A DNA stretch of 64,000 nucleotides from Bdellovibrio reynosensis (GTDB taxonomy: Bacteria > Bdellovibrionota > Bdellovibrionia > Bdellovibrionales > Bdellovibrionaceae): positions 2,666,001 to 2,730,000 of the forward strand of contig NZ_CP093442.1 of NCBI RefSeq assembly GCF_022814725.1. The letters are read 5' to 3'. Positions within the stretch are counted from its first letter, which is position 1; each line of letters starts with the position of its first letter. This document shows positions 1-64,000 of this stretch, one piece after another. Both the position numbers and the translations under genes were made by a program. The notes under the pieces were generated by a model. The model did not search any database. It saw only the letters and a list, made by a program, of their open reading frames with translations, and was not told the origin of the DNA.

Positions 1-376
1 CGCTTTCTTTAAAGGCCTCGGGTTTTAAGCGATCCCCTTTTTTAACTTCAAATACGATGTCCAAAATTTTGAGATATTTTTCGTAATTTAAAGCGGCGTC
101 GGAATAACCTTTTTGGGTCATCGAAGCGCGAGCTTTTTTAATCAACATCACGCGACTTTTCCAAAGCTGCAAGCGATGTTGTTCTTTGGCGCGCTCTTGC
201 TGCATCAATACGCCCCCGCTGCTTGTCGCAACGGTTCTGCGCATATCGGAAATACAACCCGCACAAACTTGCGGTGGCAAATTCGTTTCTCCTGAAGCCT
301 GGAGTCTTGTGATTAAATCCGGGTCAACAGGGTGTAATTCCGTGACTTGAATTCCGCAGCGCGGGCATTGAATCAT
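1..376 (-). CDS. Zinc-ribbon N-terminal protein, truncated by window edge
   Basis: Only the first 125 residues are inside the window; the C-terminus lies beyond position 1. The reading begins MIQCPRCGIQVTELHP and has a second CxxC in PPQVCAGCISDM, so two CxxC knuckles about 40 residues apart suggest a zinc ribbon. After them comes a basic helical stretch (RAKEQHRLQLWKSRVMLIKKAR) and a segment, GYSDAALNYEKYLKILD, that looks like the start of a TPR helix pair. The start is the ATG at 374-376 on the minus strand, 41 bp downstream of the priA stop, so it may be co-transcribed with priA. I do not recognise a named family; a cytoplasmic zinc-ribbon/TPR protein is the most that can be said. Confidence 0.7.
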   Translation of the reverse strand, partial: MIQCPRCGIQVTELHPVDPDLITRLQASGETNLPPQVCAGCISDMRRTVATSSGGVLMQQERAKEQHRLQLWKSRVMLIKKARASMTQKGYSDAALNYEKYLKILDIVFEVKKGDRLKPEAFKES

Positions 377-417
377 GATTTATCCCTTAGGCATTTATTT
401 TAAGGGATACTTAAGGT

Positions 418-2457
418 CTAAAGCAAACTCATTGGATCGATATCGATCAATATTTTTATTCCTGAAGGGATCCAGTCTTGATCACCCAGTAACTGTCTAG
501 AAAAGGGATTGGCTGCATTCGCTTGAGTCGATTTTACAAGCAAATGATAGCGAAATTGCCCCCGTAATTTCGATAACGGCGCTTCAGCAGGACCCAGCAC
601 CTCTATAGAGTTATACTGAGGGTATTGAGCTTTTAAAGCGTACGCTCTTCTGGCTAAAAGTCCTGCAGTTTCTTCAACTTTCCCTAGATGGGGTCCTTGG
701 ATTCGGAAGCTGACAAGTCTGCCTATCGGAGGATAGTGAAGTTGCGCGCGCATTTCTAATTCGTGTTTCGCAAAACCTTCATAATCGTGATTGCGCGCAA
801 AAGTAATACTGTCGTGTTCAGCATTGAATGTTTGAATGATTACGCGGCCTGGATTTTCGCCTTCTTTGACGTGACGTCCACTGCGACCACTCATTTGGGT
901 GATTAACTGAAAACTTCTTTCTGTGGCTCTAAAATCAGGAAGATTAAAACCAACATCAGCAAGAACTAATCCCACAAGTTTCAATTTCGGAAAATCCAAA
1001 CCCTTAGCAATCATCTGGGTGCCGACAAGAATATCAATTTCCCCAGTTTCCATTTGATGAATAAGTTCTTCCAGATCCGCGCGACTTTGAATTTCATCGC
1101 GATCGGCGCGCGCGATTTTCTTTCCCGGGAACAAACGGGTCAAATCTGTTTCTAATAACTCTGTGCCAAGCCCGATGGCTTCAAGCTGTCCTTCGCTGCA
1201 ATCAGGGCACTTGGTTTTAAAGTTTTCATGATAGTCACAGTAGTGACAAACAAGGTGAGAGTGCGCGTGCAAAGTTAAAGAGATATCACAGTTCGGGCAT
1301 TCACGCGTGTGACCACATGAAGGACACACCACCATTTGTGCGACCCCACGGCGATTTAAAAACAGTGCAGCTTGGTCGCCTTGATCTAAAACTTCATGCA
1401 TGCGCTCATAAAGATCTGCACTTAACCAAAACGGCAGATGGGAATATTTCTGCACAATTTTTTTTTGTTCATCGTCGTCGGCTTTTAATTTTCTTAAATC
1501 AATAACTTCAATTTCAGGAAGCGATCGATTGGCAACGCGCTTTTTTAAAGTGTGAAGATGGTATTTTCCTTCAACCGCGTTTTTCCAAGTTTCTAAACTT
1601 GGTGTTGCAGAGCCAAGGACCACAGGGCAATTCATTAATTTACCCATCACAACTGCAGCATCGCGGCCGTTGTATTTTAGCTTTTCATCTTGTTTAAAGC
1701 TGGGCTCATGCTCTTCATCAACGATAATTAAGCCTAAATCTTTAATTGGGCAGAAAAGTGCTGATCTTGCGCCAATAAGAATGGATTTTCTGCCTTCCAC
1801 GATATCCCACCACTGATTGGTGCGTTCACGATCTGTAAGCTGCGAATGCAAAGCTGCAATTTTATCGCCGAAGCGTCGGGCGAATCGCTGAATCAGTTGC
1901 GGGGTTAGCGAGATCTCTGGAACTAGAACAAGCCCGCGCTTTCCTTCGGCCAAAACTTTTTCTAAAAGTCGTAGATAGACTTCGGTTTTACCTGAACCCG
2001 TAACCCCAAATAAAAGATGCGTAGAAAAATTAGAGTGTTTTGAAATGCTCTCAAAACAAGTGCGTTGTTCTGTGGTTAAATCTAAAAACGTATCACTTTC
2101 AAGTAGGGGAATAACCGGAGGTCTTTTGGAAGCACGCTGCTTGTCGGTTTTTTTCAGTGGCGGAAAGGCCGATTGCACCACTTGCCCGATGGGATGCAGA
2201 TAGTATTGCGACAGCCACTCTAGCCACTTAACAAAAGCATCCGGAAGGGCCGCATACTCATCATCCAGGGATTCAATGCTCTTAACTTCAAACTCTGGCG
2301 GCTTGTCTGCAGGGCCCAATACAAGACCCTTCACCTTGCGCTTACCAAGGGGAACGTTCACTAACTGTCCACGTTCAAGGGGGCCAGAGTAACTATAGGT
2401 CAAAGCCTCTGGAAGAGGAGCATCTACTGCCACTCTCCACAGCTGGTCTGAACTCAT
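418..2457 (-). CDS. priA: Primosomal protein N' (replication restart helicase PriA)
   Basis: A 679-residue superfamily 2 helicase that reloads the replisome at abandoned forks. Visible parts: N-terminal DNA-binding region (about 1-110), Walker A GVTGSGKT at 151-158, DEEH box at 247-250, and eight cysteines in CxxC pairs at 378/381, 387/390, 404/407 and 417/420 that form the family's paired zinc sites. The C-terminal helicase lobe carries the GTQMIAKGLDFP segment typical of PriA. Length is normal for the family. Its ATG overlaps the stop of the upstream exported-protein gene by 4 bp, so it is probably the last gene of a galU - exported protein - priA unit. Confidence 0.97.
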   Translation of the reverse strand: MSSDQLWRVAVDAPLPEALTYSYSGPLERGQLVNVPLGKRKVKGLVLGPADKPPEFEVKSIESLDDEYAALPDAFVKWLEWLSQYYLHPIGQVVQSAFPPLKKTDKQRASKRPPVIPLLESDTFLDLTTEQRTCFESISKHSNFSTHLLFGVTGSGKTEVYLRLLEKVLAEGKRGLVLVPEISLTPQLIQRFARRFGDKIAALHSQLTDRERTNQWWDIVEGRKSILIGARSALFCPIKDLGLIIVDEEHEPSFKQDEKLKYNGRDAAVVMGKLMNCPVVLGSATPSLETWKNAVEGKYHLHTLKKRVANRSLPEIEVIDLRKLKADDDEQKKIVQKYSHLPFWLSADLYERMHEVLDQGDQAALFLNRRGVAQMVVCPSCGHTRECPNCDISLTLHAHSHLVCHYCDYHENFKTKCPDCSEGQLEAIGLGTELLETDLTRLFPGKKIARADRDEIQSRADLEELIHQMETGEIDILVGTQMIAKGLDFPKLKLVGLVLADVGFNLPDFRATERSFQLITQMSGRSGRHVKEGENPGRVIIQTFNAEHDSITFARNHDYEGFAKHELEMRAQLHYPPIGRLVSFRIQGPHLGKVEETAGLLARRAYALKAQYPQYNSIEVLGPAEAPLSKLRGQFRYHLLVKSTQANAANPFSRQLLGDQDWIPSGIKILIDIDPMSLL

Positions 2458-3302
2458 CTAAACCTCGTGTAGAACTCCGTAATAACGTCTTTGGCAGGAA
2501 TGTTATTAATACCATCCCACTTGAGGTTGCTATCTAGGGAATTAGGCTGAAAAAGACTGACGGCTGATTGCGGGCGGGCCTGGGCACTGATCAAACGGAT
2601 TGTCACAGTGTTCGCGCCCCAACGAATGGTGCGGCTGCGAGGGTAATGTAAACCCTTAGCAAATTGACTGTAATTATTTGCACTCATTTCTGCTTGGGAA
2701 GGTAGGCGCAGTTTACGAATCACAAAGTGATCTTGTTCAATCCAAATTCCAGGCAATTCATTTTCTTGCTCTGGCTGTGTGGCAGTTCCAAAAGCGTAAT
2801 TTACTACGCCTCCGGTTCTAGAAAATCTTACCCACGGTTCACCATCGTATTTAAAATCTGCACCAGTGCGCGGCACCGCTTTTTTTGCATACGCGCCCGC
2901 AGGAATGATTTTTAAGTGAGCTAGGGCACTAGCCATAAGCTCAGGGCTGCGGAAGTTTAAATAACGTTCGATAAAGTCATCGGAAACTTTTTCGCTTTTA
3001 CGAGTGTTATTAACCTGGCTCCACTTTTGACCGCCGTTATAAATAAATTGCAGCTTAAATGTGTTCTGCAAATCCTTACCGCCGGTCACAGTTAAGCGCA
3101 TGGTTTTATCACTATCAATCAACCATGTTTCTTTAACAGTTAAAGTTTCATCACCATTTGAAAACTGAACTTCTTGTTCAATGGCGTAAATACCACTTCC
3201 AGAGTTTTCCACGGTTTTTTGCACAATCGTGCGAGTGGGAAGAATGAAAGCCTGGGCCTGAAAAGCTAAGAAAAAGAAAAAAGTCGCAAAAAGAAATTTC
3301 AT
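2454..3302 (-). CDS. Exported protein of unknown function
   Basis: About 282 residues beginning MKFLFATFFFFLAFQAQAF, a clear Sec signal peptide with an AQA cleavage site. The mature part is mostly beta-strand-like with alternating polar and hydrophobic residues (for example VQFSNGDETLTVKETWLI), which recalls LolA/LolB-type lipoprotein carriers, but I see no diagnostic motif and do not name it. The ATG at 3300-3302 is preferred to the one 6 bp upstream because AAGGA, overlapping the galU stop, is then correctly spaced. It is sandwiched between galU and priA with an 8 bp gap and a 4 bp overlap. Confidence 0.85.
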   Translation of the reverse strand: MKFLFATFFFFLAFQAQAFILPTRTIVQKTVENSGSGIYAIEQEVQFSNGDETLTVKETWLIDSDKTMRLTVTGGKDLQNTFKLQFIYNGGQKWSQVNNTRKSEKVSDDFIERYLNFRSPELMASALAHLKIIPAGAYAKKAVPRTGADFKYDGEPWVRFSRTGGVVNYAFGTATQPEQENELPGIWIEQDHFVIRKLRLPSQAEMSANNYSQFAKGLHYPRSRTIRWGANTVTIRLISAQARPQSAVSLFQPNSLDSNLKWDGINNIPAKDVITEFYTRFR

Positions 3303-3310
3303 GTTCATCC

Positions 3311-4186
3311 TTAGTTCAGGCGCTGGGCAAGTTCTTTGATGTAAAGTTTAAGCTCATTACCAAGCTCGGGGTTGCGAAGTGCAAGCTCAATGTTTGCTTG
3401 CAAGTATCCAAGCTTATCACCCGCATCATAGCGGTCAGCTGTGAAAGTCATGGCATTAAGTCCATGGGTTTGGCAAAGGACCTTCATGCTATCGGTTAAC
3501 TGAATTTCACCATGTAACGAGGGTTTTGCTGAATGCAGAATTTCCATGATGTGATTATCAAACACGTAGCGGCCAGGTAAAGCCCAGCGGCTTTTTGTTT
3601 CTGCTGGTTTTGGTTTTTCCATTAATGAATTTACTTTGAAATAACCTTTGTTGGTTTCTTCAACATCAGCAATTCCATATTTTGAAACATCTTTATCTTC
3701 AACCTTCATAACTGAAATTGTCGAAACTTGAGTTTCATTAAATGATTTTACCAATTGTGACGTGACGTTGGGTTCACCCATAGTAATTTCGTCACCGAGT
3801 AAAACTGCAAACGGTTCTTTACCAATAATCGGTAGTCCGCAAAGAACAGCGTGGCCCAAGCCGTAAGCATGTTTTTGGCGAATGCTAATGATGTTGGCTT
3901 TATCGCGAATTTTTGTCACACGCTCTAGCAGATGTTCTTTTCCATCTTTCGCTAACTTATCTTCAAGTTCAAAAGACGTATCGAAAAAGTCTTCAATAGC
4001 ATTCTTTCCGCGACCTGCAATAAGCACGATGTCTTCGATACCTGCTTGCACTGCTTCTTCAACCACGTACAAGATGATAGGTGCATCAACAATAGTTAAC
4101 ATTTCCTTTGGAACTGTCTTTGTTGCGGGCAGAAAACGAGTTCCTAAACCGGCTGCTGGAATGATGGCTTTTTTAACTTTTCCCAT
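3311..4186 (-). CDS. galU: UTP--glucose-1-phosphate uridylyltransferase
   Basis: Makes UDP-glucose from UTP and glucose-1-phosphate, a precursor for LPS, capsule and other glycans. The 291 residues begin with the nucleotidyltransferase signature KKAIIPAAGLGTRFLPATKT followed by VPKEML. Further family blocks include GLGHAVLCG, the EKPKP segment and GEIQLTDSM near residue 228. Length matches bacterial GalU. It appears to be the first gene of the minus-strand unit with the exported protein and priA. Cytoplasmic. No obvious oddity. Confidence 0.96.
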   Translation of the reverse strand: MGKVKKAIIPAAGLGTRFLPATKTVPKEMLTIVDAPIILYVVEEAVQAGIEDIVLIAGRGKNAIEDFFDTSFELEDKLAKDGKEHLLERVTKIRDKANIISIRQKHAYGLGHAVLCGLPIIGKEPFAVLLGDEITMGEPNVTSQLVKSFNETQVSTISVMKVEDKDVSKYGIADVEETNKGYFKVNSLMEKPKPAETKSRWALPGRYVFDNHIMEILHSAKPSLHGEIQLTDSMKVLCQTHGLNAMTFTADRYDAGDKLGYLQANIELALRNPELGNELKLYIKELAQRLN

Positions 4187-4358
4187 ACTCTATAAATCTC
4201 AAACGTTTCATTTTAAGACAACTATTAATCAGAGGGCCTGAACAGTCGGCCTGCGTTAGGAAAAAGAGGCATTTTCTGTCGTCTCACGCTGAGAAGTCTG
4301 TGGGTTTTTTGTGAATTAGCCGAATAGTATCTGGTATTCTGTTTTGGGGGAGTATTCC

Positions 4359-5606
4359 ATGAAAGTACGTTTTAATAAAACGACATGGCGGGCAGCCAGT
4401 GGCATTTTTGCCTCTTTTCTGCTGGTCGTTTCGTTTCAAAACTGCGGTAAAGCCGGCTTTGATGCGAATCTAGATAGTTCTCTTGATCCCGGCGTAACAG
4501 ATGCTGCGTTAAGTGCTAAATACGGCGAAGCTGTAGGTGCTAAAGTCGCAGAAATTCCTTTTGCCTTCGAAGCAACTTTCGACACAATCACTTATAACTC
4601 ATGTGCTGAAACTCAAATCAGAAATAATCCTGCGTTCTTTTCAATTAAAGCAGGTTCTTATTCGACGGGTGGAATTTCTGTTAAGAATGAATTTTTTGAT
4701 TATGCTGATCAAAACTTCAAGCCGCTTTATCCAGCAACACAACTTTCTGACAATCAATACAAAAGTTTCTTAGCTGATTCTCCGAAAAATAACGGCGCTA
4801 CACCGACAATGGCTGTGCGGGTGAAAAACAGCTTAACTGACGTGTACACGGCAACTAGCAAAGTGGAATTGTGGACAGATGTGGTTCCTCTTGTTGGAAA
4901 CTTAACTGACTCTTTAGTGATGGATTCAATCGCTACTAAAGGTGTGTCTGCAAATTATTTCCCATTTTCACCTGAACAGCGTGTGATGGAAGCGAATTTA
5001 AATTTTAATTCTAGCGAAGAGCTAGCTGAAGAATTCAGAAACATCTTCATGAGCTCAGGGGTCCTTTCTTTGACATATATGTCTGATGCAACTGAAATTT
5101 ATAAAGTGCGTGCGGCGGCTGACACTTACCCGGTGAAATCAGCTTATGGCAAAGGTTACACTTTAACTTTTGCTCCGTATGCAATGGCTGGTGCCGCGAT
5201 TAATAATCCCAGCCGTGTGTTATCAAGTGTCGGTGAAAACGATCTTTCTGTTTCCGGCGCTGGTCGCTCTTGGAGCTGTGGACGCGTATTTAAAGTTGTT
5301 CGCGCGCAAGATGCAGCGACTTTATGTCCTGCTCACACCTATAATGATTTAAAGAACTCGGCCATTCGTTCAGAGCTTGCGATTGCCCGCCGTCATCTTC
5401 GTGCGGATCAGTGGGATGTCAACGTAAGTCAACGCTGTGTAGTTCCAAAGGGCGGAGTTTCTTGTTACAAAGAAGAATCTGTCGCTGGTGCACCCGTGGT
5501 TGAATACGATTTAACAAAAGAATGCTTCCGTCCAAATGGAAGCTACGGTGGTGCAATTCCTAATAGTAAGTGCATGCACTTTGTGACAGTGTGTACCCGC
5601 GATTAG
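4359..5606 (+). CDS. Probable lipoprotein with FQNC lipobox, unknown function
   Basis: A 415-residue exported protein. The N-terminus is basic (MKVRFNKTTWR), then hydrophobic (FASFLLVV), then SFQNCG, with Cys29 the likely lipidated residue. The -1 Asn and -3 Phe are not the textbook lipobox (usually Leu at -3 and Gly/Ala at -1), but this FQNC form recurs in Bdellovibrio proteins as I recall them. Several paired cysteines occur in the C-terminal third (SWSCGR, TLCP, QRCVVP, SCYKEE, ECF, KCMHF). A TTG 15 bp upstream is in frame, but the ATG at 4359 has a GGGGGAG ribosome site at 4346-4352. Divergent from galU; convergent with the M23 gene, overlapping its stop. Confidence 0.85.
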   Translation: MKVRFNKTTWRAASGIFASFLLVVSFQNCGKAGFDANLDSSLDPGVTDAALSAKYGEAVGAKVAEIPFAFEATFDTITYNSCAETQIRNNPAFFSIKAGSYSTGGISVKNEFFDYADQNFKPLYPATQLSDNQYKSFLADSPKNNGATPTMAVRVKNSLTDVYTATSKVELWTDVVPLVGNLTDSLVMDSIATKGVSANYFPFSPEQRVMEANLNFNSSEELAEEFRNIFMSSGVLSLTYMSDATEIYKVRAAADTYPVKSAYGKGYTLTFAPYAMAGAAINNPSRVLSSVGENDLSVSGAGRSWSCGRVFKVVRAQDAATLCPAHTYNDLKNSAIRSELAIARRHLRADQWDVNVSQRCVVPKGGVSCYKEESVAGAPVVEYDLTKECFRPNGSYGGAIPNSKCMHFVTVCTRD

Positions 5607-6706
5607 TTACTAGCAACGCGGGCTTCAAGCAGCCTTTCCATATGGGAAGGATAAGGTTTAATGAACTTTATAGGGTCGACCATTCGACCCTTTCTTTTTA
5701 CTGCGAAATGTAAATGCGCGCGCGTGCAGTATCCGGTGCAACCGACCTCACCAATTTTTTCCCCCGCACGAACTTTTAAACCCTGACGGACACGACGATC
5801 GATGCGATGAAGATGATTATAGGAAGTTTCCATGCCATTTGGGTGAAGCAAAACGATATAGTTTCCTGCCGCACGGTTATTACCATATCGAACCACAGTT
5901 CCATAGCGGGGAGCATAGACTGGGTCACCCACTGGAAGTTCAAAGTCGATTCCTAAGTGGGGTTGGTGGCGGCCCGTAATCGGGTGCTTGCGGTTGGGTT
6001 GAAATTTACTAGCCACCTTTAGGTATTCAACCGGGGCATAGAAGGGGCGTTGTTCGAAAAGATCTTGGGAGTTAAAAAAGACACCAGCGTCTTTATGGCG
6101 AACAAACTTTTTCTGAACTAGCTCGCCCCCGATTTCTAGGGAAGTCTGCAAAACCTCACCGTATTTTACAAACTGACCGGCTTCGTAATTCTTTTCAACT
6201 GTGAATGAAAAACGCGAACCACGAGACACGTTTCTGCTGACTAAGTCAAAAACGTAGGCGTCAGTAAAGCGGGTAGCGACCCAATTGCTATTTACTTGCG
6301 CAAGCACACTGCCAAGTAAAGAGCCATGCACTCGACCTTCTACCTTTTTTAGTACAACATAGTAGTTAGGATTATAACGAAGTGCTTTTACTGATTTTCC
6401 CTGCTTCACGATTTTAAAAGCATCAGAAGTTTGTGAATCAAACATACGAAGTTCGATAGTATTTCCAGAGCGACGAACCAAATAACGGGTATCAAGAGTT
6501 AAAAAAAGATTTCGAAGTCCACGGTCGGAAGCCAAAACCTTTTCACGTTCCTTTTCGCTAAAACCATTTTGCCTAAGAATTGAAAGTAAGTTGTCGCCAA
6601 GACGAATCGGTTTTGCAGTAAATGTGTTGGCTGATGCTTGTGCTGGTTGATAGGATATGAACGCAATAAAAAACGCACTCACGATACCTGCGAGGTAAAT
6701 AGCCAT
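5603..6706 (-). CDS. M23 (LytM) family peptidoglycan endopeptidase
   Basis: A 367-residue exported enzyme with signal peptide MAIYLAGIVSAFFIAFISYQPAQASA. An N-terminal region about 30-110 resembles the OapA/LysM-like module of M23 proteins (IRLGDNLLSILRQNGFS). The catalytic LytM domain spans about 240-350 and keeps all zinc and catalytic positions: H250 and D254 in HLGID, H298 in YNHLH, and the HLH motif H331/H333. It should therefore be an active D,D-endopeptidase on peptidoglycan cross-links, in the periplasm. A Cys pair (C323, C327) just before HLH may form a disulfide. Its ATG shares the CATG tetranucleotide at 6704-6707 with the divergent outer-membrane gene. Confidence 0.93.
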   Translation of the reverse strand: MAIYLAGIVSAFFIAFISYQPAQASANTFTAKPIRLGDNLLSILRQNGFSEKEREKVLASDRGLRNLFLTLDTRYLVRRSGNTIELRMFDSQTSDAFKIVKQGKSVKALRYNPNYYVVLKKVEGRVHGSLLGSVLAQVNSNWVATRFTDAYVFDLVSRNVSRGSRFSFTVEKNYEAGQFVKYGEVLQTSLEIGGELVQKKFVRHKDAGVFFNSQDLFEQRPFYAPVEYLKVASKFQPNRKHPITGRHQPHLGIDFELPVGDPVYAPRYGTVVRYGNNRAAGNYIVLLHPNGMETSYNHLHRIDRRVRQGLKVRAGEKIGEVGCTGYCTRAHLHFAVKRKGRMVDPIKFIKPYPSHMERLLEARVASN

Positions 6707-7526
6707 GCCCCATCCTTTGAGCTTAGTTAAACTTCCTGTTTTCCTAATGATTTATCTTACAGTGAACCTAGCTTCGGCCCAAGTGTATAATTCCTCAATC
6801 TCAGCTGCGACAGGTGGAACTGGACGTGCGGCTGTAGAAGCAGGTGACGCATCTTTTTTAAATCCTGCATCGCTTGTTCATTTGCGCGGGCATTATTTAT
6901 TTTCCTCTTTTGCGGAAAATGAATTCGCGGTTGCCTTAAGTGACAATTCACAAGAAAGCTCTTTTCCAGCTTCTTTAGGGTACGTAAGAAAAACTTTTGA
7001 AGTCGCAAATGCTGAAATCGTGCAAAGTGATATCACATTTTCTTTAGCAGAATTTATTGCTGATAAATGGGCCTTCGGAATTACAGGTCACTATTTTCAA
7101 TTAGAAATTCCGCTAGCAAGTTACAGTCAACCAAATGCGGACCTAGGATTTTTGTATACTCCTGAAGCCCATATTGGTTGGGCTTTGGTGGTCTATAATG
7201 CCTTCGGTGAAGATAAAGATATCCCAGAGGCATATAGACCTGAAACTTCGGTGGGCGGGGGCTTTAATTATATCTATCAATCGCGAGTCCGATTCCGTTT
7301 AGACGCCACTTCCACGTCCCTTTACATGGTGGGCTTAGAAACCTATATCAACGATTTCGTGATTACTCGTTTAGGCTATCAGAATAATACTGAGGAAAAA
7401 CGGGAACTTATTACCGCGGGCGTGGGCTTTAAAGGCCCTAGATTCGCTTTAAACTATGCTTATCAGGGAAATTCGCAAATCTCAGGAGATTACCGCCATT
7501 CGGTTGACTTGGAGATTCCGTTTTGA
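6705..7526 (+). CDS. Predicted outer-membrane beta-barrel protein
   Basis: A 273-residue protein with signal peptide (MPHPLSLVKLPVFLMIYLTVNLASAQ) and a mature part that begins SSISAATGGTGRAAVEAGDASFLNPASL, the pattern of FadL/PorV-like barrels in which a Gly-rich segment is followed by an NPA motif. The rest alternates aromatic and polar residues in beta-hairpin fashion, and the protein ends in Phe (DLEIPF), as recognised by the BAM complex. The ATG at 6705 is needed for a full signal peptide; the next Met (residue 15) would leave too short a leader. A GAGG ribosome site lies within the divergent M23 coding sequence. Ligand unknown. Confidence 0.82.
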   Translation: MPHPLSLVKLPVFLMIYLTVNLASAQVYNSSISAATGGTGRAAVEAGDASFLNPASLVHLRGHYLFSSFAENEFAVALSDNSQESSFPASLGYVRKTFEVANAEIVQSDITFSLAEFIADKWAFGITGHYFQLEIPLASYSQPNADLGFLYTPEAHIGWALVVYNAFGEDKDIPEAYRPETSVGGGFNYIYQSRVRFRLDATSTSLYMVGLETYINDFVITRLGYQNNTEEKRELITAGVGFKGPRFALNYAYQGNSQISGDYRHSVDLEIPF

Positions 7527-7562
7527 TAACTAACCGTTTCTGTTAAAAACTCAGGAGAGAAC

Positions 7563-7691
7563 ATGGCTTCTAAAACTAAAAAAACTGAATACATCCGTGA
7601 AAAGAAAAAATCTACTAGCGGTAAAAAGCGTAAAGCTGCAGTTCGTACTAAAGGTACAACTAAATCAGCAAAAGTTCTTTTCAAAGACTAG
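7563..7691 (+). CDS. Small lysine-rich basic protein (42 aa)
   Basis: An ORF of 42 codons starting MASKTKKTEYIREKKK and ending SAKVLFKD. It has 13 Lys and 3 Arg and essentially no hydrophobic core. The ribosome site AGGAG at 7553-7557 sits an ideal 5 nt before the ATG, strong support for translation. It follows the outer-membrane gene by 36 bp and is followed at once by structured repeat copy 1 and a terminator. The composition suggests nucleic-acid or ribosome binding, like histone-H1-type tails or small ribosomal proteins, but no known family is recognised. Confidence 0.8.
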   Translation: MASKTKKTEYIREKKKSTSGKKRKAAVRTKGTTKSAKVLFKD

Positions 7692-7699
7692 TCGGCTCG

Positions 7700-7813
7700 T
7701 CGATAAGCAGGCATCTGACTGCGTTGTCGGCACTTAGCCTTCGCTCCGACGTACCTTGCAGGTACGCCTGCGCTGCGGCTAAGGACCTCCGCCTTGCATA
7801 TGCCTACTTCTCG
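7700..7813. repeat. Dispersed structured repeat, copy 1
   Basis: A long imperfect hairpin with nested stems. Four sequence blocks are shared with the copy at 45001-45123: CTGACTGCGTTGTCGG (7715-7730), TCGCTCCGACGTA (7741-7753), TACGCCTGCGCTG (7763-7775) and CCTCCGCCTTGCAT (7786-7799). Between them lie copy-specific paired arms: TTAGCC with GGCTAA, and the apex GTACC/GGTAC around TTGCA. Outer arms also pair (GCAGGCAT with ATGCCTAC, with G-U pairs). It sits between the 42-aa gene and a bidirectional terminator, with convergent genes on both sides. Function unknown; a REP-like mobile hairpin or a 3'-UTR structured RNA are both possible. Confidence 0.85.
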
Positions 7814-7835
7814 CCAAGCCTTGATGCTTTGCGAT

Positions 7836-7865
7836 AAAAAAGGGAAACCAGTGGTTTCCCTTTTT
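7836..7865. terminator. Bidirectional rho-independent terminator
   Basis: AAAAAGGGAAACC paired with GGTTTCCCTTTTT around a 3-nt AGT loop. The A and T runs on the two sides let it serve both the plus-strand outer-membrane/42-aa genes and the convergent minus-strand TonB-like gene. Confidence 0.9.
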
Positions 7866-7889
7866 GTATTTGTGGAATTGATTCCGATC

Positions 7890-9263
7890 TTAGTTTTTGC
7901 TGACGCGAAGTAGACCGCCGGCTTCTTGGGCTCCGCCTTTAAGGTCCCAAACGAATGGAAGTTCAACCCAACCTTCTTGGCCTGGATAGAAGCGCCATTT
8001 TTTTAATGCCGTTAAAGTTTTCGCATCAAGATTTCTAAAGCCCGTTGATTTCATCATTTTGAATTTTGAAACGTAACCTTCTTTATTGATGTAAGCAACG
8101 AAGGCTACTGCACCTTTATCTCCGCGCAGACGTTCTTGCGTATCGTATTGAGGACGGGGGTTACCCGGCATTTGGCGAAGCTGTTCTAAACTTCTGACTC
8201 CTGATGGAACTCCTGAAACTTGTGTTCCTGAGCCAGTAGATCCGTTGTTGCCAGCGCCAGAACCCGCTTTAGTTCCATAGCCTTCACCTTGTCCACCCAT
8301 GCCCGCTCTTTGGGCAGCCGCTTTTCTATTTGCTGCAGCTAAGGCAGCAGCACGTTGAGCAGCCAAAGCATTCGCACGATCACTGGCTTCAGCAGCAGCG
8401 ATGGCTTTTGCATTTTTTTGGCGAACTGAGTTTTGCAAGTTTGCTAAACGATTTGCTTCGGCCTTATTTTCTTCATCAAGCGCGCCCAAGGTATCTTCTT
8501 GGTCTTCTTCTAACGCCGCAGCCATTGCTGCCATGGACTGTCTTTCGTTTTCAACAGTGGCTCTGTGGGATGAATCAATATGATCGAAATCTGGATTTAG
8601 ATCTTCATCAAGATTGGATTCAAGTTTTGCGTTTGCGAGTTCCGCTTGATCTAATTCTGGTGCATCGATGTCATCAATCGTCATCGGTACAGCTTTAAAA
8701 TTAGTTTTAGGAGCCATACTGCGAGCGCCACCTGCTTTTGTCACTGCAACTGCTTTTGCTGCGGTTTTAGTAGCTTTTGCAGGAGCCGATTTAGCTTTTA
8801 CTGATTTAGCCGGGTTCGCCGCAGCTTTTGCTACAACAACGTCACCCGGTCCGCCAACGTCATCTAATTTTTCAACAACGGGAGTTTCTAATTTCGCCGG
8901 AGTTCCACCTTGTGTTGGCGGAACATAAGCGCCACGCGCCTGACGGATTTGTGGAACGTCTTCGATTTCAATTTCGATTGTTTCAGTTTTAACTTGTTCA
9001 ACTAGCGGCACGCTTATTAAAGCGATTAGCAAAAACGCAACGGCGTGGAAAGTTGCAGAGATTGTCATGAAGCGAGAAGATTTATTTTGTTCTGGCTCTT
9101 GATGGGCCATTAGCCAGGTATTGAAATCAATGGCATTGTTGCCTGACTCGCTTAGATTTTTTGACTTCTCAGAGGGTACGAAATCGGCATTAGGCAGTTT
9201 ATAGTCGAAAAAATTCAACTGGCCGTCGTTCTGTGATTTTTCATTATCGAGTTTAAAACCCAT
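7890..9263 (-). CDS. TonB-like energy-transducer family protein
   Basis: A 457-residue inner-membrane protein. A cytoplasmic N-terminus of about 65 residues precedes one transmembrane helix (about 67-88, TFHAVAFLLIALISVPLV). A periplasmic Pro/Ala/Lys-rich linker follows with several Ala-rich stretches, then coiled-coil-like Ala/Glu repeats (about 235-315). The C-terminal domain of about 80 residues (NKEGYVSKFKMMKSTGFRNLDAKTLTALKKWRFYPG) is a TonB C-terminal fold. It probably couples the inner-membrane proton gradient or a motor to an outer-membrane partner. The ATG at 9261-9263 is chosen because AGAGGAG lies correctly before it; a start 18 bp upstream lacks one. No exbB/exbD genes are adjacent. 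Confidence 0.85.
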   Translation of the reverse strand: MGFKLDNEKSQNDGQLNFFDYKLPNADFVPSEKSKNLSESGNNAIDFNTWLMAHQEPEQNKSSRFMTISATFHAVAFLLIALISVPLVEQVKTETIEIEIEDVPQIRQARGAYVPPTQGGTPAKLETPVVEKLDDVGGPGDVVVAKAAANPAKSVKAKSAPAKATKTAAKAVAVTKAGGARSMAPKTNFKAVPMTIDDIDAPELDQAELANAKLESNLDEDLNPDFDHIDSSHRATVENERQSMAAMAAALEEDQEDTLGALDEENKAEANRLANLQNSVRQKNAKAIAAAEASDRANALAAQRAAALAAANRKAAAQRAGMGGQGEGYGTKAGSGAGNNGSTGSGTQVSGVPSGVRSLEQLRQMPGNPRPQYDTQERLRGDKGAVAFVAYINKEGYVSKFKMMKSTGFRNLDAKTLTALKKWRFYPGQEGWVELPFVWDLKGGAQEAGGLLRVSKN

Positions 9264-9339
9264 AAATACTCCTCTGGTCATAGAGGAGCATTATCAATTC
9301 CTAGGCCACTAAAAAGCGGCCCTAATAGGCATAAAATGC

Positions 9340-9363
9340 AGTACACCCAAGGGGGCTTGTACT
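9340..9363 (-). terminator. Possible terminator after the SDR gene
   Basis: AGTACA plus CCC pairs with GGG plus TGTACT around a short loop, followed on the minus strand by GCATTTTA. It lies 41 bp beyond the SDR stop. The T-tract is short, so termination is only plausible. Confidence 0.4.
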
Positions 9364-9403
9364 TATTTCACCTCTGTACGGACCATGGGCAGCCAAGGGG
9401 TGA

Positions 9404-10366
9404 CTAGTTTAGATCCGTAATATGGGGCTTTAACATTTCCTTATCGGCTTTGATTTTCCCTTTATGATGGCCGCGCAGTTCTCCCTCTAGGGCTGAGGGC
9501 GTGAACAAAGCTTCATTTTCAATGCGATGAGGTGTGCGAGTCCCTTTAATCTGATCATCGAAAAGTTTTTTAAGCATGTACTTGTCAGTAAGACCCGGTG
9601 CTAGGAATTCCATGATCGCTGAAAGTTTGGATTGAGCACCGACGTAAACATCGCGCTCTGGATTTTCTGCGCATTTAAGAATTTTTTCTGCAGCATAATC
9701 CGGGTGATAACATGGATCTGGTAAAGAAGGTTCACCAGACTTTAAATGGTTCACAGCATGTTCAGGGAAAAGTGTATCAATGGCTGTCGGTCTTACTAAG
9801 CAGACTTTGATGGGCACTTCGTCTTTATCAAGTTCCATACGTAAGGCATCAGTGTAAGCCTTCACTGCGTGTTTGGTTGCTGAATACATTCCTTGCAATG
9901 GAATTGCTCTAGCTGAAACTTCGCTTCCCACATTGATGATGACGCCTCCGTGGCCTTTGAATGCATCAACAGCCACATGGCATCCGTGACGGGTTCCCCA
10001 GAAATTTGTTTCGAATAATTCGCGTTCTTCAAACTCTGGAATTTCTAGTAATGGACCGTAAATGGATCCGCCAGCGTTATTCACCCAAGTGTCTATTTTC
10101 CCGAAGGCTCTTTCTGCTTGGCTGCGCAGATTTTCTAAGTCTTCTTTGTTTTTCACATCGGCCTTCACGCCAATCGCTTTGTAACCAGCAGCTGTTAGCT
10201 TTTTGCAAATTTCGATCAGTTCATTTTCGTTGCGTGAGGAAAGGACGACATTGGCGCCTCTTTTTGCTGCCATTTCTGCCGTTGCTAATCCGATTCCGCT
10301 TGAGGCTCCAGTTATAACGATAGTTTGTTGATTGATTGCTTTTGGTTTGAAGTCTTTGGCAGTCAT
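9404..10366 (-). CDS. Short-chain dehydrogenase/reductase
   Basis: A 320-residue classical SDR oxidoreductase, cytoplasmic, presumably NADP(H)- or NAD(H)-dependent. It shows the cofactor motif TGASSGIG at 19-26, NNAG at 96-99, Ser148 in INVGSE, and the catalytic YSATK with Tyr161 and Lys165. The C-terminal 60 residues, rich in charged residues, extend beyond a minimal SDR and resemble the longer DltE/YqjQ-type members. A strong GAGGAGG site precedes the ATG. It stands alone between convergently and tandemly placed genes, so the substrate cannot be inferred. Confidence 0.93.
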   Translation of the reverse strand: MTAKDFKPKAINQQTIVITGASSGIGLATAEMAAKRGANVVLSSRNENELIEICKKLTAAGYKAIGVKADVKNKEDLENLRSQAERAFGKIDTWVNNAGGSIYGPLLEIPEFEERELFETNFWGTRHGCHVAVDAFKGHGGVIINVGSEVSARAIPLQGMYSATKHAVKAYTDALRMELDKDEVPIKVCLVRPTAIDTLFPEHAVNHLKSGEPSLPDPCYHPDYAAEKILKCAENPERDVYVGAQSKLSAIMEFLAPGLTDKYMLKKLFDDQIKGTRTPHRIENEALFTPSALEGELRGHHKGKIKADKEMLKPHITDLN

Positions 10367-10458
10367 GGATGCCTCCTCATTAAATTCAATTTACAGTGTT
10401 GTTGGCGAAATTAAATTTGATCGAAGGTAAACTGTGAATAACCAAGGGATAGACTGCA

Positions 10459-11112
10459 TCAAGGTCTTGTGTCGACTTCAAAAATACTGTCACTGCCTAT
10501 GGCAAAAACTCGATCGTTTTTTCCGGGGCGAATGACGTAACCTCCGGTTAAACTGCCGAAGGCTGGAATCGTTAGACAGTTTTTTTCTAAGTGGAAGCAG
10601 GGAAGTTTTAGTTTTAGTGGTCCTTCATGAATTCTTACTAACGGATGTGTGTGCCCTTGAATTTGAAACTGGGGAACTTTTTTGTATTTGTGCCCGTGGG
10701 TAAAAAGGAAAGGACCAATTTCCATATCCTCAATCACCATTTGAAACGGAAATCTTTTTAAGAGTTCGTGGGAAGCTCTTTCGTGGTTTCCCAATATCAG
10801 TGACCATTGGACGTTTCGGTAAGCGGCAAAGAATGAGTTCAGGTCCCTGACGACGAGTTCACTAAGACTGTGTTTATCGTGAATCCAATCGCCAAGGATA
10901 ACCACGTGTTCAATCCCGTGGCGATCAATAAGGTCTGCGATCAGGTTTAAGTCATCGCGATGCGCGCCGGAAGGCATGGGTACACCAGCGTGTTGATAAC
11001 TTTCTGCTTTTCCTAAATGGACATCTGACAAGCCCAAAAGCTTTTGTCGCTGCCACAAAAAAGCTTTTTGCGGTAACAGATCAATGTCTTCGTTCGCGAC
11101 TTGTATCTTCAT
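10459..11112 (-). CDS. pdeM: Ligase-associated DNA damage response endonuclease (PdeM-type metallophosphoesterase)
   Basis: A 217-residue calcineurin-like phosphoesterase. All metal-binding motifs are present: DVH at 30-32, GDWIHD with D75, GNHE at 108-111, THGH at 138-141 and GHTHP at 153-157. The family (TIGR04123) is the manganese-dependent nuclease/phosphodiesterase that co-occurs with Lhr-type helicase, ATP-dependent ligase and MBL exonuclease, and all three precede it here. I choose the ATG at 11110-11112; a longer reading starting at 11166 would overlap the helicase gene by 86 bp and adds no conserved sequence. With this start the overlap is 32 bp. Last gene of the repair cassette. Confidence 0.9.
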   Translation of the reverse strand: MKIQVANEDIDLLPQKAFLWQRQKLLGLSDVHLGKAESYQHAGVPMPSGAHRDDLNLIADLIDRHGIEHVVILGDWIHDKHSLSELVVRDLNSFFAAYRNVQWSLILGNHERASHELLKRFPFQMVIEDMEIGPFLFTHGHKYKKVPQFQIQGHTHPLVRIHEGPLKLKLPCFHLEKNCLTIPAFGSLTGGYVIRPGKNDRVFAIGSDSIFEVDTRP

Positions 11113-13522
11113 TTTTCTTTTCCCAGGATTTTTTAAGTCGGGCGATTTTAGATTCAAGGCTTTCATTTGAAAGATTGCTGATCGCTAGGTTTTCAACGAC
11201 TAGTGGGAACGCCAAAGGGGAGGGTGTATCTAAAGTAATCCACTCCACGCTCATCTTTTGCAGTCGTTGCAGTGTTTTTTTTATCCTTCCGCTTTCAAGT
11301 GAGTTTGTTAGCACCTCATCAAGGCTTTGTTTCATGAGTAAATTATTGGGTTCATGCTTTTTAAAGACTTCAAAGAGCAAGGAAGAACTGATCTGCATTT
11401 GTCTTCCGGTTTTAGGAGCACCAGGGTATCCAGTGAAAACCAGTCCTGCGATTTGTGCTACGTCTCGGAATTGTCTTTGAGCTAACTGACCTATCTCTAG
11501 GGATTGACCAATTTCTTCGACGATCTCGTGTTCAGAAAAGAACTCATCATCAAATAAATCTTTAAAACCATAATCGCTAGGGCCGATTATTTCAAAACCA
11601 TAGTCGTTGACGGCAAATGAAAAGGTGGATGGTTTTCGTTGGGCAAATCTATATCCCCAAAGCTGAGCTAATCCTTCATGCACCGATTTTCCTTCAAAAG
11701 GAAAGACGAAAAGGTGTTCGCCTTCTTTAGAATGCCACTCTTCAATCAGCAGCATTTCAGCTGTCGGTAATCGCGAGACTTCCCTTTGGGTTCCCAGTAG
11801 TGGCTGTAGCAGTCTTTCCATTCCTGGATGTTTTTCGCTGATAACTTCACGCAAGGCCTGACCCAAGGTTTCTGAAATAGGAAAGCGTCCGCCGTCCCAA
11901 GAGGGAATAACGTTTGTGGTGGCCTTACTTGATTTTACATAAGCAGTCATATCTTTCAGCATGACTAGCTCTAATCTTTTTCCTGCAAACTGAAACACAT
12001 CGCCTTTCTTAAGTTTGGAAATAAATCCTTCTTCAACTGAACCAATGCGCGAACGGTTGGTGTAGGATACTTGCACGGACTCCTGGGAAACGATGGTGCC
12101 GATACTCATGCGATGCATTTTTGCTATGGCAGGGCTGGCAGGGCGGTATTTACCACTTTCTTCGTCGTAGATCAGTTTGTGGAACTGCGGATAGGATTGC
12201 AGCGTTTCCCCACCTCGGGTTAAAAACTGGCGGCACCATTTTAATTCTTCGTCTGTGATTTCTGAGAATGAATAGCTTTCTTTAAGAGCTAGGGTCAGCT
12301 CATCCATGCGTAAGCCCGGGCCACATGCCAGTGTCATCATATGTTGCAACAAAACGTCGATGGGTTTTTTCAGCGGCCGGCGTGGTTCGATGTGTTTACC
12401 TTTAAGGGCCTTTCTGACGGCTTCTAGTTCAAGAATTTCCCAAGAATTTGTGGGAACAAATAGCAGTCGGCTTTTTCCTCCGGGACGATGGGCACTTCTT
12501 CCGGCTCTTTGAATCATTCTGGCAACCATTTTGGGACTGCCGATCTGCACAACTCTTTCCACGGGTTGAAAGTCGACACCAAGGTCTAACGAGGAAGTAC
12601 ATACCACCCACTTTAAGGCGCCGTTTTTAATTCCTTCTTCCACGGCTTCACGTTCTTCACGATCTAAAGAGCTATGATGAAGTGCTAAATAAGGCTCCAT
12701 CTCGGGTTTAGTTGATAGAATTGTTTCGTACCATTTTTCAGCTTGGGATCGCGTGTTTGTGAAAATTAATGTGGATATATCTGGGTTTAACTCTTCAAGT
12801 AAAGGCTCTTTCAAAGTTAGGCCGAGGTGTCCTGCCCACGGAAAGCGGTCAATCTTTTTAGGTAACAAGATATCCATATGTAAATCGCGATCACTGCCTC
12901 CAGAAATAATTTTTGGCTCTTGCCCGCGACCGACAGCTACTTGAGCAGCTTCAGTTAGATTTGAAATGGATGCTGACATCGCCCAGCTTTGCAGTTCTGG
13001 ATTTAAACTGCGTAAATACGACAGTGAAAGTTCAATAAGGCTACCGCGTTTACTGGACATCAATTCATGCCACTCATCTAGAATTACGACTTCAATATTT
13101 TTCAAAATATCTTCGGCATCGGGTTGCGAGATAAGTACTGCTAACGACTCTGGTGTGGTTAACATTAAGTCCGCTGGATTAGTGAGCTGTCTTTTTTTTG
13201 CAGAATAAGAAGTATCCCCGGTTCGCGAAATGATTTTTAGCGGCCACTTTTCTTGTTCAATCGGTTCTAAAAGTGCTAGCTCCAAGTCTCGGGCTAATGC
13301 GCGAAGGGGAGTTATATAAAGTGCCTTTAGACCTTTCTTTGGATTATTCAAAAATTTTGCAAACGGTCCCATCACCGCAGCATATGTTTTTCCTGAGCCC
13401 GTTGGCACATGTAACAGTCCTGATTCTCCTCGTAAAAAAGCTTTCCACGCTTCCATTTGAAAAGTGAACGGTGTCCATCCTCTGTTTTTAAAGAAATCTT
13501 CAACCGGTTTAAGCTCCTTCAT
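11081..13522 (-). CDS. Ligase-associated DEXH-box helicase (Lhr-core type)
   Basis: An 813-residue superfamily 2 helicase of the Lhr-core family (TIGR04121), which translocates 3'-5' on single-stranded DNA in characterised relatives. Walker A PTGSGKT lies at 40-46 and the DEWH box at 149-152. A C-terminal helicase lobe follows (SSLDLGVDFQPVERVVQIGSP, then MIQRAGRSAHRPGGKSRLLFVP, motif VI), and then the winged-helix/beta-barrel Lhr module. Length is typical. Its ATG overlaps the ligase stop by 4 bp and its tail overlaps pdeM, so translation of the cassette is probably coupled. Confidence 0.95.
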   Translation of the reverse strand: MKELKPVEDFFKNRGWTPFTFQMEAWKAFLRGESGLLHVPTGSGKTYAAVMGPFAKFLNNPKKGLKALYITPLRALARDLELALLEPIEQEKWPLKIISRTGDTSYSAKKRQLTNPADLMLTTPESLAVLISQPDAEDILKNIEVVILDEWHELMSSKRGSLIELSLSYLRSLNPELQSWAMSASISNLTEAAQVAVGRGQEPKIISGGSDRDLHMDILLPKKIDRFPWAGHLGLTLKEPLLEELNPDISTLIFTNTRSQAEKWYETILSTKPEMEPYLALHHSSLDREEREAVEEGIKNGALKWVVCTSSLDLGVDFQPVERVVQIGSPKMVARMIQRAGRSAHRPGGKSRLLFVPTNSWEILELEAVRKALKGKHIEPRRPLKKPIDVLLQHMMTLACGPGLRMDELTLALKESYSFSEITDEELKWCRQFLTRGGETLQSYPQFHKLIYDEESGKYRPASPAIAKMHRMSIGTIVSQESVQVSYTNRSRIGSVEEGFISKLKKGDVFQFAGKRLELVMLKDMTAYVKSSKATTNVIPSWDGGRFPISETLGQALREVISEKHPGMERLLQPLLGTQREVSRLPTAEMLLIEEWHSKEGEHLFVFPFEGKSVHEGLAQLWGYRFAQRKPSTFSFAVNDYGFEIIGPSDYGFKDLFDDEFFSEHEIVEEIGQSLEIGQLAQRQFRDVAQIAGLVFTGYPGAPKTGRQMQISSSLLFEVFKKHEPNNLLMKQSLDEVLTNSLESGRIKKTLQRLQKMSVEWITLDTPSPLAFPLVVENLAISNLSNESLESKIARLKKSWEKKNEDTSRERRH

Positions 13523-15141
13523 GACTGACCTGCCGCACTTAAAAGTTCCTTAGCACTTTTTATGGAGTCAGCATCCTGGGGTTTTTTATCTTTGCGCCAA
13601 CGCAGAATGCGCGGAAAGCGAACAGCAAGTCCTGACTTATGCCTTTTAGATAGGCCGATACCTTCAAAACCGATTTCAAAAACGTGAAAGGCTTGAACTG
13701 ATCTTACTGGCCCAAATTTTTCGACCGTATGTCGTCGAATCCACTGATCAAGTTCATCAATTTCTTTTTGATCGAGGCCTGAGTAAGCTTTTGCAAAAGG
13801 AGTCAGCTCATTATTTTCGTTCCACAGTGCGAACGTGTAATCGGTGTAAAGATTTGATCTGCGTCCCGTACCGGCTTGCGCGTAAATTAGAACTGCATCT
13901 AGCGTGAGTGGATCGACTTTATACTTCCACCAGTTTCCGGTTTTTCTGCCCACTGTGTATGAGCCACTCCATAACTTAATCATTAAGCCTTCAGCATCCT
14001 TGTTACGGGAATCTGCGCGCAGGCGATCGAGCTCATCAAGACTATCAACAGTTAAAGTGGGTGATGCCCTAATCAGTTTAGCAGAAATCTGTTCTAAGGC
14101 TTTATCGAGATATTCTTTTCTTTCTTTAAGTGGTTTATCGCGAAGATCATTGCCTTCATATTCCAGGCAATCGTAAGCGATGAACCCCGCTGGCAAATCG
14201 TTCATCATGGCGGGACTTACTTTCTTACGTCCCAAGCGTTTTTGTAGCTCCTGAAACGGAAGAATCTTATCGCCTTTAAAAACCAGGATTTCACCATCTA
14301 AAACTGTACCAGGGTGAAGACTTTCTAACGATTGCGCTACATCAGGAAATGTATTCGTGATTTGTTCTTCACCGCGCGACCATATCCATAATTGATTTTC
14401 CCTGCGAATAACTTGGGCACGAATGCCGTCGAACTTCCATTCGATACACCAATCTTCCGGCTCAAAATTCCTTTCACTTCTTTCGTTCCAAGGGTGAGCA
14501 AGACAAAATGGATAAGGCTGACTGAAGTTAAGTTGGTTCGGTTCGTGGGAAACAAGTTGCCTGAAAGTTTCAGCACCCGTAGCGATATCGCCAGTAAGTC
14601 TGTGAGCTATTTGGTCTGTAGGCAGTTCAAATACTTCAGATAGTGCGCGGATCACCAGCTTTTCGCTGACGCCGACTCGGAAAGCTCCGGTCATAAGCTT
14701 ATTCAGGATGTAAATTTCCTGGTAGGTGAGCTCTTTCCACCAACTCATCAATTTTTCACTTTGAGTTAATTCATCTTTGATTTTTGATAAATCTGGAATT
14801 TCTTTTTCAAGCCACTTCGCAAGACTTTTATCTTTTGCTGTGCTTTCTTCGCTGCAAAGATTTAAAGAGTTCGCAAGCAGACTTAAAGTTTCGGCTGTGT
14901 CACCCACATGATGATAGCTTTCATCATAAAGCCATTCTGGATAATGGGTGGCACTTAAGAATAAATCGCGCAGATTTCGCGAAGTTAAAACTCTTTTGGA
15001 AATCTTTCCGGTTAAAAGTAATACTGCCCACATCGCATCGGCATCCTTAGCGACGGAAAAGTATTTTTTAAGCGCATCGACTTTTTCATTAGTGGAAGTG
15101 GTTGAATCAAGGTCTTCATAAAGCTTGGCAAAGGCTTTCAT
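13519..15141 (-). CDS. lig: ATP-dependent DNA ligase (bacterial cluster type)
   Basis: A 540-residue ATP-dependent ligase (TIGR04120 type) that seals nicks, separate from the essential NAD-dependent LigA. The adenylation motif KFDG at 236-239 supplies the nucleophile Lys236. An N-terminal helical DNA-binding domain occupies about 1-200, with the adenylyltransferase and OB domains in the remainder; VDPLTLDAVLI is motif V and the C-terminus has KRHKSGLAVRFPRILRWRKDK. It overlaps both the exonuclease and helicase genes by 4 bp. Cytoplasmic. Function in damage repair is taken from the family and context. Confidence 0.95.
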   Translation of the reverse strand: MKAFAKLYEDLDSTTSTNEKVDALKKYFSVAKDADAMWAVLLLTGKISKRVLTSRNLRDLFLSATHYPEWLYDESYHHVGDTAETLSLLANSLNLCSEESTAKDKSLAKWLEKEIPDLSKIKDELTQSEKLMSWWKELTYQEIYILNKLMTGAFRVGVSEKLVIRALSEVFELPTDQIAHRLTGDIATGAETFRQLVSHEPNQLNFSQPYPFCLAHPWNERSERNFEPEDWCIEWKFDGIRAQVIRRENQLWIWSRGEEQITNTFPDVAQSLESLHPGTVLDGEILVFKGDKILPFQELQKRLGRKKVSPAMMNDLPAGFIAYDCLEYEGNDLRDKPLKERKEYLDKALEQISAKLIRASPTLTVDSLDELDRLRADSRNKDAEGLMIKLWSGSYTVGRKTGNWWKYKVDPLTLDAVLIYAQAGTGRRSNLYTDYTFALWNENNELTPFAKAYSGLDQKEIDELDQWIRRHTVEKFGPVRSVQAFHVFEIGFEGIGLSKRHKSGLAVRFPRILRWRKDKKPQDADSIKSAKELLSAAGQS

Positions 15142-16130
15142 GAAGCCTCCTCTTCAGCAGAGTATTGAGTCTCAAATAAGCGGACCGTTTTTCCCTGTTC
15201 TTCTAAGAATCGACTTAGCACATCGGTTCTGCCGTGGGTAAGATAAATATCTTCGGCACCGGTTTCTTGAATTGTTTGGTTCAATTCATTCCAATCGGCA
15301 TGATCAGAAAGTACGAATCCTTTTTCATAGCCTTTACGTCTTCGTGTTCCTCGCACTTGCATCCAACCAGAGGCAAATGCGGTTTGTGGTTCCTTAAATC
15401 TTTTCATCCAAGGTGAGCGATGGGCCGAAGGTGGTGCAATGATTAAATCACCTTTGAAATTATAACCTTTTGGCTGATCCATGACGGACTTGGTATTTAG
15501 AAGTTCTACTCCTGCCTTACGATAAATTTCATTAAGAGGTTCCACTGCGCCATGGGTAAATACCTCGCGGTCAGTAAGCAGTTTTAGTTCAGCGAGAATC
15601 CTTTGTGCTTTTCCCAAAGCGTAACAAAAAAGAAGTGAAGGACGATCCTGATCTCCCATCCACCAATCTAAAATCTTTTTTGCCGTCACCTCGCCGCGGT
15701 CCCATTTATAAACGGGCAGGGCAAAGGTGGCTTCAGAAATAAAGGTGTTACAGGGTACAATCTCAAAGGCGTCACAAGAAGGATCGGGGGTACGCTTATA
15801 GTCGCCAGAAGCAACCCAGATCTGATTTTTATATTCGATGCGAACTTGCGCCGAACCAAGAATATGCCCGGCTGGATGAAAACTTACCCATGTGGGACCA
15901 ATCTTAAATTTCTCGCCCCATTTTTTGGTATGAACTGGCAGACTTTCACCAAGTCGTTGATGCAAGATCGGCAGACATTTTTCAGAGGAATAGTATAACT
16001 TGGAACCCCACTGGGCATGATCGGAATGACCGTGGGTGATGACCGCTTTTTCCACGGGCTTCCAAGGATCGATGAAAAAATCCCCGGCTTCACAGTAAAG
16101 TCCCTGTTGAGTTGCGCGAATGAGGTTCAT
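15138..16130 (-). CDS. Ligase-associated DNA damage response exonuclease (metallo-beta-lactamase fold)
   Basis: A 330-residue protein of the SNM1/Artemis-like MBL nuclease family (TIGR04122). The metal motif HGHSDH is at 33-38, followed by FHPAGHILGSAQV and a C-terminal DHADW and THGRTDV, all characteristic of beta-CASP-type nucleases. It is the first gene of the exonuclease-ligase-helicase-PdeM cassette and its stop overlaps the ligase start by 4 bp. Upstream, 81 bp separate it from nagZ, leaving room for a promoter. No signal peptide; acts in the cytoplasm. Confidence 0.93.
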   Translation of the reverse strand: MNLIRATQQGLYCEAGDFFIDPWKPVEKAVITHGHSDHAQWGSKLYYSSEKCLPILHQRLGESLPVHTKKWGEKFKIGPTWVSFHPAGHILGSAQVRIEYKNQIWVASGDYKRTPDPSCDAFEIVPCNTFISEATFALPVYKWDRGEVTAKKILDWWMGDQDRPSLLFCYALGKAQRILAELKLLTDREVFTHGAVEPLNEIYRKAGVELLNTKSVMDQPKGYNFKGDLIIAPPSAHRSPWMKRFKEPQTAFASGWMQVRGTRRRKGYEKGFVLSDHADWNELNQTIQETGAEDIYLTHGRTDVLSRFLEEQGKTVRLFETQYSAEEEAS

Positions 16131-16211
16131 CCATAAATGTTAACTCTATTCGCACGGAAGCATAATCATCAGCGAGCTGTGTTTTAGCAGCAGCTCGCGA
16201 GTGTGTTGAAT

Positions 16212-17324
16212 CTATTCAGGCAAAAGTCCGTCAGGCACCTGACCATTTGCAATGGCAGAGGCAATCTTAAGATGGTCTGGGTGGCCGACGATGGCAGAAA
16301 CTTCTTCCATAGATAAAGGATCAGGTTGAGTGATGCGTGTTTTTTTAAGTTCTAAAATGCGGCGATAGCTTTCTTCTAGATCTTCTTTCTTTAACGAACC
16401 TTGTGCTGTTGCCTCTAAGATTGCTTCAAAGGCTTTTGGTGGAGCATCGGGTTCATTGCAGTATAAAAGTAAATCAACTCCGGCTTTCAAGGCGCGCACC
16501 GGAACTTCATCCGCACCATAATGACTAGTCATAGCCTTCATGCCTAGATCGTCTGTGATGATAAGGCCGCGATAACGAAGTTCATTACGGATGATTCCTT
16601 TAATGAAAGTTTCAGATAATGTGACTGGCCAGTCCGGATCAATCTTCGGGAACTTAATATGAGAAGTCATGACCATATCAACACGGGCCTTAAAACTTTT
16701 CTTAAATGGAATCAGCTCACAAGCCTCAAGTCTTTCAGCATCCACATTTTCAACTGGCAAGTCTTCATGGCTATCTACTATGGTATTTCCATGACCAGGG
16801 AAGTGTTTAGCGCAAGTGATGATTTCTGATTTAATATAACCACGAACTAAGGCAGAAGCGTGCTTGGCAACCATTTCTGGATCTGAACTGATCGATCTGT
16901 CTCCAATTACGGTGTTAGCCGGATTCGTAAAGATATCCACGCAAGGTGCAAAGTCTAAATTAATTCCTACGGCTTTCATTTCTAACCCCATGCGATTCGC
17001 AAAGTGAAATGAAACTGTCGGGGCATCAAGATCACCTAGTTTTCTTAATGGTGGCCAAGTAGTAAACGGCGGCTTAAGGCGGTGAACTCTGCCTCCTTCC
17101 ATGTCAATACCGATAAACAGCGGCGCTTTTTCATATTGTTTGTGGCGCAAAGATTGAAGTTCAGCACATAATTCACGAACTTGTTTTGGTTCAGCTACGT
17201 TTCTTCCAAATAGGCAAACGCCACCAATATTGTTATCAACGATAAACTTTTTTTCGTCAGCAGTAAGACTGTGGCCTGATAAACCAATAAACATGTGTTG
17301 GCCAATGATATGACTGATGCTCAT
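16212..17324 (-). CDS. nagZ: Beta-N-acetylhexosaminidase (NagZ, GH3)
   Basis: A 370-residue glycoside hydrolase family 3 enzyme that removes GlcNAc from GlcNAc-anhydroMurNAc products of peptidoglycan turnover. The NagZ signature KHFPGHG lies at 173-179, followed by DSH at 184-186 (Asp/His general acid dyad), and the nucleophile-region ITDDLGM around 256-262. No signal peptide, so it acts in the cytoplasm on imported muropeptides. It follows an exported-protein gene by 3 bp. Together with amgK and murU about 6 kb away it completes the anomeric-kinase recycling route. Confidence 0.93.
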   Translation of the reverse strand: MSISHIIGQHMFIGLSGHSLTADEKKFIVDNNIGGVCLFGRNVAEPKQVRELCAELQSLRHKQYEKAPLFIGIDMEGGRVHRLKPPFTTWPPLRKLGDLDAPTVSFHFANRMGLEMKAVGINLDFAPCVDIFTNPANTVIGDRSISSDPEMVAKHASALVRGYIKSEIITCAKHFPGHGNTIVDSHEDLPVENVDAERLEACELIPFKKSFKARVDMVMTSHIKFPKIDPDWPVTLSETFIKGIIRNELRYRGLIITDDLGMKAMTSHYGADEVPVRALKAGVDLLLYCNEPDAPPKAFEAILEATAQGSLKKEDLEESYRRILELKKTRITQPDPLSMEEVSAIVGHPDHLKIASAIANGQVPDGLLPE

Positions 17325-17327
17325 TAC

Positions 17328-18209
17328 TTAATTTCCTTTTTGATCTGCTTTTTCCGGTTGAGCTTTGATGATGATACCTTTACCTGGGGGAACTCCCATT
17401 TGTTTTCCGGGTGCTGGAGCGTTGGCTTCGGCCTGTTTTAATTTCACATTTCTTACAGCAACATTGGCAGTCCCCTCGGGGATTGACCCGAAGACTGTCT
17501 TAAGAATTGTGGTTGAATAAGGCATATTGTTAGTCGCTTCTGAGGGATTGGAAACAAGTTCAGTCGTTATTCCTTGTGCCATGGCGTTGGTGCCAAGAAC
17601 TTCGCCTCGTTCATTTACGTAACTTAAGAATTTACTGTCTTTAAAAGTATTTAAAATTTTAAAAGATCTAAAACCGTTGTAAGTCATTTCCTTACCAACC
17701 AAAGCTTGTCCGCGATAGATGACGCCATCTTCTTCGGCGATAGCTTGATATTCATAGTTGGTTTCTGCTTGCAGTCCTTCTTTACTTTTCAGCATTAGAT
17801 AAACGAGGAAAGTAGAAAGGAAGGTGCCCTTCGGGATTTTCTTCTCAAGGCGCTGAAGTTTTCCACCGCTGCGAATAACTCCACTCATGGTGTTATTTTT
17901 AAATTTTGCGTCGATGGTCTTACTTTCTTTTCCGGCAAGGGTTGTATATTCGTAGGAAACCGGTGCAAGTTCCGCGTCTGCGACGGCCTTTAAGCTTTCA
18001 GTGACTTCACTAGGACCTTTGCCAGTTTTCAAAAAATAAGTGGAAATGAATTGTTTCTTTTTAGTTTCAAATTCATAGCGGCTGATGATGTATCCGATGT
18101 GCTGATCACCTGAAAGGATCTTGAAATATCCCTCAAATAATATTTCTGCCTGCGAACTGAGCGGCAGTAACAGGGTTATAAAAATAACTGCGAACTTTTG
18201 ACGGACCAT
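17328..18209 (-). CDS. Exported protein of unknown function
   Basis: About 293 residues beginning MVRQKFAVIFITLLLPLSSQAEIL, a Sec signal peptide cut after SQA. The mature protein is beta-rich with a repeated pattern (GYIISRYEFETKKKQFISTYFL) and ends in a Lys/Pro/Gly-rich tail. It resembles periplasmic proteins with a DUF3108-like beta fold, but I cannot assign a family. The ATG at 18207-18209 is preferred over the upstream TTG because GGAAGGAAG precedes it. It is probably co-transcribed with nagZ (3 bp gap), hinting at a role in wall metabolism, but that is guilt by association only. Confidence 0.82.
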   Translation of the reverse strand: MVRQKFAVIFITLLLPLSSQAEILFEGYFKILSGDQHIGYIISRYEFETKKKQFISTYFLKTGKGPSEVTESLKAVADAELAPVSYEYTTLAGKESKTIDAKFKNNTMSGVIRSGGKLQRLEKKIPKGTFLSTFLVYLMLKSKEGLQAETNYEYQAIAEEDGVIYRGQALVGKEMTYNGFRSFKILNTFKDSKFLSYVNERGEVLGTNAMAQGITTELVSNPSEATNNMPYSTTILKTVFGSIPEGTANVAVRNVKLKQAEANAPAPGKQMGVPPGKGIIIKAQPEKADQKGN

Positions 18210-18332
18210 CGTCGAGCTTCCTTCCAATGAAGTATGCCCTAAAGTCTGTCATCTCACTATTGAACAAGTCAAAGTTTTCGAGGTCGAGTTGTTGCTTCAA
18301 TCGACAGACTAATACAGAATGTCTAAAGGCAG

Positions 18333-20555
18333 ATGTTAAATAGAAAAAGCACTTTCACACAGAATATAGAAAATCAAAAAGGTCAGGTGGCTTTGTTCGT
18401 CGCTTTGATCTTTCAAGTGCTATTTCTTTTTTTCGCGATGGTTATCAACGTGGGTCTTTTAGTTCATCATAAAATTAATTTGCAAAACTCGGTTGATTTA
18501 GCGGCTTATTACGGCGCTATGAAACAAGCTGAAGGCATGAACACGATTGCCCACGTAAATTATCAAATTCGTCAAAGTTGGAAGCTGTTGGCATGGCGCT
18601 ATCGTATGCTTGGGTCTGCAGGTGACTTTAAGGAACATCCGTTTAATAAGTTTTATAAAAACCTGCAAGGTGGGGACGAAGACGGTATCAATCCGGCGAA
18701 GCAGGATTTCTATGATGCTCCGTCATTTTGTATTACCTATATTCCTTTTAAACCAATGCCGCCTGCGGAAAGTACTTGCAGAGATATTGCGACGAAAAGT
18801 GGTATTAAACTTTTCGATGTCCCACAAGTTTTCATCGACTTACCAAACATCTCTGGAAAAGTCCGTGGACTTTCGCAACTTCTATTAAACAATGCCATTG
18901 ATCGATGCCAACTTATCGGTGGGTTTAACTACACATTGCTTGGTGGATTCGTCGTCGCCTTTAATATCGATCAAGGGAACCGTATGCTCTTGATGTCTTA
19001 TCTTTCTCGCGCTATGAGCCCGAGCTCTCCGCAAGATGATTTCTTTGATATTGATGGGCAAAGTGTGCATGACGGTATTGAAAAGACACTTAGGAACAAT
19101 CTGACCTCGGCTAACAACACGTCGGATTTAAAGTTTCAGGTTTATAATTCTTTAGGTCATTCCAACTGCAATAGTTCTGGCGTGGATAAAGGAAGTCCTG
19201 CGAAGTGGCTTGTGCCGATTAAGACTATTCCGGCATTTAATTATATCGACAATAACTGTGACTCTAATTCGATCGGCCCCCAAGGCAGAATGCTTGATAG
19301 CAGTCAGGGTAATTGGCCTAGATACAGTAGAACAGCGGGTTCCCCTTTCTTTGAACAAATCAAAGAACTTGCGCCTTTTATCGGAATTAGAAATCCTTTA
19401 AGCGATATTTATAATTATTCAATTGGGGTTGAAAAGAACCCATGGTGCATGGCGTATGTGGGTGTTTCAGCCACATCGCAACCAAAAATTCCTTTTTCTC
19501 CGTTTGGTTCAATCACTTTAAAAGCGCGCGCATTTTATAAACCTTTCGGTGGTCGCGTCGGTCCGTGGTACTACAACCGTTGGCCGTCGGGCGCAGCTGG
19601 CGCAAAAGGTTCAACTGGTTCACCAGATGAGCGTTTAGATCCGAATTTGCCACCACGAATTCATGACGTAGCCAACGTCGGTGACCCAAAAGATCCCACT
19701 CGTGCTGCTAACTACAGTCGATTTGTTGGTGATAAGTTTGGTTTAAAAAGTCGTCGTGTGATGTATCAGTACGGAAAATCTATCTTTGGTTTAGACCCAA
19801 ATTGGAAAGTAACAAACGAAGACTCAACATTTACTGATACGCTGAATGGTCAAACTGATTTTAGCGATGGAGCCCCTAACTTTGATCATTGGAATCATTT
19901 GCCATTTAAGTTTGCTGATCGGGGCGCAAGCTTAGACATTCTTGCTTGGAACGACAAACAAGATCAGCCTTCACGCATGCGTGAACTAGAACTTGCGGCT
20001 GTTTTACCAGATGCTTTTGATATGGCTTACTATTCCATCGAGCCTGATTTTTATCATAACTATTATGTGCGCCTGCGTGATGGTTTCTTAAAGGGGCCTG
20101 GTGCCGCCTTCGCTTCTGAAAAAGAACTTTTAGGGGATATCGGAATGCATCGTGGTTTCAACCAAGGTGGGGTGAACTACGACAGGTTCAGCGTAAAAAA
20201 CCAATTTGAAGTAGTTAAAAAGAGTGCGCATTTAAGCTCTACAGTCGATTTTGCATCGAAGCTCACTTATATTTCGCAGAATTGGGAACATGCTCTGACG
20301 GGATGGGCGCCAATTAATTTGTTAAACTATGCTTTAGATACCAATAAATTTGGTAAATGTGCGGCTCGTCCACTGGGCGCAGATAATAACGATCCTAGGC
20401 CTGCCAACCCTGGCAACTGCGTTGTCGGTGGAACTACGGGGTATTCGGTAAAAATGGTTTCTTCAGACTACCTACGCAGTAATGACTTGAACTTAGGTGG
20501 TGAAGGCGTCAATGGCCCCCTCTTAAATCCGCCTCCAAATGAAGAAGAATTCTAA
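18333..20555 (+). CDS. TadG-like membrane-anchored exported protein
   Basis: A 740-residue protein. After a short basic N-terminus comes QKGQVALFVALIFQVLFLFF, one hydrophobic helix at about 19-43, then HHKINLQNSVDLAAYYGAM. This Gly-Gln/helix/Gln-x-x-x-Asp-Ala-Ala arrangement matches the N-terminus of TadG/TadE pilus-assembly pseudopilins. The large remainder (about 60-740) is extracytoplasmic, Pro/Gly/Asn-rich, and not recognised. A ribosome site AAAGG lies just before the ATG. It leads a plus-strand cluster with two Gly-rich exported proteins and is divergent from the nagZ unit. No other tad genes are nearby. Confidence 0.8.
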   Translation: MLNRKSTFTQNIENQKGQVALFVALIFQVLFLFFAMVINVGLLVHHKINLQNSVDLAAYYGAMKQAEGMNTIAHVNYQIRQSWKLLAWRYRMLGSAGDFKEHPFNKFYKNLQGGDEDGINPAKQDFYDAPSFCITYIPFKPMPPAESTCRDIATKSGIKLFDVPQVFIDLPNISGKVRGLSQLLLNNAIDRCQLIGGFNYTLLGGFVVAFNIDQGNRMLLMSYLSRAMSPSSPQDDFFDIDGQSVHDGIEKTLRNNLTSANNTSDLKFQVYNSLGHSNCNSSGVDKGSPAKWLVPIKTIPAFNYIDNNCDSNSIGPQGRMLDSSQGNWPRYSRTAGSPFFEQIKELAPFIGIRNPLSDIYNYSIGVEKNPWCMAYVGVSATSQPKIPFSPFGSITLKARAFYKPFGGRVGPWYYNRWPSGAAGAKGSTGSPDERLDPNLPPRIHDVANVGDPKDPTRAANYSRFVGDKFGLKSRRVMYQYGKSIFGLDPNWKVTNEDSTFTDTLNGQTDFSDGAPNFDHWNHLPFKFADRGASLDILAWNDKQDQPSRMRELELAAVLPDAFDMAYYSIEPDFYHNYYVRLRDGFLKGPGAAFASEKELLGDIGMHRGFNQGGVNYDRFSVKNQFEVVKKSAHLSSTVDFASKLTYISQNWEHALTGWAPINLLNYALDTNKFGKCAARPLGADNNDPRPANPGNCVVGGTTGYSVKMVSSDYLRSNDLNLGGEGVNGPLLNPPPNEEEF

Positions 20556-20570
20556 TCGGTCATTCAGAGT

Positions 20571-20634
20571 GTCTCACTTTGAAACGTTCCAATTAAAACT
20601 ACAGAATTTCAGACTTTTGTCCGAAAAGTGAGAC
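20571..20634 (+). other. Long-range inverted repeat in intergenic region
   Basis: GTCTCACTTT at 20571-20580 is exactly complementary to AAAGTGAGAC at 20625-20634, with a 44-nt loop. It lies between the TadG-like gene and the next exported gene and could be an RNA stem-loop in the 5' leader, a processing site, or a paired operator. No T-tract follows, so it is not a simple terminator. Confidence 0.6.
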
Positions 20635-20649
20635 ATAGGGGAACTCTTT

Positions 20650-22089
20650 ATGATGAGGCTTGCACTCAAACATCTGACAATCATGTTGGCCGTGTCGGCT
20701 ATTTCTCTATCGCCGTTGCATGTTTATGCTGCGGAACCTGTTGCTGCAGCTACTAGTGGAACTACTGCTCCTCAAGGGAGTGGAGATAATAATGAAGCTG
20801 GGCTCGATCTTCAATTAAGAGATTCTTTCATCAAAGAAAAGGGAACTTTAGAAGCAAATCATAGCCAGTTGGTCGTAGATGAAAAGGCATATGCGGATGT
20901 GCTGAAGAATCTTCAGCGATACATCGATCGTCAACCGACATGTGTGAAAACCCATTCGGGAGCTGCCTATGCTTGTCTTGAAAACTGGAGTCCTAATATT
21001 CTGACAGGTGTAACTACTTTGAATACACTGATGTCAACAGTTGGAAGTGTGGCGGTTAAAGATCAATGTAGTAAGTTCGCAAGAGGTATGGATATCGCCA
21101 AAGCCGCAATGACAGCATATACCGCTGCATGCGGATCTGCTAAAGCAGGTTGTGGTTTTTACTGTGTTAGTGCTCGTGACGCACTTAAGGATTTTAAGAA
21201 AAGTGCAGCTCGTGCTGAAGCTGTAAGCTGTAAAAACCCAGCTGCGGGATGTGGCTCTGCCGTGACGGATTTCAATACGTCACTTCGTAGCATGAGTAAA
21301 ATGGCGGACGATGAGTTAAAAGGAAACGTACAAAGATCAACGGCCGGAAAAGCCGGCCTATGCACTGAGAAGTACGCAAACCTTTTAACTTCAGCAGTAG
21401 CTGGTATCGCCAGCCTTATGAACGCAATCAAACAAGGTAAAGAGTGCGAAGAGGAAACAGAAGGTGACCCAACTACTCCTGCTTCTGATCCTTTAAAAGA
21501 AAAATGTAGCGATCCTGCAAACGCCAATTTGCCAGAATGTATCTGTTTAAAAAATCCAAGAACTCCAGGTTGTTCTAATGCATTTGAAAAACCAGGGGAC
21601 CTTTCTGCTGGTGGTAACATTGGTACTGGCGCTACGGATAGAACAAATATCGCGGCGCCAACAGGCGGTCCTGATTTAGGTCCTCAAGGTCCAGCTGATA
21701 TGCCAATTCCAGAAAGAAATCCAACTTCAGATTCTGGGGGTGTGGGTGCGCCATCAGGTGGTGGAGCTAGCCTTGGTGGCGGTGGCCTAAGTGGCGGCGG
21801 TGGAGCTGGTGGTGATAAATCCGAAGCCTCTAAAAAAGGTTTAGACACAAACATCCTTGGCGGCGCCGGAGGCGGTGGCGGAGGAGGCGGCTGGGGTGCA
21901 GCCGGTGGCGGAAGTTCTGCCAACTCAAAATATAGATCTTACCTTCCTGGTGGCAAAAACGATCCTAATAAGGGCATGGCAGGCAGCCAAGCTTGGACGA
22001 AGGAAGTCACTGGCCAAGGTGGAAAATCCAATTGGGATAAAATCAAAGAGCGCTACCGCGACAACAAGGGCACTTTACTTAGCAATTAG
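20650..22089 (+). CDS. Gly-rich exported protein
   Basis: A 479-residue protein with signal peptide MMRLALKHLTIMLAVSAISLSPLHVYAA. Residues about 50-300 are Cys-rich (TCVKTHSGAAYACLE, CGSAKAGCGFYC, CKNPAAGCGS), suggesting several disulfides in the periplasm or outside. From about 350 the sequence turns into a Gly/Ser low-complexity region, and the tail reads GKSNWDKIKERYRDNKG. That tail resembles the end of the next protein (SIFLMMTRRYK), a possible common sorting or processing signal. No family recognised. An AGGGGA site precedes the ATG. Confidence 0.82.
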   Translation: MMRLALKHLTIMLAVSAISLSPLHVYAAEPVAAATSGTTAPQGSGDNNEAGLDLQLRDSFIKEKGTLEANHSQLVVDEKAYADVLKNLQRYIDRQPTCVKTHSGAAYACLENWSPNILTGVTTLNTLMSTVGSVAVKDQCSKFARGMDIAKAAMTAYTAACGSAKAGCGFYCVSARDALKDFKKSAARAEAVSCKNPAAGCGSAVTDFNTSLRSMSKMADDELKGNVQRSTAGKAGLCTEKYANLLTSAVAGIASLMNAIKQGKECEEETEGDPTTPASDPLKEKCSDPANANLPECICLKNPRTPGCSNAFEKPGDLSAGGNIGTGATDRTNIAAPTGGPDLGPQGPADMPIPERNPTSDSGGVGAPSGGGASLGGGGLSGGGGAGGDKSEASKKGLDTNILGGAGGGGGGGGWGAAGGGSSANSKYRSYLPGGKNDPNKGMAGSQAWTKEVTGQGGKSNWDKIKERYRDNKGTLLSN

Positions 22090-22101
22090 AGGAAGCGATT
22101 T

Positions 22102-23076
22102 ATGAAGACGATTATAAAAATAATGGTGGCATTAAGTTTTACGATGTCTTCAGCATTTTCATTTGCAGCAGATAAAGCGACAGGCGGTATTGAAGCAACG
22201 GCCAATGCAAAAAATGGCGCCGCGAACAATGCTTCAGTAAAAGATGGTGCGGATAAATCTAATAGCGCGAACAAAGGTGCGCAGCTTACTCAATACTTAA
22301 CGGGTGCGATGATGTTTGCTATGGCAGCATCACAAAAGCCACCATGCAGCTCTGGAAATGGCGGATCTTGTGCCTTGATGGCGGCGTTCACAATGATGGG
22401 CGTGCTTTCAATGATGCAGGGAAAAGAGCATGGTTCTGCGGCTAAAAGCGCAGGTCTTACAAGTTCCTTAACTGACGGATTGGGTGATAATCCTTTTGAT
22501 TATTCAGACGTTGATTTAACAAATCCAAATAACCCACTAAGCAAAGATCCAAGCGTTAAAGCACTTGGTAACAATATTAAGTCCTTACAAAGTGCTGGAT
22601 ACAACGCTAAAAAAGGAACGATCACAACTCCTGATGGTAAATCGTATAAAGCAAAAGATTTTTCTTCAGCTGCAGCGATGGCAGCAGCTGGATTGCCTCC
22701 AGGTGCAGCGATGGGTATTGCTGCTGCCTATGATGAAGCTTCAAAAAAAGCAGCCAGCAAAGTTGAAAAAATTAAATTAGGTTCAATGACTGCCACTGCG
22801 GGATTTGAAGAAGGCGGCGGCGGCGGAATGGATCGACCATCATCTGAAGGTTCTGATGAAGCTCCGGCATATGCAGCTACCGGGGGTGATTCTAGTGCCG
22901 AAAGAATTAACCTAGAGCGTGATCCTTCAAGTCTAGCGGGTATGCAAAAAGACTATAACGGTGAACCCATTGGTGTGGCTGCAGATAGTATCTTTCTGAT
23001 GATGACTCGCAGATATAAAGTTAAAGAAAGCCAAGAGTCATTTTATAATGACGCTGAATTGGCTTTACAAAAATAA
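22102..23076 (+). CDS. Exported Ala/Gly-rich protein
   Basis: A 324-residue protein with signal peptide MKTIIKIMVALSFTMSSAFSFAA. Its central part has hydrophobic segments (LTQYLTGAMMFAMAAS, ALMAAFTMMGVLSMMQ) that could be membrane-interacting, then a short Gly run (GGGGGM) and the tail GVAADSIFLMMTRRYKVKESQ. It follows the 479-residue protein by 12 bp with a strong AGAGGAAG ribosome site, so the two are surely co-transcribed, and its tail echoes that protein's tail. Its stop is only 1 bp from the convergent murU-like stop. Function unknown. Confidence 0.82.
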   Translation: MKTIIKIMVALSFTMSSAFSFAADKATGGIEATANAKNGAANNASVKDGADKSNSANKGAQLTQYLTGAMMFAMAASQKPPCSSGNGGSCALMAAFTMMGVLSMMQGKEHGSAAKSAGLTSSLTDGLGDNPFDYSDVDLTNPNNPLSKDPSVKALGNNIKSLQSAGYNAKKGTITTPDGKSYKAKDFSSAAAMAAAGLPPGAAMGIAAAYDEASKKAASKVEKIKLGSMTATAGFEEGGGGGMDRPSSEGSDEAPAYAATGGDSSAERINLERDPSSLAGMQKDYNGEPIGVAADSIFLMMTRRYKVKESQESFYNDAELALQK

Positions 23077-23077
23077 C

Positions 23078-24073
23078 TTATAATAAGATTGAATCAGAAA
23101 TCTCAGCACCAGCAGGCACAGATCCGTTGGTGTTCACTATGACATTTTTTAATTTAGATCCAGGACCTATAAAACTTTGCGGTCCTGCCACAAGCAAACC
23201 TTCAATCACAGCAGACTCATCAACCTTAGCACTTTCAGCGATGATATATTTCCCCGTGCCGCGTGCACGAACTTGAATTTGATCTTTACCGTATTTTTTA
23301 ATTCTTGTTTCTAAGGCATCCTTTTGAAAGCAACTTTGGTGAGCCACCAAATACTCAAAACAGGTTTCAGAAGCCTCAAGAAAATCCTTTGGATTACCAG
23401 TTTCAAACCATGAACATTCAAAAGGAAAAGCTTCCACGTGTTCACCATTTTGTATGGCAGCAGTTAAAGCATCATAAAGAATATTTGAAACGCCTTCTTT
23501 AGGAAGATAATCAAAGACTCGTTCAGAAAGGATTTGCACCCCTACAAAGTGCCAACCCTTGTTGCCTCCGTTTATAGAAGCTTTCCCGAAACCGCGAACA
23601 CCGTTTTTGGAATCAGCCCAAACGCCACCGAACTGAGTGCCAACACCGGCGTGATTCATCACTAAAAGTGTAGCGAGTGCGTCTGATTCAATGTGATGAG
23701 CTAACGCCTTTTCAAGAATATCAGGTTCAGCGGGCAAAATAACTTCATCAGCATTCATCATGACAAAATGTCCGCCACCTATGAAGTGCGCGCGAGCTTT
23801 ACTTAAACCACCACCACTGCCAAGGATCTCGCCAACTTCATCTGAAAAAATCAAATCTTTAGCACCATGGGAAAGACTGTGGAAAAGCTCGTGGATTTTT
23901 CCTGGTAGATGAAAAGTATTAACGACCAACTTGTCTATGGGTGTCTTGCCAAGGAATGCCAATGCATGGGCCGCGAGTGGTAAAGTCAGAAATGGAATTG
24001 CTGGCTTAGGTAAAGTTAAAGTGTAGGGACGAAGGCGGGTGCCTTCCCCCGCGGCCAGCAACATCACATTCAT
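23078..24073 (-). CDS. murU: N-acetylmuramate-1-phosphate uridylyltransferase-like (MurU-type)
   Basis: A 331-residue sugar-nucleotide transferase with the N-terminal signature LLAAGEGTRLRPYTLTLPKPAIPF and a metal-binding NADE (VMMNADEVIL). In the AmgK-MurU pathway it converts MurNAc-1-phosphate to UDP-MurNAc, bypassing de novo synthesis. The pairing with amgK (4 bp overlap) supports this over a mannose- or glucose-specific role. It is about 100 residues longer than Pseudomonas MurU; the extra C-terminus (KYIIAESAKVDESAVIEGLL, PGSKLKNVIV) looks like left-handed beta-helix repeats as in GlmU. Cytoplasmic. Confidence 0.75.
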   Translation of the reverse strand: MNVMLLAAGEGTRLRPYTLTLPKPAIPFLTLPLAAHALAFLGKTPIDKLVVNTFHLPGKIHELFHSLSHGAKDLIFSDEVGEILGSGGGLSKARAHFIGGGHFVMMNADEVILPAEPDILEKALAHHIESDALATLLVMNHAGVGTQFGGVWADSKNGVRGFGKASINGGNKGWHFVGVQILSERVFDYLPKEGVSNILYDALTAAIQNGEHVEAFPFECSWFETGNPKDFLEASETCFEYLVAHQSCFQKDALETRIKKYGKDQIQVRARGTGKYIIAESAKVDESAVIEGLLVAGPQSFIGPGSKLKNVIVNTNGSVPAGAEISDSILL

Positions 24074-25089
24074 AATGATTCGTACTTTCTTTCTAACGCC
24101 CCAGAATCAATAAGCACATCACCAAATGCCTTATACTCTGGGAATTCATTAATAGCTTTCATCACGCGACGTAAAGTTCCTGGCAGATACTTTAAATATC
24201 TGCGGTCTTCACGCAAGTGGAAGAAGCTTGCAAAACTGCCGCAAGCTTTAAAGCAACGTTGAATGGATTGCAGTTCATAAGTGCGATCGAATTGTTCACG
24301 GGAAAAATCTTTAGGCAAGTATTCCTTAGATTTATCTAAATAGTACTCAATAAGTCTGTTAGCCATCTTGTCGTTCATATCAACGTAAGAGTCTCTCATC
24401 AAGCTTACTAAGTCATATTGAATCGGTCCTAAACGTGCATCTTGAAAATCAATAACACTCATTTGATCTAACTTGATCATCAAATTGCGAGAATGGTAAT
24501 CGCGGTGGGCAATGCGCTTTGGTTCTTTATCAAGGCGAGAGCAAATATCTAAAAAGATGTCGCCAATTTCTTTGTTCGCGGACTCACTAAAATTAAATTT
24601 TAAAATACCTGAAAGTAAATTGTCTTTACCGTAGTTCATTTCCCATAGGAATTTTTCTGTATCAAACTTAATTTTAAAAGCAGTGCAGTCTGACTTATCC
24701 AAGGTTGCAGGATGATGAATCTTAACTATCTCATCAATGGCCATTTGATAAAATTCAAGAGCTGGCTCCTGGCTTTGGCTTTCCCAGTATTTTCTTTCTA
24801 AAGTCAGATCGCCTAAGTCTTCAAGCAGAACAAGTCCCTCTTGCGGAGACATGGCAATTACTTGGGGGACGTGAACTCCATTTTTAGCGAAGTGATTTAA
24901 AACACTTAAGAAAGGGTAGTTGTCAGGTTGAAAAGGTTCCCAACGCATCAAAACCCAAGACTGTGCATCAAGAACAACGCGATAGTATCTTCGGTTTGAA
25001 GCATCTCCTGCCAAAGAAAAAACTTTGTAGGAATCAGATTTAAGGGAACGAGATAGAAACGGATTTAAAAATTCATCGTGAGTGACCAT
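24070..25089 (-). CDS. amgK: Aminoglycoside-phosphotransferase-family sugar kinase (AmgK-type)
   Basis: About 339 residues with a choline/aminoglycoside kinase fold. It has the catalytic loop HRDYHSRN at 195-202 and the metal-binding DFQDA at 214-218, followed by GPIQYDLVSLMRD, the signature of AmgK, the anomeric MurNAc/GlcNAc kinase. It would phosphorylate MurNAc at C1 to feed the MurU-like enzyme whose start it overlaps. The ATG at 25087-25089 is preferred to a GTG 21 bp upstream because GAGAA lies at proper spacing, though both are weak. Cytoplasmic; links with NagZ in wall recycling. Confidence 0.8.
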   Translation of the reverse strand: MVTHDEFLNPFLSRSLKSDSYKVFSLAGDASNRRYYRVVLDAQSWVLMRWEPFQPDNYPFLSVLNHFAKNGVHVPQVIAMSPQEGLVLLEDLGDLTLERKYWESQSQEPALEFYQMAIDEIVKIHHPATLDKSDCTAFKIKFDTEKFLWEMNYGKDNLLSGILKFNFSESANKEIGDIFLDICSRLDKEPKRIAHRDYHSRNLMIKLDQMSVIDFQDARLGPIQYDLVSLMRDSYVDMNDKMANRLIEYYLDKSKEYLPKDFSREQFDRTYELQSIQRCFKACGSFASFFHLREDRRYLKYLPGTLRRVMKAINEFPEYKAFGDVLIDSGALERKYESL

Positions 25090-25135
25090 AAGAAAAATTC
25101 TCACAGACACTCGCGGGATTTACAAGAACTTACTG

Positions 25136-26008
25136 TTAGGCATCAATCGGGGAATCTTTAATAAAGAAAAGCTCAAGAACCTCTTTCAGACCTGCGGAAC
25201 TTAATGGTGCACGGTCGACTTCAAAACAATTCACTGTGATTTCATCAATCATGTTGGAAGTTAAAGTCGTACTGCCAAGATCTGCTAAAGGCACTGAGGA
25301 ACTTGTAATGATCAGGGGTTCATCAGCAAAAGGTTCATCGTTGATATAGTCCATCAGAAGTTCTTGTTCAGCCGCATTTAAGTTCTCGGCATTTTCAATA
25401 TATATTGTCATTGCGCCAAGCTTAGCGATGTCATGGGCAGAGTGAAGTTGTCCCTTAATATCGTTAAATGGCACAAACGCCCAACGACCTGTAAGCTCGT
25501 GCAGCTGCAAGGCTACTTTTTTATTCGTATTTTCCGAACGACCCTGAAGATGAATTAAGTGCGATACTAAGTCGCTTACTAGACCTTCGTTCGGTTCTTC
25601 GGCTTCGTCTTCTTTTAAAATTTCATCAATCGAAGGCAGGGGATCTTCACCGAACAAACGAACGTTATCTAAGTTGACTTGTGCTTTGGTGATTTCAGCT
25701 AGATTGGATTCTCGTTGATCAAGGTACCATTTGTACATTGCAGGCTCTAACACCATTCTAACTAATTGAGTTACACCTTGGCGTTTCTCGGCATTGAGAT
25801 CATCTGCTGCGGGAACAACTGCAGTACCTAGAATGGATCCATTCACCTTAATTGGAATGTGTAAGTCACGCCCCCGCGTATACACGTCTTCAGAACTTAA
25901 TTCGGCTAAGTCCATTAATTGACGAATTTGCAAACCCTTCCCATAGCGGCTAGCTAGAATCTGCTTAAGTCTATTTACAAATGAGCTGTCTAACGTTGAG
26001 TGCTGCAT
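25136..26008 (-). CDS. Degenerate sigma-54-activator-like protein lacking ATPase motifs
   Basis: A 290-residue protein. Its N-terminus (SSFVNRLKQILASRYGKGL) resembles that of the adjacent activator (HVINKLKQILSAWWNIDV). Its C-terminal part has segments recalling the central AAA domain: AMTIYIENAENLNAAEQELLMDYI at the Walker B place and PLIITSSSVPLADL at the sensor I place. No Walker A, GAFTGA loop or Fis-type HTH is present, so it cannot remodel sigma-54 holoenzyme itself. A decayed paralogue or a regulatory partner of the neighbouring activator are both possible. The ATG has only a weak ribosome site. The assignment rests on weak similarity seen by eye. Confidence 0.6.
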   Translation of the reverse strand: MQHSTLDSSFVNRLKQILASRYGKGLQIRQLMDLAELSSEDVYTRGRDLHIPIKVNGSILGTAVVPAADDLNAEKRQGVTQLVRMVLEPAMYKWYLDQRESNLAEITKAQVNLDNVRLFGEDPLPSIDEILKEDEAEEPNEGLVSDLVSHLIHLQGRSENTNKKVALQLHELTGRWAFVPFNDIKGQLHSAHDIAKLGAMTIYIENAENLNAAEQELLMDYINDEPFADEPLIITSSSVPLADLGSTTLTSNMIDEITVNCFEVDRAPLSSAGLKEVLELFFIKDSPIDA

Positions 26009-26122
26009 ATAACCACGTACCCCTTACGAAAGACTCTTCATTACAAGAGTGATGCCAAAGCCGGACGGAGTTACAATAGTCTTTTAAAATCAGATGGATA
26101 GGCTATTTTCAGGCAAAGAAAA

Positions 26123-26149
26123 GGGCCTTGTGATTTCCTCACAAAGCCC
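26123..26149 (-). terminator. Rho-independent terminator after the sigma-54 activator
   Basis: On the minus strand GGGCTTTGTGA pairs with TCACAAGGCCC around GGAAA and is followed by TTTTCTTT. It lies 48 bp beyond the activator stop. Confidence 0.8.
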
Positions 26150-26196
26150 TCTAAATTTAGATCATTACGGTAATTTATTTAGGGTCGGTGCCGCTT

Positions 26197-27753
26197 TTAG
26201 CGCGCTAGTTTTCTTTTATCAAGGCCGTACTTTTCAACCTTCATGATAAGACCCGCGCGGCTGATACCCAACTCTTTAGCAAGTTTGGATTTGTTCCAAC
26301 CTGTGCGGCGAAGACCCTCGCGAATCATTTCGCGCTCTAGATCTTCAAGAGCATCTTTTAACTTACCGTGCAAACGAGAACCTTGAACTTTATTTTTCTC
26401 GCCAGCTTCCAAAACTTTCGGAGAAAGCAATTCAGCCATCAACTTAGTTTCGTCACCAGAAAGTACACAAAGTCTTTCGATTTCATTTTGCAATTCACGC
26501 ACGTTACCTGGCCATGGATAATCATAAAGCTTTTCTAAAGCACGCTTCATGATTTGGCGTTTTGGTCCACCTTGTTGGTCGTGGATTTTTGCCAAGAAGA
26601 AATCCACTAGGAAAGGGATATCTTCTTTTCTTTCACGAAGAGGTGGAACGCGGATGTTAATAACGTTTAAGCGATAGTACAAGTCTTCACGGAATGTACC
26701 TTGCTCAACCATTTCTTTTAAGTTTCTATTTGTTGCCGCTACGATACGAACATCTACTTTTCTAGATTCAGTCGCACCTACTGGCATGAAAGTTCCTTCT
26801 TGCAATACGCGAAGAAGCTTAACTTGCATTTGTGGTGAAGTATCACCGATTTCATCTAGGAAGAATGTACCTTTATCTGCCATCTCGAAAAGACCTTTTT
26901 TATCTTTAAGAGCGCCAGTGAAAGATCCTTTAACGTGACCGAATAATTCTGATTCCAATAAGTTGTCATTGAAGGCAGAACAGTTTTGAATCACGAAAGG
27001 TTTGTCTTTGCGGTGTGAGTTATAGTGGATCGATTTCGCGATCAACTCTTTACCTGTACCGTTTTCACCTTGTACCAGAACTGTTGAATCTGCACCCTTG
27101 ATTTTATCCATCAAAGCATACAATGACTGCATTGGTTTAGATTTACCGATCATGTTGTCGTATTTAAATCTGTTACCAAGCTCTTTATTCAGTTCTTTGA
27201 TTCGATCTTCACGGGAACTGATCTCTAAGTGAAGAGTCACGATTTCTTGAGCAACAAGTTCACAAAGTTCACCAAAGTGAGCGCGCTCTTGGTCATCAAG
27301 GAATTTCAATTTGCCTAGGCATTTTTCAATCACTTCGCCAGACATGCCGAAAGCAGCTAAACGCTCGCGAATTTCGGTTAAACGAGAAGTGAAGTTAGAG
27401 TCGCGGAAAAAACCCATTGCTACAACAGTACCAACGCAGTCATTTTCAATCATGATAGGGAATACACCCACATCAAACCCAACCATGTCCCATTTGCGTA
27501 AAGAGAAACGATTTTGAGATGTGCGAAGATCATCCAAAGATTTAGTTACAAGTTCAGCGATGCTTGCTTGCCCAGCTTCTTTTCTAACCAAAGCATTGAT
27601 TGCTGGATTACTAAAAGTCACTTTGTCAGAGTCGTAGCCTTTTAAAGCACCACGCTCATCTGTAAAGACAACGTCAATGTTCCACCACGCGCTGAGAATC
27701 TGTTTGAGCTTGTTGATGACATGTATATGTTCAAACTCATCCCAATTAATCAT
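26197..27753 (-). CDS. Sigma-54-dependent transcriptional activator
   Basis: A 518-residue enhancer-binding protein. The N-terminal 175 residues form a sensory domain, GAF- or PocR-like by its pattern (WWNIDVVFTDERGAL ... CVGTVVAMGFF), not a receiver. A helical linker follows. The AAA domain carries Walker A GENGTGKE at 229-236, GSFTGA at 276-281 and Walker B FLDEIGD around 298-304. The C-terminal Fis-type HTH is GWNKSKLAKELGISRAGLIMKVEKYGL. The sigma-54-contacting loop is GSFTGA rather than GAFTGA. The ATG at 27751-27753 has an AGGAC site; a longer reading to 27861 adds only non-conserved residues. Terminated at 26123-26149. Confidence 0.95.
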   Translation of the reverse strand: MINWDEFEHIHVINKLKQILSAWWNIDVVFTDERGALKGYDSDKVTFSNPAINALVRKEAGQASIAELVTKSLDDLRTSQNRFSLRKWDMVGFDVGVFPIMIENDCVGTVVAMGFFRDSNFTSRLTEIRERLAAFGMSGEVIEKCLGKLKFLDDQERAHFGELCELVAQEIVTLHLEISSREDRIKELNKELGNRFKYDNMIGKSKPMQSLYALMDKIKGADSTVLVQGENGTGKELIAKSIHYNSHRKDKPFVIQNCSAFNDNLLESELFGHVKGSFTGALKDKKGLFEMADKGTFFLDEIGDTSPQMQVKLLRVLQEGTFMPVGATESRKVDVRIVAATNRNLKEMVEQGTFREDLYYRLNVINIRVPPLRERKEDIPFLVDFFLAKIHDQQGGPKRQIMKRALEKLYDYPWPGNVRELQNEIERLCVLSGDETKLMAELLSPKVLEAGEKNKVQGSRLHGKLKDALEDLEREMIREGLRRTGWNKSKLAKELGISRAGLIMKVEKYGLDKRKLAR

Positions 27754-27823
27754 AAGTCCTGTCCTTTCAGTTGACGTAAAAAAAGTGTCGATAGTTTTAT
27801 CGTCAAGAAAGTAGACGAACTTT

Positions 27824-27841
27824 AGAAGACTGTCTAAAAAA
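27824..27841 (-). promoter_or_regulatory. Repeated 18-nt element upstream of sigma-54 activator
   Basis: AGAAGACTGTCTAAAAAA (plus-strand reading), identical to 39398-39415, contains the palindrome AGAC-T-GTCT. It lies 71-88 bp before the activator ATG. Two direct copies of TCAGTCTGAT (27877-27886 and 27915-27924) are further upstream. Likely a shared operator or promoter element; its regulator is unknown. Confidence 0.55.
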
Positions 27842-27968
27842 CATGCAAACCTAGACCTCACTTCTAGATTTGTGTCTCAGTCTGATTCAAAAGTTTGGTG
27901 ATTTGCGTGTTATTTCAGTCTGATGGCTAAAGCCGAATGTCTAGCCAGTAGTCTTTTAGAATTCAGGT

Positions 27969-29687
27969 TTAGGTGTGCTGTAAACTGTGAAAACGGAAGT
28001 ATTCACCTTGTTGGGAAAGCAAGTTTTGATGGCTGCCAACCTCAACAATCTGTCCGTTTTTAAGAACAACAATTTTGTCTGCCTTTTGAATTGTCGATAA
28101 ACGGTGAGCGATGACTAAGGCTGTACGGCCTTCCATTAAATGATCTAGACCTTTTTGTACTTCGATCTCGCTTGCGGTGTCTAAAGCACTTGTAGCTTCA
28201 TCTAAAATAAGTAGGGGTGCATCTTTAAACATGGCGCGAGCAATACTGATACGCTGCTTTTCACCACCAGAAAGAAGACTTCCACGATCGCCAACTTTAC
28301 TTTCGTAGCCCTGAGGCATCTTCATAATAAAGTCGTGGGCATTAGCTAATTTGGCCATGGCCATGATTTGCGCGCGATCTCTGGTGTAGTCGCCTGCCCA
28401 GATGTTCTTTTCAATGCTGTCACTAAATAGAAAGACATCTTGGGTCACTAAAGCGACGTTGCGACGTAAATCCTTTAAGTTGATGTCTAGGATATTAACG
28501 TCATCAATTAGGATTTCCCCAGAAGTCGCATCAAAGAAGCGCTCAAGTAAATTGACGATGGTTGATTTTCCACTCCCGCTAGCGCCCACCAAGGCCACGA
28601 CTTCACCGCGATTGATGGTCAGATTGATGTTTTTAAGAATCATATCCTTACCGTATGTGAAGCTCACATCGCGGTAAGTGATTTTTTTCCAGTCTTTAGG
28701 AAATGGAAGATTCTTAGGACTTTCTGGCACTTCAGAGGGATCTTCGATGATCGAAAAAATTCTTTGCGCAGAAATTACTACCTCTTGAATTCGCACATAG
28801 GCTTCCTGGAAGCGCTTAATAGGCTGATTCAACATAAGTAGTGAGGTGATAAATCCAATAAACGTACCAGGAGTCGCTTTGCCGGCTGCTACTTGATAGC
28901 TTGTATATAAAAGGGCCGTCATTACAATGGCTGTAGCAATGAACTCAGTCGCAGGTCCTGCGGCTTCTTGGCGCTTATAAATGGTCTTACGAATGCCAAG
29001 ATACTTATCAGAATCGCGGGTAAGACGATCCGCCATATCTTTTTCAAGATTGAAAGACTGGATAATGCGAACCCCATCTAAACTTTCTTTGATTGTAGAG
29101 GTCATGTATTCCATAGAGTCACGCTCTTGAGGAATATATTTGCGCATGCTGCGGGAAATGTTTTTTAAAATTGCACCAACTATTGGAACCATGATCATCG
29201 TTGCTAATGTCAGCTTCCAGTCGATGTAAAAAAGATTTCCTAATAGAAAGATAAGCAAGAGTGGATGAAGAAAAATATCCGCAACGACACGCAATCCATC
29301 TTGAATTATTCGCATGTCATTTAGGATGCGGCTAATAAGACCACCGGAGCCTGCGGCATAATTATTATGAAAAGAAAGATTTAAGCGCATGAACTTTTGC
29401 TGCAGTTTCTGACGAAGACCTTGCACTACACATTCAGCCACGTAGTTCATTAGATAAATGTGGTAATAACGAGTCACCGCAGTAATCAAAGCTAAAAGCA
29501 TAGCCAGGGGAACAAGCATCATGATGTCGTCATGTTTTGCTGCTGACAGGGCATCGAACAATGACTTGGTCATTAGAGCAATTCGCGCTGAAGCTAAAGC
29601 ATAGATCACGCCCGTAATGGCGATGATCGTGATTGTCTTTTTATATGGTTTTAGTTCCGCTGCGAGCTTTTTAATTTCAACTAACAT
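27969..29687 (-). CDS. ABC exporter, permease fused to ATPase (MsbA-like)
   Basis: A 572-residue half-transporter. Residues 1-310 hold about six transmembrane helices (for example IAITGVIYALASARI, PLLLIFLLGNLFYI). The nucleotide-binding domain has Walker A GASGSGKST, the Q-loop QDVFLF, signature LSGGEKQRISIARA, Walker B LLILDEATSALD and an H-loop IAHRLST. It should act as a homodimer in the inner membrane; MsbA-type lipid A or phospholipid flipping is the nearest family role, but a drug or peptide exporter is not excluded. It follows uvrA by 12 bp. Confidence 0.9.
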   Translation of the reverse strand: MLVEIKKLAAELKPYKKTITIIAITGVIYALASARIALMTKSLFDALSAAKHDDIMMLVPLAMLLALITAVTRYYHIYLMNYVAECVVQGLRQKLQQKFMRLNLSFHNNYAAGSGGLISRILNDMRIIQDGLRVVADIFLHPLLLIFLLGNLFYIDWKLTLATMIMVPIVGAILKNISRSMRKYIPQERDSMEYMTSTIKESLDGVRIIQSFNLEKDMADRLTRDSDKYLGIRKTIYKRQEAAGPATEFIATAIVMTALLYTSYQVAAGKATPGTFIGFITSLLMLNQPIKRFQEAYVRIQEVVISAQRIFSIIEDPSEVPESPKNLPFPKDWKKITYRDVSFTYGKDMILKNINLTINRGEVVALVGASGSGKSTIVNLLERFFDATSGEILIDDVNILDINLKDLRRNVALVTQDVFLFSDSIEKNIWAGDYTRDRAQIMAMAKLANAHDFIMKMPQGYESKVGDRGSLLSGGEKQRISIARAMFKDAPLLILDEATSALDTASEIEVQKGLDHLMEGRTALVIAHRLSTIQKADKIVVLKNGQIVEVGSHQNLLSQQGEYFRFHSLQHT

Positions 29688-29699
29688 TTTAATTCCACG

Positions 29700-32654
29700 T
29701 TAAGCGCCATGACTGTCGATGTAGCGCTTTAAATACTGTCCGGTCAGACTCTTTTTGACCTTCATTACGTCTTCTGGAGAGCCTTGTGCCACGATGTTTC
29801 CGCCTTTTTTACCTGCTTCAGGGCCGAGGTCAATCACATAATCAGAACCGCGAATCACGTCTAAATTGTGTTCCACAACCACCACACTGCCGCCAGTTTC
29901 AATAAGCTTGCTTAAAACCTTCATAAGCAAGTCTACCTCGCGGAAATGAAGTCCGGTTGTAGGCTCATCTAGGATATACAAAGTCGACTTTTGCTGAACT
30001 TGGGATAGCTCTTTGGCGATTTTAAGGCGCTGAGACTCTCCACCGCTTAAAGAGTTCGCTGGTTGACCCAGTTGCAGGTAATCTAATCCCACCTCTTTAA
30101 GAACGCTTAAAGGCTTACGGATGTTCGGGTGAGCCACAAAGAAATTCATGGCTTCATTCACAGTCATCGAAAGAATCTGGTGAATATTTTTATCTTTATA
30201 CTGAATTTCTAAGATCTCTGGACGGTATTTTTTACTGTCACAGACGTCACAGGGGATAACAACGTTATCCATGAACTGCATATCGATTTCTTCGTAACCG
30301 GTGCCTTTACAAGCGGGACAGCGACCACCATCGACGTTCAAGCTGAAAGTGCCTGGAGTATAACCACGGGTCTGTGCTTCAGGCGTCGTCGCCATGATCG
30401 TACGAATTGCATCAAAAGCTTTAAGGTAAGTGATCGGAGAGCTGCGTGCTGATTTACCAATCGGAGATTGATCGATAAGCAACACGTTTTTAATATGCTC
30501 GACACCTTCCAACGCGGCATATTCTTGCGCTGGCATATATTCAATATCTAAAGCTCGAGCCAAAGCTGGATAAAGAGTTTTAGAAATCAAGGTAGACTTA
30601 CCTGATCCACTGACGCCGGTCACAGTTACTAACCGATTTAATGGAATCACAACATCTAGGTTTTTTAGGTTGTGGCCTTTTGCACCTTTAAGCTCAAGTT
30701 TGATCTTATAACTTTCCACATCTACAGGTCTGCTGACTCGCAAGGGTGCAAAGTTTTTGGAAGGCTTTAAGTACGGTACGGTGATGGATTTTTCGTAGTT
30801 ATAGAATTTCTCTGTAGATCCTGCATAAACAACTTCACCACCAAGATAACCAGAGCCTGGGCCCATTTCGATGATGTGTTCACTAGATTTGATAACGTCA
30901 TGGTCATGTTCAACAATGACAAGCGTGTTCCCAAGTTCTTTAAGGTCTTTAAGAATTGAAATCAGGCGATCATTATCGCGAGGATGTAAACCCACTGTTG
31001 GTTCATCAAGAACGTAAAGAGCTTGGGATAGTCCCATGCCCAACTGATTAGCTAAAATCAAACGCTGGTATTCACCACCAGATAAAGTTCTTGTTTCACG
31101 ATTAAGTGAAAGATAATGAACCCCAACGCGCATTAAAAACTCTAAGCGGGAACGAATCTGCTTTAACACTTCGCCTGCTACTTCTTGCTGATGGGGAGTA
31201 ACTTCAAGCTTTTGGAAGAACTGGCAAAGTTCTTCTACGGTCACATTTGAAAGATCATTGATGTTGGAACTATTAATTAAAACATTATTCGCTTCAGTGC
31301 GAAGTCGTGCTCCCTTACATGTAGGACATAAGAAAGGACTGCGAAAGCGAGAAATGAAGACTCGCACGTGCATCTTGTATTTGATTTGATCTAAATATTC
31401 AAACAAACCACGAACGCCGAAGAATTCTTTATCACCATTCCAAATAACATCGCGTTGGGATTTTAATAAATCCTTCCATGGTGTGTGCGTATCAATCTTC
31501 GCTTTTTTACAGTAAGCCAGAAGCTGCTTTTTTTCATGAGCTGCACTTGGCATCCAAAACGGAGACAAGGCACCTTGGGCGATACTGAGATTAGAATTTG
31601 GAACTACTTTGGCTTCATCGATATCCAAAATATTTCCAAAGCCTTTACAAGTGCCACAAGCACCGATTGGTGAATTAAAGCTAAATAGGCGAGAGGTGAG
31701 CGGTGGTGGAGTGTACCCACAAGCAGGGCACGAACTTTCTTCGCTTAACTGTAAACGTTGACCTTCTGTCGTTAGAACAGTGGCTTTTCGTGTGATGATA
31801 TTCGTGTTGTACTTGATACTTGCTTCATAAGCTTGAGTCATAGAGTCGGCGATACGACCTCTTTCATCCTCATTAAAGCTCATACGATCAATAACTAAAT
31901 AGAAAGTTTCTTTCGGTAAGCCTTTTTTAATCGCAGCCGCATCACCGATTTCTAAAACGGTGCCCATTTCTTCTTGAGTGATTCCACCTTTGGCTACAAC
32001 TTCTGGTACAGATTCAACTAAAGGCTCTTCTTTTTTCGCAGCTTTTTTAGCTGTCTTCTTGGTGGCAGCTTTAGCCGTTGTCTTTACGACTGCTTTAGTT
32101 GGATCCACTTTCGGAACGTAGATGCGCAAGTACCCATCCTGCAAAAGCAAAGAGTGAAGTTTCTTAGCTTGAGCAACGCGGCCTTCTTCAGAAATCTCTA
32201 CAAGAATGTATCCACGCTTACCGTTAAAGCTTTTTATCACTTTATCAGTGGCTTCTGTGACACTTTCTTTTTCAGTCGGTAGGTGATGAGTCGGGCAGTA
32301 GGACTTACCGATTTTTTCAAAAAGCAAACGAAGATAATCGATAATTTCGGTCGTAGTACCAACCGTTGAACGGGAACTTTTAATAGTATTTTTTTGTTCG
32401 ATCGAAATTGCCGGAGGGATATTACTAATTCCTTCGATATCCGGCTTAGGTGCTTTATTTAAAAATTGTCGCGCATAGTTCGACATACTTTCAATAAAGC
32501 GGCGCTGACCTTCGGCAAAAAGAGTTTCAAAAGCCAGCGAAGACTTTCCTGAACCACTGGGACCACAAATAACCGTCATAGATCCAACGGGTATCTTGAC
32601 CTCAATGTTCTTCAGATTGTTTTGTTTCACCCCCCAGAGGTGAATATCTTTCAT
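29700..32654 (-). CDS. uvrA: Excinuclease ABC subunit A
   Basis: The damage-recognition ATPase of nucleotide excision repair, 984 residues. Walker A GPSGSGKSS begins at residue 31; a second ATPase carries GVSGSGKSTL. The signatures LSGGEYQRL and LSGGESQRL, the Walker B LYVLDEPTVGLHPRDN, and zinc modules CPACG ... CGTCKG and CPACKG ... CDVCD are all intact. Odd: residues about 187-209 form a Lys/Ala-rich histone-tail-like stretch (KAATKKTAKKAAKKEE) inside the protein-interaction insertion, making it longer than typical UvrA (about 940). It overlaps the PBP1A stop by 4 bp and is followed by the ABC exporter. Confidence 0.96.
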   Translation of the reverse strand: MKDIHLWGVKQNNLKNIEVKIPVGSMTVICGPSGSGKSSLAFETLFAEGQRRFIESMSNYARQFLNKAPKPDIEGISNIPPAISIEQKNTIKSSRSTVGTTTEIIDYLRLLFEKIGKSYCPTHHLPTEKESVTEATDKVIKSFNGKRGYILVEISEEGRVAQAKKLHSLLLQDGYLRIYVPKVDPTKAVVKTTAKAATKKTAKKAAKKEEPLVESVPEVVAKGGITQEEMGTVLEIGDAAAIKKGLPKETFYLVIDRMSFNEDERGRIADSMTQAYEASIKYNTNIITRKATVLTTEGQRLQLSEESSCPACGYTPPPLTSRLFSFNSPIGACGTCKGFGNILDIDEAKVVPNSNLSIAQGALSPFWMPSAAHEKKQLLAYCKKAKIDTHTPWKDLLKSQRDVIWNGDKEFFGVRGLFEYLDQIKYKMHVRVFISRFRSPFLCPTCKGARLRTEANNVLINSSNINDLSNVTVEELCQFFQKLEVTPHQQEVAGEVLKQIRSRLEFLMRVGVHYLSLNRETRTLSGGEYQRLILANQLGMGLSQALYVLDEPTVGLHPRDNDRLISILKDLKELGNTLVIVEHDHDVIKSSEHIIEMGPGSGYLGGEVVYAGSTEKFYNYEKSITVPYLKPSKNFAPLRVSRPVDVESYKIKLELKGAKGHNLKNLDVVIPLNRLVTVTGVSGSGKSTLISKTLYPALARALDIEYMPAQEYAALEGVEHIKNVLLIDQSPIGKSARSSPITYLKAFDAIRTIMATTPEAQTRGYTPGTFSLNVDGGRCPACKGTGYEEIDMQFMDNVVIPCDVCDSKKYRPEILEIQYKDKNIHQILSMTVNEAMNFFVAHPNIRKPLSVLKEVGLDYLQLGQPANSLSGGESQRLKIAKELSQVQQKSTLYILDEPTTGLHFREVDLLMKVLSKLIETGGSVVVVEHNLDVIRGSDYVIDLGPEAGKKGGNIVAQGSPEDVMKVKKSLTGQYLKRYIDSHGA

Positions 32655-35320
32655 TCAGAGAGATCCTGTTTGTAAAAGTCTGTTGTTTCTTCAGCTTTAC
32701 TGGCAGCAGCTGTCGGCTCAGTTCCTTCAACGAAGGCCTGACGAACAATTTTTTTCGTCGAAGCAGAAGCAAGCTTTCCAGTTTCACTATCAATATTAGC
32801 AAAGACAATACCTTCAGGAACAGGGAAAGTCATCTGCGGAAGACCTTCATGGGCAGCTTTCATGTAATCTACCCAAATTGGTAAAGCAGCTCGACCACCG
32901 ACCTCGCCTTTTCCAATACTTTTTTCTTTGTCAAAACCCACCCAGACACCTGTAGCAATTTGTGGGCTATAGCCGATGAACCATGCGTCATAGTAGTTGT
33001 TGGTCGTTCCGGTTTTCCCTGCTACTTCGCGGCCCAAAGCGCGCGCTCTGCCAGCGGTACCGCCCGGATCATCAATGACGCCTTTTAAAAGTGTCGTCAT
33101 CACATAAGCAGTCGATGGACGAATAAGCTGATCAGCACTTTCAAAGAAAATACTTTGATCAATCTTCATGTGTTTTTGGTCTACGCTCTTTTGCTCTTCA
33201 ACCTTCGCTGGATCTTTAATTGATTCAAGGTAAGCTTTCCGGCGCTGTTCAAATTCGTCGTTCACAGGGCGAATTTCTTTTTCAAAGCGTTGATCTAGGC
33301 TGATCGTAGAAAGTAAATCCTTTCCCGCAGCATCTTCCACTTTATGAATTAGCATCGGAGAAATTCTTTTACCTAAACGGCCGAATTCAGAGAAAACTTT
33401 TGTCATCTCATATAAAGTCACGCTGCTAGAACCTAATGCCAACGTAAAATCAGGGTTCATGGGGCTATAAATTCCAAGGCGCTTTGCATATTCCATGGCC
33501 CAAGGAACACCCACGTCCTCGATGATTTTCACCGTTGGAATGTTCAATGATTTAATCAAGGCATTGCGGAATAAGATATCTCCACCAAAGCTCTTAGAGT
33601 GATTTGCTGGCTTCCAAACTTTTGGGTCACCTTGGCCTTCAGCATCGTCAGCGTTTCCACCCTCTTCATAAACGATTGGAGCGTCCATAATAGGAGTTGC
33701 TGGTGAATAGCCTTTTTCTAAAGCTGAAGCATACACAATGGCTTTAAATGAAGAGCCTGTTTGACGGGGAGCTTGAATCGCGCGGTTGAACTCACTTTTC
33801 GCAAAGTTTGATCCGCCCACCATGGCAACAACGTCTTGGGTTTGTTGATCAAAAGAAATTAAAGCACCTTCAACCAACGGTTCCTGATCAAGTTCCAGGG
33901 CAAGATGTTTTTGGAAGTCAGGCAATCCTTCAAATTTCTTTTTAGAGTTCTGCAAACGAGTTGAAGCAAAAGTGTCAGCAACAACTTTTACCAAAATCAC
34001 GTCGCCTTTTTTTAAAGCTTCAGATGGTTTTTTAATAACTGCAAAATCATACCGCGTTTCAGTGTCAGGCTTTCTTGCCCAGGTCATAGTTTCAATATCA
34101 ATAAGACCTTTTGTTTCAGGCAAAGTAACATGAACTAATCCCAGAGTATCATCTACTTTTTCAACCACACCTTGAACTGTGTCTTTAAGTTTGATGTACG
34201 GAGGAAGTAAAGGATGCTCTTTTAAAGTCTTCGCATCTTTTTGCGGAACGATTTCAGCGAATTTACCATCAGGCAAAATGGTTCTCTCTGACGTGAATTC
34301 GGAAATCAATTTTTTGCGATTTTCTTTTAAGAACTCTTCAACATCATCAAAGTCAGTTAAGTTTTTAAGTGGACCGCGGTATCCCTGGCGTTTATCCAAA
34401 GATTTTAAACCTGCTAGCACAGATTCTTGCGCTGCCAACTGTTTTTTAAGATCAAGGCTTGTGTGAATCTTTAAGCCTTTATCTAAGACCATGTCTTCGC
34501 CCAACTGTTCAACCAGCAACTGACGAACAGTTTCTAAGAAGAACGGCGCGTACTCTTCATAATTTTCACGAACATAAACTTTAACCGGTTCTTGAATGGC
34601 TTTTTCCGCTTCGTCTTTTGTGATTGAACCAACTTCAGCCATGCGGCGAAGAACGTAGATCTGACGTTCTTTAGCGCGAAGCGGATTTGAAACAGGGCTA
34701 TAACGGCTTGGCGCTTGCGGAAGACCTGCAAGGATCGCCATTTCCGGAATGGTTAGCTGATTCACTGTTTTGTGATAGTAAGTTTGGGCCGCTTGCTCGA
34801 CACCATAGGCCCCTTGCCCGAAGTAAATTTGATTTAAGTAAAGAAACAAAATGTCTTCTTTACTTAAGTTTTTTTCCATTTCAATCGCAAGCAAGATGTC
34901 GCGGACTTTACGGGTCAGCGTTTTTTCAGAAGATAAAAGCAAGGTCTTAGCAACCTGCTGCGTGATCGTCGATCCCCCTTGAACAGAACGGCCGGCACGC
35001 AAGTTTGCTAACGTAGCACGCATGATGGCCTGAAGATTAATGCCTTTATGTTCAAAGAACTGGTCGTCTTCGGCAGCCAAAAAAGCATTTACTAGATTTT
35101 TTGGAATCTTATCGTAAGGGACAAGAGTTCTACGTTCGCGAAAGAATTCACCAATTTTTTTACCATGACGATCATAGACTGAGCTTACTAAAAGCGGTTC
35201 ATAGTCTTTAACAGTAATTAATTGAGGAAGACCAGCTTGAACAGACTTTACAATTAGATAAACGGACAGGATGCCAATAAGGCCGAGGGCGACAATAAAC
35301 AGGGCGATTTTTTTAAACAC
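32651..35320 (-). CDS. Class A penicillin-binding protein 1A
   Basis: A bifunctional peptidoglycan synthase, 889 residues. An N-terminal transmembrane anchor (about 3-25, KKIALFIVALGLIGILSVYLIV) is followed by the GT51 glycosyltransferase with E84 in AAEDDQFFEHKG and GGSTITQQVAK. An OB-like insert comes next. The transpeptidase has SSFK at 523-526, SLN and KTGTT. The start is GTG at 35318-35320, with AAAGGAG 8 nt before it; a longer ATG reading adds 21 residues that would put polar sequence before the anchor. It heads the unit PBP1A - uvrA - ABC exporter. Makes glycan strands and cross-links in the periplasm. Confidence 0.95.
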   Translation of the reverse strand: MFKKIALFIVALGLIGILSVYLIVKSVQAGLPQLITVKDYEPLLVSSVYDRHGKKIGEFFRERRTLVPYDKIPKNLVNAFLAAEDDQFFEHKGINLQAIMRATLANLRAGRSVQGGSTITQQVAKTLLLSSEKTLTRKVRDILLAIEMEKNLSKEDILFLYLNQIYFGQGAYGVEQAAQTYYHKTVNQLTIPEMAILAGLPQAPSRYSPVSNPLRAKERQIYVLRRMAEVGSITKDEAEKAIQEPVKVYVRENYEEYAPFFLETVRQLLVEQLGEDMVLDKGLKIHTSLDLKKQLAAQESVLAGLKSLDKRQGYRGPLKNLTDFDDVEEFLKENRKKLISEFTSERTILPDGKFAEIVPQKDAKTLKEHPLLPPYIKLKDTVQGVVEKVDDTLGLVHVTLPETKGLIDIETMTWARKPDTETRYDFAVIKKPSEALKKGDVILVKVVADTFASTRLQNSKKKFEGLPDFQKHLALELDQEPLVEGALISFDQQTQDVVAMVGGSNFAKSEFNRAIQAPRQTGSSFKAIVYASALEKGYSPATPIMDAPIVYEEGGNADDAEGQGDPKVWKPANHSKSFGGDILFRNALIKSLNIPTVKIIEDVGVPWAMEYAKRLGIYSPMNPDFTLALGSSSVTLYEMTKVFSEFGRLGKRISPMLIHKVEDAAGKDLLSTISLDQRFEKEIRPVNDEFEQRRKAYLESIKDPAKVEEQKSVDQKHMKIDQSIFFESADQLIRPSTAYVMTTLLKGVIDDPGGTAGRARALGREVAGKTGTTNNYYDAWFIGYSPQIATGVWVGFDKEKSIGKGEVGGRAALPIWVDYMKAAHEGLPQMTFPVPEGIVFANIDSETGKLASASTKKIVRQAFVEGTEPTAAASKAEETTDFYKQDLSE

Positions 35321-35402
35321 TTCGGGGGCTCCTTTAGGAAGGCCCCCAGTGTAGCAGTGACAAAGATGAGGGTCTAGGGACACTGGTCCGAAGACTGGGT
35401 GC

Positions 35403-36821
35403 TTATCTTACTCCGCTTCCCAATTTATCTGAAGCAGCTTTAGCATCTTTTTGAACTTGAGGACATTCACTAATCGTTTTTAGATTATCAATTATGTTAA
35501 TTTGAGCGTCTAATCTCGGACCGATATCACTAATCGCGTGCTCAGTTCCTCTTTTTGGAGCCGGACCCATAGCTGCTAGACTTTGATTTAGACGGTTGAG
35601 CTTGTTCTGTAAGCTTTGACCCTTTGCTGCCAACGTTTTTTGAGTCTCTAGTAAATTCTGATATGCTGACTGCATCTGTGTTTGTGTTCTCGTTCCAAGA
35701 TCGATCACAGCCTGAACTGCGTCGCTTTTTTCTTTGAGTGATGCTTGTTTCATTTCATCAAGCTGTGATGAAGCCAAGTTTAAACTGTTCTGGATTTCAT
35801 CAACGTCATCTCTAGAATCCGCCATTTGTTTTTGAAGTTCCATCTGAGCCTGGCGAGTGCTAGACATTAACTCTTTACGAGCCTCATCAAACGTTTTCAA
35901 GCAGTTTTCCCATACGCTTACTAAGTTCTTTTTGTTAGTAGTAGCTTGGCGCATGTAATTCGACCGTGAAGTTGCCTGCGCTGCTTGCTGATTTGCTCTT
36001 TCGGTGGCAACAGCCTTCGCGCAATCACGTTGGGCTTTAGACTCAGAAATTAACAATAACTCTTTAGCTTTCGTTTGTTGAGTCTTTGTCATTTCCCCTT
36101 GAAGGCGCAGAATTTCTGAACCTTTCTTGCGCATTTCGTCTTTAGCTTGATTTTGCGAAGCATGGAATTCTGCTACTCTTTCACGCTCTTTTTCATCAAT
36201 TTCTAAAGAATGCTTTTTGTAGTCTTCTTGAGCTTTTGAAAGTGCTTCCTGAAGTTCATTCATTTCTTTTTTATATTCTTTTTCTGCTTTAGCCTTTTCA
36301 TCGTTTAGATCAGCCAATTCCTTTTCTGTCTCGGCAATATCTCTTTCGATATCTTTTTTCTCAGTATAGTAGTCTCGGCCATTTAATTGAGGGCATTGTT
36401 TGCCTGAATCTACACTACCCGGAGGTAATCCTAAAATAGTACCGACTGTGTCGAATGGATTAAATTCAGTTCCCGATGATGCTTCTTCACCGCATTCTAT
36501 CGCTTTGGTAGTGCAAGATTCCTGACTTGAATATCCTGATTTAGAGCAAAGGTTACCAATTTCCTTCGTTGCTTCAGCTAATTTTTCACCATGAGACTTA
36601 CAAGTGGCAGCAAGATCACGTTTTTCGCGCTCTTCTCTGTCCTTTTTATCTTTGTCTTCCCAATACTTTCTATCAGCATCAGACATGCCTGGTCTGTCTC
36701 TGCGGTCAGAGCTTTCTTCACCGAATGCAGGCAAAGTATAGGAGCAGAAGATTACTGCCATGGCTGAGTTGATAAAGATTTTGACAACTGATTGGTTCTT
36801 TTTGCCTGAAATCTTATTCAT
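35403..36821 (-). CDS. Exported long coiled-coil protein
   Basis: A 472-residue protein with N-terminus MNKISGKKNQSVVKIFINSAMAVIFCSYTLPAFGEE, a long but plausible signal peptide cut after AFG. A Cys-rich patch (ATCKSHGEK ... NLCSKSGYSSQESCTTKAIECG) is followed by a continuous heptad-like coiled coil over roughly 165-430, rich in Glu, Lys, Gln and Ala. A periplasmic fibrous or tethering protein is likely; no family recognised. The ATG at 36819-36821 has GGGAGGG upstream. It follows the ankyrin-like lipoprotein gene by 77 bp and is probably part of the same unit. Confidence 0.82.
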   Translation of the reverse strand: MNKISGKKNQSVVKIFINSAMAVIFCSYTLPAFGEESSDRRDRPGMSDADRKYWEDKDKKDREEREKRDLAATCKSHGEKLAEATKEIGNLCSKSGYSSQESCTTKAIECGEEASSGTEFNPFDTVGTILGLPPGSVDSGKQCPQLNGRDYYTEKKDIERDIAETEKELADLNDEKAKAEKEYKKEMNELQEALSKAQEDYKKHSLEIDEKERERVAEFHASQNQAKDEMRKKGSEILRLQGEMTKTQQTKAKELLLISESKAQRDCAKAVATERANQQAAQATSRSNYMRQATTNKKNLVSVWENCLKTFDEARKELMSSTRQAQMELQKQMADSRDDVDEIQNSLNLASSQLDEMKQASLKEKSDAVQAVIDLGTRTQTQMQSAYQNLLETQKTLAAKGQSLQNKLNRLNQSLAAMGPAPKRGTEHAISDIGPRLDAQINIIDNLKTISECPQVQKDAKAASDKLGSGVR

Positions 36822-36898
36822 TTGAATTCCCTCCCGATGAAAACTAATGGTGCAATACCAGTACCAATTATCGGCAGGTTGGCTAAAAAGTTTACGTC

Positions 36899-38197
36899 TC
36901 AAAATGATTCAAAATCTTCGGGCGGTTCAAAATCTGATGTCAACGGGGCTATTTCCTCTGCGCCGTCTTTAGTTCTTTTATTTAGATACTCCCCTGGTTT
37001 AAACGGTAGTGGGGAGGGATCATTCAACTTACTTTCCGCATTTGGAGCCATGGCGAGCCTGTGGAACCTCCCCCAGTCACTGAGCCAGTAGCTATTCATT
37101 AAAATGCTGATTAATGAATAGTGGGTATCTTCATTTTCAAAAAGAATATTGAACTGATAGAACGAACCAGACGTGTACTTTACAGTCTTAACCGTTTGGT
37201 ATGAACCATTATCCCTTCCTCTTATCATTTCGAATGGAGGAGATAGAATCCTATTTTCCTTCAAAAACTCATCAGCTCCTTTTTCGCGCGCCACAGAAAT
37301 GTGCCCTGCACAATAGCTAAGATCTTCTTTTAGAGCTTCCAGCTCGCTGGAATGTTCACAGAAGGATGGATTAATTGCGTAATTTTCTTTCGAGTTAGCT
37401 ACCTTATATAGGAGTCCAGGAGCTAAATATACGTTGAGGTAGTTCATCTTATAGTAAAGTGATTTTAACAGCGAATGTCTGCTTAAGTAACTTATGAACT
37501 CCGGCGTATTATATAAATTTTTAAAGCCTTTAAACAATGCAACTTCATACAAAACATTTACTTCATGCGCGTTGAGAGAATCTTTGCATACTAAATTTTT
37601 AATTATTTTTTCAAAATTTTTGCCGGTTAAGTTTTGCAAAATAGTTTGAGATTCAAAAAGATAGCAGGGCATTTTTGATTGATTTATTAGAGCTTCTGGC
37701 GAGTGAGTATTCGACTCATAAAAGAGTCGAACTTTTTCTCTGATTTTAGCTAAATAGTATTTTTCTGAGACATTTATTCTGAATTCTAGCTTATCAGGAT
37801 CCCAGTCAAAATTTAGATGCACTCTTTGGACATTATAGTTGAACGAATTTCTGCGGAAGGTTTCCTCATATCCTCCCAATGAAAATAAATCGATATTTCT
37901 CTTTATAAGCTCTTGCGTAATTTCCAAAAAATTATTTTTTAGTGCAATACCCATTGGGGTATTTTCATGACCCTCAAAGGAAAGGTCGGCGGGAGTGGCG
38001 CTCTCGAGAGCACCTTTTAATGCTTCAATATTATTTTTCTCAATAGCAATGAGTATAGATTTTTGTAACGACGTTAATGGTGCCTTTATAATGATATTAG
38101 GTTTTTTAACGGCTTTTTCTTCCGGATTTGAAAAAGTACAAGCCGACAAGACAGCCAATATAAAAAAGATGATGATTTTAGTTTGAGCTTTGTTCAC
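36899..38197 (-). CDS. Ankyrin-like lipoprotein A
   Basis: A 432-residue predicted lipoprotein: GTG start, hydrophobic leader KIIIFFILAVLSAC with lipobox LSAC and Cys20. Near residues 45-115 there are ankyrin-like helix pairs (SILIAIEKNNIEALKGAL, NTPMGIALKNNFLEITQELIKRNIDLFSLGG). The remainder is helical and charged and not recognised. GGAG lies 7 nt before the GTG. It overlaps the upstream lipoprotein by 20 bp, and the two share architecture (lipobox, then a single ankyrin-like block, then a long helical domain), suggesting paralogues. The DNA here is noticeably more AT-rich than the flanks. Confidence 0.82.
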   Translation of the reverse strand: MNKAQTKIIIFFILAVLSACTFSNPEEKAVKKPNIIIKAPLTSLQKSILIAIEKNNIEALKGALESATPADLSFEGHENTPMGIALKNNFLEITQELIKRNIDLFSLGGYEETFRRNSFNYNVQRVHLNFDWDPDKLEFRINVSEKYYLAKIREKVRLFYESNTHSPEALINQSKMPCYLFESQTILQNLTGKNFEKIIKNLVCKDSLNAHEVNVLYEVALFKGFKNLYNTPEFISYLSRHSLLKSLYYKMNYLNVYLAPGLLYKVANSKENYAINPSFCEHSSELEALKEDLSYCAGHISVAREKGADEFLKENRILSPPFEMIRGRDNGSYQTVKTVKYTSGSFYQFNILFENEDTHYSLISILMNSYWLSDWGRFHRLAMAPNAESKLNDPSPLPFKPGEYLNKRTKDGAEEIAPLTSDFEPPEDFESF

Positions 38198-39353
38198 TTA
38201 AAGGCTCCGGATCTTGTAGTTCCAACTCTTTGCCACATAGCTCCTGACTTAGGATCTTGGTGGCTGTATACTTTCTTCTTCTTAAAAGGGCATCGTGAAC
38301 CCTTTCAAATCGATCTTTCTGTATTTCAGAGTAAGGTGAGACGAAGTTGTAAAATATTTTTTTGATTGAAGAAATGCATTCTCTCGGGCCGCAACCCTCA
38401 CTGAAATCATTTTGTAATTCTTTACTCAAATCAGTCCAAATTTGCAGCTGCTCAGAAGAATCAATGCATGGCGATTTTAGTTTTACTAAGCTTTGGGCGG
38501 GAATGATTCTAAAGTTTCTGTCTGAAAAGTCCTTTCTATCTAAAAGCATATCCAATGCTTCATCAGTTGAGACTGTCAAATTAGGAACTTTTATACTGAT
38601 ACTTACACTTTTTCGAGTTCCTACTAATGTTTTTAAGAATAGAAGAAATTTCGAGGATTGAAAATTCATTCTAAATTGATTTACAAATTCCTGGGTCATC
38701 CATTCAGAAATTAAACTTTCCGGAAAGCTCTCCAAATAGTTTTTGCATTCGGTTTGGCTCAAAGTAGAGATTATAACTTCATCAACATCTTTTTTGGTTA
38801 CTGGCTCAAAATTATCTGGATGTATATCGTATCGGTAACGCATTAAAAAATTAGTGAATTGCTTGCAACCAAACTCTGCAAGATCGGCCTTAATAATTTC
38901 AGACTGAATATTCTGCCTATTCTGCAAAATTGACATAAAGACGTCTTGGTGGGCGCCCACTAAAAGTTGTTTTAGTTGGGAGTTTGCATCTAAGATTTCT
39001 GTAGAATTGCGATTTATGTGAAAAGGATTTACACCTTTTTCAAACATAAGATATTTGATTACTTCGCTTTTACGCCATCGGATAGCGACATCCAAAAGTG
39101 TTTCGTTGGCGGTCTTGGCTTCCTTTTCATATTTATTGAAATTAAATGCCAAATTTCTAACGATTTCACTTTCTTCGCCTTGATCAAAAACTTCCTCTAA
39201 TGGTGCAAGCGGATGAACCATATGTTCCATTGTCTTATCGGGAACATCATGGCTTAATTTCTTTCCGTCTTTCCTAAAAGAACACCCCACTGCAAACACT
39301 GCAAGCAATAGGATGATTAAAATAGAAAAGTTGAATTGATTTTTCACCTGCAA
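38178..39353 (-). CDS. Ankyrin-like lipoprotein B
   Basis: A 391-residue predicted lipoprotein with leader FSILIILLLAVFAVGCSF and lipobox AVGC. An ankyrin-like motif lies at about 82-117 (NETLLDVAIRWRKSEVIKYLMFEKGVNPFHINRN), matching the arrangement of lipoprotein A. The rest is helical with scattered cysteines (GCKQF, SPCIDS, EGCGPRECI). The start is either TTG at 39351-39353 or GTG 6 bp later; neither has a strong ribosome site. First gene of the three-gene unit; the repeated 18-nt element lies 45-62 bp upstream. Outer-membrane or periplasmic scaffold is an inference only. Confidence 0.78.
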   Translation of the reverse strand: MQVKNQFNFSILIILLLAVFAVGCSFRKDGKKLSHDVPDKTMEHMVHPLAPLEEVFDQGEESEIVRNLAFNFNKYEKEAKTANETLLDVAIRWRKSEVIKYLMFEKGVNPFHINRNSTEILDANSQLKQLLVGAHQDVFMSILQNRQNIQSEIIKADLAEFGCKQFTNFLMRYRYDIHPDNFEPVTKKDVDEVIISTLSQTECKNYLESFPESLISEWMTQEFVNQFRMNFQSSKFLLFLKTLVGTRKSVSISIKVPNLTVSTDEALDMLLDRKDFSDRNFRIIPAQSLVKLKSPCIDSSEQLQIWTDLSKELQNDFSEGCGPRECISSIKKIFYNFVSPYSEIQKDRFERVHDALLRRRKYTATKILSQELCGKELELQDPEPLSEQSSN

Positions 39354-39397
39354 GATTTAATGCAAGTGCCGATCCAGTTTCATTCAGATTGTAATTA

Positions 39398-39415
39398 AGA
39401 AGACTGTCTAAAAAA
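39398..39415 (-). promoter_or_regulatory. Repeated 18-nt element upstream of lipoprotein B
   Basis: AGAAGACTGTCTAAAAAA, identical to 27824-27841 and in the same orientation relative to its downstream minus-strand gene. Likely an operator or promoter part for the lipoprotein/coiled-coil unit. Confidence 0.5.
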
Positions 39416-39435
39416 TAATCACTGGCGCAGAATTG

Positions 39436-39867
39436 TTACCCCAAAGCAGACGTACAATAAGCGCACTTTCTTGCCCCTATCGGGACATTCGATAAACACT
39501 CAGGGCAAAGTTTGGTATTCGGTGCTGCCGGCACCTCTTCTTTTTTCAAACGATTGGCCGTGCGTACGATTAAGAAAACAGCAAACGCGACAATCAAAAA
39601 ATCAATAACGAAGTTGGTGAAAATACCAAAGTTAAGAGTGGCAGCTCCCGCTTTCTTGGCTTCCTCTAAGGTTGCGTAAGTCTTTCCATCTAAAGAAACA
39701 AAGATGTTTGAAAAGTCGACCTTTCCCATTCCTAAACTCAGAACTGGCATTAGGATATCTGAAACGAATGAAGAAACGATTTTGCCAAAAGCAGCTCCGA
39801 TAATAATACCCACCGCAAGATCTAAAACATTTCCCTTCATAATGAAGGCTTTGAATTCTTTAAACAT
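39436..39867 (-). CDS. mscL: Large-conductance mechanosensitive channel with C-terminal zinc ribbon
   Basis: A 143-residue inner-membrane channel that opens under extreme turgor. N-terminal [24 protein letters not shown] is the MscL TM1 signature; TM2 is [16 protein letters not shown]. After the usual cytoplasmic helix comes [20 protein letters not shown], two CxxC motifs that form a zinc ribbon, an extension found in some MscL homologues. It may set pore assembly or sense redox/zinc. The gene is monocistronic by appearance, followed within 83 bp by the lipoprotein B start on the same strand. Confidence 0.95.
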
Positions 39868-39975
39868 GTTTGCTGTCCCTTCGGTTTTAAATTAACGGGC
39901 TTCGTTAATGTGATCATATAAAAAAAAATTTGATGAGATAAACCAGAATCTCTGATAACTTTTTTGCCGAGGTTT

Positions 39976-40236
39976 GTGAAAGTGCAAAAAGGTTTTAATT
40001 CAGACATCACAGTGCGCGGACAAAAGTATCATGTGCAAACAGAAGACTGGGGATTGCAGAATCCATTTTTAGTCAGTCGTATTTTCTGCAATGGTGCTGT
40101 GATGAAAACTATCAAAACACCCTACGATACTGTTTTGCGCCTTGGTTCGACGCAATCGGAAGAAGCTATAAAATTGGCTTTACGCCGTCAGCATTCGACA
40201 ATCATCGACACATTGATGGCTGGCGGAACTCCTTAA
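39976..40236 (+). CDS. Conserved small protein of unknown function
   Basis: About 86 residues, MKVQKGFNSDITVRGQKYHVQTEDWG ... PFLVSRIFCNGAVMKTIKTPY. The block YHVQTEDWG followed by NPFLVSRIF is one I associate with short conserved hypotheticals of deltaproteobacteria-like groups. No membrane segment or signal peptide. The start is uncertain: GTG at 39976 or 39982 after GAGG at 39970-39972, or a TTG at 39964. It precedes ftsE by 81 bp on the same strand. The function is not known. Confidence 0.75.
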   Translation: MKVQKGFNSDITVRGQKYHVQTEDWGLQNPFLVSRIFCNGAVMKTIKTPYDTVLRLGSTQSEEAIKLALRRQHSTIIDTLMAGGTP

Positions 40237-40317
40237 TAGCAAAATTCCTTTAATATTTTATAAAACCTCGACTTCAGGCGAGTATTCATCCTGCATCGTC
40301 TTCCCTAAGATAAAGGG

Positions 40318-40980
40318 ATGATCGAATTCTCTCACGTCTATAAAACATATCCCGGCCCGGTTCATGCTCTAAAAAATGTAGATCTGCGCATTGATCAAGG
40401 CGAATTCGTTTTCTTAACTGGTCCGAGTGGTGCAGGGAAAACGACTTTATTCAAAATGATTTCAGCCTATGACACTGCCACCTCGGGTGATGTCAAAGTA
40501 GCTGGGTATGATTTGTTATCAATACGAAATTCCCAGATTCCATTCTTTCGCAGAAAAATCGGCGTAGTCTTTCAAGATTTTAAACTCTTAAAAGATAAAA
40601 CGATTTTTGAAAACGTCGCTTTACCGTTGCAAATACGCGGGGATAAAAATCCTGCCATTCATCGCCGTGTTCACGAGGTTTTAGAACAAGTGGGTCTTGG
40701 TCATAAGCACGATCAGTATCCAGAATTTATTTCTGGTGGTGAACAACAAAGAACGGCGATCGCAAGAGCTATTATTCACCAACCTGGTGTTTTGATCGCC
40801 GATGAGCCGACGGGAAATTTAGATCCGCGTCTTAGCGAAGAGATCATGGATTTGTTAGAGCGTGTGTGCGCGCAAGGAACAACGGTCTTTGTTGCGACCC
40901 ATGATCATGAGATGGTGAAAAGAAGAAACAAAAGAACCCTGACCTTGCGAGATGGAATCATCACGGGAGATACCAAATGA
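40318..40980 (+). CDS. ftsE: Cell division ATP-binding protein FtsE
   Basis: The ATPase subunit of the FtsEX complex, 220 residues. Walker A GPSGAGKTT at 35-43, Q-loop FQDFKLL, signature SGGEQQRTAIARA, Walker B LIADEPTGNLD and H-loop THDHEM are all intact. FtsEX uses ATP at the division septum to activate periplasmic peptidoglycan hydrolases through an EnvC-type partner, and that partner is encoded two genes downstream. The ftsE stop overlaps the ftsX start by 4 bp. Confidence 0.97.
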   Translation: MIEFSHVYKTYPGPVHALKNVDLRIDQGEFVFLTGPSGAGKTTLFKMISAYDTATSGDVKVAGYDLLSIRNSQIPFFRRKIGVVFQDFKLLKDKTIFENVALPLQIRGDKNPAIHRRVHEVLEQVGLGHKHDQYPEFISGGEQQRTAIARAIIHQPGVLIADEPTGNLDPRLSEEIMDLLERVCAQGTTVFVATHDHEMVKRRNKRTLTLRDGIITGDTK

Positions 40981-41873
40981 TGAAAGCTCCGCAAAAGAAT
41001 TGGGCTCTTAAAGTATCAACCTTAATTGTGGTCACTGCGTGTTTTGTAGTTATGGGCTCAGGCCTTCTTATTTCCCAAAACTTTAAAAACATCCTGACCC
41101 AATGGGGTGAAGATGTTCAGATGACTGTTTATCTTGCAAATGACCTTAATGAATCAGAGCTGAAAGCTATTGAAAGCAGTATCAAGGCGTCTGATGAAGT
41201 CGGACAGGTCACCTTTGTAAATCAGGATAAGGCTCTGGGTGATTTTCGCGCCCAACTTGCTAGCTATGCTCCGGATATGGCAAAAGACGATGAACTATTG
41301 CACCTGATTCCTGCAAGCATGGAAATCAAAATTTCCGATAATGTCAGCGCTGCGAACCAAGGCCATACACTTAAAAACCTAGCTGAAAAATTTCGCAAAA
41401 TCGATGGCGTTGATGAAGTCAGCTATGGTCAAGAATGGGTAGAAAAGTACGCTAAACTCGTTTCAGCCATCGAAGCCACTATGAGCAGTCTTGGTTTCAT
41501 TATTCTTATGGCGTCGTTATTTGTTATCGCCAACGTGATCCGCGCCTCGATTGCCAATCGCAAAGAAGAAATCGTCGTACTTGAAATGATCGGTGCGACA
41601 ACTTCGATGGTACGCAAGCCATTCTTAATTGAAGGTGCGACATTGGGTTTCACATCATCCATTTTGGCCATCATCCTTTGTTTTGGTCTTTATTCAGGAA
41701 TTAGGACTTTGCTCGTTACAAAACTTAGCTTTTTTCAACTGGGCGAGCACCTTTCATTTATCAGTCCTATGTCAGTTGTATTCTTTATTGTTGGCGGGAC
41801 TTGCCTAGGGGCCTTCTCATCGTATCTATGTATTCGCCGACTTAATGACGGGTACGCAGGAAGCCAGGGGTAG
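40977..41873 (+). CDS. ftsX: Cell division protein FtsX
   Basis: A 298-residue permease-like membrane protein. TM1 (LIVVTACFVVMGSGLLI) is followed by a periplasmic domain (about 45-165) and three further helices (GFIILMASLFVIANVI, LGFTSSILAIILCFGLY, SPMSVVFFIVGGTCLGAF), the FtsX topology. The periplasmic domain is the docking site for the coiled-coil hydrolase activator next in the operon. It overlaps ftsE by 4 bp and precedes the EnvC-like gene by 2 bp. Confidence 0.95.
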   Translation: MMKAPQKNWALKVSTLIVVTACFVVMGSGLLISQNFKNILTQWGEDVQMTVYLANDLNESELKAIESSIKASDEVGQVTFVNQDKALGDFRAQLASYAPDMAKDDELLHLIPASMEIKISDNVSAANQGHTLKNLAEKFRKIDGVDEVSYGQEWVEKYAKLVSAIEATMSSLGFIILMASLFVIANVIRASIANRKEEIVVLEMIGATTSMVRKPFLIEGATLGFTSSILAIILCFGLYSGIRTLLVTKLSFFQLGEHLSFISPMSVVFFIVGGTCLGAFSSYLCIRRLNDGYAGSQG

Positions 41874-41875
41874 AA

Positions 41876-42991
41876 TTGCTACAGAAGAATCTTGTTATCA
41901 TTTTAACGCTCTTTTTCAGCATAGGGGCCTTTGCGGCTAAACCTGCTGATGTGGATTCGTTGTCACAAGATTTTGCTGCCACTAAAAAGAAATTAGAAGC
42001 CGCCGAAGTAAAACAACGCCAAGTTCTTTCTGCCCTTTTTCAAATAAATAAAAAAATTAAAAAGATCGTTCGTGAAAAAGGGGAGTTATCCCAACAGCGT
42101 GCCTTTTTAGAAATGAATGTTAGAAACCTTTCACAAAAAGTAGAGGATCTGGATTCGCGTTCTAAGTCCCAAAGGACTCTACTGGCGGAACGTCTAAGAG
42201 CTATATATAAGCTGGGCGGACCTTCGATGGCGCGCTTTCTGTTTTCTTCTAACAATTCGTCATCTTTAGAACGCAATTTAAAAATTTTAGGAATAGTGGC
42301 TAGCCGGGATTTAGATTTAATCAAAAACTATTCTCGCGACTTAAAGGATCTGCAGGTCAAACGAAACGCCTTGGCAAGCCGGCTTGAAAACCTAAAAAAC
42401 ATTGAAGTTAAGATCCTTGCCCAAGAAAAGGACCTGATTAAAGAACAAGAGCTCAAAGGTACGGTCCTGGACTCAATCCGTAAAAGTAAATACTTCGCGC
42501 AAAACAAGATGAACGGCATTCGCGAAAAATCTTTGCATCTTAATATCGAAGACGCAGGAGTATTTGATTTGTTATATAAGGCATCGTTTGCTGATCAAAA
42601 AGGCAACTTGCCATTACCAATCTATGGGGTAGTTACAAAGAAGTTCGGGCTTATTAAAGGTGAAGATCATCCTTACAGTTTAAGTCATAAAGGAATTTAT
42701 ATTTCTGCTGCTAAGGGGACGCCGGTTAAATCGATCTTCGAAGGGCAAGTATCTTTTGTGGGCGAAGTTCCTGGATTCGGTACGACTTTGATTGTCGATC
42801 ACGGCGATCACTACTATACTGTTTATTCCCATGCACAAGATGTGCAGGTGGCTGTCGGCGAAGAGATAAAAGAATCTCAAGTTCTTGCCCAAGTTGGCGA
42901 AGCTCCGCAAGAAAGCAACCCGGGATTATATTTTGAAATTAGACATTTTTCTGAACCCTACGACCCGCAACAGTGGATGAAAGGACTCTAA
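41876..42991 (+). CDS. EnvC-like murein hydrolase activator with degenerate LytM domain
   Basis: A 371-residue exported protein with signal peptide (LVIILTLFFSIGAFA), a coiled coil at about 25-235, and a LytM domain at about 250-368. The zinc site is broken: the HxxxD motif reads HKGIY (no Asp) and the HLH motif reads LYFE (no first His), so it cannot hydrolyse peptidoglycan. That is the hallmark of EnvC, which instead activates amidases under FtsEX control. The start is TTG at 41876 with AGGGG upstream; no ATG fits. It lies between ftsX and ctpA with 2 and 4 bp gaps. Confidence 0.92.
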   Translation: MLQKNLVIILTLFFSIGAFAAKPADVDSLSQDFAATKKKLEAAEVKQRQVLSALFQINKKIKKIVREKGELSQQRAFLEMNVRNLSQKVEDLDSRSKSQRTLLAERLRAIYKLGGPSMARFLFSSNNSSSLERNLKILGIVASRDLDLIKNYSRDLKDLQVKRNALASRLENLKNIEVKILAQEKDLIKEQELKGTVLDSIRKSKYFAQNKMNGIREKSLHLNIEDAGVFDLLYKASFADQKGNLPLPIYGVVTKKFGLIKGEDHPYSLSHKGIYISAAKGTPVKSIFEGQVSFVGEVPGFGTTLIVDHGDHYYTVYSHAQDVQVAVGEEIKESQVLAQVGEAPQESNPGLYFEIRHFSEPYDPQQWMKGL

Positions 42992-42995
42992 CACT

Positions 42996-44375
42996 ATGCA
43001 ATCACTTAAACGTTACTGGAAAACCTACATCTTAGGGGGCATCCTTCTAGTAACTCTTTTCATCATGGCTGAAACGGGCTTTCAAGTTCGCGCATTCGCA
43101 CAAGAGCGTTACGCTGATTTACAAAACTTCAGCAAAGTACTTAACTTGATCCAGCAATATTATGTCGAAGAAGTTAACACTAAAAAACTTGTCTACGGTG
43201 CAATCAAAGGCATGCTTCGTGAATTAGATCCGCACACGAACTTTATGCCACCAGATATCTTCAAAGATTTTGAAACTGAAACAAGTGGCGAGTTCGGCGG
43301 ACTGGGTATTGAGATCTCTATTCAAAATGGCGTTCTAACAATTATTTCGCCGATCGAAGATGCTCCAGCGTGGGAAGCTGGCATCAAAGCCGGTGATAAA
43401 GTTATTGCAGTGGATGGCAATTCAACAAAAGGTGTGAGCTTAGTTGAAGCATCCCAACTGATGCGTGGTAAACGTGGCAGCAAAGTTATTCTTAGAGTTG
43501 TGCGTGAAGGCGAAGAAAAGCCTCGCGACATCACAGTGGTTCGTGGCAGCGTAAAAATTAAATCAGTTAAATACACTGACATCGGTGATGGTTTTGCTTA
43601 TGTTAAAATCACAAGCTTCATCGAAAACACTGCTAAAGATCTGCAAAAAGTTATCGAAAAACATCAAAAAGAACACGACGGAAAAATCTCTGGCTTGTTA
43701 ATTGATATGCGCCGCAACCCTGGTGGACTTCTAGACCAAGCTATCAAAGTGAGCGACATGTTCCTAAAAGATGGAACGATCGTCAGCACGATTGGCAGAA
43801 ATCAAAATGATAAAGAAGTGGCTGTAGCAACTAAACGCGGTCAATATACAAATTTCCCTATTGTTATCTTAGTAAACGAATATACAGCTAGTGCCAGTGA
43901 AATCGTGTCAGGCGCCCTTCAAGATAACAAACGCGCATTGATCGTGGGGCAGCGCACTTTCGGTAAGGGCTCTGTTCAGTCAGTTATTAAGTTAGGTGAT
44001 GGCAGCGGCTTGAAACTCACAGTGGCACGTTATTACACCCCAAGCGGAGTTTCTATCCAAGCAGAAGGAATTCATCCTGATATCGAAATCGATGAAGTAG
44101 ATCCAGAGGCATTTTCTAAAGCAGTTGTGAAATCACAATCCACGCGCGAAGGTGATATCGCAGGGCACTTAAAAGGTGACAAAGAAAAAGCACTTGAAAA
44201 ACTTGATGCAAAACAAGGTGAAGAAGAAGGTGCATTGGCATGGTGGAAAGAAGTTGGATCTAAGAAAGACGAGAAACTCTCTCCTCGTGAAAAGCTCTTC
44301 AAGACTGATTATCAGGCGTATCAGGCATTCAGTTATTTGAAGGCTTGGGAGACCCTCAAGGCTTTGACGCGCTAG
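42996..44375 (+). CDS. ctpA: C-terminal processing serine protease (S41, CtpA-type)
   Basis: A 459-residue periplasmic protease. TM/signal anchor YILGGILLVTLFIMAETGF, PDZ domain at about 95-180 (GEFGGLGIEISIQNG ... GIKAGDKVIAVDG), and the S41 catalytic core with Ser299 in TASASEIVSGAL and Lys324 in TFGKGSVQ. CTPs cut unfolded or C-terminally tagged proteins and often trim peptidoglycan hydrolases, so its place after ftsE-ftsX-envC-like fits control of wall cleavage. RBS AAAGGA lies in the end of the upstream gene. Its acidic/Lys-rich C-terminus (KGDKEKALEKLDAKQGEEEG) is unusual but common among relatives. Confidence 0.95.
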   Translation: MQSLKRYWKTYILGGILLVTLFIMAETGFQVRAFAQERYADLQNFSKVLNLIQQYYVEEVNTKKLVYGAIKGMLRELDPHTNFMPPDIFKDFETETSGEFGGLGIEISIQNGVLTIISPIEDAPAWEAGIKAGDKVIAVDGNSTKGVSLVEASQLMRGKRGSKVILRVVREGEEKPRDITVVRGSVKIKSVKYTDIGDGFAYVKITSFIENTAKDLQKVIEKHQKEHDGKISGLLIDMRRNPGGLLDQAIKVSDMFLKDGTIVSTIGRNQNDKEVAVATKRGQYTNFPIVILVNEYTASASEIVSGALQDNKRALIVGQRTFGKGSVQSVIKLGDGSGLKLTVARYYTPSGVSIQAEGIHPDIEIDEVDPEAFSKAVVKSQSTREGDIAGHLKGDKEKALEKLDAKQGEEEGALAWWKEVGSKKDEKLSPREKLFKTDYQAYQAFSYLKAWETLKALTR

Positions 44376-44440
44376 TTATTGATCTTGGAATTTAGTGGCC
44401 CTACTCTAGCCGCACACAAGACGGGCAGAGGGGGCCTTTC

Positions 44441-45004
44441 ATGTTAAAAACACTACTTTTTGTTTTTGCGTTTAGTTCTTTTGCGCACGCCCAGTATGTT
44501 GGCTTCGCAAAAGGCAATCAGCTCTCTGCAACTCCAGTTCAAGGAAGAGTCCACGTTGTTTGCAACGGTTTTAACGGAACCGGCGCTGCTTTGTATTCCT
44601 GCCATGACGTAATTTTGAACCCCGCAGCCTATGATCATTTCATCGGCCCTAAAGACAGCCGTGCTGATGGCGTTATTCTAATTGTTAAACATGAAGACGG
44701 CTCTGTACGCGATCGCGCTTCTTCGTATGATGGTGTGCGCGGAAAAAGCCATGATGCTTTCAACTTGTGGATTTCAACTCTTTTCCAAAAACCCATTTTG
44801 GAAGCAGGGGTAAACACCGTTCAATATCGTATTTTCTCTGGCAAAATCTTGCTTACTGAAGGTCGCTTTCAAGCGGTCGTGACAAGAGGAGCGGCGCGCA
44901 CCTGTCCGAACGCTCAATACAACTCGACAGACAACAACGACTGCAACAGCCAATACTCAATTTGTCAGCGATACTTCGAAGAATACAACAACTGCCACCC
45001 GTAG
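44441..45004 (+). CDS. Exported Cys-rich protein of unknown function
   Basis: A 187-residue protein with signal peptide MLKTLLFVFAFSSFAHAQ. Cysteines VVCNGFNG, YSCHD and a C-terminal cluster (RTCPNAQ, DCNSQ, ICQRY, NCHP) suggest disulfides in the periplasm or outside the cell. No family is recognised. A strong AGAGGGGG site precedes the ATG. The stop codon at 45002-45004 lies inside the left arm of structured repeat copy 2, so the mRNA end folds into that hairpin. Confidence 0.8.
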   Translation: MLKTLLFVFAFSSFAHAQYVGFAKGNQLSATPVQGRVHVVCNGFNGTGAALYSCHDVILNPAAYDHFIGPKDSRADGVILIVKHEDGSVRDRASSYDGVRGKSHDAFNLWISTLFQKPILEAGVNTVQYRIFSGKILLTEGRFQAVVTRGAARTCPNAQYNSTDNNDCNSQYSICQRYFEEYNNCHP

Positions 45005-45123
45005 CGATGAAAAAGGGCAAGCTGACTGCGTTGTCGGGGTTTGTCCTCGCTCCGACGTAGCTCTGCTACGCCTGCGCTGTGGGAAACCCCTCCGCCTTGC
45101 ATCTTGCCCTTTTTGATCGCTAC
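45001..45123. repeat. Dispersed structured repeat, copy 2
   Basis: Same four blocks as copy 1: CTGACTGCGTTGTCGG (45022-45037), TCGCTCCGACGTA (45047-45059), TACGCCTGCGCTG (45067-45079) and CCTCCGCCTTGCAT (45089-45102). The inner stem is now GGTTT with AAACC, the apex GTAGC with GCTAC, and the outer 21-bp arms (45001-45021 with 45103-45123) are complementary with one mismatch. So the stems differ from copy 1 but still pair. The left arm overlaps the stop codon of the Cys-rich gene, and a terminator follows 22 bp later. Confidence 0.88.
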
Positions 45124-45144
45124 TAGAGTTCTCGTTTTGGAAAT

Positions 45145-45176
45145 AAAAAAAGGCTCCCTTTTGAGGAGCCTTTTTT
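45145..45176. terminator. Bidirectional rho-independent terminator
   Basis: AAAAAGGCTCC pairs with GGAGCCTTTTT around CTTTTGA; A- and T-tracts on both sides serve the plus-strand Cys-rich gene and the convergent tig gene. Confidence 0.92.
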
Positions 45177-45199
45177 GTTTTTGAATTTAATCGATCGAA

Positions 45200-46513
45200 T
45201 TAGTTAGCTTCGTCTTTTAAAGAACCAGCTGGAACTTCTTTGATTTTTACTGACTTGTTCAACAACGCGATCACTTTTTCTTCTGTGATCATGTAAGTCA
45301 AACGGCTAGCTTGCTCTGGACGACCGTAGAATTCACGGATGCGTGATTCTTCAATACCAGTTTGTTGAGCGTACTCTGCAAATTTCGCATCAAGATCTTC
45401 TTTCTTAGCGAATAGATCGTGTTTTTTAGCGATCGCATCCACTAGGAAAGATGATTGGATCATTTCAGCGGCAGTTTTTTCGAAATCGCTGTCCCATTTA
45501 TCAAGGTAAGAAGCGAAATCGTTTGGACCCATGCCTTGTTCAGTCATGCGTTTTTTGAAGTCTTCAACCAATGAAGCTTTTTGTTCTTTCATCAAAGAAG
45601 GTGGAACTTCAACTGGGTTTTCTTTTACCAACGCTTTAAGAAGGCGGTTTTTGAAAGCATCTTCGATGCGTTTAGTTTCAGTTTGCGATAAATCTTCTTC
45701 GATAGATTTTTTCAAAGCATCAAGGTCTTTTGGACCGCCCAAAGTAGCGATGAATTCATCGTTTAGCTCTGGCAATACTTTTGCTTTGATTTCTTTCAAA
45801 GTAACTTTGAAGTCTACTGGTTTACCAGCAAGGTCAGCAGAGTGGTATGGATCTGGGAATTTCAAAGAAAGAGTTTTTGTATCGCCAGCTTTCATACCAA
45901 CGATGCCATCTTCAAAACCTTCGATGAATTGTTTTGCACCAAGCTCTAGATGGTGATCAGTGCCTGAACCGTTTTCAAGAGGTTTACCGTCGATGAATCC
46001 TTCAAAATCAACAACAGCAACATCGCCCAATTTCGCTGCGCGAGCTTCAGTCACAGTTTCAAAAGTAGCACGTGAAGCGCGGATGTTTTCCAACACTTGC
46101 TCTACTTTTTTAGCGTCGAATTCAAACTTCTCTTTTTCAACTTCAAGACCTTCGTATTTCTTCAAGTTGATTTCTGGACGAACATCAAATGCTGCAGAGA
46201 AAGAAAAATCTTTGTTTTCTGTCGGGTCAGCAAATTCAAATTCTGGGTAGCTGATAGGCTCAAGTTTGTGTTCAGTTAAAGCTTCAGCGTAGTGTTTTTG
46301 GATCAAATCTTGAACAACGTCTTGTTTTACACGGTCGCCGTACAAGCTTTTAACAGTAGCCAAAGGCGCTTTACCTTTACGGAAGCCTTTGATTGTTACG
46401 TCTTTTTGAATACCAGTGAAGATTTTTTGGAAAGCAGATTGTACAGCTGCTGCAGGAATCTCAACATTCAGTTTGCGGGAAAGATTAGAGACTTTTTCTA
46501 CATTCGATTTCAT
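45200..46513 (-). CDS. tig: Trigger factor (ribosome-associated chaperone)
   Basis: A 437-residue peptidyl-prolyl isomerase and chaperone that binds nascent chains at the ribosome exit. The ribosome-binding domain carries GFRKGKAP (about 41-48); the FKBP-like domain is about 150-235 (GDVAVVDFEGFIDGKPLENG); the helical C-terminal arms complete the standard length. A clear sigma-70 promoter lies upstream and AGGAGA precedes the ATG. In many bacteria tig neighbours clpP-clpX; here clpPX is about 10 kb away. Divergent from the ArsA-like operon. Confidence 0.97.
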   Translation of the reverse strand: MKSNVEKVSNLSRKLNVEIPAAAVQSAFQKIFTGIQKDVTIKGFRKGKAPLATVKSLYGDRVKQDVVQDLIQKHYAEALTEHKLEPISYPEFEFADPTENKDFSFSAAFDVRPEINLKKYEGLEVEKEKFEFDAKKVEQVLENIRASRATFETVTEARAAKLGDVAVVDFEGFIDGKPLENGSGTDHHLELGAKQFIEGFEDGIVGMKAGDTKTLSLKFPDPYHSADLAGKPVDFKVTLKEIKAKVLPELNDEFIATLGGPKDLDALKKSIEEDLSQTETKRIEDAFKNRLLKALVKENPVEVPPSLMKEQKASLVEDFKKRMTEQGMGPNDFASYLDKWDSDFEKTAAEMIQSSFLVDAIAKKHDLFAKKEDLDAKFAEYAQQTGIEESRIREFYGRPEQASRLTYMITEEKVIALLNKSVKIKEVPAGSLKDEAN

Positions 46514-46543
46514 GTCTTTTTCTCCTAAATTAAAAGCCGCTGG

Positions 46544-46572
46544 ATAGTAGAGTAGGCCCTGCTTTAAGGCAA
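46544..46572 (-). promoter_or_regulatory. Sigma-70-type promoter of tig
   Basis: On the minus strand TTGCCT (46567-46572) and TACTAT (46544-46549) are separated by exactly 17 bp. Transcription would start near 46537, giving a leader of about 25 nt that contains the AGGAGA ribosome site. Confidence 0.75.
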
Positions 46573-46628
46573 ACTCATCGCACCGCGTAATGCCTATATT
46601 TCAGAGGTCATTCACACTCAAAGAACTT

Positions 46629-47498
46629 ATGAAGCAAGAGATTCACTTCGTGACGGGAAAAGGCGGCGTTGGTAAGTCAGTTATAGCCGCTGCTATGGCC
46701 TTAAAAAAAAGCCGCGAGGGTAAAAAAGTCCTTCTCGTGGAACTTGGTGATATCAGCTTTTTTAAGGATTTCTTTGACTTACCTTCAGTCGGCTATCAGC
46801 CAACGCGCATTAAAGACAACCTGTCAGTAGCCTTGTGGGATGGGGAGGCGGCTTTAAAAGAGTACGCCCGTCACTTCATCAAAGTTGAAGCCATCGTAAA
46901 ACTATTCTTTGAAAATGCAGTTATGAAAGCCTTGGTCAACGTAGCACCGGGGCTTTCAGAGCTGGCTATCGTCGGAAAAGTCACAAGTGGGCCGCGCAAA
47001 CACGGGCCTCCACTGCCGTTTGATTGCATTGTTGTTGATGGCTTTGCTACAGGCCACTTCATTGCTTTATTGGAAGCACCTAGGGGCATGGCCCAAGCGG
47101 TTCAGTTTGGTCCGATGGGTGAACAAAGCCGCAGTATCGATGCTTGCTTAAGAAATACTGATCTATGCCACTATCACGTTGTTACTTTACCTGAAGAACT
47201 TCCAGTCAAAGAAGCCAGCGAACTTATTCATCGCTTGAAAGCAGAATTTTCAGTTTCCGCCGAAATCTTGATGAATAAAATTATTCAAACCAAACTGACT
47301 TCAGCAGATTTAAAAGATGCCAAGGCAGAAAATAGTGATTTAGGAAAATTCGCTGAATACTTGGATTATCAGCTGACTCGTCAAAGTGAAATGCTTGAAA
47401 GAACCAAGCAAGCTACAGAAAAAGTTCAGCACTTGCCGTTGTTATATGAAACTTACGCTTGGACACTGACTGAAAAAATAGCGGAGGCATTAAAATGA
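46629..47498 (+). CDS. ArsA/Get3-like ATPase, divergent member
   Basis: A 289-residue deviant-Walker ATPase of the SIMIBI class. The P-loop GKGGVGKSV lies at about 9-17 and the switch II equivalent VDGFATGHFIALL at the place of DTAPTGHTL. The switch I segment is VELGDISF, lacking the DPA of canonical members, so hydrolysis may need its partner. No membrane segment. The ATG at 46629 is chosen since upstream sequence to 46590 is not conserved-looking; neither site has a strong ribosome site. It overlaps the second ATPase gene by 4 bp. The pair probably forms a heterodimer. Confidence 0.85.
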   Translation: MKQEIHFVTGKGGVGKSVIAAAMALKKSREGKKVLLVELGDISFFKDFFDLPSVGYQPTRIKDNLSVALWDGEAALKEYARHFIKVEAIVKLFFENAVMKALVNVAPGLSELAIVGKVTSGPRKHGPPLPFDCIVVDGFATGHFIALLEAPRGMAQAVQFGPMGEQSRSIDACLRNTDLCHYHVVTLPEELPVKEASELIHRLKAEFSVSAEILMNKIIQTKLTSADLKDAKAENSDLGKFAEYLDYQLTRQSEMLERTKQATEKVQHLPLLYETYAWTLTEKIAEALK

Positions 47499-48574
47499 GT
47501 TCAGCTATTTTTCAAGAAACCAAAATTTTGGTTTGCGTTGGCAGTGGCGGCGTCGGCAAAACCACGGTGGCAGCATCATTGGCAGTGCTGGCAGCTAAAG
47601 AAGGTAAAAAAGTTTTAGTTCTGACCATCGATCCCGCGAAAAGATTAGCGCAAACTTTGGGAATCGAAGGCACTAAAGATGTCACCCGTGTCCCAGGCCA
47701 GGATTTTAAAGGCGAACTTTACGCTTCTGTCATCGATCATAAAAAAACGTTTGATGATTTTGTCGCAAGGGCTGCTAAAAAAAGTGAAGCGGTTGAAAAG
47801 ATCTATAAAAACAAACTTTATCAACAGCTTTCAACAAGCCTTAGTGGTTCGCAAGAATTCACAGCACTTGAAAAACTTTATTCGATCTATGAATCACAAG
47901 CTTTCGATTTGATTATTCTGGATACTCCACCTACGAAACATGCTTTAGACTTTTTACAAGCCCCGCAGAAGCTATCAGCGTTATTTACTGAAGGTGTCGC
48001 GAAGTGGTTCCGTGATCCTGCCGGTAAAAAAACAAGTTTTCTCGGCAAAATGCTACATACCGGAACAAAACAAGTATTAAAAGCTTTGGAAGTTCTGACT
48101 GGATCAAACTTCATTCATGAACTGGGTGATTTCTTTATCAACATTGAACAATGGCAGGAGCAGCTTTTAAAGCGAACCACCGAAGTGCATCGCATGTTAA
48201 CAGCGCCCAGCACTCGGTTTTGTCTTGTAACGTCTTTTGACCAAGCGAAATTAAAAGAGGCCGAATTTTTCTCTCATCAAATCAGATTGGGCGGACACAA
48301 TTTAACTACTGTGGTTTTAAATAGAGTTTTTCCTTACTGGCTAGACCTCAGTGCCGAAGCTGCCGCTGAAAAAGCCCACAGCGAACTTGTGAACTTGTAC
48401 TCGCAGATGAGGAACTACTACAATCAAAAGGATCAGTTATATAAAAAATTTGAAGCAACCATGAAAAAGGATGCACGAATTTTTCGTATTCCCGATTTAG
48501 TTAAAGATATTTCAGACCTTTCCGGTCTTGAAGAAGTCAGTGCGTTGATTGTAGAAGGGGAAAAGAAAGCATGA
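47495..48574 (+). CDS. ArsA/Get3-like ATPase, canonical member
   Basis: A 359-residue ArsA/Get3-family ATPase with P-loop GSGGVGKTT, switch I TIDPAKRLAQTLG and switch II LDTPPTKHALDFL. Known relatives move arsenite to ArsB or tail-anchored proteins to membranes; no arsenic genes are near, so protein or lipoprotein targeting is more likely here. The C-terminal half is helical (FEATMKKDARIFRIPDL). It overlaps the upstream ATPase and the downstream TPR lipoprotein by 4 bp each. Cytoplasmic. Confidence 0.9.
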   Translation: MSSAIFQETKILVCVGSGGVGKTTVAASLAVLAAKEGKKVLVLTIDPAKRLAQTLGIEGTKDVTRVPGQDFKGELYASVIDHKKTFDDFVARAAKKSEAVEKIYKNKLYQQLSTSLSGSQEFTALEKLYSIYESQAFDLIILDTPPTKHALDFLQAPQKLSALFTEGVAKWFRDPAGKKTSFLGKMLHTGTKQVLKALEVLTGSNFIHELGDFFINIEQWQEQLLKRTTEVHRMLTAPSTRFCLVTSFDQAKLKEAEFFSHQIRLGGHNLTTVVLNRVFPYWLDLSAEAAAEKAHSELVNLYSQMRNYYNQKDQLYKKFEATMKKDARIFRIPDLVKDISDLSGLEEVSALIVEGEKKA

Positions 48575-49683
48575 AACTGCTTTGTTTAATGACTCTGTTG
48601 GTGCTTTCAGGATGCGGTCACTTTGCTAAAAATAACGTCGAAGAAGAGCAGGCCAAAGCCCAAAGAACAGCCGAAGAAAATGAAATTGCTAATGCTGAAA
48701 AAGTTTTGGCGTTAGGACGTTTCGAAGAAGCCCGCATTTTATTTCGTGATTTTTCAGGCAGAAAGCCACAGTCAGTATTCTATCAATCTGCAAGATTGGG
48801 TGAAGCCCAGGCCTTGGATGGCGCAGGCAAACACCAAGAGGCTATCAATCTATATCGTGAAATATGGCTAAAGACGCAAACAGAGCAGCCACAAATTTCA
48901 GCTTTGGCTCTTTATCAAATGGCTTCAGCTTATGAAGCCATGGGCGATGACGTAAAGACGATTGCAACCTTGATGGATGCAAAAAAAATGGGGCAACATC
49001 TTCCCCCAGAAACAGTCCTTGCTGAAATTCCAGCAAGACTGGCAGCAGTGTATGCGCGCTTAGGCCGTGAAAAAGAAGCGGTTCAATACCTTAACGAAGC
49101 TGAAAGTGGGATGAACAGGTATTTGCAATCGGCGGGTCCGAATGTAAAAAAAGAATGGATAGCCAAAGCCTATTTCCAAATGGGCAACATCACGACTAAC
49201 CAACTTTCAGAAGACAACTTTGAACAAGTCGTGAATAGCCAGAAAGTTGTTCAAGCGTACTTAATCAAAGCTTTAAAAGCGAACGACCCCACATGGTCCG
49301 CGCGCGCCGAACAAAAACTGACGGAAACTTTTCGCGATTTAAATCGGCAGCTAGAAGTTCTTAACGGCCAGCAGAAGCGCGCTGACTTAGGTGGCAGTCT
49401 TTTAGAACTTATGGATCAGGCAATTCTGTACAAGCCTTATGAAGAACAAAAACAGAACCAATACGAGGAAAGATTCTTTCGCCAGCTTGCAGAAATTCGT
49501 AAGCAGTCCGAACATGCATTGTACAGCGGTGGCGAATCTATGGTTTTGACTACAGAATCTCAAAAACTAAATAGTCTTAAACGTGAAAGCAAATTGACGA
49601 TAAAGCCCTTGTTGCCAGAAAAGGAAAAGTCTTCTATACCTTTTCCCCCCAAAGTGGTTCCATCAGAAGATCCGAATTTGTAG
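48571..49683 (+). CDS. TPR-containing lipoprotein
   Basis: A 370-residue predicted lipoprotein with leader MKLLCLMTLLVLSGCG; the lipobox LSGC is canonical (Cys15). Several TPR-type helix pairs follow (FEEARILFRDFSGRKPQSVFYQSARLGEAQAL, ALYQMASAYEAMGDDVKT, LAAVYARLGREKEAVQYLNEAE, AYFQMGNITTN) over about 45-240, then a Pro-rich tail (KSSIPFPPKVVP). It may act as an envelope scaffold. It overlaps the Get3-like gene by 4 bp and is followed by gshA 19 bp later, so all four genes probably share a transcript. Confidence 0.88.
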   Translation: MKLLCLMTLLVLSGCGHFAKNNVEEEQAKAQRTAEENEIANAEKVLALGRFEEARILFRDFSGRKPQSVFYQSARLGEAQALDGAGKHQEAINLYREIWLKTQTEQPQISALALYQMASAYEAMGDDVKTIATLMDAKKMGQHLPPETVLAEIPARLAAVYARLGREKEAVQYLNEAESGMNRYLQSAGPNVKKEWIAKAYFQMGNITTNQLSEDNFEQVVNSQKVVQAYLIKALKANDPTWSARAEQKLTETFRDLNRQLEVLNGQQKRADLGGSLLELMDQAILYKPYEEQKQNQYEERFFRQLAEIRKQSEHALYSGGESMVLTTESQKLNSLKRESKLTIKPLLPEKEKSSIPFPPKVVPSEDPNL

Positions 49684-49702
49684 TATGGACCAAGGAGCAA
49701 AC

Positions 49703-50965
49703 ATGGCGAAATTAACGCTGCACAAACAAACCCTCGCCAACATGAATGAGATTTGCGCGTGGTTTTCTGCAAAAACACAAAACTTATCTGTGCCTATTTA
49801 CTCTAGCTACGATGTTCGTGATTCTGGTTACAAGATTTCAAATGTCGACGCAAATATATTCCCAGCAGGTTTCAACAACATCTGTCCTACAGACAAAGAA
49901 ACTTCCGTTGGATTGATGAACAAATACATCACCAAGCACTATGGTGCCGACGTAAAAAATGTTTTGTTAGTGACTGAAGAACACACGAACAATGCTTTTT
50001 ATTGGGAAAATGTTTATACAATAAAAAATCTGATTGAAGCTTCAGACCGTGTGGTGAAAGTAGCGATTCCCCGCGAATTGCCAGAACCAATGAAGTTAAC
50101 CAGTGTCGCTGGTAACGAAGTGACTGTGCACTCTGCGCTTGTGAACGGGGAACTATTTAAAACTTTCAAGCCAGATCTTATTATCAGTAATAACGACTTT
50201 TCTGAAGCCTATGAAGAATGGGCGGGTACTGTGACTGAGTATTCAATGAATCCACCAAGAGAACTTGGTTGGTATCAAAGAAAGAAAAGCACCTACTTTA
50301 AATACTACAATCAACTTGTGAATGAATTTGCAGCAATCACGAAGATTGATCCATTCTTGCTAAGAGTTGAAACGGAACTTTTTGAAAACTTCGATATCGC
50401 TGATGAAAACAGCCGCAACGCTTTAGCTGCTAGAGTAGACGCTATGCTAGAGCATCTTCGCGGAGAATATAAAAAACGCGGGATCACTCAAGAGCCTTTT
50501 GTTTTCGTAAAAAACAATGCTGGTACCTATGGCTTAGCAGTTATACGTGTTGGTTCCGGCGAAGAAGTAAAAACGTGGTCTTATAAATCCCGCAAAAAAA
50601 TGAAGGCCGCTAAGGGCGGCAGAGACGTTGAAGAAGTGATTATCCAAGAAGGTATCCCTTCCATCGTTCAAGCCGATGGCAGCAGCGCTGAGCCAGTTAT
50701 TTACATGATTGGCTGTGAATTAGCGGGGGGCTTTTTAAGAACCCACGCTGAAAAGTCCGCGGAAGAAAGCTTAAATAGTCCGGGTGCCGTATTTAAACGT
50801 CTTTGCGTATCAGACCTAGCGATCAATACGCCAGGCTGCCCGCAAGAAAACGTTTACGGTTGGACCGCGAAATTAGGCTTGTTAGCGATTGCCCACGAGG
50901 CCCAAGAAATGGGCGCGGTCTTTAAGGGTTATAAACCTGTGGGCTGCAATAAAATGACGACTTAG
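49703..50965 (+). CDS. gshA: Glutamate--cysteine ligase (Acidithiobacillus-type, TIGR02049)
   Basis: First step of glutathione synthesis, joining Glu and Cys with ATP. The 420-residue protein matches the rarer gshA_ferroox family: EEHTNNAFYWENV, FVFVKNNAGTYGLAVIRV (ATP-grasp core) and the C-terminal VYGWTAKLGLLAIAHEAQEMGAVFKG. It is unrelated to E. coli GshA. The ATG at 49703 is preferred (AAGGAG 6 nt upstream). No gshB lies alongside, so the second step is encoded elsewhere or by a bifunctional enzyme. Stop overlaps the convergent exported gene by 4 bp. Confidence 0.88.
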   Translation: MAKLTLHKQTLANMNEICAWFSAKTQNLSVPIYSSYDVRDSGYKISNVDANIFPAGFNNICPTDKETSVGLMNKYITKHYGADVKNVLLVTEEHTNNAFYWENVYTIKNLIEASDRVVKVAIPRELPEPMKLTSVAGNEVTVHSALVNGELFKTFKPDLIISNNDFSEAYEEWAGTVTEYSMNPPRELGWYQRKKSTYFKYYNQLVNEFAAITKIDPFLLRVETELFENFDIADENSRNALAARVDAMLEHLRGEYKKRGITQEPFVFVKNNAGTYGLAVIRVGSGEEVKTWSYKSRKKMKAAKGGRDVEEVIIQEGIPSIVQADGSSAEPVIYMIGCELAGGFLRTHAEKSAEESLNSPGAVFKRLCVSDLAINTPGCPQENVYGWTAKLGLLAIAHEAQEMGAVFKGYKPVGCNKMTT

Positions 50966-52203
50966 AAGCAAGCAGGGATTGCTGTTTCTAAGTTACCTTT
51001 GATATCAAACGTGATTTCACGCTGTTGAAATTCAGGCGCTGGCATAAAGACGATTTTGTGATCAGCGCGCAAACAAGGACTGCCACCAAGGCTTAGGATT
51101 CTAAGATTTGAATCTTGATCAAAATCGAAGAACGCTTCAGCTGGAACGTCTGTAAGACCTACTCTTCTAGTGATGCTCCATTTGCCAAACAAAAGTTCAC
51201 GGTTGTTATAAAGCTCAGCGGGGGCTTTTACGTCAATTAAAGCTTCATGCAAGTCAAATAGCCACTCGGTACCAACGACTACAAACTGCGGAGCCAAAGT
51301 AAAACTAGGCAAGCAGTCAGAATATGCTAACCACTGTGCACTCACTTTTAGGTTTTTGATTCTGCCATCTTCAGCAAGAACAACATTACCAAGAGCTGCC
51401 GGTGCATTCTTCGTAGAGCAATTCCATTTTAGCAATGGCAAATCAATAGCCGCAAAAGTTGAAAGAGTTCCTGAAAGAATTCTGCCTTCTTGGACTTCGA
51501 TATTTGATGCTACGTAATTAAAACGCTCATCGCTATAGCCGATCAAAAATGAAAGACCTTCGTAAGTGTAAGTAGAAACATGCAAACCCTTAAGAACATC
51601 AAGGTATGTTTTTAAGTTCCAGTTCTTAAGAACATTTGAATGCAATAAAGCGTTGAAATGACGAACGCGTTCGGAGCTTGTTTCAAAAGAAGTGCCGTTG
51701 ATAAACTCACGATAGATAATTTCGTGAACCATCAACGCCGCTTGTTGATTTTCATCGATGGAATTCCAAAGCTCAGAATCAATTAAATAACGAGAGCTAT
51801 TTAAAACGGATGGGTTACGTTGGAATACAACTTGTTTTAAGGCGCAGTTTGAAGGCAAGGCCACTAAACCTAAATCATTCACCGGGGCAAAGTTAGCGTT
51901 CTTAACAAAGCTTACTTCAGTGAAAAAATCTTGAAGCCAAGTTTGGTAAAGAGCTTCCCTAGCAGGATCTAGCCCTTTCAAGCGACCTACGATATCTTGA
52001 GCTTTAGCTAAAGCCGTTTCTTGCGAAGAGTAATGAACTTTCACAAGCCCATTAATATCCGTTTCAAATAAATCCAAAACCACTGACGAATCAGGGCATA
52101 CAACGGTGAAGCCACCGTTACCACGGTCATACCAGTTGTTCGCGAAAGAGACTGAAGAAAAAAAGAAGCCAAAAAGTACAAGAAGAAGATTTAAATATTT
52201 CAT
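50962..52203 (-). CDS. Exported protein with HE motif, regulator-linked
   Basis: A 413-residue exported protein, signal peptide MKYLNLLLVLFGFFFSSVSFANN. A segment ENQQAALMVHEIIYREF (His160-Glu161) recalls a half zinc-peptidase motif, but the second His of HExxH is absent, so catalysis is unproven. A lipocalin-like beta-rich region fills the C-terminus (about 220-410). The gene overlaps the TIGR02147 regulator by 4 bp, and paired regulator-exported-protein genes of this sort are common in Bdellovibrio-like genomes as I recall. AAGGTGA provides the ribosome site inside the upstream gene. Confidence 0.8.
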   Translation of the reverse strand: MKYLNLLLVLFGFFFSSVSFANNWYDRGNGGFTVVCPDSSVVLDLFETDINGLVKVHYSSQETALAKAQDIVGRLKGLDPAREALYQTWLQDFFTEVSFVKNANFAPVNDLGLVALPSNCALKQVVFQRNPSVLNSSRYLIDSELWNSIDENQQAALMVHEIIYREFINGTSFETSSERVRHFNALLHSNVLKNWNLKTYLDVLKGLHVSTYTYEGLSFLIGYSDERFNYVASNIEVQEGRILSGTLSTFAAIDLPLLKWNCSTKNAPAALGNVVLAEDGRIKNLKVSAQWLAYSDCLPSFTLAPQFVVVGTEWLFDLHEALIDVKAPAELYNNRELLFGKWSITRRVGLTDVPAEAFFDFDQDSNLRILSLGGSPCLRADHKIVFMPAPEFQQREITFDIKGNLETAIPACF

Positions 52204-52949
52204 TTTGTCACCTTCGTTACAGGGAATAGCTGTACGTTCAAATTATAAACGTCGGTTTTCGGTCCTTGAGTCATTAAGGTCGCCATCTTACGGCGGAAGT
52301 TTTTAATCAAACGTTTCGCTTCAGGAATTTTTTTGCGATTCATTGGGAAAGTGATGGAAGTTACGTCACGCATTTCAACTGGCACGCGATCAAGATTATC
52401 AATCACCTGCACCAAAGATTGTTTGTGTGAACGACGCAAAGATTCTGAAGGAATGTTATGAGTCGTTTCAAGTTGCTTGTGAGTGACTACAAACTTTCCC
52501 TCTTCGATCGATAGCAACCCTAGACGAACAAGACGTTCGATAGCAGCATGAGCAACCTCTGCGGGGATATTAATACGGTCAGCAATCCACTGTGGGGTAG
52601 GTTGAAAGTTTTTAAGTGGAACTAACGCCAAGATAGCAAAGTGATACCAATCACAAACGACAGCGAACTCGTCTTCTTTAAGCTGACTTTCAGGCTGCAA
52701 AGTTTTGATTTTCTTTTTATCAAACTCAATCAGGTTTTTAAGGTGTTCAAAGTCCACATCAGGAAGTCCAAGACCTTTAATTACCTGCTTACCCATGGTG
52801 GTCGTCATGATACGGCGGCCATTGATATAGTCGCTTAAGCGGCTGGAAGGGATCCCCAGCATTTTAGCGAATTGGGCGTTAGTAAGGTTAGGTGCCTGAT
52901 TACGGCGACGTTGGTACTCAGTTAATAAGAATTCCGAAGTCTTGTTCAT
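52200..52949 (-). CDS. TIGR02147 family transcriptional regulator
   Basis: A 249-residue protein with an N-terminal XRE-like HTH (TNAQFAKMLGIPSSRLSDYINGRRIMTTTMG, about 18-48), the TIGR02147 body and a C-terminal region ending VYNLNVQLFPVTK, a typical family end. The family is abundant in Bdellovibrio and Fibrobacter and almost always near exported proteins. The ATG at 52947-52949 is used; a TTG 18 bp upstream is possible. It overlaps the exported protein gene by 4 bp and probably controls it and itself through the TTGGTAA/TTACCAA sites upstream. Confidence 0.88.
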   Translation of the reverse strand: MNKTSEFLLTEYQRRRNQAPNLTNAQFAKMLGIPSSRLSDYINGRRIMTTTMGKQVIKGLGLPDVDFEHLKNLIEFDKKKIKTLQPESQLKEDEFAVVCDWYHFAILALVPLKNFQPTPQWIADRINIPAEVAHAAIERLVRLGLLSIEEGKFVVTHKQLETTHNIPSESLRRSHKQSLVQVIDNLDRVPVEMRDVTSITFPMNRKKIPEAKRLIKNFRRKMATLMTQGPKTDVYNLNVQLFPVTKVTK

Positions 52950-53007
52950 GGTCCGGTTTATGGCCAAGCTTCATTACGTAGTCAAAGGCATATTTTACTC
53001 TTAATAA

Positions 53008-53076
53008 TTGGTAAAATCCGCGGCGGTAATTACCAACTTTTGGCTGAGTTTTGTGGGTTTTTCGCGGGCTTACCAA
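53008..53076. promoter_or_regulatory. Candidate operator for the TIGR02147 regulator
   Basis: TTGGTAA at 53008-53014 and TTACCAA at 53030-53036 form an inverted repeat, with a perfect palindrome GGTAATTACC at 53025-53034 in between and a third TTACCAA at 53070-53076. Spacings of 22 and 40 bp put the sites on about the same face of the helix. They lie 60-130 bp before the regulator start, in the divergent region with the 53178 gene. Confidence 0.6.
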
Positions 53077-53177
53077 CTCCACGCAGAAAAATTTTCAAAT
53101 AGACCAAAGCCCGGAAGAGATAAAAACAGAGGAGCCAGAAATATCCGGATGCTATCCTACAAAAAGGAGATCGCTTC

Positions 53178-53810
53178 ATGAGAAAATTTTATGGCGTTTT
53201 TGTTCTTTTCGCCCTTACGTTCACCGCGGGTTATTCTGTCATTTCCTATACTACTGATGCGGTTCCAGTGAACCGTGACCCTGCCGCCGTTAAGACGGGA
53301 TTTGATTTCTCACATTTGTCAGGTTCGAAACTTCAGGAGGCGGTAAAGCAACGCCTATTAACCGGCTTAGAACTTAAAAAAGGTGCTGGTGGTGCTGCGA
53401 TCGGCTTAGGCCACTTTGTTTTCATCAACAATTCCGGCGAAAAGAAATTGGCCTGCCAAGAGTTTGGTAAGATCTCTTTAACTTTCGAAGCTGAAGGCGT
53501 TTCTGTTGGCGGCGATAAACCAGAAATGGAACTTGAAGGCCGGTGTGAATACAGCCAAGACATGGCTAAAATCAGCCCTCTATTTTTACCAATCACAAAA
53601 ATCTTAGGGGAGCGCCCTGGCGACGGCGAGTTTCAATTTAACGAAGGTTCTGCACTGACAGTGCGATTTACAAATCTTCCAGAAGATTGGCCAAGAATCT
53701 GGCTTTTGAAATCAGTAAAACTGATCAACCAAAAAGACTCTGAAGCGTTGACGGTTGAAAGCGACGAGGTCGCAAAATACCTTGGTCACCCGATGGTTCT
53801 AAATTTCTAA
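53178..53810 (+). CDS. Exported protein of unknown function
   Basis: A 210-residue protein with an N-terminal hydrophobic segment (MRKFYGVFVLFALTFTAGYSVISY) that is a signal peptide or anchor. The mature domain is beta-rich, with GLGHFVFINNSGEKKLACQEFGKISLTFEAEG and a second Cys in GRCEYSQDM that could pair. It ends in VLNF. AAAAAGGAG lies at good spacing before the ATG. Divergent from the TIGR02147 regulator, and the intervening operator candidate could control both. A terminator follows. No family recognised. Confidence 0.83.
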   Translation: MRKFYGVFVLFALTFTAGYSVISYTTDAVPVNRDPAAVKTGFDFSHLSGSKLQEAVKQRLLTGLELKKGAGGAAIGLGHFVFINNSGEKKLACQEFGKISLTFEAEGVSVGGDKPEMELEGRCEYSQDMAKISPLFLPITKILGERPGDGEFQFNEGSALTVRFTNLPEDWPRIWLLKSVKLINQKDSEALTVESDEVAKYLGHPMVLNF

Positions 53811-53831
53811 TTTCACAAAGCTCTAAAAAAC

Positions 53832-53867
53832 AAAAACCCTCAATGCAAAACCATTGAGGGTTTTTTT
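53832..53867. terminator. Bidirectional rho-independent terminator
   Basis: AAAACCCTCAATG pairs with CATTGAGGGTTTT around CAAAAC, followed by further T residues. Serves the 53178 gene and probably the convergent pepA. Confidence 0.92.
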
Positions 53868-53922
53868 ATTCGGCGGACCGCCGGCAGTGCCGAAGCACCG
53901 TGGGGCGCGTAGGCTGAAGCAG

Positions 53923-55422
53923 CTAGCCGTGCAATTTCGCGATTTCAACGAATGTACGGATCATCGCACCAGAAGCACCTTTTTTAGGGCAGTATGGAAG
54001 GCGGTTACCAACAGCCCAACCTGTTCCTGCGATATCAAAGTGCGCCCAAGGAATGCCTTCACCAACAAATTGCTCAAGGAACGCAGCTGCAGTTGCAGAA
54101 CCCGCACCCTTACCCGCAGAGATATTTGAAAGATCAGCAAAAGTGCCTTTCATATCTTTTACGTGGAAATCTGTCAGAGGCATGTTCCATACCCATTCAC
54201 CAGAAGCTTGCGCCGCTTTTTCAACTTTCGTTTTCAAAGCGCCATTGCGAGTGAAGTAACCAGTGTGAGTGTTACCCAAGGCAACAACCATCGCACCAGT
54301 CAAAGTCGCAGCGTCGATGATAACTTGTGGATCAAGTTCAGTTGCGTAAGACAAAGCATCAGCAAGGATCAAACGTCCTTCAGCATCAGTATTGTTCACT
54401 TCAAATGTTTTACCGTTACGAGCCGTGTGGACGTCACCTGGCTTAGTTGCAGAAGGACCCGCCAAGTTTTCAGTCGAAGCAATCAAACCAACAACGTTGA
54501 TTTTAAGTTTAAGCTTCGCGATTGCTAGAACAGTACCGATAACGTTCGCGCCACCGCACATGTCGTATTTCATCTCTTCCATACCAGCAGAAGGCTTAAT
54601 GCTAATACCACCGCAGTCAAAAGTAAGACCTTTACCTACGAACACCACTGGTTTTTTAGAAGCAGCAGCTCCTTTGTATTCCATGATGATGAAACGTGGT
54701 TCTTGGTCAGAACCTTGGGAAACCCCTAATAGTCCGCCCATTTTTTCTTTTTTAATACGCGCTTTATCCCAAACTGTCATTTTGATGCCAGTGCCTTTAG
54801 CCGCTTCAACAGCAGAGTCAGCAAGGATTGTTGGAGTCATCAAGTTCCCAGGCAAATCACCAAGGCGACGAGAGAAGTTAGTGCATGTCGCAAGGATAAC
54901 ACCTTCTTGGAAAGCCGCTTTGAAAGCTTTGTCAGCAGCAAGTTTAGTTACTACGTGAACATCAATTTCTTTTTCTTCTTTTTTCGCAGACATTAGTTCG
55001 TTGAAAACATAAGAAGTCAAAATTAAGCCTTCAGCAGTTGCTTTTGCTAGTGATGCCGCTTCTTTTTTATTCGCAGTGATGCCATCAAAATGCAAAACAG
55101 CTTCTTTAACTTTCAATGCTTTGATTGCTTCGAATGCAGAAGCAACAGCTTGACGAGTGCTTTCATGAGTAAGTGCGTTTTCTTTACCAAGACCCACTAC
55201 GATTACATGGCGGAAACCTTTGTAGTTCAGTTCACGGAAAGTAACTGCTTCCTGATGACCACCAGTGATTGCTTTGTCAGCAATTGCATCAGCCAAAGTT
55301 TTATTAAGCTCAGAATGAGTCACTTTCGCTGGTTTGTCTTTTTGTGAAGAAGCCTTCGAAAACACGACCAAGGCCGGGCTAGAAAGTGTTTCGATGTCTT
55401 TGTTTAATAGATTGAAAGCCAT
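53923..55422 (-). CDS. pepA: Cytosol leucyl aminopeptidase (M17)
   Basis: A 499-residue dinuclear zinc aminopeptidase. The metal-binding blocks VGKGLTFDCGGISIKPS (catalytic Lys and Asp) and KYDMCGGANVIGT, and the M17 signature NTDAEGRL, are intact. It releases N-terminal residues from short peptides, completing protein turnover by proteases such as ClpXP, divergently encoded next door. AAGGGG precedes the ATG. Length is typical. No signal peptide; cytoplasmic. Confidence 0.96.
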   Translation of the reverse strand: MAFNLLNKDIETLSSPALVVFSKASSQKDKPAKVTHSELNKTLADAIADKAITGGHQEAVTFRELNYKGFRHVIVVGLGKENALTHESTRQAVASAFEAIKALKVKEAVLHFDGITANKKEAASLAKATAEGLILTSYVFNELMSAKKEEKEIDVHVVTKLAADKAFKAAFQEGVILATCTNFSRRLGDLPGNLMTPTILADSAVEAAKGTGIKMTVWDKARIKKEKMGGLLGVSQGSDQEPRFIIMEYKGAAASKKPVVFVGKGLTFDCGGISIKPSAGMEEMKYDMCGGANVIGTVLAIAKLKLKINVVGLIASTENLAGPSATKPGDVHTARNGKTFEVNNTDAEGRLILADALSYATELDPQVIIDAATLTGAMVVALGNTHTGYFTRNGALKTKVEKAAQASGEWVWNMPLTDFHVKDMKGTFADLSNISAGKGAGSATAAAFLEQFVGEGIPWAHFDIAGTGWAVGNRLPYCPKKGASGAMIRTFVEIAKLHG

Positions 55423-55502
55423 ATGAACCCCTTAAAATGATTCGGTTTTGTCAAACTTCAATAGATGTAGCACAGCGGATGACCTGGACCAAGGCTTTTT
55501 GA

Positions 55503-55529
55503 TAAAGTCCTACGATAGTATTCCGATAG
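55503..55529 (+). promoter_or_regulatory. FliA (sigma-28)-like promoter ahead of clpP
   Basis: TAAAGTCC (55503-55510), 11 bp, TCCGATAG (55522-55529). The classical consensus is TAAAGTTT-N11-GCCGATAA, so spacing is exact and 12 of 16 positions match, including the whole CCGATA core. Transcription would begin near 55536, about 37 nt before the clpP GTG. Confidence 0.6.
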
Positions 55530-55572
55530 GTAGCACAGAATGACACTTCAATTACAACCACAGGAGACAGCA

Positions 55573-56178
55573 GTGGCACTCATTCCATACGTCGTAGAAC
55601 AAACCTCCAAGGGCGAAAGATCCTATGATATTTATTCCCGCCTACTTAAAGACCGTATCGTGATCCTTGGATCACAAGTGACGGATGAGGTTGCCAATGC
55701 AATTATCGCGCAGTTTCTTTTCCTAGAAGTTGATAATCCAGAAAAAGATATTCACTTATACATCAATTCACCAGGCGGCAGCGTGTCTGCGGGCTTGGCT
55801 ATTTATGACATTATGCAATTCGTAAAGTGCGATGTGGCGACATATTGCATGGGTATGGCAGCTTCCATGGGTTCTTTGCTGTTAACAGCTGGAACAAAAG
55901 GGAAGCGTTACAGCCTTCCGAACACGCGCATCATGATCCATCAACCCCTTCTTGCTGGAGGCGGCTTGTCAGGTCAGGTGACGGATATCGAAATTCACGC
56001 GCGTGAGTTGATCAAAACTAAAGAAAAATTGACTCGCATTTACGAAACGCACACGGGCAAAGGTTACGAGTTCTTGAGAGACCAAATGGAACGCGATAAC
56101 TTCATGGACCCTTATCAAGCTAAAGAATTCGGTTTGATTGATCATGTGGTTGAATCTCGTAAGGCAAAAAAAGGATAA
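55573..56178 (+). CDS. clpP: ATP-dependent Clp protease proteolytic subunit
   Basis: A 201-residue serine protease that forms the ClpP barrel. Catalytic triad: Ser98 in MAASMGS, His123 in MIHQP and Asp175 in RDNFM. The start is GTG at 55573 with AGGAG 6 nt upstream, giving the usual [16 protein letters not shown]-terminus; an upstream ATG at 55540 would add 11 residues not found in the family. It is followed by clpX after 6 bp. A FliA-like promoter lies upstream. Confidence 0.97.
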
Positions 56179-56184
56179 TTGCAG

Positions 56185-57480
56185 ATGACTACGAAAGATA
56201 CTAACGGAGCATTAAGATGCAGCTTCTGCGGCAAAGGCCAAAAAGAAGTTAAAAAGTTGATCGCCGGTCCTGGCGTCTACATCTGCGATGAGTGTATTGA
56301 TCTTTGCAATGACATCATTGACGAGGAAAAAGACAGAGAGACAGCGGTTAAAGGCACTTTCAAAGTTCCAAAACCAGCTGATATCAAAACTTATCTTGAT
56401 GACTACGTTATCGGGCAAGTTCAAGCGAAGAAAACTTTGGCGGTAGCGGTTCACAATCACTATAAACGTGTGAACTCTATTTCTACGGGCGGTAAGAAAA
56501 CAAACGACGTTGAGATGCAAAAATCCAATATCCTTCTTATCGGTCCAACAGGTTCTGGTAAAACTTTGCTAGCGCAAACGATTGCTAAAATCCTGAACGT
56601 TCCATTCGCAATGGCGGATGCAACGACATTAACTGAAGCTGGTTATGTCGGTGAAGACGTTGAAAACGTAGTTTTAAATCTATTGCAAGCGGCAGACTAT
56701 GACGTAGAAAAAGCTCAACGTGGCGTTATCTACGTGGATGAGATCGATAAGATTTCACGTAAGTCTGAAAACCCATCAATCACACGTGACGTGAGCGGTG
56801 AGGGTGTTCAGCAAGCGTTGCTAAAAATTCTTGAAGGGACTGTAGCGAACCTACCTCCAAAAGGTGGTCGTAAACATCCACAACAAGAATTCATCCAAGT
56901 GGATACGACAAACATCCTTTTCATCGTGGGTGGTGCTTTCGTTGGTTTGGATAAAATCATCGAAAACAGAACTTCGAATAAAACGATGGGGATCGCTGCT
57001 GATATCCGTACAGCTGAAGAAGTTGAAAAGAGCTCAAACCTTCTTGCGAAGTGTGAGCCAGATGACCTTTCTAAATTCGGTCTAATCCCAGAGTTTATCG
57101 GTCGTCTTCCAGCCATCGCAGTTCTTGGTCAATTAGACGAAGAAGCGTTGATGGATATCCTTGTAAGACCTAAAAACGCGATCACTAAGCAATACCAAAA
57201 GCTTTTCAGCTTTGAAGGTGTTGAGTTAAAGTTTACTGACAAAGCTCTTCGTGCAGTAGCGCAAATGGCTTTGAAACGTAAAACTGGTGCCCGCGGTCTT
57301 CGTGGGGTTTTAGAAACAGCAATGCTTGATATCATGTATGACATTCCTTCAAAAAATAACGTGAAGGAAGTGATCATTGATGAAAACGTCATCAACGATG
57401 GCGGCCAACCAATGCTTGTCTATAAAACAGAAGAAGAAATCCAAGCTGAAGAAGAAGCTAAAAAGAAGAGCTCAGCGTAG
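56185..57480 (+). CDS. clpX: ATP-dependent Clp protease unfoldase ClpX
   Basis: A 431-residue AAA+ unfoldase for ClpP. N-terminal C4 zinc-binding domain with Cys12, Cys15, Cys34, Cys37; Walker A GPTGSGKT; Walker [10 protein letters not shown]; pore loop GYVGEDVE; sensor GARGLR and the IGF-like loop region in the middle. The ATG at 56185 is used; the TTG at 56179 lacks support. The strong tail is Lys/Glu-rich. Co-transcribed with clpP; terminator at 57512-57544. Confidence 0.97.
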
Positions 57481-57511
57481 GGCCGGAAGGCAGGCTGAAG
57501 CAGCTTCAAAT

Positions 57512-57544
57512 AAAAAAACCCAAGCGAAAAGCTTGGTTTTTTTT
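57512..57544. terminator. Rho-independent terminator after clpX
   Basis: CCAAGC pairs with GCTTGG around GAAAA, flanked by A- and T-runs; serves clpX and the convergent lipoprotein gene. Confidence 0.9.
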
Positions 57545-57564
57545 ATTTAAAATCATTTTCAAAA

Positions 57565-59586
57565 TTAATTTCCAAACACTTCTTTTTCAGCTTCGCTAAG
57601 CGCACTTGAAGCGCTCAGTTTCTTGCGATGTTTAGCAAATGAATTCTTCAGTGCTTGCAGCTTATCTGCAGTCATGCCTTTTTCTACAACATAGCTGTTA
57701 GCTTTGTCATAGGCGCGATACTCAAATGTTTTAATCCATAAATAGGCTTCCTTTAAAACCTTAAGTTGTTCAGAACTCAAAGTGTTAAGCAAATCTATAG
57801 ATTTTTCGTAAGCACGATAAGAGCCTTCTTGTTTCACCCATTCATAGGTTTCTTTTAAATCTTTAAGCTGTTGAGAAGATCTGGTTTGCACTAGCTGTAC
57901 TGACCTTTCATAAGCGCGATAAGTGCTGTCTTGTCTGACCCAGGCATATGTTTCTTTAAGATCATTTAGCTGCTGGGAAGTCATTGTTTGGACAAGTTCT
58001 ACTGATTTTTCATAAGCGCGATAGGTACTGTCTTGTCTGACCCAGACATAAGTTTCTTTAAGATTTTTAAGCTGTTGAGAGGTCATAGTTCTAACAAGGT
58101 CTACTGCTTTTTCATAGGCACGGTAGGAACTATCTTGTGCAACCCATTGGAATGTTTCCTTAAGATCTTTAAGCTGCTGGGATGTCATTGTTTTAACAAG
58201 TTCTTCAGCTTTATCTAAAGCTCTGTAAGACGAATCCTTGCTAATCCACGCATAGGCCACTTTTAGTTCTGCAATTCTTTCTGAATTAAAATTATTTTCT
58301 AAAACCAATTCCTTGGCTTTATAGGCACTGGAACCACTGTAATGGCCTGCAGAAACAAGCCACTTAGAAAGATCGATAATAAGATCAATCTTAGTTTCAT
58401 CAAATTGAGTTGCTGTACAGATTTCAACGTTGATCTTCCAATCATTTAATTCTTTGGCTGTAGCAAAAAGAATTTCTTCATGGCTCACAGAATAAGGTTT
58501 TTCAGCTAAGCGAAGTGTTTCATTTAAAAGATACCGAGAATCACCCGTGATATACGCATTCAACTTAATGGCGTACGTTCTATATTTCATTGCTGAAGAA
58601 GATGGGTCCAAGGCAGTTAAAAATTCTAAGGCCATAAGGCTGCTATCAGCATCTGCAGTCTCTAGCTTTGAAGATCGCGGACTCCAAAGATCTTTGGCAA
58701 CTTTAAGCGCACGATCCCAAGAGGGTTGTCCTAGCTTTACTGATGGCTGAATATGATTCGCCCATTTTAATGAGGTTTTCATCCACTTAAATTTCAAATT
58801 CGTTTTTTCAGATGCGCTTAAGTCAGCGCTTTCAGATGACTCCCAAAGATCATTTAAGAAAGCGACAACATCGGCTTTCCCAGGAACCATTTCCCGTCCA
58901 TAAAAAGCAGTCATGGTTTCAATATCTTTCTGAAAATTCTGACTAGCTATCACAAGTGCTTCACCATTACGGAAGTCTTGCACAGCTTTTTTCGCAAGTT
59001 CATTTTCCATTTTAGTGAATTTGATTGAATAGAGGCGACCGCCATCAGATCCCGGGTATTCGCTAATATTATAAACGGGAACTTCGCCAAGAAAGCCCAA
59101 TTCAGCTTTACTTATAGAAGATGGATAAAGACGGATTGGCTTGCCAAAAGATTCTTCAAACGTTGCCAGGTCTTCTGCACTTACATCAAGGCTCTCCGTC
59201 CTGATTTTGATTTCAGTACCGTCGAAGTCTACAGATTTTGCAATTTCCTTACGGATAATACTAGCGGTTGTGAATCCATTGAATTCAACTTTAGAAGTTC
59301 GTCCGTTTTCTACTTTAGATTTATAGCAAGCAATCTTGCCTTCGCCGCGAATTCCACCAATTGAGTTGGTTCTATTTGAGGCCATAAAGGCGTTAATTTG
59401 TTCCTGTGTGAAAGCTTTTTTACACTCAGCCTCAATGTATTCAGCAGTTGGTGATGGGGTGCCAGGCTCTGGCCAACCGGTGACCTCGTCTTTAATTTTG
59501 TTATTTTCCCCAGATGAATCCGGGGCGCATCCCAAGACAGGTCCTAAGCTTAAAATGGCGACGGCGAGGTAAATTTTTGAATTCAT
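57565..59586 (-). CDS. Lipoprotein with tandem 34-residue repeats
   Basis: A 673-residue predicted lipoprotein: leader MNSKIYLAVAILSLGPVLGC, lipobox VLGC. Residues about 30-420 form a globular unknown part. Residues about 420-658 contain seven tandem helical repeats of about 34 residues with the pattern YRAYEKSVELVQTMTSQQ followed by L-x-D-L-K-E-T-Y-x-W-V-x-Q-D-S. The repeats probably stack as a helical solenoid for protein binding. No family recognised. It is terminated against clpX and stands alone with its own promoter region. Confidence 0.87.
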   Translation of the reverse strand: MNSKIYLAVAILSLGPVLGCAPDSSGENNKIKDEVTGWPEPGTPSPTAEYIEAECKKAFTQEQINAFMASNRTNSIGGIRGEGKIACYKSKVENGRTSKVEFNGFTTASIIRKEIAKSVDFDGTEIKIRTESLDVSAEDLATFEESFGKPIRLYPSSISKAELGFLGEVPVYNISEYPGSDGGRLYSIKFTKMENELAKKAVQDFRNGEALVIASQNFQKDIETMTAFYGREMVPGKADVVAFLNDLWESSESADLSASEKTNLKFKWMKTSLKWANHIQPSVKLGQPSWDRALKVAKDLWSPRSSKLETADADSSLMALEFLTALDPSSSAMKYRTYAIKLNAYITGDSRYLLNETLRLAEKPYSVSHEEILFATAKELNDWKINVEICTATQFDETKIDLIIDLSKWLVSAGHYSGSSAYKAKELVLENNFNSERIAELKVAYAWISKDSSYRALDKAEELVKTMTSQQLKDLKETFQWVAQDSSYRAYEKAVDLVRTMTSQQLKNLKETYVWVRQDSTYRAYEKSVELVQTMTSQQLNDLKETYAWVRQDSTYRAYERSVQLVQTRSSQQLKDLKETYEWVKQEGSYRAYEKSIDLLNTLSSEQLKVLKEAYLWIKTFEYRAYDKANSYVVEKGMTADKLQALKNSFAKHRKKLSASSALSEAEKEVFGN
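57613..58326 (-). repeat. Tandem 102-bp coding repeats in the lipoprotein gene
   Basis: Repeat units begin (minus strand) at 58227, 58125, 58023, 57921 and 57819, spaced exactly 102 bp, and then 57720; a degenerate unit precedes 58227. Each encodes 34 residues. The central three are the closest in sequence, suggesting recent unit duplication. Confidence 0.92.
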
Positions 59587-59717
59587 TGTTTCTCCAAACG
59601 TGATTCACGTCTGAAGAAGCAAGGGCCGAGCCAAAAATTTGAGTAGCTCAGATCCAATGAGTTTGTTTTAAGGCAAAATTTGTCCGTACTTTGGGAAACC
59701 TTCTTTGATCATAGAAA

Positions 59718-61529
59718 CTAGAAATTCACTCCCAGCCCTACAGTTCCAAAGAAAGTTGTAAGTTTTGCACCTTCGCCAGTGGTCGCGCTTTCAAAGTAAT
59801 AACTCTTAACACCGAAGCCCGCTTCTCCGAAGAATGTCGGAGTCCACAAAACCTTACCGTGGAAGTTTAACACATAATCACTTCCTAAATTGAATTTGCT
59901 ATCTAAAGAAGAAACATATTGGATGAATTCCATATCCAACCACTTTGGATAATTCATGAATGGAAGTTTGCTAAACCAATAATCAATCGACCTAGGCATA
60001 GAGCGAGCCCAGAAAGCACCCACACCCATTTTTGGGATGCTGTATGTACCAAATTGCAAACTTTCATAAGCGGCGATCAATCCTACGGTTTCATCTTTTT
60101 CCCAAAGACCTGGATTTAGGCGATAGCGTAAATCAAAATCCATGGTCTTAAGATCGATGTCACTTGTTTGATCTTCCGTTGAAGCTGGCAACTTGTTTAA
60201 GGAAAAGAAATAACGAGCGCTAACGCCCCAACGTTGTTTTGAAAAATAATAACTATCAAGCCCAGCAATATCATTAAACCAGTAAGCAACGTGTCCTTCA
60301 CTTAAAATTAAAAATCCACTGGCCGAACTAATCCCAGTAAGACGCAAACTGGCTTGGCCAGCGGAGCCACGGTAAATTTCTAAGTACGGCTTGTGAGTCA
60401 TTTTTTTACCGGGAACTTCAAGCGAAACCGTATTAAGTCCAAATTCTTTTGGAACTTCAAATTCCCAGTCTTGGGCATTTCCTTCGCTATCAGAAACAAC
60501 AATTTTTTCTTTTGATCTATAGGTACCGCTTATCACTTTTTCGCTTACGAATCGGCGGTCTTTCGCTTCAGGCGGGTCGGTTATTTCTAATTCATACGAA
60601 AAGGCGCCGCCAGATTTGCCAGGCAGAACGATCTTAGCATCTTTTATTTTGACGTCGCCCCGCCATAAATCAGGGCGTAAATGCATAGTGTTTTCAAAAC
60701 CTAGGATCTTTGTAAACTTGTTATATGAAATTCCTTCGATCAACTCTGATTCAAGATTGATGGGGCGAGGAGCCACTGCAGTTACAGTCACTGCATCTTT
60801 CGACTTTTCAGAAACCACGAGGTCTTTTATTAACAAAGGATGTGGCTCAGATAAAAATTCATAGCTGGCGTTTGATGAAAGCGTGGCAAGAAATTGCACG
60901 GGACTTCCCACTGTTACTTCTTCGGCCCCACTTAATTTTTTTTCTTCATTTTGTAAAATGATACGAGCAGAGCCAGTCGATCTTGCTAGTCCCAACTGAA
61001 TGTCTGTGCCTTTAATCTCAACTGCATAAAGCTGGGTGCACATACTAGTAAACCCGTTGCCGATATCTGAACGAAGGCAAAAGCGAAAGGCCGATCCATT
61101 CTGCCAGCGGGGAGCTTTAGAACTTGAAAGATCAGAAAAGCTTGCTGCGCCAGCGGTCGTAGCCTCGAAATTCCAAAGCTCATTACCCTGTTCGTCAATG
61201 ATCGTGATTTCTCCGGTTTCGATGAGACGGCTATTCCATTTGAAATTTAAAGTTCCACCTTCAAGTTTCGCAGTGAAAGATTCGTTATCAAAAACCTCGC
61301 TGCCAATTTCCAGTGATTTGCCATCAGTCTTTTTCAGATCATACTGCAATAGCGGATTTTTTACTTTTACTTCATGATCCGTGACTAAGAAATTTAAAGG
61401 TTTTGTAAGCTTTTGCTTAACTGGCGCAGGCGCAACAGGCGAAGGCGGCGCTTCTTCGGCAGAAGTCTGCGCTAAGGCATGGCTATTAAATAAAAACGCT
61501 AATGTCAAAGTTGCTAAACATTGAAGCAC
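59718..61529 (-). CDS. Predicted outer-membrane protein with periplasmic N-terminal region
   Basis: A 603-residue exported protein with signal peptide MLQCLATLTLAFLFNSHALAQ. A Pro/Ala-rich stretch (EEAPPSPVAPAPVKQ) is followed by Ig-like beta domains (about 50-390). The C-terminal 210 residues alternate aromatic and polar residues and end in VGLGVNF, a BAM-recognised terminal Phe, so a beta-barrel is likely. The outer-membrane location is inferred from this pattern; function unknown. A single Cys pair occurs (FCLRSDIGNGFTSMC). Confidence 0.82.
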   Translation of the reverse strand: MLQCLATLTLAFLFNSHALAQTSAEEAPPSPVAPAPVKQKLTKPLNFLVTDHEVKVKNPLLQYDLKKTDGKSLEIGSEVFDNESFTAKLEGGTLNFKWNSRLIETGEITIIDEQGNELWNFEATTAGAASFSDLSSSKAPRWQNGSAFRFCLRSDIGNGFTSMCTQLYAVEIKGTDIQLGLARSTGSARIILQNEEKKLSGAEEVTVGSPVQFLATLSSNASYEFLSEPHPLLIKDLVVSEKSKDAVTVTAVAPRPINLESELIEGISYNKFTKILGFENTMHLRPDLWRGDVKIKDAKIVLPGKSGGAFSYELEITDPPEAKDRRFVSEKVISGTYRSKEKIVVSDSEGNAQDWEFEVPKEFGLNTVSLEVPGKKMTHKPYLEIYRGSAGQASLRLTGISSASGFLILSEGHVAYWFNDIAGLDSYYFSKQRWGVSARYFFSLNKLPASTEDQTSDIDLKTMDFDLRYRLNPGLWEKDETVGLIAAYESLQFGTYSIPKMGVGAFWARSMPRSIDYWFSKLPFMNYPKWLDMEFIQYVSSLDSKFNLGSDYVLNFHGKVLWTPTFFGEAGFGVKSYYFESATTGEGAKLTTFFGTVGLGVNF

Positions 61530-61755
61530 AAGAATTCCTTCTTTTTAAAGAATATCTATGACTTAGCATAATGAACCACATCCTTAGTGTCTGTTTAAAA
61601 ACTTAAAATCTTGGACTGAAGCCCAGGGGTATTTTTCAGCCGAACATTGCCGAAATTGTGGATTAAGCTGCTGGTTGCAAGATTGCATCCGCCTGAGATT
61701 CTTATGTATGGCCGAAAAGAGCGCTTCTATACTTTTCCTCAGCCGGGGGATCGTT

Positions 61756-61992
61756 ATGAGAGAGCAAATACTAGTAGGAATGCTGACACTTGCTTTCGCT
61801 GTTGGATTCATTTTTTCAATCGAAGGATTAGCACAGAACAGCCGAAACATTTTAGAACCATGTGCATGTTTGGCTTCCAATAAAGAAGCATGTCTAAATT
61901 CTAGCGCTGCGGAAGTCCTTGGCGCTAAAGACATGAACAAAAGCCCCGAGCCCTGTTCAAATCTTAATCAAAATTATGCTTGGGGATATTAG
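61756..61992 (+). CDS. Small exported/membrane protein
   Basis: A 78-residue protein starting MREQILVGMLTLAFAVGFIFSIEGLAQN, a signal peptide or short anchor, then a Cys-rich segment (EPCACL, ACLNS, PCSN). The ATG at 61756 has a GGGGGA ribosome site at 61745-61750; a longer reading from 61675 would place polar sequence before the leader. Its stop overlaps the convergent receiver gene by 4 bp. No family recognised. Confidence 0.72.
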   Translation: MREQILVGMLTLAFAVGFIFSIEGLAQNSRNILEPCACLASNKEACLNSSAAEVLGAKDMNKSPEPCSNLNQNYAWGY

Positions 61993-62375
61993 CCTAATTG
62001 CAAATCTTTTTTGATCATTTCTATCAGCGTATGAAAGTCGACGGGCTTACTAAGGAAGCGAGCTGCCCCAAGTGATGCCGCTTTCATTCTATATTCAGGC
62101 GACTCATAGGCGCTCACCATATAGACAGGAATTTTGCTGTGGTTTTTGCGAAGTTCCTGCAACAGCTCGAAACCGTCCATATCAGGCATATTAATATCAG
62201 AAAGAATAAGATCTACTGGCGGGGTGGTCGGCTTATTTAGATAATCCAGCGTCTCTGGCGCTGAAAGAAACGAGACAAGATTCAATTCACCGATGCTGGC
62301 GAAAAGTTTTTTAAACTTTAGCTTATATAGAAGATGGGTGTCGGCCTCATCATCTACAATCACGATATGAATCAT
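61989..62375 (-). CDS. Stand-alone response regulator receiver protein (CheY-like)
   Basis: A 128-residue single receiver domain. Acidic pair Asp8/Asp9, phospho-acceptor Asp60 in LSDINMPDMDG, Ser88 in MVSAYE and Lys110 in LSKPVD are all present. No output domain, so it works by protein-protein contact. It overlaps the histidine kinase stop by 4 bp, so the kinase very likely phosphorylates it. Confidence 0.94.
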   Translation of the reverse strand: MIHIVIVDDEADTHLLYKLKFKKLFASIGELNLVSFLSAPETLDYLNKPTTPPVDLILSDINMPDMDGFELLQELRKNHSKIPVYMVSAYESPEYRMKAASLGAARFLSKPVDFHTLIEMIKKDLQLG

Positions 62376-63904
62376 GCATTAGGTCTTTCATGTACTAACG
62401 GTAATGCCATAACGAACTCAGTCCATTGGCCAAACTCACTCGTATATTTTAGAGTGCCGCCATGTTTCTGGGCAATATTAAAAGCTACCGTTAGACCCAA
62501 ACCAGCCCCTTCGCCTGCAGATTTTGTGGTCAAAAATGGATCAAAAATTTTCTCCCCAAGAATTGCAGGAATACCGATTCCATTATCGCGAATAGAGATC
62601 TCAATCATATCACCACGGACGGCTGTAGATAATGTCAACTCCGGTTCGAAATTCTTATTCGTGATAACTTTCTTTTCTAAGGCATGAATAGCGTTATCTA
62701 CGATATTTGATAAAGCACGTAATAACGACGTCGAATAAACCGGAGCCAAGGCTTTATCGGCCAGTCGATAGTTCACCTTCGGCGGAACATAGCTTGATCC
62801 TAAAGAGCGGCTAGAGACTGTTTCTTGATAAGCTCTTTTAACGATTTCGTTCACGTCAGATGTTTCTAAAATATCGCTATCGTACCCAGAAAGAATCTGC
62901 ATAGAGCGAACAATCTGATCGATTCTTTGAGAGTGTTTTAAGACCACGCGGCTGATCTCTTTAACTTCCGCGATATTTTCTGTATCCGTTAAGAGTTCGC
63001 TAAAGTTCAAAACAAAGTTTAATGGATTGCGAATCTCATGGGCCACACTGGCAGTTAAACTTCCTAAAGAAGCTAAACGCTCTTGTGCGACTAAAGTGGC
63101 TTGCATGCGCTTGATCTGCAGCATGGCTTTTTCAAGACTTTCGTTTTTAGTCGTTAACTGGCGCGTGCGATCAGTGACTTTTTGTTCAAGTGCCTGGTTT
63201 AAAGTTTCAAGCTGCTCATTGGCTTGCAAGAGTTCGCGCCTGAATCGGTTTAAAGAGTCTACAAGAACGTCAAGTTCATCTTCGCCCTTGTGATGAGGCC
63301 GCCGCAGTTTGAGCTCTTCAGCGCTTCGCCCTTTACCTTGCCCTCGTAAGTATTCAGCTATGTCTTGAATATGTACGACCAGGATGTGATTGAAGATAAA
63401 GTAAAGACAGAAGACAACAACTAAGGTCTTTCCGGCTTGTCGAATGAAAATCCAAATCGCTTCTTGGAAGTATTTTGCCCGCAGATTTTTAACATCTAAT
63501 TCGACATCCAAGGTACCTAAGATCTCGTTGGTATTCTTGTGATAAATATCAAATCGTTTGTAGTTATCATCTGTCGGATCTGATTTGCCGGTTTCGTAAA
63601 TGTCTTTGTTATCTGCCACTAGACGTAGATAGCTCACGCCTTGAAGTCGACTTAAACCGTCTAATTGAATCTCTAAAAGACGAGTATCATAGGACCACAA
63701 ATGTTCTGCCATGGAATCAAGATAGGAATTCTTTATGATCGCAAAGTTGTTCTGCAACTTTTCGAAATCCCTTTGATAATCCATAATTAATTGGAAGGCC
63801 GTTAGTACTAACGTGGCAAAAGAACTCACCGCCCATGTAGCAATGAGGAGCTTAAGAGAAAGTGAATTTCGGCGGAACCATCTACTGGCAAAACTTGGTG
63901 TCAC
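62372..63904 (-). CDS. Membrane sensor histidine kinase
   Basis: A 510-residue kinase. TM1 (about 18-41) and TM2 (about 157-178) flank a periplasmic sensor of about 115 residues; HAMP and coiled coil follow (to about 280). HisKA has His289 in SVAHEIRNPLNF; the ATPase has the N box (IVDNAIHAL), G1 DNGIGIP, and G2 GEGAGLGLTVAFN. The start is GTG at 63904 with no clear ribosome site; the next Met would remove TM1, so the GTG is retained. It is transcribed before the receiver gene with a 4 bp overlap. Signal unknown. Confidence 0.92.
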   Translation of the reverse strand: MTPSFASRWFRRNSLSLKLLIATWAVSSFATLVLTAFQLIMDYQRDFEKLQNNFAIIKNSYLDSMAEHLWSYDTRLLEIQLDGLSRLQGVSYLRLVADNKDIYETGKSDPTDDNYKRFDIYHKNTNEILGTLDVELDVKNLRAKYFQEAIWIFIRQAGKTLVVVFCLYFIFNHILVVHIQDIAEYLRGQGKGRSAEELKLRRPHHKGEDELDVLVDSLNRFRRELLQANEQLETLNQALEQKVTDRTRQLTTKNESLEKAMLQIKRMQATLVAQERLASLGSLTASVAHEIRNPLNFVLNFSELLTDTENIAEVKEISRVVLKHSQRIDQIVRSMQILSGYDSDILETSDVNEIVKRAYQETVSSRSLGSSYVPPKVNYRLADKALAPVYSTSLLRALSNIVDNAIHALEKKVITNKNFEPELTLSTAVRGDMIEISIRDNGIGIPAILGEKIFDPFLTTKSAGEGAGLGLTVAFNIAQKHGGTLKYTSEFGQWTEFVMALPLVHERPNA

Positions 63905-64000
63905 AGTGCGTATTTATAATCTAATCCGGATAAAAAGGGACCATTTAATATCTGTGGTAAATTACATTTAAGAAATATAATCGGATTTTGTCCGCAATTA
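63905..64000. other. Intergenic region at window edge
   Basis: AT-rich, upstream of the histidine kinase. Contains a short hairpin CGGA-TTTTG-TCCG (63982-63994). No gene visible; the kinase promoter probably lies here. Confidence 0.5.

What the first reader, a model, noticed from the sequence alone, without database searches (positions are those of the whole stretch)
7700..7813. Dispersed hairpin element with covarying stems and four conserved blocks
Copies at 7700-7813 and 45001-45123 share four blocks of 13-16 nt in the same order and nearly the same spacing, while each arm between blocks differs yet still base-pairs within its own copy (TTAGCC/GGCTAA versus GGTTT/AAACC; GTACC/GGTAC versus GTAGC/GCTAC; outer arms likewise). 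Compensatory change points to selection on structure, that is a functional RNA or a structured DNA target, rather than a plain REP repeat. I know no named family with these blocks.
Basis: seen in the sequence. Interest (0 to 1): 0.7.

Follow-up and report, generated by a model that had tools for sequence, protein, structure and literature searches.

The report
Dispersed long-hairpin element after stop codons
Dozens of copies of a ~125-base hairpin sit just behind genes in this Bdellovibrio-like genome and in many unrelated bacterial phyla, with fixed mismatched blocks, freely varying but always matching arms and, in this lineage, an orientation locked to DNA replication; it looks like a widespread, barely described mobile DNA hairpin whose mobiliser is unknown.

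Summary
Confirmed and larger than reported. The window holds exactly two copies (7694-7820 and 45001-45123, +). A covariance model finds about 78 in the 3.58-Mb chromosome and 1-45 in 20 of 23 congeners; the same modules occur in many phyla. Arms covary massively (446 double-sided changes; covariation score 0.49 vs 0.17 shuffled) with almost no G.U/G.T intermediates, favouring a DNA-level hairpin over RNA. Copies are mobile: no congener has an element at either orthologous place. They land within a few bases of the stop codon of a co-oriented gene, leaving the protein essentially intact. In Bdellovibrio, orientation follows the replichore (69/78 here; 28/28 and 43/43 in two relatives) more strictly than genes do (61%); this is weaker in Geothermobacter and absent in two other lineages. 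No Rfam family, RAYT dependence, attC or REP tags, or plasmid/phage copies. The only prior notice found is a 2009 'predicted short RNA' family in Geobacter metallireducens sharing the central palindrome. Most likely a non-autonomous single-strand-DNA hairpin element of the REP kind with unknown mobiliser; an mRNA 3'-end role is not excluded.

The parts
7694..7820 (+). copy 1 of the hairpin element (class I outer module GGCTCGTCGATAAG/CTTCTCGCCAAGCC)
   Evidence: cmsearch R1 133.3 bits, E 1.4e-37; fold z -3.1
7715..7730 (+). copy 1, block 1 CTGACTGCGTTGTCGG
   Evidence: exact pattern match
7740..7753 (+). copy 1, block 2 (TTCGCTCCGACGTA)
7787..7799 (+). copy 1, block 4 CTCCGCCTTGCAT
7563..7691 (+). 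small basic ORF (42 aa, MASKTKKTEYIREKKKS...KVLFKD) whose TAG stop lies just before copy 1; visible in about 20 congeners, always without the element
   Evidence: sequence; orthologous loci
7890..9281 (-). convergent neighbour of copy 1 (TonB C-terminal domain protein)
45001..45123 (+). copy 2 of the hairpin element (class II outer module GATGAAAA/TTTTGATC)
   Evidence: cmsearch R1 112.2 bits, E 2.9e-31; fold z -7.2
45022..45037 (+). copy 2, block 1 CTGACTGCGTTGTCGG
45046..45059 (+). copy 2, block 2 CTCGCTCCGACGTA
45090..45102 (+). copy 2, block 4 CTCCGCCTTGCAT
44441..45004 (+). gene upstream of copy 2; its TAG stop is supplied inside the first bases of the element (..NNCHP*, homologues end ..NCH*, NCQ*, YCR*)
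45200..46513 (-). convergent neighbour of copy 2 (trigger factor), used to read the orthologous loci

Best explanation
A non-autonomous, dispersed DNA element of ~125 bp (plus a short 3' tail) that folds into one long hairpin: variable, complementary arm pairs separated by conserved, imperfectly paired modules that a trans-acting protein presumably reads on the folded single strand. Copies spread to new sites right behind stop codons (shown by filled and empty alleles) and exchange whole interiors with each other at the conserved blocks (inferred from mosaic orthologous copies). In Bdellovibrio the top strand lies almost always on the lagging-strand template; the simplest reading is that insertion or retention uses single-stranded DNA at the replication fork (inferred). 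The mobilising protein is not identified and does not appear to be the Pfam Y1/RAYT family.
For: Many copies and massive covariation on held-out copies. Hardly any one-sided wobble changes, as expected for DNA pairing. Species-specific insertions with empty orthologous sites. Stop-codon landing with the protein end preserved, also in other phyla. Replichore polarity with ori/ter confirmed by GC skew, and 51/53 vs 61% for host genes; weaker in Geothermobacter, 16/20 by GC skew although coding is balanced. Interior swapping with conserved outer arms at the same locus (L145 vs L146, L066 vs L069). Tandem units with different arms. Cross-phylum modules.
Against: No mobiliser found, and no gene family stands out next to copies. 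Replication polarity is absent in Peptococcaceae, whose copies look recent, and in one deltaproteobacterium, so it is not intrinsic to all members. Practically none on plasmids, phages or viral contigs, odd for a mobile element. The better-folding strand is the bottom one, not the one exposed on the lagging template. Some orthologous copies are 98-100% identical while flanks are 90-94%, which hints at a function beyond selfish spread.
Confidence: 0.5

Rival explanations
1. A functional RNA element of mRNA 3' ends (stability hairpin, sRNA source or giant terminator) placed directly behind stop codons.
For: Upstream gene co-oriented in 53 of 75 copies, mostly starting within about 15 nt of the stop. 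In several filled alleles it stands in place of the native terminator (sets D and G). 47/78 copies have a T4+ run on the 3' side. Orthologous copies more conserved than flanks. Geobacter authors called it a predicted short RNA (PMC2700814).
Against: 22 of 75 copies are antisense to the upstream gene; replication orientation is kept better than gene orientation; wobble is almost absent, and what there is favours the antisense strand; 26/78 copies belong to the TTCTC outer class without a U tract; both window copies are followed by a separate native terminator.
Confidence: 0.22
2. A replication- or chromosome-polarity element: a host protein reads the oriented hairpins as signposts (fork restart, segregation), and selection fixes their orientation.
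For: Near-perfect replichore polarity in several complete Bdellovibrio genomes; high constraint at some orthologous loci.
Against: Copy number swings from 0 to about 78 between congeners; polarity missing in other lineages with the same element.
Confidence: 0.12
3. A MITE moved by a DDE transposase; the outer stem is the terminal inverted repeat and a YTAR/CTAG-like target explains the stop-codon landing.
For: Near-identical Peptococcaceae copies have CTAG at both ends with inverted ends CTAGGAG/CTCCTAG, and there orientation is not polar. Set I shows GTAA/CTAA flanks.
Against: Ends vary freely between copies in one genome, which a sequence-specific transposase should not tolerate. No general direct repeat in Bdellovibrio junctions. 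TAA/TAG is not enriched where no co-oriented gene precedes (8/23).
Confidence: 0.12

Closest known systems
Multicopy 'predicted short RNA elements' (e.g. Gmet_R1005) of Geobacter metallireducens (Aklujkar et al. 2009, PMC2700814, Additional file 4)
   Same: Central palindrome GRCGTAGCGCTGCTACGCC, intergenic, 24 copies, one shared at an orthologous place with G. sulfurreducens; the identical palindrome occurs in eight copies of this genome and in a Geobacteraceae locus.
   Different: Described there only as a predicted RNA of unknown function; the main text I could read gives no arm covariation, replication polarity, stop-codon rule or cross-phylum spread. The supplementary alignment could not be opened, so identity beyond the palindrome is inferred.
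REP / REPIN / BIME repeats mobilised by RAYT (TnpA-REP) (PMC3733652, PMC6006769)
   Same: Dispersed extragenic imperfect palindromes behind genes, non-autonomous, sometimes clustered.
   Different: Several times longer with nested modules; GT(A/G)G or CGTC foot in only 2 and 3 of 78; copy number independent of Y1 transposases.
IS200/IS605 family single-strand transposition (IS608, ISDra2; PMC6006769)
   Same: Hairpin recognition and targeting of the lagging-strand template.
   Different: No tnpA nearby, no small subterminal hairpins recognised, polarity not universal.
Integron attC sites (from my own knowledge)
   Same: Long imperfect hairpins with fixed mismatches and variable arms, placed right behind stop codons.
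   Different: R-box consensus in only 1/78; dispersed, not in cassette arrays.

Membership tests
REP/RAYT (GTAG or CGTC REPs) | GT(A/G)G or CGTC foot at one end of a 20-40 bp palindrome | tested here: not met
   2/78 and 3/78 copies; element ~125 bp
REP/RAYT (GTAG or CGTC REPs) | cognate Y1 transposase in the genome, flanked by the repeat | tested here: not met
   No Pfam Y1_Tnp match in G013 (45 copies), G017 (19) or G008 (6); a match in G004 (0 copies). 1 of 29 Y1 loci has an element within about 1.5 kb.
IS200/IS605-type ssDNA element | orientation follows the lagging-strand template | tested here: inconclusive
   Very strong in Bdellovibrio, moderate in Geothermobacter, absent in two others
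IS200/IS605-type ssDNA element | TnpA cuts and joins the folded single strand | not testable with these tools
   needs biochemistry
MITE of a DDE transposon | fixed terminal inverted repeats and target-site duplication | tested here: inconclusive
   CTAG on both sides in Peptococcaceae copies; not seen generally in Bdellovibrio junctions
Integron attC | RYYYAAC / GTTRRRY R boxes | tested here: not met
   1/78 copies
Known structured RNA (Rfam 15) | covariance-model match at gathering score | tested here: not met
   none in window; permissive matches all far below gathering scores, the better ones on the neighbouring terminators
Intrinsic transcription terminator | G+C stem followed by a T tract | tested here: inconclusive
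   T4+ on the 3' side in 47/78 copies; 26/78 belong to the TTCTC class. Native terminators remain downstream of both window copies.
Geobacter Gmet_R1005 family | central palindrome GRCGTAGCGCTGCTACGCC in a multicopy intergenic element | tested here: met
   exact in eight own copies and in L159, L179, L210
Geobacter Gmet_R1005 family | alignment over the whole element with the published 24 copies | not tested

The most novel reading that the evidence does not exclude
A cross-phylum class of single-strand-DNA hairpin elements with a conserved mismatch code, moved by an unrecognised enzyme that couples to the replication fork in some hosts and lands precisely behind stop codons, while the arms diversify through DNA-level copying of one arm from the other.
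Probability: 0.3. Interest if true: 0.85.

Novelty: new variant of a known kind. Interest (0 to 1): 0.62.

Why it matters
It would be one of the more widely shared dispersed sequences among bacteria with no known mobiliser or role, and its exact stop-codon landing and replication polarity are directly testable. It bears on how intergenic hairpins arise, how palindromes stay perfect while changing sequence, and how single-stranded DNA at forks is used by mobile DNA.

Tried and rejected
Rfam at gathering score and at permissive E-values: nothing convincing over the element. RAYT/Y1 mobiliser: no co-occurrence and no adjacency; the single Y1 gene of this genome has its own repeats. A shared gene beside copies in other phyla: no family stood out in an all-against-all ORF comparison. 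Plasmid and phage collections: no match. Viral contigs: 1 and 4 contigs. Gene orientation as the cause of polarity: rejected (51/53 vs 61%). YTAR target as the cause of stop-codon landing in Bdellovibrio: not supported. A regular expression used to flag elements at orthologous loci missed even the known copy 2, so absence was re-tested with the covariance model. A first count of wobble by regular expression caught too few copies and was replaced. A kinship-centred search on the Geobacteraceae locus was not accepted.

Full report
OBSERVATION. Both reported copies exist with their four blocks in the same order and fold into one long hairpin, better than shuffles (z -3.1 and -7.2). With a covariance model built from 30 copies the window holds two elements, 7694-7820 and 45001-45123, both on + (the third, weak match is copy 1 read on the other strand, as expected for a hairpin).

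CENSUS. The window is part of a 3.58-Mb single-contig genome. The model finds 80 matches at E <= 0.1 there, 78 of them at E < 1e-6, and 1-45 copies in 20 of 23 congeners, with none in G003, G004 and G014, two of which are highly fragmented. A few rows, such as Ferruginibacter and Treponema, lack the full module set and look like chance. Eight such genomes hold 20-148 copies each with a second model.

STRUCTURE. On 91 further matches (81 distinct) 96.1% of cells pair, 446 cells have changes on both sides (130 in shuffles), and the covariation score is 0.491 against 0.173 shuffled and at most 0.129 when slid. The modules between the arms are imperfectly paired in a fixed way. A structured RNA would be expected to show many G.U steps; here, after dropping fixed or ambiguous columns, I count about 16 top-strand G.T and 42 top-strand A.C (that is, bottom-strand G.T) among more than 2,000 pairs. 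This favours pairing at the DNA level, with a mild preference for the bottom strand, which also folds better in 164/177 copies with RNA and 159/177 with DNA parameters. I had no RNA family of the same genome as a wobble yardstick, so this step is inference.

MOBILITY. Neighbour genes of each window copy were used to fetch the orthologous places in 23 congeners. The model finds an element in none of the congener loci, only in the own genome. The same upstream gene is recognisable beside copy 1's place in about 20 congeners and beside copy 2's place in eight; elsewhere the neighbourhood differs. In copy 1 the element follows ..TTCAAAGACTAG directly; in copy 2 the protein gains one residue (..NNCHP*) and the stop lies inside the element. 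In three closely related genomes filled and empty alleles can be compared: the protein end is kept to within a residue, the element begins at or within a few bases of the stop, and in sets D and G it stands in place of the native terminator hairpin. My junctions are accurate to a few bases only.

STOP-CODON LANDING. Of 75 own copies with a called upstream gene, 53 are co-oriented with it and most of these start within about 15 nt of its stop. These are simple ORF calls that miss small genes, for example the 42-aa gene before copy 1. In other phyla 18 of 23 copies with a co-oriented upstream gene start within about 16-25 nt of its stop, 17 of them within 16.

REPLICATION POLARITY. dnaA lies at 2.535 Mb and GC skew of sampled stretches changes sign there and at the opposite point. 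Orientation agrees with the replichore in 69 of 78 copies (p ~1e-12 against 50%); one of the nine exceptions lies 3 kb from the computed terminus. In G006 and G013, whose contigs switch orientation once near the middle, all 28 and 43 listed copies agree; G002 and G023 have a few exceptions. Genes near own copies are co-oriented with replication only 178:114; co-oriented upstream genes that carry an element are leading-strand in 51/53 (p 2.5e-9). Other lineages differ: Geothermobacter 16/20 by GC skew with balanced coding, Peptococcaceae 11/20, one deltaproteobacterium 11/20 and 9/18 same-contig pairs. So polarity is lineage-dependent.

TURNOVER. At orthologous loci, copies are either 98-100% identical while upstream coding sequence is 90-94% and downstream spacer 58-86% identical, or keep their outer arms (0.90-0.93) and differ in the interior (0.74-0.83). 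The first suggests constraint, the second exchange of the contiguous interior between copies at blocks 1 and 4. G013 carries tandem units with different arms.

WHAT IT IS NOT. Not an Rfam family; not RAYT-dependent at Pfam sensitivity; no attC R boxes and no REP foot; no match in plasmid and phage records and almost none in viral contigs.

PRIOR WORK. Aklujkar et al. [quoted passage not shown] metallireducens with the central palindrome GRCGTAGCGCTGCTACGCC, also in G. sulfurreducens, G. uraniireducens and Desulfotalea psychrophila. That palindrome is exact in eight copies here and in L159, L179 and L210. No other paper in the library holds the sequences I searched in a relevant context.

VERDICT. 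A real, widespread hairpin element that still moves. Best reading: a non-autonomous single-strand-DNA hairpin element of the REP kind with an unknown mobiliser (0.5). An mRNA 3'-end role is the main rival (0.22).

Noticed in passing
L031:1135-1809 (genome about 1.9584-1.9590 Mb): The only Y1/HUH transposase of this genome sits between two flagellin genes, flanked by its own repeat (GTGTAGACCCAAAAAAGAAGCAGGCACCT) and next to a long GAGTGAT tandem repeat.
   Followed up: partly
L143, L147, L087, L338, L022 flanks: A second dispersed repeat, AAAAGGTRCCTGCTTACTTTT and variants, often lies close beside the hairpin element.
   Followed up: no
L344, inside the element: One orthologous copy carries a further small hairpin (CTACACCTCAAAATGCCCCTGGCATTTTGTG) inserted in block 4.
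   Followed up: no
L151, L158, L162, L166, L170, L183, L187, L195, L202, L226: Peptococcaceae BRH_c4a has a recent burst of near-identical copies with a ~70-nt conserved tail and CTAG at both ends.
   Followed up: partly
L289 and L290, beside the trigger factor gene: Y1-transposase-like genes next to AAAGTGTGTCCGTACC repeats, looking like separate TIR-flanked elements.
   Followed up: no
window:7563-7691: A 42-residue, very basic protein conserved in most of the genus, without a Pfam family.
   Followed up: partly

Follow-up and report, generated by a model that had tools for sequence, protein, structure and literature searches.

Class-3 flagellar (sigma-28) promoters of E. coli carry TAAA and CCGATA boxes with 15 nt between TAAAG and CCGATA, and the E. 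coli sigma-28 consensus is TAAAGTTT-N11-GCCGATAA. The ClpXP protease of E. coli degrades flagellar regulators, and we know of no FliA promoter for clpP in that organism. In Bdellovibrio, FliA is the attack-phase master regulator and sigma factor. Its consensus there, TTAAG-N16-CCGATA, is carried by 92 of the 140 attack-phase promoters that were mapped, and "proteases" are named among its targets (Karunker et al. 2013, PMC3627812). The flp1 promoter has been found to be activated by FliA in E. coli (PMC5430801). The same study counts bd3753-bd3754, which encode ClpX and ClpP, in a set of 12 syntenous core genes of the attack phase, taken from 421 attack-phase genes of strain HD100. It also reports FliA to be essential; a fliA deletion was not obtained in HD100, even in a prey-independent strain. 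In the parts of this literature available to us, clpPX is nowhere named as a target of FliA; Table S2 of PMC3627812 may list it. The main text of a Tn-seq study of 201 essential genes (PMC6561027) mentions neither clp nor FliA, and a sigma-factor SELEX study (PMC5493296) mentions clpP only in a table of stationary-phase sigma promoters.

The window analysed here is a 64,000 nt (64 kb) stretch of DNA from Bdellovibrio reynosensis and lies in a 3.58-Mb single-contig genome. Ahead of clpP and clpX it contains a sequence that is very probably a FliA (sigma-28) promoter, from which RNA polymerase with this attack-phase sigma factor would transcribe the clpP-clpX operon. The features of the locus are:

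53923–55422, minus strand: pepA, leucyl aminopeptidase, divergent, bounding the 150-bp intergenic region
55485–55500, plus strand: conserved tract adjoining the -35 box upstream, genus consensus GTCAAAGGCTTTTT in the genus alignment
55503–55510, plus strand: -35 box TAAAGTCC of the putative FliA (sigma-28) promoter; TAAAGTC is the same in all 21 distinct rows (24 genus genomes)
55511–55521, plus strand: 11-nt spacer between the -35 and -10 boxes; 2 of 11 columns invariant, varying mostly among species
55522–55529, plus strand: -10 box TCCGATAG; 8 of 8 columns invariant
55539, plus strand: approximate predicted transcription start of clpP, 10–12 nt past CCGATA, the offset being borrowed from HD100 sRNAs
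55562–55566, plus strand: Shine-Dalgarno sequence AGGAG of clpP, invariant in the genus alignment
55573–56178, plus strand: clpP, with a GTG start (NCBIfam NF001368, score above the cut-off)
56185–57480, plus strand: clpX (TIGR00382 and NF003745 above the cut-off, scanned from codon 2)
57520–57544, plus strand: terminator-like hairpin CCAAGC/GCTTGG and T-run 3' of clpX, spotted by eye

The clpX gene is 6 nt past clpP and presumably shares one mRNA with it. Since pepA is divergent on the other side, the regulatory region of the operon is limited to 150 bp. A longer clpP frame, which begins at ATG 55540, is in frame with GTG 55573; this ATG is not kept across the genus, and GTG 55573 is therefore taken as the start of clpP. 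The tract at positions 55485–55500 reads GACCAAGGCTTTTT in B. reynosensis and GTCAAAGGCTTTTT in most species, and is possibly a UP element, an activator site or a piece of the divergent pepA promoter. A direct repeat, TAGCACAG, is found at positions 55468–55475 and 55531–55538, 63 bp apart and flanking the promoter. The upstream copy of this repeat reads TAACATAG in some species.

Reading the letters at positions 55503–55529 confirms the motif TAAAGTCC-N11-TCCGATAG reported in the first-pass annotation. The distance from the end of the -10 box to GTG 55573 is 43 nt, within a base of the approximately 44 nt given there. The clpP site and the E. coli class-3 promoters share TAAA and CCGATA boxes and the 15-nt gap, and 12 of 16 positions agree with the E. 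coli sigma-28 consensus. A pattern search of the 64-kb window with the strict form of that consensus produced no match. The exact spacing claimed by the first-pass annotation holds with respect to E. coli and fails with respect to the published Bdellovibrio consensus, which is one base longer (PMC3627812).

Comparison with the HD100 FliA attack-phase promoters (PMC3627812) shows the same two boxes and a non-flagellar target, and the clpPX operon of HD100 is likewise reported to be expressed in attack phase (PMC5430801). The differences are in the gap, which is 16 nt in the HD100 consensus and 15 nt at clpP, and in the target, which here is a universal protease. The flp1/TAD promoter has TAAAG and CCGATA boxes and a short leader, and is present in the same genomes as the clpP site; it differs in having an N16 gap (TAAAG-N16-CCGATA, HD100 frame) and in preceding a pilus operon. 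The first-pass annotation regarded clpPX as an unusual target. This description does not hold for the lineage, where FliA promoters on non-flagellar genes are the norm.

The full 16-base clpP motif is the sole place in the 64-kb window with three or fewer mismatches, and the number of mismatches there is zero. Shuffling of the whole window produced at least one place with three or fewer mismatches to the 16-base motif in 20 of 100 shuffles. For the 200 bp ahead of clpP in the B. reynosensis genome, a perfect site was found in 0 of 300 shuffles. On the minus strand of the window, positions 36869–36894 hold another FliA-like site, TAAACT-N14-CCGATA, which has one mismatch.

Upstream regions of clpP were fetched from 56 of 59 related genomes, i.e., those with a ClpP match. 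The second contig of one MAG (G003b, 96% ClpP) was dropped before counting, and the counts leave out upstream regions of second ClpP matches that are outside the genus or partial. Absence of the motif from relatives had been put forward in the first-pass annotation as a test that could overturn its reading. When this test was run, a perfect TAAAG-N15-CCGATA was found ahead of clpP in 24 of 24 same-genus genomes, beginning 65–96 nt before the start codon, and the motif extends across the order. In the alignment of the 21 distinct rows out of 24 genomes, every one of the 8 columns of the -10 box is invariant, and so are 7 of 8 in the -35 box. The spacer has 2 of 11 such columns, the stretch upstream of the boxes 19 of 80 and the stretch downstream of them 4 of 31. 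Invariant columns thus make up 15 of 16 in the boxes versus 25 of 122 in the remaining non-coding stretch (Fisher p = 1.2e-8). Many Bdellovibrio carry a second ClpP (L058–L070 in 13 genus genomes), with 68–73% identity to the first copy. Upstream of these second-copy genes of the same genus, the FliA box is present in 0 of 13, at up to one and at up to two mismatches. One genome (G006) is treated as the HD100 frame because the merRNA coordinates from Table 2 of PMC3627812 hold a c-di-GMP-I riboswitch there on the stated strand. It has one ClpP match, and the sequence upstream of its clpP is TAAAGTCCTGCCATAGTATTCCGATAGG.

Outside the genus, a site with two or fewer mismatches within 150 bp is found at 35 of 59 Bdellovibrionota clpP loci: 6 of 11 in the same family, 13 of 21 in the same order and 16 of 27 further Bdellovibrionota loci. 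The last group represents 27 of the 43 loci of a named genome collection, after 16 duplicates of loci already counted were dropped. With one mismatch at most, the numbers are 4 same-family, 7 same-order and 9 further Bdellovibrionota loci, for a total of 20 of 59. There is no site with two or fewer mismatches at 24 of the 59 loci, some of which display only a CCGA core. The clpP loci from other phyla have a site in 0 of 37, at up to one and at up to two mismatches. Bdellovibrionota compared with the controls (outgroup 0/37, paralog 0/13) gives Fisher p = 9e-13 at two or fewer mismatches and 1.3e-6 at one or fewer, values that overstate independence because the rows are related. FliA itself is encoded in the B. 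reynosensis genome (282 bits against a cut-off of 189.6) and is above the cut-off in 34 of 36 genomes tested. The two remaining genomes are G038, where no site with two or fewer mismatches is found, and G049, which has no ClpP match.

The gap outside the genus is mostly 16 nt. Counting TNAAG-Nk-CCGATA across 19 genus genomes, with a backward-pattern control, gives 359 versus 120 matches for N15, 429 versus 109 for N16 and 98 versus 150 for N17. Gaps of 15 and 16 nt are both enriched in the genus and N17 is not; both of the enriched gaps are therefore likely to be used, and clpP has the 15-nt form. A gap of N16 is read at four HD100 sites, flp1, APsRNA3, APsRNA6 and APsRNA7, and the N15 of clpP differs from these. 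Three sRNAs marked as FliA-dependent in PMC3627812 have N16 gaps and start 10–12 nt past the -10 hexamer. These are HD100 sRNAs with mapped transcription starts (coordinates from Table 2 of that paper), and they are the source of the start offset used for clpP. In the HD100 frame the mapped start of APsRNA5 (L223) also has a CCGATA approximately 25 nt ahead of it; the table in PMC3627812 does not mark this sRNA as FliA-dependent. TAAAGT was considered as a lineage consensus and was dropped because it shows no genome-wide excess: TAAAGT-N14-CCGATA with up to one mismatch occurs 33 times in the B. reynosensis genome and 33 times in the backward control. With N15 instead of N14 and one mismatch, the count is 36 versus 26 in the control. 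TNAAG and CCGATA with separate gaps were used instead.

In the B. reynosensis genome there are 47 matches to TNAAG-N15/16-CCGATA, compared with 14 in the control. Sixteen of the 47, clpP among them, are free of long ORFs and have an ORF with a Shine-Dalgarno-like stretch within 120 nt. Of the 15 other proteins encoded downstream, nine were run against Pfam; the matches identify FliL, one Flp1-like pilin and three PilZ proteins, and the remaining four have none. FliL, the Flp1-like pilin and PilZ proteins are downstream of the same motif, and the clpPX site thus keeps the company of motility and attack-phase genes. Flagellin promoters inspected by eye include one class with TTTAG-N15-CCGATC, and another class where no clear FliA site was seen in the 125 nt upstream; flagellin genes sought in two HD100-frame stretches were not found there. 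For other proteases, the regions ahead of lon1, lon2, lon3, clpA and clpB in B. reynosensis and the HD100 frame have a site with one mismatch or fewer in 0 of 10, and a two-mismatch match in 3 of the same 10; none of these genes has a site comparable to the one at clpP. The three Lon proteases of B. reynosensis are at 616023, 2579596 and 2732058, and one of them begins approximately 7 kb downstream of clpX.

From these comparisons we infer binding of FliA at clpP, the start site and a physiological role. FliA polymerase would start clpPX transcription near position 55539 in the free-swimming hunting cell, giving a clpP leader of approximately 34 nt that bears the AGGAG. The free-swimming cell would produce ClpXP together with its flagella, pili and PilZ proteins, and the protease may serve to remove proteins while the hunter starves or when it turns to growth within prey. 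That clpPX follows the attack-phase programme, as the first-pass annotation proposed, is supported by the motif in relatives together with the published attack-phase expression in HD100 (PMC5430801).

The FliA promoter may be supplemented by a second promoter, such that FliA acts in attack phase and the other provides basal clpPX expression during growth. The second promoter could be a sigma-70 promoter with a poor match, a sigma-E promoter or one that is activator-dependent. Such dual control is plausible, and we lean only slightly against it. ClpXP is a general housekeeping protease, and in the genus a conserved tract adjoins the promoter upstream. In several order-level families, TTGTCA-N16-CATATT or a close variant is situated directly past the FliA -10 box of the same gene. 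This sigma-70-like tandem site at clpP is present in L039 (G052), L041 (G041, with CATACT), L046 (G054), L047 (G050) and L052 (G047), and in weaker forms in G042, G057 and G058. Within the genus, however, a scan of the 150 bp ahead of clpP for sites of the sigma-70 type, which demanded A2 and T6 and allowed up to three mismatches, finds a site in 0 of 24 genomes, where mononucleotide shuffles give 4.0. The simplest reading of these sequences is an old tandem arrangement, of which the Bdellovibrio lineage would have retained, or grown reliant on, the FliA promoter.

The site could also be a vegetative sigma-70 promoter that merely resembles a FliA site, formed by TTGATA at positions 55499–55504 with TCCGAT, or by TAGTAT in the spacer. 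TTGATA has five of the six bases of the -35 hexamer in B. reynosensis, and AGTAT at the end of the spacer is largely kept across the genus. However, 8 of the 21 distinct rows have C in place of the G of TTGATA, whereas TAAAGTC and TTCCGATAG are invariant, and the FliA boxes are retained at the 35 of 59 loci outside the genus, which makes this origin improbable. A chance resemblance without function is refuted by the conservation data and is extremely unlikely: the window holds 8 copies of TAAAGT-N14-CCGATA with two or fewer mismatches versus 4.7 expected, but of the eight only the clpP site is a perfect match, and it is kept throughout the genus and beyond.

A FliA promoter thus remains the preferred reading. 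The alignments support well the view that the ClpXP genes of Bdellovibrio and many relatives have a conserved flagellar-sigma promoter that is genuine and old. The attack-phase regulon and the attack-phase expression of clpPX in HD100 were already known; what is new is the clpPX FliA promoter as a member of that regulon. Several families of the order have such sites, so the link between FliA and clpPX is old, and it may therefore have arisen before FliA took on its global role in attack phase. Flagellar sigma control would here extend to a universal protease, in a predator whose two life phases exclude each other. The apparent absence of a vegetative clpPX promoter in the genus is of interest in that it bears on the puzzle of FliA essentiality (PMC5430801). 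A tentative and rather unlikely extension is that the vegetative clpPX promoter is missing in the genus and FliA alone is left. The hunting phase would then gate ClpXP synthesis and the growing cell would run on inherited ClpXP, which would partly explain why FliA is essential even in prey-independent strains. If this is true, dependence on FliA-driven ClpXP would be one reason that FliA, dispensable in other bacteria, is essential here.
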